From Streptococcaceae bacterium (lineage in GTDB: Bacteria; Bacillota; Bacilli; Lactobacillales; Streptococcaceae), in the NCBI GenBank assembly GCA_031285775.1, contig JAITVN010000022.1:1-34686 (forward strand): a DNA stretch of 34,686 nt, given 5' to 3'. How positions within the stretch are numbered: the stretch's first letter is position 1; the number at the start of each line of letters is the position of its first letter. A model generated the notes under the pieces. The model saw only the letters and a list, made by a program, of their open reading frames with translations, had not been told where the DNA came from and did not search any database. Below are positions 1 through 34,686 of the stretch, piece by piece. The translations under genes and the position numbers were made by a program.

Positions 1-29
1 ATTTGGTAAACTACTCAAGTAGCAATTTT

Positions 30-115
30 GCGGAAATGGCGGAATTGGCAGACGCGCAGGATTAAGGATCCTGTGGCCTATCTTGGCTGTGCGGGTTCAA
101 GTCCCGCTTTCCGCA
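30..115 (+). tRNA. tRNA-Leu, anticodon AAG
   Basis: An 86-nt class II tRNA. The acceptor arm pairs GCGGAAA (30-36) with TTTCCGC (108-114), followed by discriminator A115. The anticodon stem CAGGA (57-61) pairs with TCCTG (69-73) around a TTAAGGA loop, which puts the anticodon AAG at 64-66. A long variable arm and the GGTTCAAGTCC T-arm (94-104) support leucine identity. The 3' CCA is not encoded. A34 would need conversion to inosine to read CTC efficiently; whether TadA does this here is inference. Confidence 0.95.
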
Positions 116-120
116 AAATA

Positions 121-141
121 AGAGCCTGTTGGCTCTTTTTT
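121..141 (+). terminator. Rho-independent terminator after tRNA-Leu
   Basis: The stem AGAGCC-TGTT-GGCTCT is followed directly by a run of T residues, six bases after the tRNA end. Confidence 0.9.
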
Positions 142-306
142 GGTAGCCTCCCTTGAGACAAAAGAGGAGGCGTTCAATCAAGAAGGCGAAAGCTTTCCTT
201 TTTTCAAGCTTCACTCTAATAATTCTCACTTTCAAAAAGAAATTATAAAAAATTCTACCCAAAAGATAGAATTTTATCAATTTCCTATGTTTTTATCGGA
301 AATTTG

Positions 307-315
307 TGCTATAAT
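307..315 (+). promoter_or_regulatory. Extended -10 promoter of putative antisense RNA
   Basis: TGCTATAAT is a consensus extended -10 with no clear -35. No plausible plus-strand protein gene follows. A transcript starting near 322 would run against the small minus-strand gene at 380-496. Confidence 0.6.
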
Positions 316-321
316 GTCTGT

Positions 322-412
322 GTAAAAGGTGGAAAAAGTCCTACCTTTCTCCACCGTAAGTCTTTGGAACAATTACGCGTTAGCGCTTCTTACGAGGCGC
401 TTTTGTTATGCG
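322..412 (+). ncRNA. Putative antitoxin RNA of a type I toxin-antitoxin
   Basis: About 90 nt are predicted between the extended -10 promoter and a terminator-like hairpin (AGCGC, 10-nt loop, GCGCT, then TTTTGTT, about 382-410). The 5' part folds into a hairpin (GGTGGA..TCCACC, about 328-354). The RNA is antisense to the last 11 codons and the 3' UTR of the 38-aa peptide gene. It also contains GTCTTTGGA (360-368), repeated at 537-545 opposite the peptide's 5' UTR, so it could pair with both ends of the peptide mRNA. That is the known arrangement of Fst/par RNA II. Existence and size are inferred from sequence only. Confidence 0.45.
327..354 (-). terminator. Terminator of the 38-aa peptide mRNA
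   Basis: Read on the minus strand, GGTGGAGAAAG and CTTTTTCCACC form a stem with one mismatch, followed by TTTTACA. It lies about 26 nt beyond the peptide stop codon and doubles as the 5' hairpin of the opposing RNA. Confidence 0.5.
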
Positions 413-496
413 CTGAGCAATGGCTTTGTCAATTAAGAACTTGCCGGCAGCTCGCAGCACAATCGCAATGGCCGTAGCTATTGCAATCGCAATCAT
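380..496 (-). CDS. 38-aa hydrophobic basic peptide, candidate Fst/holin-like type I toxin
   Basis: The translation begins MIAIAIATAIAIVL and ends APRKKR: a single hydrophobic helix (residues 1-14), an amphipathic middle and a strongly basic C-terminus. This is the general plan of type I toxin peptides such as Fst and Hol_Tox. The ATG at 496 has AAGGA about 8 nt upstream. The gene has its own promoter (628-657), a 5' UTR of about 125 nt and a terminator. An opposing RNA overlaps its 3' end, and the 9-nt repeat GTCTTTGGA is shared between that RNA and the region opposite the peptide's 5' UTR. It lies beside a tRNA gene. I cannot match it to a named family by memory of sequence, so toxicity is inference from organisation. 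The alternative is a non-toxic small membrane peptide. Confidence 0.6.
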   Translation of the reverse strand: MIAIAIATAIAIVLRAAGKFLIDKAIAQRITKAPRKKR

Positions 497-536
497 TCCT
501 GTCTTCCTTTCCCACATATTGGTACAAAGCTCCTTC

Positions 537-545
537 GTCTTTGGA
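537..545. repeat. Direct repeat shared by toxin 5' UTR and antisense RNA
   Basis: GTCTTTGGA here matches 360-368 exactly and in the same orientation. Because the peptide mRNA is made from the other strand, its 5' UTR carries the complement CCAAAGAC and could pair with the antisense RNA. Shorter matches (ACCTTT, GTGGA) lie nearby in both segments. Confidence 0.5.
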
Positions 546-627
546 TTTGTGGAGATGCACCTTTATTGTTCCAGTAAACAAGACTAACAGGCGGCCGAGG
601 TAATTAGTCTCTGCCGAACTTGAATTT

Positions 628-657
628 ACTATAACATAAATCTCACGAAAAAAACAA
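628..657 (-). promoter_or_regulatory. Promoter of the 38-aa peptide gene
   Basis: On the minus strand TTGTTT and TATAGT are separated by 18 nt. Transcription would start near 621 and leave a 5' UTR of about 125 nt. Apart from this leader, 497-762 holds no gene I can support. Confidence 0.45.
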
Positions 658-762
658 CTTCCTTAATCGGCAGCTGTTTGAAAGCAATTTCCCTAATTTA
701 TTTTTTAAATTATAAAAGAAAGATGCAGACTTAAAAATATTAGGTCTCACAAATTAGATGAT

Positions 763-1836
763 CTAGATTATTTTCTCTAAACCAAGTAAATTTTCCGCTA
801 AGCAAGTCTTTTGCAGCTGTCGGAGCTCCTTTTCAAGCAGTGCTTTATCCTTCCGCTTCCAAGCTCCTGCTTTTGAAAACTGAACAATTTTTAAGGAGTT
901 TGTTTCTTTCTCCAATTTTAAATCAAGGAAGCCGACGATTTCACCATTGATTAAGATTGGTAAAGCATAATAGCCATAGACCCGTTTGGCTGGGACAACA
1001 TAGCACTCCAGCCGATAATCGACTTCAAAAAGGAACTTCATCCGTTTGCGCTCTCGGATCAGATTATCAAAAGGGGACAAGAGCCGACTAGCGGAAGAAA
1101 TAATGTCAATATTTGAAAGAAGCTCAAGATCGCTGGACAAGAGATAATAATCTTCAGCGCCAAGATTGCCGATGCACCTGATTTTATCTGTCGCAATCAA
1201 CTGGGCAAAGGCAGAACGCGCATTTTTTTCAGTAAGATAAAAATATCGTTTAATGTCCGCATAGCTGGCTAATCCTAGATTTTTTAAAGCCAGAATAATC
1301 AGGTCGGAAAAAGGAGCAATAGTTTCTGCTTCTTCATCAAGTGTGATTTTATTTTTGATGTCAAAATTAAATTCATAATTTTTCCGAAAATTAAAATCCC
1401 GGCTGACATTAATAATTCCAGAACGCCAGAGAAGCGTTTGTAAGCGGCTATTAGAAGAGTTTTCTTTTAAGAGCTTTTGAGCCGTGTCTTTTAATTGTTG
1501 AGGGTGATTAAACGGCACCGAGGGGAGCAGTTTTTGAAGTTCTTTATAATAACGTGCCTGATTGTTTTCGAGGATGGAGCTCGGGCTTTCGACCAAAGAA
1601 AGTGCGTGTAAATAGGTTTCACAGGCACTCTCGTTTTGATAAAGTTCCAGATAATCATTAGCTGAATATTTTTCCAGGCGGTTGTAAAAAACCAGATCTT
1701 GACTTCTAAGTCCGAAAGTCTGGATGGAATCAAGCTGAATATAGCCCAAATGCTCCAAGACATTCTGCAGATTGTCTAATTTCGGGAATTGTTTATAAAG
1801 CTGGAAATTTTTTAGAATTTCTTTTGTTATTTTCAT
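763..1836 (-). CDS. Winged-helix YcaQ-like DNA glycosylase (HTH_42 family)
   Basis: This 357-residue protein resembles the HTH_42/YcaQ family of DNA glycosylases, which in characterised members release alkylated bases and unhook some interstrand crosslinks. The N-terminal segment GYIQLDSIQT holds a Q-x-D pair (Q34, D36) at the place of the family catalytic motif; Q-x-D is, as I recall, the YcaQ-like rather than AlkZ-like version. The length is near that of the family (about 360-400). A consensus promoter lies upstream at 1969-1997. The ATG overlaps the stop of a short upstream reading frame (ATGA), and there is no clear Shine-Dalgarno, so translation may be coupled or weak. Assignment to the superfamily is fairly secure; the lesion is not predicted. 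Confidence 0.75.
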   Translation of the reverse strand: MKITKEILKNFQLYKQFPKLDNLQNVLEHLGYIQLDSIQTFGLRSQDLVFYNRLEKYSANDYLELYQNESACETYLHALSLVESPSSILENNQARYYKELQKLLPSVPFNHPQQLKDTAQKLLKENSSNSRLQTLLWRSGIINVSRDFNFRKNYEFNFDIKNKITLDEEAETIAPFSDLIILALKNLGLASYADIKRYFYLTEKNARSAFAQLIATDKIRCIGNLGAEDYYLLSSDLELLSNIDIISSASRLLSPFDNLIRERKRMKFLFEVDYRLECYVVPAKRVYGYYALPILINGEIVGFLDLKLEKETNSLKIVQFSKAGAWKRKDKALLEKELRQLQKTCLAENLLGLEKII

Positions 1837-1931
1837 TGATGGTCAAGTTTTCTGTGAAATTTTCGGCAAGAGAGGCCTAATAATGGCAGTGTTATCCCAA
1901 GCATGATGAGGGAAAACACCAGCAGGATCAA
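1833..1931 (-). CDS. Possible 32-aa leader membrane peptide, tentative
   Basis: An open frame with a TTG start encodes a hydrophobic stretch (ILLVFSLIMLGITLPLLGL) and a basic tail. Its TGA overlaps the ATG of the downstream glycosylase gene. It lies within the predicted 5' transcript. The points in favour are the ATGA overlap and the missing Shine-Dalgarno of the next gene. Against it, no ribosome binding site precedes the TTG. It may just be leader RNA. Confidence 0.22.
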   Translation of the reverse strand: MILLVFSLIMLGITLPLLGLSCRKFHRKLDHQ

Positions 1932-1968
1932 AGCAATATTATTTATGGAATTATCTAATTTCTTAAAT

Positions 1969-1997
1969 ATTATAATATTTTCGCGGATAAGTGTCAA
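1969..1997 (-). promoter_or_regulatory. Consensus sigma-A promoter of the YcaQ-like gene
   Basis: TTGACA and TATAAT (minus strand), spaced by exactly 17 nt, about 130 nt upstream of the glycosylase start. Both hexamers match consensus perfectly, so strong basal transcription is expected. Confidence 0.8.
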
Positions 1998-2125
1998 ATT
2001 GAGAAACAGAAGTGAAAGTGATGTCTTATTTCACTAAAAAATTGCCAAACACACCCTTTAATTTTTCTAGGAAAATTTTCTCCTTCAAAATTTGTGAAGA
2101 AAACGCTCCCTTAAAATTCTAAATC

Positions 2126-2134
2126 TGTTATAAT
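2126..2134 (+). promoter_or_regulatory. Extended -10 promoter of aldo/keto reductase gene
   Basis: TGTTATAAT lies 22 nt before the start codon, and AGAAAGAAGG (2141-2150) serves as ribosome binding site. No clear -35 is present. Confidence 0.65.
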
Positions 2135-2156
2135 AGAGACAGAAAGAAGGTTCAAC

Positions 2157-3071
2157 ATGAAATATTTCCAAATCGGAGACATGAATGCGTCGCAAATTGT
2201 GCTGGGCATCATGAACTTTAATGAAAAGGATAAAGATCCTGCGCGTGCGTTGGAGACGGCCGTTGAAGGCGGAATCAATTTCTTTGACAATGCGGACATT
2301 TATGGCGCTGGCGAATGTGAGAAGATTTTCGCGGATGCTTTGGCCAAGACGAGTATCAAGCGAGAAGACATTTACATCCAGTCGAAAGTTGGTATTGTTC
2401 CAGGAATTGAGTATAACTTTACCAAAGAGCATATTATCGAGGCAACGGAGGGCTGCATGAAGCGCCTTCAAGTTGATTACTTGGACTCGCTTTTGTTGCA
2501 TCGTCCAGATACTCTGGTTGAGCCAGAGGAAGTGGCAGCAGCCTTTGATGCGCTTGAGAAATCTGGTAAGGTGCGTCATTTTGGTGTCTCAAATCAAAAT
2601 CCTGGACAGATCGAGCTGTTGAAAACTGCAGTGAAGCAGCCTCTTTTGATGAACCAGCTGCAGCTTTCCCTGACAAATACTGGCATGATTGACCAAGGCT
2701 TCCATGTTAATATGGCAGATGCAAGAAGTTTGGATCATGATGGCGGAATTCTAGAGTACAGTCGTATTCACAAAATGACAATTCAGGCATGGTCGCCCTT
2801 CCGCTTCGGCTTCTTTGAAGGCTTCTTTGTGGGAAATCGCGAAAAATATGCAACGCTTAATGACAAGCTGGATGAGTTGGCTGCCAAATACAAGGCAACA
2901 CCAGATGGAATTGCCATTGCTTGGATAAGTCGCCATCCTGCAAATATTCAAACAATTATCGGAACGGTTAATCTCAATCGTATTAAAGCCGTAACGGATG
3001 CTAGCGACATTGTCTTAACGCATCAGGAGTGGTATGACCTCTATCTGGCCGCTGGAAATGACTTGCCTTAA
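2157..3071 (+). CDS. Aldo/keto reductase, YdhF-like
   Basis: A 304-residue cytoplasmic NADPH-dependent oxidoreductase of the aldo/keto reductase (TIM-barrel) superfamily. The catalytic tetrad is visible: D44 and Y49 in FFDNADIYG, K77 in QSKVG and H115 in LLLHRPD. The closest remembered match is the E. coli YdhF type. The C-terminal phosphate-binding region of the cofactor site fits IIGTVNLNRI. The ATG follows a good Shine-Dalgarno. It is monocistronic, divergent from the YcaQ-like gene and in front of the ireB operon. The physiological substrate cannot be read from sequence; carbonyl detoxification is a generic guess. Confidence 0.88.
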   Translation: MKYFQIGDMNASQIVLGIMNFNEKDKDPARALETAVEGGINFFDNADIYGAGECEKIFADALAKTSIKREDIYIQSKVGIVPGIEYNFTKEHIIEATEGCMKRLQVDYLDSLLLHRPDTLVEPEEVAAAFDALEKSGKVRHFGVSNQNPGQIELLKTAVKQPLLMNQLQLSLTNTGMIDQGFHVNMADARSLDHDGGILEYSRIHKMTIQAWSPFRFGFFEGFFVGNREKYATLNDKLDELAAKYKATPDGIAIAWISRHPANIQTIIGTVNLNRIKAVTDASDIVLTHQEWYDLYLAAGNDLP

Positions 3072-3171
3072 AAAGTGAAACAAATGCACTTTTGCCCTTG
3101 AGTAGGAAATTTTTATACAAAGAGACAGGCTAGCTGGTCTTGAAGCAAGAGTTAGCAAATTTAAGAAAATA

Positions 3172-3195
3172 TTGTTATAATTAGAATTATAACAA
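3172..3195. promoter_or_regulatory. Palindrome containing the ireB extended -10 promoter
   Basis: TTGTTATAAT-TAGA-ATTATAACAA is a perfect 10-bp inverted repeat. The left arm contains TGTTATAAT, an extended -10. Because it is palindromic, the site could also fire on the minus strand or bind a dimeric regulator. It sits about 67 nt before ireB, whose ribosome binding site is GGAGG. Confidence 0.55.
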
Positions 3196-3262
3196 GGTTT
3201 GACGTAGCCTAAAGTGCGTTAATTAAAGAACAGGCTTTGTAAGGCAAAGTCTTGGAGGTAAA

Positions 3263-3529
3263 ATGAGCTTTACAGATGAAACCATGCGCTTTGATCTCCA
3301 TGATTTCAGCGCAAATGAAATTGAAAACACCTTAGCTTCGGTTTATTCGACTTTGGCAGATAAAGGATACGATCCGATCAATCAGCTGGTGGGGTATTTA
3401 TTATCAGGGGATCCAGCTTATATTCCTCGTCAAAATGAGGCACGCTCGAAGATGAGTCATCTTAATCGTGATGATGTTGTTGAAGAGCTGGTCAAGTCTT
3501 ACTTGAAAGCAAACGGAGCAATGCGTTGA
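3263..3529 (+). CDS. ireB: IreB family regulatory phosphoprotein (UPF0297)
   Basis: An 88-residue cytoplasmic protein with the very conserved UPF0297 sequence ([10 protein letters not shown] at the start; [19 protein letters not shown] in the middle). In Enterococcus faecalis IreB is phosphorylated by the PASTA kinase IreK on N-terminal threonines and restrains intrinsic cephalosporin resistance; T4 and T7 here are in the equivalent place. It starts the conserved Firmicutes ireB-ruvX-yrzB operon and overlaps the next gene. GGAGG precedes the ATG by about 5 nt. Length is typical. Confidence 0.93.
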
Positions 3530-3951
3530 TCGGACGATTAATGGGACTGGATGTCGGCAGCAAGACAGTGGGTGTGGCCTTGTCAGATCCGCTGGGAATT
3601 ACGGCACAGCCAGTTGAAACAATAAAAATAGATGAAGATGCTGGAAATCTGGGTTTTGATCGTTTAGCAGAATTGCTGGCTCAGTACAAGCCGACCAAAT
3701 TTGTGCTTGGCTTGCCCAAACACATGAACAATGACGAAGGTGTGCGTGCCGAAGCGAGTAGAGACTATGGCAGGAAATTGACGGAAAAATTCGGACTTCC
3801 AGTAGATTTTCAAGATGAGCGTTTGACGACGATGCAGGCGGAAAAGGTTTTGATTGATGGCGGAACGCGTCGCAAAGACCGGAAAAAATACATCGATAAG
3901 TTGGCAGCGGTTCTGATTTTACAGAATTATCTGGATGCAAACCGTTTCTGA
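3526..3951 (+). CDS. ruvX: RuvX/YqgF Holliday-junction resolvase-fold nuclease
   Basis: A 141-residue RNase H-like nuclease of the YqgF family, linked in other bacteria to Holliday-junction resolution and to 16S rRNA 5'-end maturation. The first acidic residue is in [16 protein letters not shown], and the family signature [10 protein letters not shown] is present. A TTG start overlapping the ireB stop is preferred: GGAG lies 9 nt upstream and it gives the usual few residues before GLDVG. An ATG at 3541 is possible but has no ribosome binding site. It is translationally coupled to ireB. Confidence 0.92.
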
Positions 3952-3962
3952 TGACAATCACT

Positions 3963-3971
3963 TGTTATAAT
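3963..3971 (+). promoter_or_regulatory. Extended -10 promoter before yrzB-like gene
   Basis: TGTTATAAT 12 nt after the ruvX stop gives the third operon gene a possible promoter of its own. Confidence 0.5.
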
Positions 3972-4047
3972 TTCAGCATTTGCTGCTTGAGCATTTATAT
4001 GCAGAAAGCCGCAAAATGACTAATAGAGATATGGAGAAACAATCTAT

Positions 4048-4371
4048 ATGACAGATCATACACATGATTATGATCAGGCTGAGGAGGACGAGCGCCAAAT
4101 CACCTTGATTGATGACGAAGGAAATGAGGTTCTTTTTGAAGTCCTATTGACAATTGATGGTCAGGAGGAGTTTGGGAAAAACTACGTTTTATTATTGCCG
4201 TCAGGACACGAAGATGATGAAGATGTTGAGATCTCAGTGTATTCATTTACCCAAAATGAAGACGGCACCGAAGGAGATTTGATGCCGATTCCTGAAAATG
4301 CTGAGGATGAGTGGTCAATGATTGAGGATGTCTTCAATCAGTTTCAAGAAGAAGTAGGTGACGAAGGCTAG
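4048..4371 (+). CDS. DUF1292 (YrzB family) acidic protein
   Basis: A 107-residue acidic protein with the DUF1292 pattern ([19 protein letters not shown], then YVLLLPSG and VEISVYSF). It is the third member of the ireB-ruvX-yrzB block found widely in Firmicutes. Function is unknown. It has no membrane segment or signal peptide and is rich in D/E at both ends. The ATG follows ATGGAGAAACAATCT. A terminator lies at 4494-4518. Confidence 0.88.
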
Positions 4372-4493
4372 GAGATCTTCAACCCTAATCTGCGCCTGCT
4401 GTTGTTGATTTGATTGGGGTGCAGATCCGCCAATATTCTGAGCGGTTGAAGCGTTCATTAAGCTAGAGTTATTTATTACGAAAAATTAAACTT

Positions 4494-4518
4494 AAGCTTG
4501 TTTTTACAGGCTTTTTTA
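4494..4518 (+). terminator. Terminator of the ireB-ruvX-yrzB operon
   Basis: AAGCTTG and CAGGCTT pair (one G-T) around a T-rich loop, followed by TTTT. Confidence 0.7.
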
Positions 4519-4524
4519 TCTTAA

Positions 4525-4553
4525 TTGTAAATCAGCACTTATTTTGTTAGAAT
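4525..4553 (+). promoter_or_regulatory. Promoter of the 542-aa membrane protein gene
   Basis: TTGTAA and TAGAAT spaced 17 nt, about 35 nt before the TTG start. Confidence 0.45.
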
Positions 4554-4587
4554 TTATACATCAGCTTTTTTACTGAAAGGAAGATGC

Positions 4588-6216
4588 TTGGACGAGAACA
4601 ATGAAAACAAAAAAATGACTTATCGTCGTAGTACGCGTCATTTAGATAAAAAATTTCACAAAGTCGGCTTTGAGTCAGAAGACAATGATTTTCAGCATCA
4701 ACTCTCTAGAAAAGCTTTGACACATGACACTGATTTTGACGAAGAAAGCGAAAATGAGAGGGAGTTGCCGATTTCTCGATCTTCTTTCTTCTCGAACAGT
4801 TTTTCACATCTTCAGCTTTTAATTTTTTCTGTCATTCTGAGTCTCACATTCTATAGCTGTCCTTTTTTCAATCGTGTTGCCACTGGTTCTGCCGCTGTAA
4901 ATTTATATGCTGGATTTGGCATGAATCATGGTGTAACGCCTTACAATGAGCTTTTTGGATCTTCTGGTCCGCTTTTCTACTTGGTTAATCAAATTGGCGC
5001 AGCTACTGGCTCAACGCTGATCTTGTGGCTATGTGAGATCATTGTCTTATGGGGCTCAGGCGTTATGGCTTTTGATATCATTCAGGAAATGCTGAACAAG
5101 AAATCTTTATCCACTGTCATCGCTGCATCGACAATGTTAGCAATCGCAGGAATTTCGCTGGGTGGTGATCAGGGGATTGTTTTCGCGCTTCCATTTGCAC
5201 TTTACGGCGTGCGTGTGCTTAACCGCTATTTCATAGATGACAAGGCTGTTAAAGACGAAGTTTTCATCTTATTTGGTATTTCCGGCGCTTTGGCTAGCCT
5301 TTTCTTCCCGTTATTTTTGGTAATTTGGGTAATTGGTGCGCTCGGGCTTTTTGGAAGAAATATTTCTCTGAGAAATTTTGGGCGCGGATTTTATCAGCTG
5401 TTGGCAGGTGTTTTCGGTTTTCTGCTGGTTTTTTCAGTGGCAGGTTATTATACTTTGACTACGCAGATCTTTTTCCCGACAATTGAGCAAGCTGTGATCC
5501 TGCCTTTTACTCACCTGAATGTCTCGGCTTCCGGCGCAATAAATCTGGCAATTTCATTGCTTCTTGTTTTGCTGTTCGGGCTCTTGTCCAGCTGGTTTTA
5601 CGGCTTTTATTATGCGGCGAACGGCAGCCATCGCATTTGGTCAGGCGTGCTTTTGTTTGTCGGCATATTGAGTTTGATTTTTGTGTCATTCATGCAGAGC
5701 TACTCTCCAGCCTTTGCGCTGGTCATTCTGCCCTTTTCATTCATGTTCATCGGTTTGCATGTGGATCGTGAAATGCTTAGGCAGCGCTCCTCATTTGGAG
5801 AAGCCCTTTCAAAATATATCCGAGCTGCCGCAATTCTTCCTGTGCTTGGCTTGATTTTTTTGGTTGCTTATCCAGTGGCAGACACGATGTTGAATTCCAG
5901 CTATATTTCCTCAGAAAGAGCGGTTGCAGCTTATGTCAAGAAGCAAAGTACTTCAAGTGATCAAGTGACCGTGCTTTCAAATAGTTTAGAAATCAATCGT
6001 CTGGCTAGACGAGCATCTGATGTGACGTTGCCGCCTTCTTACTATCCAGCTTCATACAACCAAGCGGTGAGCATCAACATTTCTACTGCAAAAAGCAAGT
6101 ATGTTGTGGTGGACAATAAGCTTGATTTGTCAGATTCTCTGAAAAGCATGCTTAGCTCTAACTATAAGAATGTGAAGTTTGGTGACACACACTTCAAAAT
6201 TTATCAGATAAAGTAA
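4588..6216 (+). CDS. Polytopic membrane protein, probable GT-C-type glycosyltransferase
   Basis: A 542-residue integral membrane protein. About 72 hydrophilic N-terminal residues precede a series of roughly 10-12 hydrophobic helices and a C-terminal hydrophilic domain (about 445-542). The first extracytoplasmic loop reads GVTPYNELFGSSGPLFYL (about residues 115-132), the arrangement (PY..lF...GPl.Y) seen in lipid-linked-sugar transferases of the PMT/ArnT-like GT-C class. A TTG start with AGGAAG just upstream is used; an ATG nine codons later has no ribosome binding site. The substrate is unknown; decoration of a wall polysaccharide or teichoic acid is only a guess. It converges on another membrane protein with a shared terminator. 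Confidence 0.65.
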   Translation: MDENNENKKMTYRRSTRHLDKKFHKVGFESEDNDFQHQLSRKALTHDTDFDEESENERELPISRSSFFSNSFSHLQLLIFSVILSLTFYSCPFFNRVATGSAAVNLYAGFGMNHGVTPYNELFGSSGPLFYLVNQIGAATGSTLILWLCEIIVLWGSGVMAFDIIQEMLNKKSLSTVIAASTMLAIAGISLGGDQGIVFALPFALYGVRVLNRYFIDDKAVKDEVFILFGISGALASLFFPLFLVIWVIGALGLFGRNISLRNFGRGFYQLLAGVFGFLLVFSVAGYYTLTTQIFFPTIEQAVILPFTHLNVSASGAINLAISLLLVLLFGLLSSWFYGFYYAANGSHRIWSGVLLFVGILSLIFVSFMQSYSPAFALVILPFSFMFIGLHVDREMLRQRSSFGEALSKYIRAAAILPVLGLIFLVAYPVADTMLNSSYISSERAVAAYVKKQSTSSDQVTVLSNSLEINRLARRASDVTLPPSYYPASYNQAVSINISTAKSKYVVVDNKLDLSDSLKSMLSSNYKNVKFGDTHFKIYQIK

Positions 6217-6263
6217 GCCTAATGAACAGCTGCGCAAGCATATAAACTGAGACATAAAACATT

Positions 6264-6306
6264 AAAAACCGCTTGAAATCTCTTAAAAAGAGTTCATGCG
6301 GTTTTT
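6264..6306. terminator. Bidirectional terminator between convergent membrane protein genes
   Basis: AAAAACCGC and GCGGTTTTT form the outer stem with further inner pairing. Poly-A and poly-T on the two sides let it work in both directions. It overlaps the last codons of the minus-strand gene. Confidence 0.85.
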
Positions 6307-7976
6307 CTCTGTAAAATAAAGGCGATTGGCCAAAAAAGCATAACAGCGGCTGCAAGATAATTCTGCTTTGAATTATCGAATTCTAACTCGATTTGATTGT
6401 TTCTGATCTCTGTTCTCGCAATGATGGGGCTTCCGATTTTACTCAGTTTGTACTTTTTCTTTGAAATCGGCTTTCCTTTTGTTGTTAGCTTACTGTTCGT
6501 ATAAATGGTCACTGGAAACTCAATTGTTCTCGAGTTTTTCTCCTGTAATTTTTCTTTAACAATTATTCTGTTTTTCTTGACTGTTTTGTTAAAGTTGTCA
6601 TTGGGATGGATAATCTCATTCGCGTAGAGCTGGTAGGGATTTTTATTGCGGCCAGTATAGCTGGGGAGATAATCCGGCGTAGGTTTCTGGACGAGTTCTA
6701 AGGCCTTGGCTTTATCTTTCACAAAAAACGAAGACTTAATATCCTTAGCATTTTCAGTCGCAAGAATCGTGCTTGTCCCCGATGTGAGAAAGTTTTCGGT
6801 TTTACGCCAGGCGCCCAGGCTTGTGAACATCAGAAGAATGACCTGGATGATGCCTGCGGAAACAAACAATAGATTCGCCTTTTTGACATTTGAAAGTTTG
6901 AAGAAGAGGTAGATTGCGAGTATCGTGACAGGCACAAAGAAGCGAAATGGAAATTGGACAAGTCCTACAAGCGGGACTTGTTTGTCTATTAAATGATTCC
7001 ATGGGATGACACTAGTGGAAAGAATGAGGAAAAATGTCAAAATCGAGAAAAGAAATCTGTTCATATTGTCCATTATCGTCCACTTTGTTAAGAAATAAGC
7101 GACAACTAGAAATAGAACGATCAGCAAGGAAATAGGGTTGATGAGCCAATAGTAACTGTTCTGATTGATTGTGTTGGAACTCATTTCTTTGTTTACGAAT
7201 GGCGCAATCAGATTATTTTGCTGAAAGGCCGTGAAAAAGGCTGCCCAGATGTTGAGTGTCAGCAAAATGAACAGCAGTATTTCTCTCAAGATTTGGCGAA
7301 GAAAGCTGAGTTTTTGACTGCTTCGGAAAAGCCCGTATGCAAAAACAGGAAGGTAAATCATTACAAGAATTAGAGCAGACAGCATATGTACTTGAAACAT
7401 CAAGGCTGTCAGTATTCCAAGCTTGAATTTTGGAAATTTGCCGCCTTGTAACACTGGGAATATGATGCTTAAGCAGAGCGGCATGATTGCAGCTCCCCAG
7501 CTTGAGAAGCCTTGTCTTGTTACCCAGTACAAAACAGAAAAAGTAGACATGTAAAATATTGCACCGTAACAGCTTTTCAGCTGTGTCACATGCCCTGCTT
7601 TTAGGAATTGAGACATCGATAATCCCGAAATTAGAAACAATATGAAGTTGGATAGCATTTGGTAAATGAACCAGTTTTTACTGATCAATACCAGCAGGCC
7701 GTGTAAATAGGCCAGATATGGGCTGTAAAAGGCGTTGACGATTCTTCCGGACTGTTGAAATCCGTATAAAGAAATGAAATATTCAAAATTCCAGTGTTTT
7801 ATTTGTTCGGCTGTCTCAAAGAAACGATTGAAATGAAAAATGGCGTCGGAACCTATGATCATTGACTGAGTCAGAAGCTGGGGAAGCAAGAAAATAAAAG
7901 CCGTGGCGGTGATGATTAGGAATGTCTTTTGTTTCTCGCTTAGCTTATTATTAAGTATCTCTTTCAAATGTAACAT
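6294..7976 (-). CDS. Polytopic membrane protein, GT-C/PTPS-related membrane family-like
   Basis: A 560-residue membrane protein with about 11-12 hydrophobic helices and a hydrophilic C-terminal domain (about 395-535) that ends in one last helix. After the first helix, the loop IIGSDAIFHFNRFFE (41-55) carries an acidic residue and a histidine like the first-loop D/H motif of GT-C enzymes and of membrane proteins annotated as 6-pyruvoyl-tetrahydropterin synthase-related. The ATG has AGAGGA about 10 nt upstream. A role in surface polysaccharide glycosylation is plausible because the convergent neighbour has a similar plan, but no substrate can be named. Confidence 0.6.
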   Translation of the reverse strand: MLHLKEILNNKLSEKQKTFLIITATAFIFLLPQLLTQSMIIGSDAIFHFNRFFETAEQIKHWNFEYFISLYGFQQSGRIVNAFYSPYLAYLHGLLVLISKNWFIYQMLSNFILFLISGLSMSQFLKAGHVTQLKSCYGAIFYMSTFSVLYWVTRQGFSSWGAAIMPLCLSIIFPVLQGGKFPKFKLGILTALMFQVHMLSALILVMIYLPVFAYGLFRSSQKLSFLRQILREILLFILLTLNIWAAFFTAFQQNNLIAPFVNKEMSSNTINQNSYYWLINPISLLIVLFLVVAYFLTKWTIMDNMNRFLFSILTFFLILSTSVIPWNHLIDKQVPLVGLVQFPFRFFVPVTILAIYLFFKLSNVKKANLLFVSAGIIQVILLMFTSLGAWRKTENFLTSGTSTILATENAKDIKSSFFVKDKAKALELVQKPTPDYLPSYTGRNKNPYQLYANEIIHPNDNFNKTVKKNRIIVKEKLQEKNSRTIEFPVTIYTNSKLTTKGKPISKKKYKLSKIGSPIIARTEIRNNQIELEFDNSKQNYLAAAVMLFWPIAFILQRKTA

Positions 7977-8067
7977 CGGCTGCGCATCCTCTCATCTAGT
8001 TTATATAATTGCGGGCGATTTGTTCTTATTCAAAAATAAGATATTAGAGATATTTTGACATATTTAT

Positions 8068-8082
8068 TGCAAAATGTTTGCA
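8068..8082. promoter_or_regulatory. Perfect 6-3-6 inverted repeat, possible operator
   Basis: TGCAAAATGTTTGCA lies 8 nt after a TTGACA (8055-8060), about 90 nt upstream of the minus-strand membrane protein start. A dimeric regulator could bind here; its identity is unknown. Confidence 0.3.
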
Positions 8083-8402
8083 TTTTATCATGAAACTTAA
8101 AGTCGAGTAAGGCGCGCGTGATACCTTGCTTTCAAACATATGAACAAAATATCAATTTGTGTCCGATAATTCTCATGAATTAGGCGAGTGATTTGGCTGA
8201 TTCCTATAATGGCGGGGTTTAGAAGCCTTTTATTTTTTAGACACTTACTTAAAAACGTTTAATTGTTTAATATCTGGAGAGTTTGAATTTCTCGAAGATT
8301 AGAAAATTAGACTGGCGTTGAGCTATACTGCGACTTCATTTTTAGAAAAAAAGAACAATAACATTATAAAAACATGAGATAAAAATGCGAATTAAGAAAT
8401 GA

Positions 8403-8431
8403 TTGCAAATACTTTAAGATTGTGATAAATT
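8403..8431 (+). promoter_or_regulatory. Probable adhP promoter with Rex half-site
   Basis: TTGCAA and TAAATT are spaced 17 nt. TTGTGA (8420-8425), one half of the Rex operator seen at adhE, sits between them; the second half is poor. AAGGAG (8449-8454) is the ribosome binding site. Confidence 0.4.
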
Positions 8432-8462
8432 TAACTTGTATCAAAGAAAAGGAGATTAGAAA

Positions 8463-9488
8463 ATGAAAGCAGCAGTTGTTCGTCAGACCCCAGATGGGTA
8501 TGCAGATGTAGTCGAGAAAACCCTTCGTCCTATTAAGGATAACGAAGCTAAGCTCAAGATGGAATATTGCGGCGTTTGCCACACTGATTTACATGTGGCA
8601 TCAGGCGAGTACGGCAATGAGGCAGGTACAACCCTTGGTCATGAGGGTATTGGTATTGTCACTGAGATCGGAAAAGATGTAACGTCGCTTAAAGTTGGCG
8701 ATCGCGTCTCAGTTGCCTGGTTCTATGAAGGCTGCGGTCATTGTGCCTATTGCGTATCTGGCAATGAAACTTTCTGTCGTGAAGTTAAGAATGCTGGCTA
8801 CACAGTTGACGGCGGTATGGCTGAAGAGGCAATTGTGGTGGCTGATTACGCGGTAAAGGTTCCAGACGGACTTGATCCGATTCAGGCGTCATCATTGACT
8901 TGCGCAGGCGTGACGACATACAAAGCAATTAAAGTTTCCGGCATTCAGCCAGGTGAGCCGATTGTAATTTTCGGTGCTGGAGGACTTGGAAATCTAGCGA
9001 TTCAGTTTGCCAAGAACGTGTTTAATGCTTATGTTATCGTGGTTGACATTAACCAGGACAAACTTGATTTGGCAAAGAAAATTGGTGCAGATGTGGTTAT
9101 CAATTCTGCGGAAAAAGATCCGGTTGACGCCATCAAAGCCGCAACGCCAGATAATCTTGGTGCACAGGCATCAGTTGTGACTGCCGTTGCGCGTGTAGCC
9201 TTTGAGCAAGCTGTATCCTGCCTGCGTCCAATGGGAAAAATGGTAGCAGTTGCATTGCCTAATTCAGACATGTCACTGTCAATTCCTACGACTGTTTTTG
9301 ACGGCGTACAGGTAGCAGGTTCACTTGTCGGCACACGTCTTGACTTGAAAGAGACATTTGAATTCGGACGTCGCGGATTGGTTAAGCCAATTGTTGCAAC
9401 TCGCAAACTTGAAGAAATCAATGATATCATTGATGAAATGAAGGCTGGAAAGATTGAAGGCCGTATGGTTATCGACTTCACCAAATAA
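8463..9488 (+). CDS. adhP: Zinc-dependent alcohol dehydrogenase, AdhP type
   Basis: A 341-residue medium-chain, NAD-dependent alcohol dehydrogenase that interconverts alcohols such as ethanol or propanol with aldehydes in fermentation. Catalytic zinc ligands are C36 (CGVCHTDLH), H60 (GHEGIG) and C147. The structural zinc cysteines are C91, C94, C97 and C105. The Rossmann glycine motif GAGGLG starts at 171. Length is typical. AAGGAG lies about 8 nt before the ATG. A strong terminator follows and the bifunctional adhE comes next, so the pair forms an ethanol-metabolism locus. Redox control is suggested by the Rex half-site upstream and the full site before adhE. Confidence 0.93.
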
Positions 9489-9499
9489 ATATTCTCAAA

Positions 9500-9526
9500 A
9501 GGGGCGAATGACTCGCCTCTTTTTTT
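9500..9526 (+). terminator. Terminator of adhP
   Basis: AGGGGCGA-ATGAC-TCGCCTCT followed by a T run. Confidence 0.9.
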
Positions 9527-9627
9527 CCTCTTTTTCTGAAAATCTCCATTGGAAATTGATACAGCGAAGGATGTTTTCAGAAAATGAAAGAATAGGATTG
9601 AAATTTTGAAAATCTATTCACAAACTC

Positions 9628-9656
9628 TTGACAAGTTTCTGAAAGAATGTTATACT
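9628..9656 (+). promoter_or_regulatory. adhE promoter
   Basis: TTGACA and TATACT with a 17-nt spacer. The predicted start of transcription falls in or next to the Rex operator. The 5' UTR is about 95 nt. Confidence 0.85.
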
Positions 9657-9661
9657 GTTTT

Positions 9662-9679
9662 TTGTGATATGTTTCACAA
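9662..9679. promoter_or_regulatory. Rex operator of adhE
   Basis: TTGTGATATGTTTCACAA is a perfect inverted repeat (TTGTGA-N6-TCACAA) matching the Rex consensus of Gram-positive bacteria. It begins 6 nt after the -10 box and covers the transcription start, a position suited to repression when NADH/NAD is low. Confidence 0.9.
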
Positions 9680-9759
9680 TAGGCTATCATTAGTACTATT
9701 AAAAATATAGAAAATTTGATAAAATAGAGTCGAAATTAAAAATGTTCAAGGAGGAACAA

Positions 9760-12459
9760 ATGGCAACAACAAAAGCAGTAAAGAAGGAACTTACCGCTGA
9801 AGAAAAAGCTGCATTAGTAAAAAAAGCAGAGACTTATACTGGCAAGCTTGTAGACAAAGCAATCCTCGCAGTCAATGACTTCAAATTCTATGCGCAGGAA
9901 GACGTTGATAAAATCGTTGCAGCAATGGCACTGGCCGCATCTGAGAATTCACTGATGCTTGCACACGAGGCACACGATGAGACAGGCCGCGGTGTGGTTG
10001 AGGACAAAGACACGAAGAACCGCTTCGCCTCTGAGTCAGTTTACAATGCCATCAAGCATGACAAGACTGTCGGGGTTATCGAAGAAGATGCGGTAAAAGG
10101 TTCTGTGAAAATTGCTGAGCCGCTGGGTGTATTGGCAGGTATCGTGCCTACTACCAACCCGACTTCAACGACGATTTTCAAATCACTTCTATCTGCAAAA
10201 ACGCGTAACTCTATTGTGTTCGCATTTCATCCGCAGGCTCAGAAATCTTCAGCACATGCTGCAAAAATTGTTTATGACGCCGCTGTTGAAGCTGGTGCAC
10301 CAAAGGATTTCATCCAGTGGATTGAGACGCCAAGTCTTCAAAATACAACTGCCCTGATTCAGAATCCGAAAATCGCGTCAATCATCGCGACTGGTGGACC
10401 CGGCATGGTGAATGCAGCGTTGAGTTCAGGAAATCCTTCGCTCGGTGTTGGTGCAGGAAATGGTGCGGTCTACATTGACTACACAGCTGATACGGAACGT
10501 GCAGTTGAAGATCTGCTTATGTCAAAACGTTTCGACAATGGGATGATTTGTGCAACTGAAAATTCAGCCGTTATTGCAACGGAAGTTTATGACGAAGTAA
10601 TGCAGAAGCTCCAGGAGCAAGGCGCTTATCTGGTGCCTAAGAAAGATTATAAGAAGATTGAAGACTTCGTCTTTGTGAAGCGTGAAGATGGTTATGGTGT
10701 GACTGGCCCTGTTGCTGGCCGTTCCGGCCGTTGGATTGCCGAGCAGGCTGGGGTTAAAGTACCAGATGACAAAGATGTCCTGCTCTTCGAATGCGAAAAG
10801 AAGAACATCGGCGAGCCGCTCAGCTCAGAAAAACTCAGCCCGCTCTTGTCTGTTTATCGCTCAGATGACCGCGAGCAGGCCATTGATATTGTGCTTGACC
10901 TCTTGAACTACCAAGGCGCAGGTCATAATGCCGCCATTCAAATCGGCGCTCAGGATGATCCATTTGTGAAAGAATACGGTATTGCAGTGAATGCGTCACG
11001 TATCTTGGTCAACCAGCCTGATGCCATCGGTGGTGTCGGCGACTTCTATTCTGATGCAATGCGTCCATCATTGACGCTGGGAACTGGATCTTGGGGGAAA
11101 AATTCGCTCTCGCACAACCTGAGCACATATGATCTTTTGAATATTAAAACAGTGGCTAAGCGTCGTAATCGCCCACAATGGGTTCGCTTACCGAAAGAAA
11201 TCTACTACGAGAAAAACTCAATCAGCTACCTGCAGGAATTGCCGCATGTTCACCGTGCTTTCTTGGTTGCGGATCCTGGAATGGTTCAATTCGGCTTTGT
11301 GGACAAAGTGCTCGAGCAGCTGCAATTACGTCCTAAACAAGTTCAGGTTAGTATCTACTCAAGCGTTAAGCCGGATCCAACACTCAGTCAGGCGATCGAA
11401 ATTGCACGTCAGATGGATGAATTCAAGCCTGATACTGTCGTAATGGTCGGCGGCGGATCCGCTCTTGATGCTGGAAAAATCGGCCGTTTGATTTACGAGT
11501 ATGCTTCACGCGGAGAAGTTGATTTGGCCGACGACAAGGCGCTCAAATACCTCTTTGAAGAATTTGCTCAGAAGTTTATGGACATCCGTAAGCGTATCAT
11601 CAAGTTCTACCACCCGCACAAGACACAGATGGTAGCGATTCCTACAACATCTGGTACAGGTTCAGAAGTGACGCCATTTGCCGTTATCACAGATGATGAA
11701 ACTCACGTGAAGTACCCATTAGCCGACTACCAGCTGACTCCTCAGGTGGCCATTGTTGACCCAGAGTTCGTCATGACAGTACCTAAAAAGACTGTGTCAT
11801 GGTCAGGTATTGATGCCCTGTCACATGCGCTCGAATCTTATGTCTCTGTCATGTCTTCAGATTACACCAAGCCAATCTCGCTTCAGGCCATCAAGCTGAT
11901 TTTCAACAACCTGACAACCTCTTACCACTACGATCCAAGTCATCCGACAAAAGAAGGACAAATCGCACGCGAAAACATGCATAATGCGGCTACCTTGGCA
12001 GGTATGGCTTTCGCCAATGCTTTCTTAGGGATTAATCACTCATTGGCTCATAAAACTGGCGGCGAGTTCGGATTGCCTCACGGCTTGGCCATCGCCATTG
12101 CAATGCCTCATGTGATCAAATTTAATGCCGTCACCGGGAATGTGAAACGCACACCTTATCCACGTTACGAAGTTTATCGTGCACAGGAAGACTACGCGGA
12201 AATCTCACGTTTCATGGGCTTTGCCAACATCAATGACTCTGATGAGCAAGCAGTAACGAATCTAATCGCAGAAATCAAGAAGTTGACGGACAGCATTGAC
12301 ATTGACATCACGCTCAGCGGCAACGGCGTCAAGAAAGAGCACCTCGTACGTGAACTTGACCGCTTAGCTGATCTGGTTTACGATGATCAATGCACACCAG
12401 CTAACCCGCGCCAGCCAAAGATTGAAGAAATCAAGCAGCTACTGATGGATCAATTATAA
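9760..12459 (+). CDS. adhE: Bifunctional acetaldehyde-CoA/alcohol dehydrogenase AdhE
   Basis: An 899-residue enzyme that reduces acetyl-CoA to acetaldehyde and then to ethanol, regenerating two NAD. The N-terminal aldehyde dehydrogenase half has its catalytic cysteine near residue 264 (FDNGMICATENS). The C-terminal half is an iron-dependent alcohol dehydrogenase with GGGSALDAGK and the histidine-rich motif NHSLAHKTGG. Start 9760 is chosen because AAGGAGG (9748-9754) lies in front of it; an in-frame ATG at 9742 lies upstream of that Shine-Dalgarno. Size matches lactococcal and streptococcal AdhE. Codon use suggests high expression. It is controlled by the upstream Rex operator. A GATG/GTTA repeat starts directly after the stop codon. 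Confidence 0.97.
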   Translation: MATTKAVKKELTAEEKAALVKKAETYTGKLVDKAILAVNDFKFYAQEDVDKIVAAMALAASENSLMLAHEAHDETGRGVVEDKDTKNRFASESVYNAIKHDKTVGVIEEDAVKGSVKIAEPLGVLAGIVPTTNPTSTTIFKSLLSAKTRNSIVFAFHPQAQKSSAHAAKIVYDAAVEAGAPKDFIQWIETPSLQNTTALIQNPKIASIIATGGPGMVNAALSSGNPSLGVGAGNGAVYIDYTADTERAVEDLLMSKRFDNGMICATENSAVIATEVYDEVMQKLQEQGAYLVPKKDYKKIEDFVFVKREDGYGVTGPVAGRSGRWIAEQAGVKVPDDKDVLLFECEKKNIGEPLSSEKLSPLLSVYRSDDREQAIDIVLDLLNYQGAGHNAAIQIGAQDDPFVKEYGIAVNASRILVNQPDAIGGVGDFYSDAMRPSLTLGTGSWGKNSLSHNLSTYDLLNIKTVAKRRNRPQWVRLPKEIYYEKNSISYLQELPHVHRAFLVADPGMVQFGFVDKVLEQLQLRPKQVQVSIYSSVKPDPTLSQAIEIARQMDEFKPDTVVMVGGGSALDAGKIGRLIYEYASRGEVDLADDKALKYLFEEFAQKFMDIRKRIIKFYHPHKTQMVAIPTTSGTGSEVTPFAVITDDETHVKYPLADYQLTPQVAIVDPEFVMTVPKKTVSWSGIDALSHALESYVSVMSSDYTKPISLQAIKLIFNNLTTSYHYDPSHPTKEGQIARENMHNAATLAGMAFANAFLGINHSLAHKTGGEFGLPHGLAIAIAMPHVIKFNAVTGNVKRTPYPRYEVYRAQEDYAEISRFMGFANINDSDEQAVTNLIAEIKKLTDSIDIDITLSGNGVKKEHLVRELDRLADLVYDDQCTPANPRQPKIEEIKQLLMDQL

Positions 12460-12575
12460 GATGTGAGGCGCGCCCGTAAAGGGGCGTAGAAATTAAGGAA
12501 ATCATAGGTTCTGTGCGCAGCACAGGTTCTAGGATTTATCTAATTTCCTAGCCCCTGGCGCACCGAACTCAATTA
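12460..12575 (+). repeat. GATG/GTTA modular repeat, locus A, core unit
   Basis: A 116-nt element with the family ends GATGTGAGGCGCGCCC and GGCGCACCGAACTCAATTA. Pairing segments are GCGCGCC with GGCGCAC, GGGGC with GCCCC, AGGAAAT with ATTTCCT, and an inner hairpin CTGTGC/GCACAG flanked by the conserved GTT/GTT loop. It starts directly at the adhE stop codon (TAA|GATG) and has no extra module. The adhE 3' end (CAATTATAA) resembles the element's own right edge (CAATTATAA), leaving a direct repeat across the junctions. Confidence 0.8.
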
Positions 12576-12578
12576 TAA

Positions 12579-12604
12579 GATGAGAGGCGCGCCCAGCTCA
12601 ATTA
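12579..12604 (+). repeat. Internally deleted GATG/GTTA repeat remnant
   Basis: GATGAGAGGCGCGCCC is joined directly to AGCTCAATTA: both ends of the element are present but everything between has been lost. It lies in tandem behind the locus A unit. Confidence 0.75.
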
Positions 12605-12619
12605 CAATCAGTAAATCAT

Positions 12620-12668
12620 AAATCGCATCCTCTCAATAGTAATTTATTGAGAAAATGCGATTTTTTTG
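12620..12668 (+). terminator. Terminator of adhE
   Basis: AAATCGCAT and ATGCGATTT pair, with inner TCTCAATA/TATTGAGA, followed by a T run. It lies beyond the repeat, so the repeat is within the adhE transcript. Confidence 0.9.
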
Positions 12669-12772
12669 TTTCCTTAAAGAAAAGTTAAATAAACTGAAAG
12701 ATTAGTAAAATTATAAGCCGTGTTTAAGTTGTCAAGATTATGATCTTTATATCAACAGAAAGGAACACTTCT

Positions 12773-14299
12773 ATGGATTTTATCAGACGAGCGTGGCTCT
12801 TCACGAAAGCCAAAATATCTAGAACGATCTTATTAATAGTCGCATTTACAGCAATTTTAGTTTTTGTCTTTTCAGGTTTAATCATCAACAGCGCGGCGAA
12901 TAAATCAATTGAGAATGCAAAAACTGCTGCTGGCGCGACAGTTTCTTTGTCTGTCAACATGCAGAATGTTGTCAAACAGGCTCAATCTACATCTTCAAGT
13001 TCAAGCACAGATTCGAGCTCAAGCTCCGATGAGGGCGAGCAAAACGGCCGCTTTAACATCACAATGCCTACGATTGAAGAATCTACTGCGCAGGAGATTT
13101 CTGAGCTGGACAATGTGTCCTCCTACAATTTCAGCTATTCTGCTTCGGCGGATGCATCCTCTGGAATTACCAAGGTTTCTGAGTCGACGACAACATCAAG
13201 CAATGCTGAAGGCTCTAACGGTGGGATGTTTGGCGGGGGCGGCGGTCCTGGCGGTCAGTCTCAAGGAGATTTCACGATTCAAGGGACGAATGATTTGTCG
13301 ACAGATTCAAGCTTCAGCTCTAGCTATGAACTAATTTCTGGGCGAGCGATTGAGGCTTCAGACGAGGGGACAAATAATGTCGTCATCGAGTCAACTCTGG
13401 CTGAACAGAATGACCTAAAAGTCGGCTCGACCTTTGTTCTGACAGACAGCAACAGCCAGACGTATACCATGACGATTGTCGGCATATTCACGACGACTTC
13501 GAGCAGCACGCAGCAGTCGATTGCATACATGAACACGATGTACACAGCTTTGTCTGTGCCCAACGCCATAAAACAAACAACAGGTCAGATTTCGACAGCC
13601 AGCTATTCTATGTCTAATCCAGCGAAGTCTTCAACCTTTGTGAAGGCTGCCAATAAGCTGGTAGATGATGATACATTCCAGGTTTCAGCTGATACTGCCG
13701 CTTATGAGAATGTCAAAACCTCACTGGGCAATGTGGCCAGCTTTGCAAAAAACATTGTCATTCTTGTCGCCATTGCGGGCGCCATCATTCTGGCGCTGAT
13801 TGTCATGTTGATGGTACGCGAGCGTCGCTTTGAAATTGGCGTCCTGATGAGTCTTGGAGAGGCAAAAGCCAAGATTGTCGGTCAATTCTTTGTGGAGCTT
13901 TTCATGGTGATGATTGTTTCGGTGGGCATCGCGACTGCTGCGGGAAATGTGGTCGGAAATGTGGTTGGGCAGCAGCTTTTGAAGCAGGAGACGACGAGCG
14001 CACAGACAACAGGTATGCAGCGGCCGGGAGGAAATGGCAATGCGGCTGGAAATGGAACAGGACAGTCGATGGGAAATCCTCCAGCAAACGGCGGCGGCTT
14101 CATGGGCGGCGCAGGACGAGCGTTTGGCTTCGGCCAATCAAGCGCTCAAATAAAGGCACTGGAAAAGCTGGATATTAAGACGTCACCATCTAAAGTGGCT
14201 TTGCTTGTCGGGATTGCAATTCTGATTACGCTAGTTGCTGTCGGACTTGCTTCAATCGGCATTCTACGCTTGAATCCAAAACAGGTGCTGACGAGCTGA
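12773..14299 (+). CDS. ABC transporter permease, MacB/FtsX type, with Ser- and Gly/Asn-rich insertions
   Basis: A 508-residue membrane subunit of a MacB-like exporter. An N-terminal helix (about 15-38) is followed by a large extracellular domain. This has a serine-rich tract (about 68-88) and a glycine run (GGGGGPGG, about 150-157). Then comes an FtsX domain with three C-terminal helices. The segment between the second and third of these helices (about 404-459) is an unusual Gly/Asn/Gln-rich insertion. MVRERRFEIGVLMSLG is the usual cytoplasmic motif of these permeases. The ATG at 12773 has AAGGA upstream; an ATG at 12740 has none. The cognate ATPase follows after a 300-nt repeat. Exported substrate is unknown; antimicrobial peptide or lipid-related efflux is typical of the family. 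Confidence 0.85.
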   Translation: MDFIRRAWLFTKAKISRTILLIVAFTAILVFVFSGLIINSAANKSIENAKTAAGATVSLSVNMQNVVKQAQSTSSSSSTDSSSSSDEGEQNGRFNITMPTIEESTAQEISELDNVSSYNFSYSASADASSGITKVSESTTTSSNAEGSNGGMFGGGGGPGGQSQGDFTIQGTNDLSTDSSFSSSYELISGRAIEASDEGTNNVVIESTLAEQNDLKVGSTFVLTDSNSQTYTMTIVGIFTTTSSSTQQSIAYMNTMYTALSVPNAIKQTTGQISTASYSMSNPAKSSTFVKAANKLVDDDTFQVSADTAAYENVKTSLGNVASFAKNIVILVAIAGAIILALIVMLMVRERRFEIGVLMSLGEAKAKIVGQFFVELFMVMIVSVGIATAAGNVVGNVVGQQLLKQETTSAQTTGMQRPGGNGNAAGNGTGQSMGNPPANGGGFMGGAGRAFGFGQSSAQIKALEKLDIKTSPSKVALLVGIAILITLVAVGLASIGILRLNPKQVLTS

Positions 14300-14304
14300 A
14301 ATAA

Positions 14305-14588
14305 GATGTGAAACACGCCCGTTTTAAAGCGTGCCATTCGACTTAGCGCTTTAGCGCTATAGTGAGAATGGACAGCGGCGGCCGTAGGCCGTAGACAATT
14401 TCAGAAGTTTTAGCTTCTAGAAATTGCTAGGGCTTTAGCCCTGTGTAGAAATTTACCACCGCAAGCAAGGGAAAGCGATCTCTAAGCGCTGAAGCGCTTA
14501 GAACCTGATTAGGGAGCTTGAGCTTCTGCCGTAAGGCAGGTTCTCGAGTCATCTGATTTCCTAGCTTCTGGCGTGTTGAACTCAGTTG
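14305..14588 (+). repeat. GATG/GTTA modular repeat, locus B, expanded form
   Basis: The longest single unit (about 284 nt). It fills the space between the permease stop (14299) and the ATPase ribosome binding site. The ends are CACGCC and GGCGTG in place of GCGCGCC/GGCGCGC, a compensatory change. Extra hairpins sit near the 5' end: CCATTC..GAATGG with AGCGC/GCGCT, GGCCG/GGCCG-like, CAATTTC..GAAATTG and AGGGC/GCCCT. Then come GTAGAAATTTA, one two-hairpin module (14456-14511), the CTGCC/GGCAG hairpin and the terminal GAACTCAGTT. Confidence 0.75.
14456..14511 (+). repeat. Two-hairpin insert module within locus B
   Basis: It begins after GAAATTTA and ends with TTA. It carries the conserved GGGAAAGCGA and the hairpin CTCT-A-AGCGC..GCGCT-T-AGA. 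Related modules lie at 26956-27007, 27058-27113 and 33758-33813. Confidence 0.7.
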
Positions 14589-14603
14589 AGAGAGGGAAAA
14601 AAT

Positions 14604-15269
14604 ATGACATTAAAAATCGAAAATTTAACCTACTATTATAATAATCCTGATGATTATCTATTTAAGGATGTGACGGAAGAATTTCTTCCTGGAACGATGT
14701 ACGCGATTCTGGGACAGTCAGGCTCAGGGAAAACGACCTTTCTCTCGCTTCTGGCAGGACTGGATACGGCAAAGGGGGGGACGATTACTTTTGACGGCAA
14801 GCCAGTAAAGAAGATGGGCTTAACCTCTTATCGTAAAATGACAGTTTCTACAGTTTTTCAGGCCTATAACTTGCTGACTTATATGACTGCCTTTCAAAAC
14901 GTCAAAACGGCCGTCAAAATTTCTGGCGTTGACTTCCCGAATGAAAAAGAAGCGATCACCGAAACCTTAGCAAAAGTAGGGCTTGGAGAAGACTTGATTC
15001 ACAAGCCCGTCAGCAAGCTTTCAGGCGGACAGCAGCAGCGGGTTGCCATTGCGCGTGCGCTTGTGCTCAACCACGAAGTCATCATTGCTGATGAGCCGAC
15101 TGGAAATCTGGACGAAGAAACAACTGCACAGATTGTCGAGTTATTCAAGAAAATCGCGCATGAAGATAAGAGAATTGTCATCGTTGTCACTCACGAAAGT
15201 GAAGTGGCTGAGGCTTCTGATGTGGTGTATCAATTGAAGCACCGAAAATTTGAAAAAGAAATAAGTTAA
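14604..15269 (+). CDS. ABC transporter ATP-binding protein, MacB/LolD type
   Basis: A 221-residue ATPase that would power the preceding permease. Walker A is GQSGSGKTT (37-45), the signature LSGGQQQR starts at 139, Walker B is VIIADEP (159-165) and the switch histidine is in VVTHE. The YYY/NN-rich start (LTYYYNNPDD) is common in this group from lactic acid bacteria. Start 14604 is used because GAGAGAGGGA lies just upstream; a TTG at 14586 would extend into the repeat. The two genes form a transport operon interrupted by the locus B repeat. A strong terminator follows. Confidence 0.93.
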   Translation: MTLKIENLTYYYNNPDDYLFKDVTEEFLPGTMYAILGQSGSGKTTFLSLLAGLDTAKGGTITFDGKPVKKMGLTSYRKMTVSTVFQAYNLLTYMTAFQNVKTAVKISGVDFPNEKEAITETLAKVGLGEDLIHKPVSKLSGGQQQRVAIARALVLNHEVIIADEPTGNLDEETTAQIVELFKKIAHEDKRIVIVVTHESEVAEASDVVYQLKHRKFEKEIS

Positions 15270-15271
15270 CG

Positions 15272-15310
15272 AAAAGTGACTTCAGATTGATTGAAGTCAC
15301 TTTTACGTTT
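15272..15310. terminator. Bidirectional terminator between ABC ATPase and surface protein
   Basis: AAAAGTGACTTCA and TGAAGTCACTTTT form a 13-bp perfect stem with A and T runs on both flanks, serving both converging genes. Confidence 0.9.
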
Positions 15311-15360
15311 TATCGAATGCTTAAGACCTGTAAATTCAGTCACTTTTAGGGTGTCATTTT

Positions 15361-18300
15361 TTACGGTTTCTTAACTTTTCGAGAGATTAGAAGAGCAAGT
15401 ACCAAAATTGCCCCGCCAGCTAATATGATTGATAAGTCGTTGTGGTCACTGGTTCTTGGAAGAATTGGTTTATTCGGTTTATTCGGATTGTCAGGATTAT
15501 TCGGCTTATTTGGCTTATTTGGTTTATTCGGAATATTCGGGATTTCTGGTGTATGACTATTTGTAATTACAATATTTCCAGGATTGTCATTATTGACCGA
15601 AATGGTGTAGCCTTTAACGCTTCCGACTTCCTTAACTGTATATTTGATTGTTTTTCCAGCAGATTTTTCTGGCAGATCTTGCCAGGTCTTGGTCCATTTA
15701 TTCCCGTTATCAAGTGTTACAGCTTCTCCAAGGGCTTTATCATCTGCATAGAGCTGAACTTTGATGCTTGCAGGGCGTAAGGCATCTTGGTTGTTTTTAT
15801 CATTCCAGGCCTTAGTCACACTAATGCTGGTTTTTCCTGGCGTGTAGCTATTGGTAATGTTGTAGCCGTCGTAGCTGCTGCTGTAATCAGCCACTTGATT
15901 CTCTTTGACGGTGTAGAGAATTTTTTGTCCCTGATTGAATTTCGGCAGATCTGTAAAGCTATATTTCCAGTTGTCTGCTGCACTGACTTCTTTAGAATCA
16001 ATGATTTTTCCGTCGGCAAGCAAGTTGACAGTGATTTTATTTGGGCGCTTTCCGTCTTGATTGTCAGCATCTTTCCAGAGCTTCTGTCCTTCGACTTGCG
16101 TTTTCTCAGGTTCATGCGTGTTGCTGATGATGATATTTCCCGGACTGCTTTCACTCTGGGTGACGGTGTATCCGCTCGGCGCCTCAACCTCTTTGACAGT
16201 ATAAATGATCTTTTTGCCTTTGGACATCTCGTCTAAATTTTGCCAGTTTTTTGACCAATTGTTTGCTGCGTTTAGGTCGACAGGAGAACCAAGCGCTTTG
16301 CCGTCCGCGTAAAGCTGTACTAAAATACCTGTAGGACGCAAGCCGTCTTGATTGTCTTTGTCATTCCAGGCTTTGGTCACGCTGATGCTTGTCTTGCCCG
16401 GCGTATAGCTATTGGTAATGTTATAGCCATCGTAGCTGGTTGAGTAATCTGTGATCTTATCTTCTTTGACGCTGTAGAGGATTTCTTTTCCGTGACTAAA
16501 TTTGGGCAGATTTGTAAAGGCGTATTTCCAGTTATCAGAAGCGCTGACTTCTTTAGAATCAATGATTTCACCGTCAGCAAGCAGATTGACAGTGATTTTA
16601 TCAGGACGTTTGCCATCTTGATTGTCAGCATCCTTCCAAATCTTTTCGCCTTCGACTTGAGTTGTTTCTGGTTCATGATTGTTGCTCAGAATGACATTTC
16701 CAGGATTATTTGCACTCTGTGTGCTGGTATAGCCGCTTGGCGTTTCAACTTCTTTGACTGTATAGTTTATGGCTTGACCGTTGGACATCTTTTCTAAGTC
16801 TGCCCAATTATGTTTCCAGTTATTTGCCTCATTCAGCTCAACTTGTTCACCTTTGGCAACGCCGTTTGCATAAAGCTGGACGAAGATGCTTGCAGGGCGA
16901 AGACCGTCCTGGTCATCTTTATCGTTCCAGGCTTTGGTCACGCTGATGTTGGTTTTCTCAGTTGTGTAGCTGTTTGTGATGCTGTGACCGTTGTAGTTTG
17001 TATTGTAATCACCAATGCGATCTTCCACGACGGTGTAATTGATCAGCTCTCCATTCGCATATTTCGGCAAATTGTCAAAGCTGTATTTCCAGCTCTCATT
17101 TTCGCTTACCTCAACTGTGTCAACGACTTTTCCGTTCCCGAATAGATAAACTTTGATGCTGGCTGGTCGCTTTCCGTCCTGATTATCATTATCATCCCAA
17201 GATTTTTCACCTTCAACTTTTGTCACTTCAGGTTCATGGCTATTGATAATGACATTTCCAGAACTACTTACATTTTGCGTTGAGGTATAGCCGCTTGGCG
17301 TGCTGACTTCTTTGACAGTGTATACAATTTTCTGACCATTGGACATCTCGTCCAAATCTTGCCAGTTGTAGGTCCAATTGTTTGTCGCATTCAGTTCAAC
17401 TGGCGCGCCGATTTCTTTTCCGTTCGCGTAAAGCTGAACTTTGACGTTTGTAGGACGCTTTCCATCCTGATCGTTTTTATCGTTCCAGGATTTCGTCACG
17501 TTGAAATTGGTTTTGTTCGGCGTGTAGCTGTTTACAATGTTATTGCCTTCATAAGTTGTGCTGTAGTCATCAATACGATCTTCAGTTACTGTGTAATTGA
17601 TCGCCTGTCCATTTTCATTTTTGGGTAAATTAGTGAACGTATATTTCCAGTTGTCACTCGCTTTTACATCAATTGTGTCGACAATTTTTCCATTGGCCAA
17701 TAGATTAACGCGGATGCTTTCTGGGCGTTTGCCGTCCTGGTTGTTTTTATCATCCCAAATCTTTTCTCCTGAAATTTGTGTAGTTTCTGGCGTATGGCGG
17801 TTCGAGAGGATAATGTTTCCCAGATTATTATCATTCGTTGTGGAGACGTAGCCTTCGGGAACTTCAACCTCCATCACGCTATAAATAATCTTCTGTCCGC
17901 CGTCTTTCTTCTCGGGCAAATTTTCCCAGACATGATTCCAGTTATTTGCTGGATTTAATGTAACAGGAGCGCCGTAGGCTTGCCCGTCAGCAAAGAGCTG
18001 TACCTGAAGGCTGACTGGACGAATGCCATCCTGATCATTCTGGTCATCCCAGGATTTTGTTGCACAGATACTTGTTTTTCCAGGAGTGTGCGTATTTGTT
18101 ATCGTGCTGCCGTTGTAGGTGGTCGTGTATTCTGGAACAGAATCCTCGGTCACTGTGTAATCAATAAGTGTTCCATCGTCGTATTTCGGCAGATTGTCAA
18201 AACTGTAAGTCCAGCTGTTGTCTGAGCCGGCAGAAACCGCTATTGTCTGAATGACTTTACCATTGGCCAGCAGATTGACATTGATTGAGTCTGGACGTTT

Positions 18301-20388
18301 TCCGTCTGAATTATTATTGTCGTTCCAGATTTTCTGCCCTTTGACATTGGTCACTTCTGGTGTGTGAACATTTGTGATGACCACGTTTCCAGGATTGCTG
18401 TCGTCAACTGTAGTTGTGTAGCCAGGAATCGTGCTGCTTTCTTTCACAGTGTAGCTAATTGTCTGGCCTGCGGATTTTTCAGGCAAATCATTCCAGACGG
18501 TGTGCCAATTGTTGCCGGCGTTCAGCTCAACTGGATCGCCTTTGGGCTGTCCATCTGCGTAAAGTTGGACGAGAATGCTGGTAGGACGAATGCCGTCTTG
18601 GTTGTATTTGTCGTCCCAGGATTTTGTGACATCCAGACTGGTACTGCCAGGCGTGAGTTTATTAGTGATATTGTAGCCATCGTAAATGACGCTATATTCA
18701 GAGACAGAATCTTCAGTAATCGTGTAGCTGATCAGCTGGCCGTTTTCATCATTTTTAGGTAAGTCTGTGAATGCGTAAGCCCAATTGTCATTAGCTGAAA
18801 CAGTTTTTGAATCCTTAAAGACACCGTTAGCCAGCAGTTTGACTGTGATTGTATCTGGACGCTTTCCATCCTGATTGTCATTGTCATCCCAAATCTTCTT
18901 GCCGCTAATGTCTATTTTGGGTGACTCCAGCTTTTTATCGACAATTGTTTTCTGCACGGCCATATCTGTTCCGAAATCCTCAGGTGAGATTTTTATCTCT
19001 TCAATAGGTGCATAACCGTCAGGTGCCTGGGTCTCTTTGAGTGTGTAATTGTCTTTCAGCAAGCCGGAAAGTTCAGCATCGCCGTTGCCGCCAGTGGTAA
19101 TAGTGCCGAACAAAGCACCGGTTGAGTCGCGCGTCACAGTGAATTCCGCCCCAACCAGAGGATTACCAGCCTCATCCGTTTTATGAATTTTTATACTGTA
19201 ATTATAACCTTCACCTCCGCCGCCGGCTCTCTGATAAATGATGTCAGAAACGCGTTCATCCACGAGAGTATTATTGGCTCTCAGCTGGGACCAGTTTCTA
19301 AAAAGCTCGCCATTAGCCAGTGCATGATTAATATTTGTTTTGTATTCGATCCGATAACCTTCGCCGTTGATATTGCCGAAATCAACCTCAAAGCTGCGTC
19401 CGTCAGCCGCAATCTTAACAGGAAATTGTGAAGTGACATCTGACACATTTGTCAACTCTTGAAGTCCAGTCGACTCATTGATTTTCCAAGTTCCTTTGGA
19501 AATAACAAAACTTGAAGGATCGTAATAAATACCGTCAGAGCGTAAACTATCCCAGACCACTGCATCTTGATAAGTGGCGCCTGAAGCATTGACACGGAGC
19601 ACAAATTGAGCCTTACTTCCCTCATCGTTGAGGAAATAGCCGTATTTCATGAACTTTTCATCAGTACTGTCGCCGAACTTTCCATAATTCACATCTTGAA
19701 CAGGCTTTTCAGTCCCATTTTCAGTGAAAGTAATGGGAACTTTTCCATTTTCTTTAACTTTTTCAGTATCAATACGTACAGTCAGGTGCAAAGATCCTTT
19801 TACATCCGAATGCGTTTCGGCATAATCAGTATAAGTCATGGTCAGCGTCTTGGTTGCTGGATCAATGACCGCTTTGGCTATGACATTTCCATTCGCATCT
19901 TTTACATCAAATGTCTCTCCTTTGAGGAACTTGATGTTGTCAGAAAGTTTGATGGTCGTCTGATCCCCAGCTTTAACCGTATTGTTGGGCAGAGTAAAGT
20001 CGAAATTCATCTGAAAATCGGTGAATTGATTGACATCATTAATCGGATTCCCGTTTGAATCGGAAAGTGTAGATTTTGTAATGATGTTACCGATCTCAGC
20101 ACTTGCAATCGCGATTAATGCCGGTGCGCGCGGCTGATTTTCAGTATTTGTTGTAGTTTGCGGCAGCAGCGAATCCGAGCCGGGAGAGTTGGCTGTTTCC
20201 GCACTCTGACTTGTCGTCACAGTAGTTTCAGTCTGCTGCACCTCATCTTCCGAGTCAGAGATAGTGCTTGATTCTATTGGAGACTGGTTCGTGTTCGTTG
20301 TGGTGGAATAGGCAACATTACTCATTGTTGAGGTTGCCACAGAGAATAAAAGCACAAACAGTCCAAAAATAACTCTTAATTTCTTCAT
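15361..20388 (-). CDS. LPXTG-type cell-wall-anchored adhesin with twelve Cna_B domains
   Basis: A 1675-residue surface protein. Signal peptide about 1-28, a Ser/Thr-rich linker to about 88, two adhesin-like beta domains (about 95-385) resembling the collagen-binding/SdrC-like class, a SpaA-type prealbumin domain (about 395-485; KIHKTDEAGNPLVGAEF and LKETQAPDGY), then twelve Cna_B domains (about 492-1612). A proline/asparagine spacer leads to LPRTS, a hydrophobic helix and RKVKKP. Each Cna_B repeat has the KxW..NQDGxRP start, YTVxE and a terminal ITN/VIxN, consistent with Lys-Asn isopeptide bonds and a catalytic Glu. ATG 20388 is chosen because AAGGAG lies 11 nt upstream; a GTG at 20400 abuts it. 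Probable role: extended stalk and adhesion to host, plant or matrix ligand; the ligand is unknown. Confidence 0.92.
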   Translation of the reverse strand: MKKLRVIFGLFVLLFSVATSTMSNVAYSTTTNTNQSPIESSTISDSEDEVQQTETTVTTSQSAETANSPGSDSLLPQTTTNTENQPRAPALIAIASAEIGNIITKSTLSDSNGNPINDVNQFTDFQMNFDFTLPNNTVKAGDQTTIKLSDNIKFLKGETFDVKDANGNVIAKAVIDPATKTLTMTYTDYAETHSDVKGSLHLTVRIDTEKVKENGKVPITFTENGTEKPVQDVNYGKFGDSTDEKFMKYGYFLNDEGSKAQFVLRVNASGATYQDAVVWDSLRSDGIYYDPSSFVISKGTWKINESTGLQELTNVSDVTSQFPVKIAADGRSFEVDFGNINGEGYRIEYKTNINHALANGELFRNWSQLRANNTLVDERVSDIIYQRAGGGGEGYNYSIKIHKTDEAGNPLVGAEFTVTRDSTGALFGTITTGGNGDAELSGLLKDNYTLKETQAPDGYAPIEEIKISPEDFGTDMAVQKTIVDKKLESPKIDISGKKIWDDNDNQDGKRPDTITVKLLANGVFKDSKTVSANDNWAYAFTDLPKNDENGQLISYTITEDSVSEYSVIYDGYNITNKLTPGSTSLDVTKSWDDKYNQDGIRPTSILVQLYADGQPKGDPVELNAGNNWHTVWNDLPEKSAGQTISYTVKESSTIPGYTTTVDDSNPGNVVITNVHTPEVTNVKGQKIWNDNNNSDGKRPDSINVNLLANGKVIQTIAVSAGSDNSWTYSFDNLPKYDDGTLIDYTVTEDSVPEYTTTYNGSTITNTHTPGKTSICATKSWDDQNDQDGIRPVSLQVQLFADGQAYGAPVTLNPANNWNHVWENLPEKKDGGQKIIYSVMEVEVPEGYVSTTNDNNLGNIILSNRHTPETTQISGEKIWDDKNNQDGKRPESIRVNLLANGKIVDTIDVKASDNWKYTFTNLPKNENGQAINYTVTEDRIDDYSTTYEGNNIVNSYTPNKTNFNVTKSWNDKNDQDGKRPTNVKVQLYANGKEIGAPVELNATNNWTYNWQDLDEMSNGQKIVYTVKEVSTPSGYTSTQNVSSSGNVIINSHEPEVTKVEGEKSWDDNDNQDGKRPASIKVYLFGNGKVVDTVEVSENESWKYSFDNLPKYANGELINYTVVEDRIGDYNTNYNGHSITNSYTTEKTNISVTKAWNDKDDQDGLRPASIFVQLYANGVAKGEQVELNEANNWKHNWADLEKMSNGQAINYTVKEVETPSGYTSTQSANNPGNVILSNNHEPETTQVEGEKIWKDADNQDGKRPDKITVNLLADGEIIDSKEVSASDNWKYAFTNLPKFSHGKEILYSVKEDKITDYSTSYDGYNITNSYTPGKTSISVTKAWNDKDNQDGLRPTGILVQLYADGKALGSPVDLNAANNWSKNWQNLDEMSKGKKIIYTVKEVEAPSGYTVTQSESSPGNIIISNTHEPEKTQVEGQKLWKDADNQDGKRPNKITVNLLADGKIIDSKEVSAADNWKYSFTDLPKFNQGQKILYTVKENQVADYSSSYDGYNITNSYTPGKTSISVTKAWNDKNNQDALRPASIKVQLYADDKALGEAVTLDNGNKWTKTWQDLPEKSAGKTIKYTVKEVGSVKGYTISVNNDNPGNIVITNSHTPEIPNIPNKPNKPNKPNNPDNPNKPNKPILPRTSDHNDLSIILAGGAILVLALLISRKVKKP
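15550..18915 (-). repeat. Tandem array encoding six A/B pairs of Cna_B domains
   Basis: Twelve domains of about 90 (A) and 97 (B) residues alternate strictly, giving a repeat unit of about 560 bp. A domains start xGxKxWxDxxNQDGKRP and contain LLANG; B domains start VTKxWxDxxxQDGxRP, contain QLYADG/QLYANG and end xPGNxxIxN. The copies nearest the wall anchor (domains 7-12) are most alike, suggesting recent duplication there. Confidence 0.9.
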
Positions 20389-20548
20389 GTTTTTACACAC
20401 TCCTTATAAAAACTTTATTGATTACTATAGCGTTAGATCATTGCGTATAAATACTATTTAACACAATGTGTCCAATTATATAGTAGCACAAATAAAGATA
20501 AAATGTGCAAATATGCTTAAATTTTGCGAGAATTATCATCTTTCTGCC

Positions 20549-20578
20549 AAAATAAAGAGCAAAGTCGAAACTTTGCTC
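20549..20578 (-). terminator. Terminator of the frameshifted secreted-protein gene
   Basis: On the minus strand GAGCAAAGT-TTCG-ACTTTGCTC is followed by TTTATTTT. It lies 45 nt past the stop at 20624, not near the earlier stop at 20791, which supports the longer original gene. Confidence 0.8.
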
Positions 20579-20623
20579 ACTGTCACACGATTATTATCTC
20601 CAGCTTACTTAGTCTCAACTGGA

Positions 20624-21312
20624 TTATTCATTTTTCACCTCATATTTAGATCCTGGTATTGGATTGAAGCTATAGTAAGTCATTGCCATATTTCCACCAC
20701 GACCTCTAATGTATTTGCCGCCTTCAGCAGCAAGTAGCGGTGTCCCGCTGATGTTATTTCGATAAGTTGCCATTGCTTCATTGTAGTTGCCTACGCGCCT
20801 GTCATCGCGAATGCTTCTCCACAATAGAAAATCTCCTGTTCATTGCTGGGTGCAAAAAGTAGTCCTGCAAATCGCCAGCCTTTACCGCTAAATTCGTTGG
20901 AGGTATAACTATCGTGCAACCTTAAAGTTCTCACGTTTTCAGGCGGGTATGTTGCGAGTGGAAGCGGCTTCACATCTTCTTTGAGCATCAATTTCTGCTC
21001 CCTTTGCTTGATAATCCTTCTAGCTTCTTTAACCGTGATAGAATTCTCATCTGTTTCACTGTCGTATTCAGCAGTCAGATGTTTCATTTCAAGATCACTA
21101 TAGTCTTGGCACTTTCCATGGAGCCATCCTCCTTCAGGAAGTTGAAGTACCTTGTCATCGTCTGACAAGTCTAGAAAAGGATCGTCACTGACCACTTTGT
21201 ATTTTCCGGGAACCTCTTTTAATGTTGCGGCACTCGCCTGATTTGCTCCTCCAAGCATGATCAATGCTCCCAGTGCGACAGCTATTCCGAGTAAAACTTT
21301 TGAATGTCTCAT
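20624..21312 (-). pseudogene. Secreted protein of unknown function, split by a frameshift
   Basis: The first part (20791-21312, 173 aa) starts MRHSKVLLGIAVALGALIML with a signal peptide ending near ANQASA, and has a good AAAGGAG before the ATG at 21312. It ends FYCGEAFAMTGA, then a stop. A second frame (20624 to about 20824) continues at once with RVGNYNEAMATYRNNISG and ends GSKYEVKNE, with coding-like composition and the terminator just beyond. A one-base change near 20790-20820 would join them into a protein of about 228 residues. I do not recognise the family. It may be a true pseudogene, phase variation, programmed shifting or a sequencing error. Confidence 0.6.
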
Positions 21313-21518
21313 TTTTAGAACTCCTTTCTTCGTTCTATATTTATAATATGTGTCAATGAATCGTGTGAACAAGCTTAAAAGTAGGAATAAAAAAAGCTAA
21401 ATAGTATTTTTATTATCCCCTAATCATTATCTTATATTATCCTCATTTGCTTGTCAAAGAAATCGCCCAGGTAAGATTTCGGAGACACAACGCCAAAACA
21501 GTATTCCAGAGAAGCTTT

Positions 21519-21527
21519 TGATATAAT
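21519..21527 (+). promoter_or_regulatory. Extended -10 promoter of the TrmN6-like gene
   Basis: TGATATAAT ends 10 nt before the ATG, giving a predicted 5' UTR of about 4 nt. Confidence 0.55.
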
Positions 21528-21537
21528 TAGCGAAGAA

Positions 21538-22311
21538 ATGTCAGAAGCTGTAGAAAAAGTAGAGTTGAACTCAGACGAGCGCGTGGATTATCTCGTACGT
21601 GAAAATCTCAAGATTATACAATCTCGAGAAGTCTTTTCGTTCGGTATTGATGCCGTTTTACTGGCACGTTTTCCGAAAATTCCTAGACGCGGCTTAATCC
21701 TTGATTTATGTGCCGGAAATGGTGCAGTTGGTTTGATGGCTAGCGCCGACACCTCAGCTGAGATTGTTGAGATTGAGATTCAGTCACGCTTGGCTGACAT
21801 GACCGCTCGCTCAATTGCCCTCAACTCGCTGCAGTCGCGTATTGGTGTGGTTTGCGACGACTTAAAAAATGCAGCGGCTTATGTGGCCGCCTCTACAGTG
21901 GATCTTATTTTCTGCAATCCGCCCTATTTCAAATATTCCACAAACAAAGGCCTGAATGAAAAAGACGCGCTGACAATTGCTCGGCACGAAGTCGCAACAG
22001 ACTTTGAGTCTATCTGTCAGGTTGCCCAAAAACTTTTAAAACCTGCAGGTCACTTTGCTTTGGTTCATCGCCCTGAACGCTTTATTGAACTAATAGACAC
22101 CTTGCGCAAATACGACCTGATGCCGAAACGCATTCAGTTTGTTTATCCCAAAGTGGGCGCCAAGGCAAACTTGATACTGATTGATGCAGTGAAAGGCGGG
22201 CGATTGAGTGGAGAAAAAATCCTGCCGCCGCTGATAGTGAGAGATGTTAATGGTGATTACTCAAGTGAGATCAATGAGATTTATTACGGCAAAGAAAAAA
22301 ACTCAGATTAA
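21538..22311 (+). CDS. TrmN6/YfiC-like tRNA (adenine-N6) methyltransferase
   Basis: A 257-residue SAM-dependent methyltransferase. SAM motif I is DLCAGNG (56-62) and the N6-adenine signature NPPY is at 127-130 (CNPPYFK). The N-terminal ENLKIIQSREVFSFGIDAVLLARF is characteristic of the YfiC/TrmN6 group, which in E. coli methylates A37 of tRNA1-Val. In Firmicutes the substrate is less certain. The length is typical. The promoter is so close to the ATG that the mRNA would be almost leaderless; only a weak GAAG lies in front. It is divergent from the split secreted-protein gene. Confidence 0.88.
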   Translation: MSEAVEKVELNSDERVDYLVRENLKIIQSREVFSFGIDAVLLARFPKIPRRGLILDLCAGNGAVGLMASADTSAEIVEIEIQSRLADMTARSIALNSLQSRIGVVCDDLKNAAAYVAASTVDLIFCNPPYFKYSTNKGLNEKDALTIARHEVATDFESICQVAQKLLKPAGHFALVHRPERFIELIDTLRKYDLMPKRIQFVYPKVGAKANLILIDAVKGGRLSGEKILPPLIVRDVNGDYSSEINEIYYGKEKNSD

Positions 22312-22481
22312 CCGAGTTCGTGTTCATAATTTGGGTGGACGTAAATTTTACAACTGAGTTTGTAAAAGATCAGCCAGCCCAAAAAGTTACCAAGACAAGC
22401 ATGAATAATTATACAGTTTTATCCTAGAATTTCTGTCCACATTTCTTCAGCACTAAAAGCTTTACCTTGGACTAAATGTCT

Positions 22482-22712
22482 TTAATCCTCGAAAACAGAC
22501 TCAAATGCTTCAATCGCTACCAGGTCAATGCTGTCAAACTCCACAGGCGTTTTTTGTTTCGGATATTTCACGATAAACATGCTGTCTTCAGGGTTAAAGC
22601 TCACTGTCATCATGATTTCGCCTTCGCGTTCAAAATTGTAAGTTGTCTTGGCATTTTCTTCTTCGATAAGCTTGTTTAAGCGATCCAGAATCGTTGTTAA
22701 ATGAGATTTCAT
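22482..22712 (-). CDS. YkuJ family protein (DUF1797)
   Basis: A 76-residue cytoplasmic protein with the YkuJ pattern: N-terminal helix (TTILDRLNKLIEE), then beta strands with FEREGEIMMTV and a C-terminal FDSIDLVAIEAFESVFE. Function is unknown; family size is about 75-80. AAGGAAACGGAG precedes the ATG. It is downstream of the two glycosyltransferase genes in the same direction, with a 51-nt gap that holds a palindrome. Confidence 0.85.
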   Translation of the reverse strand: MKSHLTTILDRLNKLIEEENAKTTYNFEREGEIMMTVSFNPEDSMFIVKYPKQKTPVEFDSIDLVAIEAFESVFED

Positions 22713-22741
22713 AGTCGAAACTCCGTTTCCTTTGTTTTAAC

Positions 22742-22757
22742 CTAAATGTACATTTAG
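22742..22757. promoter_or_regulatory. 16-bp palindrome plus repeat between glycosyltransferase and ykuJ-like genes
   Basis: CTAAATGTACATTTAG is a perfect palindrome, and ACATTTAG is repeated 2 nt further on (22760-22767). It has no T run, so it looks more like an operator than a terminator. The regulator is unknown. Confidence 0.4.
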
Positions 22758-22763
22758 ATACAT

Positions 22764-24146
22764 TTAGTCCTTTTTCTCAGAATCACGCTCGCTCGTAGAG
22801 GCAGCAGCGTCATCTTCTTGCTTTATTTTACCATATTTCGTGAATTTTTCCACAAATGAGAGCCCACTTTCACGCAAATCTTCATACTGGGTCTTGAAAC
22901 CATTGGAAATTTGGTCACCCATAAGCTTAAAATCGCCGCTCATGCGTTTGCCGAAATGTTTGAAACTGTCGGTCGCCCGCTCGATACTCGGCACATAATT
23001 CTCAATCATAAAGGCATAAAACTCAGCGACCTTACGTCCAAAGTTCTCAGAAGAAATCTCATAAAGTTTCTTGTCGAACTTTTCCACGTTCATGGACAAG
23101 TTTTCCGTGAGCGCTTGAACAGTTACAGGCACAATATCATCCTCACTGTTGAAAAGATAACCAAATTGCGCATCGTCAACTACCCGCGTCAGGTAAGGAT
23201 TTCTCCATGCTAGAATTGGCGTACCTGCAGCGATTGCCTCAGTAAACGTCAAGCCCTGAGTCTCACTGGTTGACGCCGAAATAAAGAAATCAGCCGCCTT
23301 ATAATAATAGACTGCTCGGTCGTTTTCCACAGCTCCGACAAATGTCACAGCCTCCTGCAAATCAAGCGATGATACCAGCTCTTCCAGCTCATCGCGATAA
23401 GGACCGTCTCCCACAATGATGAGTTTGGCCTTAACCGAATGCAGAATCTGCGGCATAGCGGCAATCACAGCCTGAATATTCTTTTCCTGAGAAAGCCGGC
23501 AAAGGCTCAGCAGCAGCTTTTCATCCGCGCTTACGCCTAACTCCTCGCGGAGCTTTTTTTCATCTGCAGCCGTGATATCAGGACGCGTAAACCTTGTCAG
23601 CTCAATTCCTGTAGGAATGACCCGAATCGGAATTTTCACGCCATAGTTGACGACCGCTTCTTTTGTCATTTCTGACGGGCAGATAATCCCTTCGGTGCCG
23701 AATAAAAAGGTTCGGATGATATATTTGACCATGCTCGGACGAATCAGGTGTCCATTGGCAATATAGTGCAGATAATCTTCGTATTTAGTGTGCAGTGTGT
23801 GGACCACAGGAATATGCATACGATTGGCGACGATTTTTCCCAAAATCCCCACACCAAACTCAGTTTGTGTATGAATGATATCCAGATCATAGTGACGTGC
23901 GATCTGAAGAGCTGTCGGCAGTCCCACCATAACCATACGGCGCTCGGCAATTGACACAAAAGGCACGCTGCGCAGGCGGATGATGTTCTGTTCCGCATCT
24001 TTCTCGTCGTCAGATGCAGGATCAGTTGTGGTAAAAATATAAACAATGTGTCCCTGGCGGGTCAACTCATCACGCAGCGTCTTGATTGACGTTGACACCC
24101 CGGAAATCTGCGGGAAATAAGTGTCTGAGAAAATACCGATTCTCAT
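22764..24146 (-). CDS. GT4 glycosyltransferase, LafA-type diacylglycerol glucosyltransferase
   Basis: A 460-residue membrane-associated GT-B enzyme. The N-terminus MRIGIFSDTYFPQISGVSTS is the hallmark of the group that transfers glucose from UDP-glucose to diacylglycerol to make monoglucosyl-diacylglycerol, the first step of the glycolipid anchor for lipoteichoic acid. The nucleotide-sugar EX7E motif is in SETQGLTFTEAIAAG. The C-terminal tail (from about 395) is basic/amphipathic and fits membrane binding. It overlaps the upstream glycosyltransferase gene by 4 nt (ATGA), so the two steps are translationally coupled. Confidence 0.88.
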   Translation of the reverse strand: MRIGIFSDTYFPQISGVSTSIKTLRDELTRQGHIVYIFTTTDPASDDEKDAEQNIIRLRSVPFVSIAERRMVMVGLPTALQIARHYDLDIIHTQTEFGVGILGKIVANRMHIPVVHTLHTKYEDYLHYIANGHLIRPSMVKYIIRTFLFGTEGIICPSEMTKEAVVNYGVKIPIRVIPTGIELTRFTRPDITAADEKKLREELGVSADEKLLLSLCRLSQEKNIQAVIAAMPQILHSVKAKLIIVGDGPYRDELEELVSSLDLQEAVTFVGAVENDRAVYYYKAADFFISASTSETQGLTFTEAIAAGTPILAWRNPYLTRVVDDAQFGYLFNSEDDIVPVTVQALTENLSMNVEKFDKKLYEISSENFGRKVAEFYAFMIENYVPSIERATDSFKHFGKRMSGDFKLMGDQISNGFKTQYEDLRESGLSFVEKFTKYGKIKQEDDAAASTSERDSEKKD

Positions 24147-25141
24147 AGCTCTAATACCTTTCTGTATGCGGCTACCAGCTTTTCAGCGATCGTTTCAATA
24201 TCGCGCGACTCAGCAACCTCATAACCTGCGGCAGTTTTATCAACTTTGCCTTCTAAAACTTCCTGAATTTCATCCACGAAATCGTCCACTGTCTTCCCGA
24301 AAGAAGCGGCACGCGCATCAAGCCACCCGTCATAAACAGGAATATCACGAACAATCGTCTTTTGATGACTGGCGAGCGCTTCAAGCACAACGATTCCTTC
24401 GGTCTCTTCACGACTTGGAAAGAAAAATGCATCGGCAGCAGTCATCGCACCCTCAAAAACATCTCCTTTGATATAACCAGGAAACTCAACATTTGCAGTA
24501 TGATTTTTCTTGACAATGCGCCGTACCCAGCCGGGAATTGTCCAGAGATTCTGGTAGCCGAACCAGATAAAACGCACATTCGGCATCTTTTCAGCCACCT
24601 TCACAAACTCGTCAATGCCTTTACGTTTGAAATAAAGCGCCGCTGTGATGACCACCTTTTCATCAGGTTTGATGTTAAAATGCTCGCGGAAAACACTCTC
24701 CTTAGCATCAGACTGGACATATTTTGCCAGATCAATCCCGTTTGAAATCGGCAGTATCGGGCACTTGACACCGTAACCGCGAATCAGACGCGCAGAATAT
24801 GGCGTAGGCGTAATCACCAAATCTGCAGCCTTGTAAAAATGCATCAAGTACATCTTGAAAAAGGGCGCAAGCAGATTTGAACCAATAAAGGAATTTTGAA
24901 AGTCTTCTTTTGTCGAATGACCGTGGAAAATCACTTTTTTTCCGGCCTTTTTGGCGCGACGCAGCATCTTCCAGCTGCTCGGGCCGTAAGTATTGAGGTG
25001 AAGCAAATCATAGTCGTCATCTGGATCACGTGTCCAATCAACGCCCATCAAGTCAAGCATCCGCTGCTGATGCTGCAGCGCTCGGCCGATTCCGCTGTGG
25101 GACAGGAAGTCTTCTGCCTCAAGGTAAAGTAATACTTTCAT
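24143..25141 (-). CDS. GT4 glycosyltransferase, CpoA/LafB-type glycolipid synthase
   Basis: A 332-residue GT4 enzyme beginning MKVLLYLEAEDF. Homologues CpoA (pneumococcus) and LafB (Listeria) add the second hexose to monoglucosyl-diacylglycerol. Motifs: SGIGRALQHQ near the start, PISNGIDL in the middle and FPSREETEGIVVLEALA (EX7E). The start is set at 25141 (third codon of the longest frame): an extended -10 TGATAAAAT lies 8 nt upstream, and neither this ATG nor the one two codons earlier has a Shine-Dalgarno, so a leaderless mRNA is predicted. It heads the two-gene glycolipid operon. Confidence 0.88.
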   Translation of the reverse strand: MKVLLYLEAEDFLSHSGIGRALQHQQRMLDLMGVDWTRDPDDDYDLLHLNTYGPSSWKMLRRAKKAGKKVIFHGHSTKEDFQNSFIGSNLLAPFFKMYLMHFYKAADLVITPTPYSARLIRGYGVKCPILPISNGIDLAKYVQSDAKESVFREHFNIKPDEKVVITAALYFKRKGIDEFVKVAEKMPNVRFIWFGYQNLWTIPGWVRRIVKKNHTANVEFPGYIKGDVFEGAMTAADAFFFPSREETEGIVVLEALASHQKTIVRDIPVYDGWLDARAASFGKTVDDFVDEIQEVLEGKVDKTAAGYEVAESRDIETIAEKLVAAYRKVLEL

Positions 25142-25149
25142 TGACATTT

Positions 25150-25158
25150 ATTTTATCA
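25150..25158 (-). promoter_or_regulatory. Extended -10 promoter of the glycolipid operon
   Basis: On the minus strand TGATAAAAT ends 8 nt before the ATG at 25141. No -35 is apparent. Confidence 0.45.
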
Positions 25159-25221
25159 TAAAATCTTTATTTTGAGGTTGGTCTTGCCTTTGGCTGGAGT
25201 ATGATAAAGGTTGGGAATAAT

Positions 25222-25247
25222 TAAGAAAAAAGGCTTTTAAGCCTTTT
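25222..25247 (-). terminator. Terminator of htrA
   Basis: On the minus strand AAAAGGC-TTAAAA-GCCTTTT continues into a T run (CCTTTTTTCTT), about 5 nt after the htrA stop. Confidence 0.85.
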
Positions 25248-25252
25248 CTAGA

Positions 25253-26470
25253 TTAATTATTATTGCCGGAGTCACTATTTGAACTGTTGTTTGAGCTCAG
25301 ATCTGATGTGGTTTTGTCAAGTTTGACAGAGATCGTTTTTTCCTCAGAACCACGGTAAACTGTGAGTTTGATGGTATCGCCGACATTGTATTTATAGAGT
25401 GCTGTTTGCAAGTCGGTACCAGTTGTAATAGGAGTATCGTCAATTTTTGTGACAACATCTGATACTTTCAACCCCGCATTGCTAGCTGGCATACCATCAG
25501 TTACTTTTACAATAAAGGCACCCTCAGTAACAGTCTTAGGAAGTTTTAGATCAGAGATAAACTGTTGCGGTAAACTTGATAGATTTCTCATCTCAATACC
25601 TAGGGCTGGTCGGACAATCTTACCATCTTTTTCAAGTTTGGAGACAATATTTACGACATCATTTGACGGGATGGCAAAGCCCATGCCTTCAACTGAAACA
25701 TTCTGTCTTGATGAACCAGTAGCGGAAATCTTGCTGGAGGTAATACCGATGACCTGGCCATTAATATTGACAAGTGCACCACCGGAATTTCCGGGATTAA
25801 TTGCCGCATCAGTCTGAAGTGCATTCGCAGTGGATATCGCATCACCAGCGTCATTTTGCATGCTGACGGTACGTGAAAGGCTGGAGAGAATACCCTCAGT
25901 GGCAGTGTTTGCATATTCACTGCCAAGTGGTGAGCCAACGGCGATGGCAGGTTCACCAACACTTAATTTTGAGGAATCCGCGAATGTGGCGGTCGTTGTG
26001 ACATCTTTGTCGTCAATTGTTAAGACGGCCAAGTCGCTGTAAACATCGCTCCCAACGACTGTGGCAGTGGTTTTTTTGCCGTTTGAAAGTAGGACTTCTA
26101 AGGCTGAATTCCCTTCAATCACGTGATTATTCGTAACGATATAAGCTTTACCATTTTCTTTCTTGTAAATGACGCCAGAACCCTCGCTTGCGCTCTGAGC
26201 GTCGCTGAGGTTATTGACATCTGTGCTTCCCTGATAGTTTAAGACCGAAACAACAGCATCTTTAATGGTTGAAATCGCTTTTGTAGTATCGGAGCTAACC
26301 TTGACGTTGACTGTTTTTATCTTACTGTCAGTTGAGCTGCTAGTGGTTGTTGTACTTGTGTTCGCTGTATTGTTTCCTTGAGTCGCTTCATAGATGGCGC
26401 CGCCGGATAATGCGATCGCACCTCCTGCGATTCCCGCTAGCAGCGTCTTTACTACTGTTCCTTTAGCCAT
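25253..26470 (-). CDS. htrA: Membrane-anchored serine protease HtrA/DegP
   Basis: A 405-residue surface housekeeping protease that degrades or processes misfolded exported proteins. An N-terminal uncleaved helix (about 7-27) anchors it and a Ser/Thr linker follows. The trypsin-like domain has catalytic H116 (TNNHVIEG), D146 (SDLAVL) and S229 (NPGNSGG). One PDZ domain spans about 285-385. The tail is Asn/Ser-rich. Size matches lactococcal HtrA. GGAG lies about 5 nt before the ATG. It is divergent from rlmH; in streptococci these two genes are also neighbours near the origin. Confidence 0.96.
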   Translation of the reverse strand: MAKGTVVKTLLAGIAGGAIALSGGAIYEATQGNNTANTSTTTTSSSTDSKIKTVNVKVSSDTTKAISTIKDAVVSVLNYQGSTDVNNLSDAQSASEGSGVIYKKENGKAYIVTNNHVIEGNSALEVLLSNGKKTTATVVGSDVYSDLAVLTIDDKDVTTTATFADSSKLSVGEPAIAVGSPLGSEYANTATEGILSSLSRTVSMQNDAGDAISTANALQTDAAINPGNSGGALVNINGQVIGITSSKISATGSSRQNVSVEGMGFAIPSNDVVNIVSKLEKDGKIVRPALGIEMRNLSSLPQQFISDLKLPKTVTEGAFIVKVTDGMPASNAGLKVSDVVTKIDDTPITTGTDLQTALYKYNVGDTIKLTVYRGSEEKTISVKLDKTTSDLSSNNSSNSDSGNNN

Positions 26471-26660
26471 GTTACTCCATTCTTTTGTTTAAATAGTTAC
26501 ACAAATTTATTGATAATATTTTACTTAGTTGGTCTTAATCATAGCTTAAATAGTTGGGAAAAGAGAGGGGGAAGTTCAATATTTTAGCTGGCGTTTATGA
26601 AAAATGAAAGTTTTGTCCTGTGCATGGGGAAAAAAATCAAAGATTCTGGTCAGGTAGAGA

Positions 26661-26793
26661 GGAAAATTTTCCACAATTGTGTAGAAAAGTGAATAAAACA
26701 TGTGGAAAAGGAAGAATTTTTCCACCGAATTGTGAATGAAAACTGGAAAATGTGGAAGAATCACGCTTTCAGCCCCTTTTCAGAAGTGGAAAA
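26661..26793. promoter_or_regulatory. Cluster of DnaA-box-like sites between htrA and rlmH
   Basis: TTTTCCACA (26667-26675), TGTGGAAAA (26701-26709), TTTTCCACC (26718-26726), TGTGGAAGA (26751-26759) and AGTGGAAAA (26785-26793) lie within 133 nt, in both orientations. The consensus box is TTATNCACA, so the best copies differ at position 3. GGAAAATTTTCC (26661-26672) is palindromic. The rest of 26471-26660 is AT-rich with no gene. Confidence 0.5.
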
Positions 26794-26798
26794 ACCAA

Positions 26799-26912
26799 GA
26801 TGTGAGGCGCGCCCGTAAAGAGGCGTAGAAATTTAGGAAATTGTGGTTCTGCCCAACGGGCAGGTTCACAATTTATCTAATTTCCTAGCCTCTGGCGCGC
26901 TGAACTCAGTTA
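26799..26912 (+). repeat. GATG/GTTA modular repeat, locus C, unit 1 (core form)
   Basis: A 114-nt simple unit. Stems: GCGCGCC/GGCGCGC, GAGGC/GCCTC, AGGAAATTGTG/CACAATTT..ATTTCCT, and CTGCCC-AAC-GGGCAG bounded by GTT on both sides. It is preceded by ACCAA and followed by AACCAA, then unit 2. Confidence 0.85.
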
Positions 26913-26955
26913 AACCAAGATGTGAGGCGCGCCCGTAAAGAGGCGTAGAAATTTA

Positions 26956-27007
26956 CCCCCGAGGGGGAAAGCGACCTCTAAGTGCTGAAGCACTAAGAGT
27001 CTGCTTA
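26956..27007 (+). repeat. Two-hairpin insert module 1 in locus C unit 2
   Basis: 52 nt: CCCCCGAGGGGG hairpin, AAAGCGAC, hairpin CTCT-A-AGTGC..GCACT-A-AGAG, then TCTGCTTA. Inserted after GAAATTTA and ending TTA. Confidence 0.8.
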
Positions 27008-27057
27008 GGAAATTGTGGTTCTGCCCAACGGGCAGGTTCACAATTTATCTAATTTCC

Positions 27058-27113
27058 CCCCCTAAGCAAGGGAAAGCGACCCGTAAACGGCTGAAGCCGC
27101 AACGGTCTGCTTA
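27058..27113 (+). repeat. Two-hairpin insert module 2 in locus C unit 2
   Basis: 56 nt: C-rich/GGG hairpin, AAAGCGAC, hairpin CCGT..ACGGC-TGAA-GCCG..ACGG, then TCTGCTTA. Both arms of the second stem differ from module 1 in a compensatory way. Confidence 0.8.
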
Positions 27114-27147
27114 CTAGCCTCTGGCGCGCTGAACTCAGTTAAACCAA

Positions 27148-27183
27148 GATATGAAGCGTCCCCGCAAAGAGGCGCAGAAAGTG
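27148..27183 (+). repeat. Truncated GATG/GTTA repeat, locus C, unit 3
   Basis: GATATGAAGCGTCCCC..GAGGCGCAGAAA is a diverged left half that ends about 48 nt before rlmH, with no right end. Confidence 0.65.
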
Positions 27184-27215
27184 ACCGACAGACAGGCTAA
27201 ACTTAACTGTTTTTG

Positions 27216-27224
27216 TGGTAAAAT
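27216..27224 (+). promoter_or_regulatory. Extended -10 promoter of rlmH
   Basis: TGGTAAAAT ends 6 nt before the ATG, so transcription should begin at or next to the start codon. Confidence 0.5.
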
Positions 27225-27230
27225 GAAACC

Positions 27231-27710
27231 ATGAAAACTAGGATTATTGCAGTTGGAAAGCTAAAAGAGTCTTATCTTCGTGAGGGCTTGGACGAGTACA
27301 GCAAGCGAATGAAGGCCTTCGGCGGTTTGGAAATTGTCGAGCTTGCAGATGAAAAAATTCCGGAAAATCCGTCAGACAAGGAGATTTCTGCGCTGAAAGT
27401 TCGTGAAGGTGAGAAAATCTTGGCAACAATTCACAAGGATGAAAAAGTGATTGCGTTGACACTTGATGGCAAACTCCTAACGAGTGAAGACTTAGCAGCT
27501 CAGTTGTCCAATTGGCTGACATATGGGGCTGCAGGTATTAGTTTTATCATCGGCGGATCGCTCGGACTGTCTGAAGCTGTCCAGCAGCGTGCGGATTTAA
27601 AACTTTGTTTCGGGCGCATGACCTTGCCGCATCAATTGATGCGCTTGGTGCTGGCCGAGCAGATTTATCGGGCAAATATGATTAATCGAGGAAGTACCTA
27701 TCACAAATGA
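27231..27710 (+). CDS. rlmH: 23S rRNA (pseudouridine1915-N3)-methyltransferase RlmH
   Basis: A 159-residue SPOUT-fold methyltransferase that modifies pseudouridine 1915 in helix 69 of 23S rRNA. The signature [20 protein letters not shown] and the C-terminus [14 protein letters not shown] are diagnostic. Length is standard. There is no Shine-Dalgarno and the extended -10 lies 6 nt from the ATG. It overlaps the next gene by 4 nt (ATGA). Confidence 0.97.
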
Positions 27711-28363
27711 AGATTGATGATTTAGAGCGGATTTTTCTTCAGCATGAAGATGCAGATCAGGCGCAGAAAATGTCGGCTTATTTACTCGGCAGATTTCCGC
27801 ACTTCGGTATTCAAGCGCCGCTGCGCCGCAAGTTGACGAAGGACTTTATTTCTGGGGAAGCAGCAAAGCAGCAGATTGACTGGGATGTGATTGATGCGCT
27901 TTGGGACAAGCCTGAACGGGAGTTTCATCAGCTGGTCTGCGATATTTTGATAAAGATGAAGCGGGATTTAAGGGCAGAGGATTTTCCAAAGATCAAAGAA
28001 CTGGCGGTAAGCAATTCTTGGTGGGATTCGGTCGATGCCCTGGTAAAAAGTTTTCGGCACAGGGCTTCTACGGAGCTGGAGATCAAGGAAATCATGCTGG
28101 CCTGGTCAACTGATGAAAATTTTTGGATTCGCCGCATGGCCATTACGTCACAGCTTTTGGCTAAGGAAAAAACGGATCGCACGCTGTTAACAACCTGCAT
28201 TGTGAATAATTTCGAATCGGACGAGTTTTTTATTAACAAGGCAATTGGTTGGGCGCTGCGTGATTATTCAAAAACAAACCCGGATTGGGTTCGAGATTTT
28301 CTGCTTGAATATGAACTTGAACTTAATTCGCTGTCTAAACGTGAAGCAAAGAAATATTTGTGA
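27707..28363 (+). CDS. AlkD-like DNA alkylation repair protein
   Basis: A 218-residue alpha-helical HEAT-like-repeat protein of the AlkD/AlkC-type DNA glycosylase superfamily, which removes positively charged alkylated bases. [11 protein letters not shown] (102-112) matches the Trp/Asp catalytic region of AlkD, and FWIRRMAI is a further family motif. It overlaps rlmH by ATGA and is therefore co-transcribed and coupled with it. Its stop TGA forms the TGn of the next extended -10. Confidence 0.85.
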
Positions 28364-28369
28364 TAAAAT
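28361..28369 (+). promoter_or_regulatory. Extended -10 promoter of yqeG
   Basis: TGATAAAAT includes the AlkD-like stop codon and ends 7 nt before the yqeG ATG. Confidence 0.5.
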
Positions 28370-28376
28370 AGTGAAA

Positions 28377-28910
28377 ATGTCTATTGAAAATTATAAACCT
28401 GACTATTATTTAGAGGCAATCTACCAACTTGATGCCGAAACGCTGCATGAGATAGGAATCAAGCTTGTTTTGGCGGACCTTGACAATACGCTGACCGCGT
28501 GGAATAATCCAGACGGCACGCCAGAAATGCGTGCCTGGCTCAAAGAGATGAAAGCGGCGGATATTCGTGTGGTTGTCGTGTCAAATAATCATCGTAAGCG
28601 TGTCAGCAGGGCTGTTGCGCCTTTTGGAATCGACTTTGTGAATGATGCCTTGAAGCCTTTTACGAAGGGAATTCGTCAGGCGATGAAACGCTTTGATGGT
28701 AATCCGGAGACAACCATTCTCGTTGGCGATCAGCGGATGACGGATATTCGAGCGGCTCATCGTGCGGGTATTCTCAGCGTTCTGGTCAAACCTTTAATTG
28801 AATCAGACCATTGGCCGACGCGCTTTAATCGTTGGCGCGAGCGACGTGTTGCTGCAAAGCTGTTTGATAAATATGGCGCGCCAGTTTATCAGCGGAAATT
28901 ATTAAATTGA
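28377..28910 (+). CDS. yqeG: YqeG family HAD phosphatase
   Basis: A 177-residue HAD IIIA phosphatase. Motif I is LADLDNTLT (D34, D36), motif II lies in VVVVSNN and motif III near KPFTKG; VGDQRMTDIRAAHRAG carries the acidic motif IV. Start 28377 fits the family N-terminus (YKPDYYLEAIYQLD). In many Firmicutes yqeG lies beside yqeH and others, but here it stands alone behind rlmH and the AlkD-like gene. There is no Shine-Dalgarno and a leaderless mRNA is predicted. The substrate is uncertain; phosphatidylglycerophosphate phosphatase activity is known for related HAD proteins. Confidence 0.92.
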   Translation: MSIENYKPDYYLEAIYQLDAETLHEIGIKLVLADLDNTLTAWNNPDGTPEMRAWLKEMKAADIRVVVVSNNHRKRVSRAVAPFGIDFVNDALKPFTKGIRQAMKRFDGNPETTILVGDQRMTDIRAAHRAGILSVLVKPLIESDHWPTRFNRWRERRVAAKLFDKYGAPVYQRKLLN

Positions 28911-28943
28911 GCTGGAAACCAGAAAACATAAATCATTTATACG

Positions 28944-28974
28944 AAAAAAGCACCGAAATTTTCAGTGCTTTTTT
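28944..28974. terminator. Bidirectional terminator after yqeG
   Basis: AAAAAAGCAC and GTGCTTTTTT pair around an 11-nt loop. It also serves the converging small envelope genes. Confidence 0.9.
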
Positions 28975-28981
28975 CATTCAA

Positions 28982-29329
28982 CTAGAGGCTTGAGCCTGAC
29001 TGAGTGCCCGTTTCGGGGGTGGTTGCGTCATTGGAATTGTTGTTTGAGTTGGAATCACCGCTTTCTGAGCTGGCGCCGCCTTGTACATCTGGGCTGCCAT
29101 TAGGCGGTGCTGGCATTTGTCCATTTTGTCCAGGAAATTGGCCTTGATTTTGGCTGTTGTCAAAATTCTGAGTGTTGGCAAAATCTGGAAGCTTATTATT
29201 CGTATTGTTATTGGCGTGTCCAAGCGTGTAACCGCCAGCAGTTCCAACGATTAAAGCAACAACAGCAGTGGTTAAAATCGCCCAACGTTTTTTGAAAAAG
29301 CGGCCGATTTTTGAGAGAAATTTGCGCAT
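28982..29329 (-). CDS. Small membrane-anchored Asn/Gln/Ser-rich protein
   Basis: A 115-residue protein. The N-terminus is strongly basic (MRKFLSKIGRFFKKRW), followed by one hydrophobic helix (about 18-37) and then an extracellular low-complexity tail rich in N, Q, G, P and S, with no cysteine or sorting motif. GGAGGT lies just before the ATG, one base after the upstream gene's stop, so the two are coupled. I do not recognise a family. It is probably a bitopic surface protein with a disordered tail; a role in envelope stress would be a guess. Confidence 0.7.
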   Translation of the reverse strand: MRKFLSKIGRFFKKRWAILTTAVVALIVGTAGGYTLGHANNNTNNKLPDFANTQNFDNSQNQGQFPGQNGQMPAPPNGSPDVQGGASSESGDSNSNNNSNDATTPETGTQSGSSL

Positions 29330-29330
29330 A

Positions 29331-29531
29331 TTACCTCCGTAGCTTCTTGATGAAGACCTGATGGGTTAATTGAGTATTTTTGCTGTTTAATTTCGATCTT
29401 CTTAGAAGTTTTAATTGATTAATCAGTGGCAGCAGCCTGCTAGATTTATTTGGATAAGTGTGTGAGAGGCCTGATAGTCCAACGACTAGAAAAACAAGCC
29501 CGATGCCGACGGCGAGTATCGTTTCCAGCAA
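29331..29531 (-). CDS. Small membrane protein, 66 aa
   Basis: One N-terminal hydrophobic helix (about 3-23, ILAVGIGLVFLVVGLSGLSH), then a basic cytoplasmic tail ending FIKKLRR. A TTG start is chosen because AGGAGG lies 8 nt upstream. Its stop is one base before the next gene's ATG, and the two form a small operon. No family recognised. A TATAAT at 29562-29567 with the inverted repeat TAAGA-N6-TCTTA (29566-29581) lies just upstream. Confidence 0.6.
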   Translation of the reverse strand: MLETILAVGIGLVFLVVGLSGLSHTYPNKSSRLLPLINQLKLLRRSKLNSKNTQLTHQVFIKKLRR

Positions 29532-29561
29532 CTAATATTCCTCCTTTTATTGTTATCTAGA

Positions 29562-29581
29562 ATTATAAGACGATAATCTTA
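29562..29581 (-). promoter_or_regulatory. Promoter -10 with overlapping inverted repeat
   Basis: TATAAT on the minus strand, overlapping TAAGA-N6-TCTTA. A regulator binding there would block the promoter of the small envelope operon. No clear -35. Confidence 0.35.
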
Positions 29582-29621
29582 ATATTGTCTGAAAAATAAC
29601 AAAATTGCGCAGCTGTTTGAA

Positions 29622-29657
29622 ATAAAAAACGCTCTGAGTCAAATTGCTCAGAACGTT
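29622..29657 (-). terminator. Terminator of the lipoprotein gene
   Basis: On the minus strand AACGTTCTGAG and CTCAGAGCGTT pair, followed by TTTTATTT. Confidence 0.85.
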
Positions 29658-29685
29658 AGGCTTTCAAAATTTAACTATTCGAAGA

Positions 29686-30294
29686 TTAGTTGGCTAGGAC
29701 TGCTGGATCGGCTTCAGAGCTGATGCTGATAGAAATGTTACCGATTTGGCTGCTGTATGAACTGTTGAGTTCATCCATTGATTGCGCTTGAACAGTTTTC
29801 CATGGACCAGCGCCAAATGGGTTTTGTGACATGGCATTGCTCACCTCAGAATCAAGGACTTCCAAAGTGTACATGTTGTCTGAATTGAGTAATATTCTGC
29901 AGGATGATTTCATGATGTCGCTGATATCTTTTGAGCCGTTTGTTCCAGAGCTTCCGGTATTCAAAAGATAAATCGTGTCAGTCGTGCCCGTGAACACTTG
30001 GAAAGTCGGTTTTTCATCTTTGATGTCCAGTTTGTTAATGGCCCAAGCAGCCAAAATCTGAGCAGAAGCATCTGTCAAATTATCCGTTGTGATGGACTTA
30101 ATACCGGTAGAGTTGGTATTCGAGGATGAAGATGGGATAATTTTACTTGAAGATGAACTGCTTTTTGAAGTTGAACTGCTTTTGCTAGGTGTGGAACTGC
30201 TTGATGATTTTGTTGGTTTTGATGAACATGCTGTAAGTAAACCTGCACTGAGGATGAGTCCCAAAGTAATTATAATTATTTTATTTTTTCTCAT
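29686..30294 (-). CDS. Ser-rich lipoprotein of unknown function
   Basis: A 202-residue exported lipoprotein. Signal peptide 1-22 with lipobox LLTAC (Cys23), a Ser/Thr/Lys/Pro-rich tether (24-60), then a folded C-terminal domain of about 140 residues (IKSITTDNLTDASAQILAAW onward) with no family I can name; GAGPWKTVQAQSMDEL is a distinctive segment. It would be anchored outside the membrane. It is monocistronic with its own terminator and divergent from the DnaQ-like gene. The Shine-Dalgarno is weak (AAGATG). Confidence 0.75.
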   Translation of the reverse strand: MRKNKIIIITLGLILSAGLLTACSSKPTKSSSSSTPSKSSSTSKSSSSSSKIIPSSSSNTNSTGIKSITTDNLTDASAQILAAWAINKLDIKDEKPTFQVFTGTTDTIYLLNTGSSGTNGSKDISDIMKSSCRILLNSDNMYTLEVLDSEVSNAMSQNPFGAGPWKTVQAQSMDELNSSYSSQIGNISISISSEADPAVLAN

Positions 30295-30367
30295 GATATC
30301 ATCTTAACAGAAAATGGGCAATATGTCCATTTTTTTGTTTTTATCTGTTGATTTTATGGCAATATTG

Positions 30368-30382
30368 TGAAATATTATTTCA
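30368..30382. promoter_or_regulatory. Inverted repeat in divergent promoter region
   Basis: TGAAAT-ATT-ATTTCA is a perfect 6-3-6 palindrome, 20 nt upstream of the exonuclease extended -10. It is a possible operator; the regulator is unknown. Confidence 0.3.
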
Positions 30383-30402
30383 GTCACGGACGAAAACGAC
30401 TA

Positions 30403-30411
30403 TGCTATAAT
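30403..30411 (+). promoter_or_regulatory. Extended -10 promoter of the DnaQ-like exonuclease gene
   Basis: TGCTATAAT ends 6 nt before the ATG at 30418. Confidence 0.6.
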
Positions 30412-30417
30412 AGGATT

Positions 30418-30927
30418 ATGACGAATTCAACCTACATTGTGATGGATTTTGAAACGACAGGATTTTCTCCTCGAAGCAACGAGATTATCCAGCTTGGTGC
30501 GGTCAAATTTGACGGGAAAAATGAAATTGGACGTTTTGACCAGCTTGTCAAGCCTCAACGCTCGAGCGTTAGTCCGCAAATTACACGTCTGACAGGGATT
30601 TCACCATCAGGTCTGATAGATCAGCCGAAGCTTGACGACGTTTTTGATGATTTTGTCGATTTTATTTCAGGAGAGCTGATTGTGGGGCACAATATCGGCT
30701 TTGACATGAGTTTTTTGGATTACGAGCTGGAAGCGCATCACCGGCGGGAATTTTTCAAAACTTATGATACCGTGACGGGAGCCAGAAAGAAGATGCCTTT
30801 TCTGCAGAATTATAAGCTTTCGACGATTAAGTACTTTTTTAATATGAACATGAAATCTCATGATGCGCTGAATGACTGCCTTATCACGGCGCGTCTTTAT
30901 CAATGGCTGGAGCTGGAAGGGAATTGA
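30418..30927 (+). CDS. DnaQ-like 3'-5' exonuclease (DEDDh)
   Basis: A 169-residue stand-alone exonuclease domain. ExoI is VMDFETTGF (D10, E12), ExoII lies in VGHNIGFDMSFLD and ExoIII in SHDALNDCLITARLYQWLE, with the active-site histidine. The sequence resembles the proofreading domain of PolC and DnaQ. Start 30418 is preferred over an upstream in-frame ATG at 30367 because the family begins at this point and an extended -10 lies right before it. Leaderless expression is predicted. The next gene begins one base after its stop. Confidence 0.9.
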   Translation: MTNSTYIVMDFETTGFSPRSNEIIQLGAVKFDGKNEIGRFDQLVKPQRSSVSPQITRLTGISPSGLIDQPKLDDVFDDFVDFISGELIVGHNIGFDMSFLDYELEAHHRREFFKTYDTVTGARKKMPFLQNYKLSTIKYFFNMNMKSHDALNDCLITARLYQWLELEGN

Positions 30928-30928
30928 T

Positions 30929-31423
30929 TTGAAAACTTTCTCCAAAATGATAATGCTGCTTTATTTCATCTTTTTGATTTGGCTGATTGACCTGAAGTTG
31001 TCCTTTCCTATTTTGGACTTTTTGGACACAAGGCACGTGACAAGCCTGAATCTGACTCCTTTTCAGAATACAGGCGGTACGTTTGAAATCGCGATGAATG
31101 TCATTGCTTTTCTGCCTTTGGGTGGACTTTTGGCTGCGGCGAGCAGGAAATGGCGTTTTGACCAGCAGCTCTTGGCGGTTCTGCTTACGAGCTTGTGTCT
31201 GGAAGGGCTTCAGTACGCACTGGCGATTGGTGCGGCCGATATTACGGATGTTATAAATAATACATTTGGCGGATTGCTGGGGATCGGAATCTTCCTGTTG
31301 ATAAAGAAGCTTTTCGGAGAGAAAGCGGCTTCTGTTTTGGCGATTCTTGTCAGTATTGCAATAGTCGTCCTTGGGGTTTTAATCAGTCAGACCGACCTTC
31401 TAGGTATTAGGATGATCTTGTAA
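30929..31423 (+). CDS. VanZ-like membrane protein
   Basis: A 164-residue membrane protein with about five helices. The VanZ-like family motifs are present: NVIAFLPLGGLLAA and, later, LEGLQYALAIGAADITDVINNTFGG. Members include VanZ, linked to teicoplanin resistance, but most are of unknown function. A TTG start (30929) with GGAAGGGA upstream is preferred; an ATG at 30947 is possible. It follows the exonuclease by 1 nt and is followed 1 nt after its stop by the locus D repeat. Confidence 0.85.
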   Translation: MKTFSKMIMLLYFIFLIWLIDLKLSFPILDFLDTRHVTSLNLTPFQNTGGTFEIAMNVIAFLPLGGLLAAASRKWRFDQQLLAVLLTSLCLEGLQYALAIGAADITDVINNTFGGLLGIGIFLLIKKLFGEKAASVLAILVSIAIVVLGVLISQTDLLGIRMIL

Positions 31424-31424
31424 A

Positions 31425-31536
31425 GATGTGAAGCGCGCCCAGTTTGAAGCGTAGAAATTTAGGGAGTTGCGGGTCTGCCTGGGAAAGAACCGCAATTCAT
31501 CTAATTTCATAGCTTTAGGTGCGCCGAACTCGGATT
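31425..31536 (+). repeat. GATG/GTTA modular repeat, locus D (core form)
   Basis: A 112-nt unit starting directly after the VanZ-like stop codon. The ends GCGCGCC and GGTGCGC still pair with one G-T. AAGC/GCTT replaces GAGGC/GCCTC. The central hairpin (GTTGCGG..CCGCAAT) has changed loop content. It ends GAACTCGGATTA. Confidence 0.75.
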
Positions 31537-31560
31537 AAAAAATTAAGAAAGTGAGAACAA

Positions 31561-32553
31561 ATGAAAATAGCAATTGATGCAATGGGCGGAGATTTCGCGC
31601 CTGAATCTGTCATAAATGGTGTCAACCTGGCCAAGAAAAACTTTCCGACTTTGGAATTTTTGCTTTTCGGGGATGAACAGAAAATTCGCTCACTGCTTGA
31701 AAATGAGAAAAATGTGGAAATCGTGGCAACCACTGAGATTGTTGATTTTCACGACGATCCGCTGCGCGTGGTTAAGACAAAAAAAGATTCCTCAATGGTT
31801 CGCGCGATTCAAGCGGTTAAGAAAGGCGAAGCAGATGCAGTCTTGTCTGCGGGCTCAACGGGAGCTTTACTGACTGCTGGCTTGCTTCAAATCGGACGAA
31901 TTAAAAAAGTAGAGCGTCCAGGACTTTTGACAACTCTTCCGAGCGCTGATGGTAAAGGTTTTGACATGCTTGATTTAGGCGCAAATGCCGAGAATAAGGC
32001 TGAACATCTTCGCGACTATGCCATTTTGGGTTCATATTATGCGGCACATGTGCGAGGAATTAAAAATCCGCGTGTGGCGCTTTTGTCAAACGGTTCAGAA
32101 GAATCTAAAGGTTCGCCGATGATTAAGGAAGCACACGAATTAATTTCTGAGCTTGCTGGGATTAATTTTATTGGGAATATTGAATCTCGCGATATTTTGA
32201 CTGGTGCTGCGGATGTGGTGGTGGCAGATGGTTTTACTGGAAATGCTGTGTTGAAAGCCATCGAGGGAACCTTGTCAACTATGTTTAAACTGCTGAAGTC
32301 AACGATAAAAAACGGCTCTCTGAAAACGAAAATCGGCGGTTTGCTGATTAAAAATGATTTGTCTGACTTGAAGAATATGGGGTCTGGTGTCGGCGGCGCG
32401 GTGCTTTTTGGACTGAAAGCGCCTTTGGTTAAGGCACATGGAAATTCTTCGCCGGAAGCAATTGCGGATGCGATTGGTCAGCTGCAGAAGATGTTGGAGA
32501 CGGATGTGGTTGGAAAACTGGTGGTGCATTTTGAGGAAAAAGCATTGCCTTGA
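31561..32553 (+). CDS. plsX: Phosphate acyltransferase PlsX
   Basis: A 330-residue acyl-ACP:phosphate acyltransferase that makes acyl-phosphate for PlsY in phospholipid synthesis. The start [19 protein letters not shown] is diagnostic. Further family segments: [22 protein letters not shown] and [15 protein letters not shown]. Length is typical. GAAAGTGAG precedes the ATG. In many relatives acpP follows plsX; here a terminator follows instead. Confidence 0.97.
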
Positions 32554-32630
32554 GTAATTGAACAAAAGCTGCACTTACGTCTTGAAATTCAAGGTTTAAT
32601 GAGAGAATACTAACAAAAATACTAGGGAAA

Positions 32631-32661
32631 TTGCGTCAAATAAGGCTTTCCTAGTTTTTTT
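32631..32661 (+). terminator. Terminator of plsX
   Basis: ACTAGGGAAA and TTTCCTAGT pair, followed by a T run. Confidence 0.85.
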
Positions 32662-32670
32662 GTATCTTTC

Positions 32671-32699
32671 TTGACAAAGGAAAATGGAAGCGCTATAAT
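32671..32699 (+). promoter_or_regulatory. Consensus promoter of the CUT1 permease operon
   Basis: TTGACA and TATAAT spaced 17 nt. A CcpA-like site lies inside the spacer and a LacI-like operator at the start of transcription. Confidence 0.9.
32684..32698. promoter_or_regulatory. Catabolite-responsive element (cre)
   Basis: ATGGAAGCGCTATAA matches the cre consensus WTGNAANCGNWNNCA at all fixed positions but the penultimate C. Its place between -35 and -10 predicts CcpA repression. Confidence 0.75.
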
Positions 32700-32700
32700 T

Positions 32701-32716
32701 GGTTTAACGTTAAACC
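32701..32716. promoter_or_regulatory. LacI/GalR-family operator
   Basis: GGTTTAACGTTAAACC is a perfect 16-bp palindrome with the central CG typical of LacI-family operators, placed over the predicted transcription start. The regulator gene is not in the window. Confidence 0.8.
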
Positions 32717-32755
32717 TAATATAATTATTCTTTCAATATGAGATTGGAGATACCA

Positions 32756-33709
32756 ATGGAAGCAATGCCTCCTATTCTGGAAACAGCACCAAAGAAGCGA
32801 ATGGGTCAATTGTTCAAAGAGAAACTGAAACATAATGCTTCGCTGTACTTGCTGCTGGCACCAGCCACAATTTTGCTGATATTATTTGCCTATGTGCCGA
32901 TGTATGGGCTTTTAATGGCTTTCAAGGATTATTCACCTGCAATTGGGGTTTGGGATAGTCCTTGGGTTGGCTTCAAATGGTTCATGCAGTATTTCAACTC
33001 TTACCAGTTTTGGCCAACAATTCTGAATACGCTGAAAATTGCGCTTTACAGTATTGCTTTCGGCTTCACACTTCCGATTGCGCTGGCCTTGATTTGTAAT
33101 CAGATTCGTGTGCAGGCTTTCAAAAAGTTCTTTCAGGTCACGACTTATCTGCCACATTTTATTTCAACCATGGTCATGTGCGGCATGATTCTGCTCTTCC
33201 TCTCGCCTTCGTCTGGGTTGATTGCCAATGTTCTGCATATCTTCGGCGCCAAGATGCCTGATGTGATTGGAAATCCGCATGCCTTTGCCAGTGTTTATGT
33301 CTGGTCGGATGTCTGGCAGCATGTCGGCTGGAATTCGATCATCTATTTGGCGGCCTTGTCGGCGATTGATCCGACTTACTATGAGGCAGCTACGATGGAC
33401 GGCGCTTCGCGCTGGCAGCAGATGATTAAGATTGATTTGCCGCTTTTAATTCCGACGATGATGATTATGCTGATTTTGACGGTGGGGCAATTGCTTAATA
33501 TTGGCTTTGAAAAAGTTTTGCTGCTGCAGAATCCGCTGAATGCGTCTGGTTCTGAGATCATTTCCACTTATGTCTATAAAATCGGCTTGCAATCCTTCCA
33601 GTACTCTTATTCGACAGCGATTAACCTTTTCCAGACCGTGATAAATCTGGTGGTGCTCTTCACAGTGAATTTTCTTTCACGTAGATTGACGAAAACGGGG
33701 TTATTCTAA
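32756..33709 (+). CDS. CUT1 carbohydrate ABC transporter permease, LplB/YteP type
   Basis: A 317-residue inner-membrane permease with six helices. The EAA loop EAATMDGASRWQQMIKIDLP contacts the ATPase. The N-terminal LLLAPATILLILFAYVPMYGLLMAFKDY is characteristic of the LplB group, which imports complex oligosaccharides (for example pectin-, xylan- or host-derived). Start 32756 has GGAG 7 nt upstream; the earlier in-frame ATG (32738) has none. It is the first gene of an operon under cre and LacI-like control, with the partner permease next. Confidence 0.93.
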   Translation: MEAMPPILETAPKKRMGQLFKEKLKHNASLYLLLAPATILLILFAYVPMYGLLMAFKDYSPAIGVWDSPWVGFKWFMQYFNSYQFWPTILNTLKIALYSIAFGFTLPIALALICNQIRVQAFKKFFQVTTYLPHFISTMVMCGMILLFLSPSSGLIANVLHIFGAKMPDVIGNPHAFASVYVWSDVWQHVGWNSIIYLAALSAIDPTYYEAATMDGASRWQQMIKIDLPLLIPTMMIMLILTVGQLLNIGFEKVLLLQNPLNASGSEIISTYVYKIGLQSFQYSYSTAINLFQTVINLVVLFTVNFLSRRLTKTGLF

Positions 33710-33889
33710 GATGTGAGGTGCGCCCGTTTAGGGGCGTATTAGGGGCGTAGAAATTTACCCCACAGCGGTGGGGAAAGCGACCTCTAATCGCTAAAGCGAT
33801 AAGAGTCTGCTTAGGGAATCTAGGTTCTGCCTTTAGGCAGGTTCTAGAATCATCTACTATCATTGCTTCTGGCGCGCCGAACTCAGTTA
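33710..33889 (+). repeat. GATG/GTTA modular repeat, locus E, with one inserted module
   Basis: A 180-nt unit starting right at the permease stop (TAA|GATG) and ending 1-2 nt before the next gene's GAGG ribosome binding site. It contains a tandem 11-nt duplication (TTAGGGGCGTA twice, 33728-33749) and one insert module. The ends GTGCGCC and GGCGCGC pair with one T-G. The central hairpin is CTAGGTT-CTGCC..GGCAG-GTTCTAG. Confidence 0.85.
33758..33813 (+). repeat. Two-hairpin insert module within locus E
   Basis: CCCC..GGGG hairpin, AAAGCGAC, hairpin CTCT-A-ATCGCT..AGCGAT-A-AGAG, TCTGCTTA. It occupies the same position as module 1 of locus C unit 2. Confidence 0.8.
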
Positions 33890-33904
33890 CGAGGTAAATT
33901 GAAA

Positions 33905-34686
33905 ATGAAAATGAAAAAATCGAAGAAAGCGACCACGACTGGAGAGAAAATATTCAACGTGGCAATATATGGCCTAGCAATTCTGCTAATCCTGTTGATT
34001 GTTTATCCGCTCTGGTTTGTCATCATTGCTAGCTTCTCCAATCCGCAGGATGTGGCAACTGGTGCGGTCTGGTTCTGGCCGAAGTCTTGGAGCCTTGAAG
34101 GCTATAAAACACTTTTTGCACAACCATTGATCTGGCGTTCTTATTTTAACACAATTTTCTACACGCTGGCGGGAACTGCCTTTGGCTTGCTGGTCAATAT
34201 TCCTGTTGGTTACGCCCTGTCGCGGCGCGATTTGTTCGGTCGGAAATGGATTTCACTGCTTTATGCGCTACCGATGTTCGTGACAGGCGGGCTGATCCCG
34301 ATTTATCTGGTCACGAAAAACTTCGGCCTGCTCAATACAATATGGGTTATGATTATACCATTTTCTGTATCTCCATACAACATCATCGTGGCGCGGACAT
34401 TCTTCAACGAATCCATTCCCGATGGCCTTTGGGAAGCGGCTCAAGTCGACGGGGCGGGTACGCTAAGGTACTTTGTACAGATTGTCCTGCCGCTGTCGAA
34501 GGCGATTCTGGCAGTTATCGGGCTGTGGACGGCAGTTGGAATTTGGAATTCTTGGTTCAATGCGCTGATTTACTTGACCGACCAGAACTTGCAGCCTCTG
34601 CAGTTGATTTTGCGGCAGCTCCTGATTACCAATCAAACCTTGCAAAGCCAAGCAACAGGCGACATGGCGCAGCAATTGCGACAAAC
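33905..34686 (+). CDS. CUT1 carbohydrate ABC transporter permease, LplC/YtcP type (partial)
   Basis: The second membrane subunit, 260 residues seen; the 3' end is cut by the window edge. The translation starts MKMKKSKKATTTGEKIFNVA. Helices begin near residue 20, and IIASFSNPQDVATGAVWFWPK is typical of LplC/YtcP. The EAA loop is LWEAAQVDGAGTLRYFVQIVLP. GAGG lies 9 nt before the ATG. It pairs with the preceding permease; the solute-binding protein and any sugar-specific enzymes would be expected beyond the window. Confidence 0.92.
   Translation, partial: MKMKKSKKATTTGEKIFNVAIYGLAILLILLIVYPLWFVIIASFSNPQDVATGAVWFWPKSWSLEGYKTLFAQPLIWRSYFNTIFYTLAGTAFGLLVNIPVGYALSRRDLFGRKWISLLYALPMFVTGGLIPIYLVTKNFGLLNTIWVMIIPFSVSPYNIIVARTFFNESIPDGLWEAAQVDGAGTLRYFVQIVLPLSKAILAVIGLWTAVGIWNSWFNALIYLTDQNLQPLQLILRQLLITNQTLQSQATGDMAQQLRQ

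Follow-up and report, generated by a model that had tools for sequence, protein, structure and literature searches.

The stretch of DNA analyzed here (the window, 34,686 nt in length) carries several copies of a repeat whose arms differ in sequence from copy to copy, raising the question of whether these arms really pair and what kind of element they belong to. The host genome comprises 2.26 Mb in 119 contigs. The nearest named relative of the permease encoded in the window was that of Lactovum miscens (73% identity), and the host is therefore a Streptococcaceae species close to Lactovum.

Copy B and the other copies in the window

The composite copy, copy B, is located between the stop codon of the permease gene and the ribosome-binding site of an ABC ATPase gene. 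Its position had been recognized by the sequence-only reading of this DNA and was borne out. Copy B consists of the following parts:

14303..14587, + strand: composite copy B (the finding), 285 nt, a basic unit with inserted modules of ~115 nt and ~55 nt
14303..14311, + strand: constant 5' end AAGATGTGA, with a TGA stop 3 nt upstream and the left flank AAT
14312..14319, + strand: 5' arm of outer stem P1, AACACGCC
14325..14330, + strand: 5' arm of stem P2, TAAAGC
14333..14447, + strand: large inserted module M4, four hairpins
14456..14511, + strand: 55-nt inserted module in the TA^GG internal loop, a hairpin plus GAAAGCGA-hairpin-CTGMTTA
14514..14550, + strand: central P4/P5 hairpin, its loops being CTT and GTT
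14564..14569, + strand: 3' arm of stem P2, GCTTCT
14570..14577, + strand: 3' arm of outer stem P1, GGCGTGTT
14578..14587, + strand: constant 3' end GAACTCAGTT

When copy B was analyzed alone, the folding z-score was -6.6. The M4 module was present in 18 extracted copies, with both-sided changes in 7 of its 36 pairs, and 65 distinct copies of the 55-nt module were counted across the genome. The window contains the following further copies:

12458..12574, + strand: copy A, a basic unit whose leading AA completes the TAA stop (12457-12459) of the upstream gene
12577..12603, + strand: collapsed remnant with both constant ends and the hairpin deleted (AAGATGAGAGGCGCGCC-CAGCTCAATT)
26797..26911, + strand: copy C1, basic unit
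26917..27140, + strand: copy C2, with two 55-nt modules, in tandem to C1 with the 5-nt spacer AAACC
27146..27186, + strand: truncated third copy of the C array, 5' end only
31423..31535, + strand: copy D, decayed basic unit, upstream of a plsX-like gene
33708..33888, + strand: copy E, carrying a single 55-nt module; a TAA stop codon is completed by its leading AA

The minus strand at 15361-20400 encodes a surface-type protein of 1679 aa that has 12 Cna_B domains as well as Big_8 and SpaA, and the large direct-repeat families of the window are explained by the repeats of this protein.

Comparison of these copies supported most of the individual stem changes on which the pairing had been proposed. 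The outer stem of copy B was confirmed as AACACGCC/GGCGTGTT; the second stem read GGGGC/GCCCC at copy A, GAGGC/GCCTC at copy C and AAGC/GCTT at copies B and D, and the central hairpin read CTGTGC/GCACAG at copy A and CTGCCC/GGGCAG at copy C. The outer stem of copy D, AGCGCGCC/GGTGCGCC, had been counted as a further matched change; it combines a one-sided change (G.T) with an A.C mismatch and is thus uncompensated. One C.A mismatch was also present in the outer stem of copy A (GGCGCGCC/GGCGCACC), and two mismatches (A.C, T.T) at the foot of the second stem of copy B. The GTT bulges flanking the central hairpin, which had been described as constant and as suggestive of a binding site, vary within the window, being CTT on the 5' side in copy B and GGT/AAC in copy D. 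Genome-wide, the first pair of the GTT loop was retained in 55 of 57 type-I units, and the loop was absent from type-II units and not conserved across genera. GTT is thus specific to the type-I centre of this genome, and the binding site as originally stated is unsupported.

Anatomy of the repeat

From 96 stretches of this genome, 155 end-to-end pairs were extracted, 145 of them 100-400 nt in length. The basic unit of 114-118 nt consists of AAGATGTGA, a five-helix hairpin and GAACTCARTT. On the 5' arm, AAGATGTGA is followed by P1 (RRYGCGCC), a CGNNN bulge, P2, the loop GTA/CTA and P3; further inward come the loop TAGG/ATCT, P4, the loop GTT/GTT, P5 and a small apical loop, and the 3' side returns through the helices in reverse to terminate in GAACTCARTT. 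In 24 units, the type-II centre AAAACTGG...GGAAGTTTT substitutes for P4/P5. The constant parts are the two ends and the TAGG/ATCT internal loop. With regard to a possible role as intrinsic terminators, copies have no obvious U-run and are located inside operons.

Copy lengths clustered at 114-118, 163-173, 215-230, 277-286 and 325-338 nt, and these steps of about 55 nt indicate that the basic unit gains ~55-nt modules. A further module of ~115 nt was found in longer copies, copy B included. As we read the sequences, the inserted modules lie exactly within the internal loops, at TA^GG, in the P3-P2 loop on the 3' arm and at TT^ATCT, and the large module lies on the 5' arm between P2 and P3. In a Streptococcus genome (L128, 2170-2400), tandem ~55-nt modules (CACCGAACTTCTGTGGTCACTTTCG...) resembling a boxB array were observed in a truncated unit.

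Covariation of the two arms

The 57 type-I units of this genome were aligned on sequence only, and pairing was examined in this alignment. Standard pairs accounted for 96.7% of paired cells, whereas shuffling gave a mean of 81.9% and reached the observed value in 0 of 500 shuffles. Changes on both sides were found in 29 of 33 pairs, doubly changed cells numbered 277 compared to 75 in shuffles, and one-sided intermediates were few. When the partners were slid by 1-3 columns, only 31-47% of cells were paired and 9-35 were doubly changed. RNAalifold independently returned the same fold with one additional pair, column 23 with column 102 (UA 35, AU 20, GC 1). Because the copies are related to each other, we also simulated each column independently along a FastTree tree, a simplified stand-in for R-scape in which invariant pairs add nothing. 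In this tree-aware null, 15 of 40 pairs scored above all 300 simulations, where about 0.13 would be expected. The inserted modules also fold and covary.

Nearly all stem bases differ across genera, and 31 of 32 pairs were changed on both sides. In this cross-genus alignment, which was fitted to the covariance model described below and is biased towards it, 94.1% of cells were paired compared to 59.2% in shuffles, with 415 doubly changed cells; slid partners paired in 36-49%. These results strongly support that the two arms pair and that the pairing is maintained, both in this genome and across genera. The proposal of pairing by compensatory change thus stands for the arms of the repeat, among the 57 units and across genera, and fails for copy D.

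Strand preference and the origin of the covariation

G.T pairs are tolerated in RNA and partly in + strand single-stranded DNA. If the strand made no difference, G.T and A.C mismatches should occur at the same frequency. We counted 80 G.T and 48 A.C mismatches in this genome (p = 0.006) and 40 and 11 across genera (p = 6e-5), both in model-fitted alignments. This excess of G.T suggests that it is the + strand that folds; within this genome the signal is modest. The + strand also folded better as RNA in 54 of 57 units. In the P1 stem, the counts were near parity (43:37).

The near parity in P1 would be expected if the arms were simply the inverted ends read by one transposase, so that they covary with no need to pair, and the P1 arms are in fact 8-nt inverted repeats near the termini. 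However, the inner stems P2-P5 and the stems of the modules covary equally well. At the extreme termini, AAGATGTGA and GAACTCARTT do not form an inverted repeat, a feature confined to the 8-bp P1 arms. We regard an effect of terminal inverted repeats as very improbable.

The same counts bear on a mutational origin, in which complementarity would be preserved with no selection on the fold, through recombination among copies and through template switching at the hairpin (quasipalindrome correction). Two transversions were needed in 123 of 295 doubly changed Watson-Crick cells, indicating that many changes could not have gone through a wobble pair; this, the scarcity of one-sided intermediates and the unclear G.T preference in P1 are in line with such an origin. 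In collapsed copies (window 12577-12603; L065, L066, L071, L082 and L083), the two ends are joined at GGCGCGCC and the whole hairpin is lost. Such copies are expected from slippage across a hairpin in DNA, indicating that the DNA hairpin forms, is skipped in replication and is acted on. Correction should, however, erase internal loops. Conservation across genera was instead observed for the two ends and for TAGG/ATCT, the GTT/GTT and GTA/CTA loops are retained in nearly all type-I units, and G.T exceeds A.C across genera. Given the conserved loops, a purely mutational cause of the covariation is less likely, and we hold this explanation as a whole to be improbable.

Insertion sites

After arrays were collapsed, 99 sites were available, and long open frames were taken as genes. 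Where the upstream gene ran in the same direction, the 5' end of the copy docked at its stop codon (-25 to +4 nt) in 51 of 61 cases, and in 20 of these 51 the stop was formed as T|AA. Where the upstream gene ran in the opposite direction, about 20 of 36 copies began 9-20 nt ahead of the gene start, next to the Shine-Dalgarno sequence. No comparable docking was observed at the 3' end (7 of 44; Fisher p = 2e-12). The flanks read AAY| on the left and |AAW on the right.

Related genomes also revealed sites with and without a copy. The permease-ATPase junction measures 13 nt in L. miscens (L009) and 14 nt in a second relative (L011), where the present genome carries the 285-nt copy B. At Streptococcus rpsO, the filled site TAATC[element]CAGCAA was found alongside the empty site TAATC-CAGCAA. 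The lack of target duplication is seen at one clean filled/empty pair. The flanks of 66 solitary copies were 39% similar compared to 32% in shuffles, a weak difference that probably reflects A-richness. At the dnaK stop codon, different species carry different R1-type elements and other species carry none. Some sites are common to related species, suggesting that the mobility may be old. Unlike copies stand in tandem 3-6 nt apart; the 4-6 nt spacers common to several tandem copies could be target duplications.

Two side observations concern individual loci. The 3' end of dnaK in Streptococcus (L178-L207) is a hot spot for several unrelated structured repeats with exact docking, the stop codon being occupied in different species by the present family, by a BOX-like repeat in L182 and L186 and by an AAGACAC/AACACACC type in L181, L193 and L200. 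In L019, near-identical AGCCARCACTAGG sequences are present in both flanks of the copy at 1704-1817; for this family, such a flank repeat is unusually long.

Many copies are located inside operons, which makes it plausible that they are transcribed as RNAs. A host-selected RNA element, whose folded transcript would tune the operon mRNA through 3'-end protection, attenuation or processing, would account for copies in operon gaps between stop codon and Shine-Dalgarno sequence, for the better RNA folding of the + strand, for the preference of G.T to A.C and for the persistence of orthologous copies at conserved genes such as dnaK. However, copies antisense to both neighbours were almost as frequent as sense copies within operons (26 and 42, respectively; p = 0.07), an orientation bias that is not strong, and a function in sense mRNA is therefore not required. 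Moreover, close relatives lack copies at the same junction, and tandem arrays are common, as are copies that have decayed or collapsed. We consider selection by the host unlikely as the main explanation.

Copy number and distribution

Matches to the 5' end with up to 3 mismatches numbered 88 + 105 = 193 in this genome, compared to 3 + 1 = 4 for the reversed control. A covariance model (R1) built from the 57 type-I units had 143 matches in this genome, which contains about 150 copies overall. Among four genus mates, three had 23, 14 and 37 model matches and the fourth had none. In the Streptococcaceae sample, matches were obtained in 94 of 147 genomes, with 31-68 copies in those genomes of the large genus g2 (presumably Streptococcus) that are rich in the element. 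In an order-wide sample of Lactobacillales, matches also occurred in the families f2, f3 and f4, while most other genomes had none. Structurally matching repeats were thereby found in a large-genome genus of family f3 (g20) that is presumably Enterococcus. One genome (G017), from a family other than Streptococcaceae, had 12 copies, several in a 120-nt tandem. At one of its loci (L238), at least four tandem 120-nt units with the same fold and other ends (AAGAGCGTGAG...GATCGCGTTT) adjoin an apparent NAD kinase gene.

The copies of relatives retain the ends and the TAGG/ATCT loop and have little stem sequence in common; a pattern search with the 3' end had returned hardly any hits beyond this genome. 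No copies were present in the viral contigs, plasmids and phages searched, and three pattern matches in viral contigs were rejected as they had no covariance model match. Rfam searches at gathering and permissive thresholds yielded only a tRNA in the window and no match in the loci of relatives. A literature search by sequence and topic returned no description of these ends.

Comparison with known repeats

BOX elements of S. pneumoniae and S. suis are described (PMC3049150) as dispersed, modular repeats of about 100 copies per genome with optional inner modules and a predicted stem-loop, intergenic and sometimes clustered or in tandem. The present repeat is similar in its dispersal, its copy number of about that order, its optional repeated inner module (steps of ~55 nt), its folding, its intergenic position and its occasional tandem arrays. 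It differs in that BOX has boxA/boxC end modules bounded by ATACTC...GAGTAT and in that its modules lie in internal loops on either arm. Pneumococcal BOX was rejected as the family of the present repeat, since 20 BOXA1R-motif loci gave 0 covariance model matches up to E = 1 and the ends differ. The EFAR repeats, which are palindromic and belong to enterococci (De Gregorio et al. 2009, cited in PMC3733652), may be relatives of the present repeat. This link is plausible because the covariance model matched in Enterococcus-like genomes; if EFAR is the same family, the present repeat is its Streptococcaceae branch. In the way it works, the present repeat is akin to structured repeats of the BOX or EFAR type.

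MITEs have terminal inverted repeats of 15-30 bp, a target-site duplication and an autonomous IS with the same ends. The present repeat resembles MITEs such as RUP in being small, non-coding, high in copy number, folded and intergenic; unlike them, it has no terminal inverted repeats beyond the 8-bp internal arm. Signs of target duplication were weak, and the 401 kb examined contained no partner IS. REP/RAYT systems have a palindrome of 20-40 nt, a GTAG/CGTC foot and a RAYT (Y1) gene. Like REP/REPIN, the present repeat forms hairpins near stop codons and possibly moves as a folded single strand with no target duplication. Its unit of 114-118 nt is, however, 3-6 times longer, lacks the GTAG/CGTC tag at the foot of the hairpin and has no linked RAYT. 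The single IS200-type (Y1) transposase gene (locus L108), a candidate mobiliser, was rejected, as its flanks are unlike the element. A retroelement or group II intron derivative was also rejected, as no reverse transcriptase (RVT_1) match was obtained in the genome, which is ~90% complete.

A probable folding mobile element

We favor a non-autonomous folding mobile element that has probably undergone spread and diversification within Streptococcaceae, with copies also present in a few other Lactobacillales. A trans-acting recombinase would recognise the folded single strand (ssDNA or RNA) together with the constant ends and would join the element into AAY^AA-like sites with no copying of the target. 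On joining into a TAA stop codon, the element would restore the stop with its leading AA. If only foldable copies propagate, compensatory changes would accumulate in the lineages that spread and dead copies would decay; modules nest in the loops of the element, and effects on carrier mRNAs would be secondary. No transposase or integrase with these ends was found in the loci covering 401 kb of the 2.26-Mb genome (1.8-kb flanks). In the same 401 kb, 38 unpaired 5' ends were inspected by eye for an autonomous version; they were mostly truncated or collapsed copies, and none was followed by a transposase and a matching 3' end.

More broadly, a new superfamily of mobile repeats that fold, extending across Lactobacillales, recognised by its machinery through the fold and not the sequence, inserting at stop codons with no target duplication, restoring the stop with the first two bases and including BOX-like and EFAR-like branches or analogues, is a tentative and rather doubtful extension of this idea.

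Small folding repeats are usually catalogued per species by sequence, whereas here one fold unites many genomes and links repeats that a sequence pattern misses, as is evident from the contrast between the 3'-end pattern and the model. Annotation is affected as well, since stop codons are formed by many of the copies, or the space separating co-transcribed genes is taken up by them. With its hundreds of natural variants, the repeat amounts to a mutational scan of the important pairs and loops, and makes it testable what moves such elements and whether selection or hairpin-templated mutation lies behind the covariation of palindromes.
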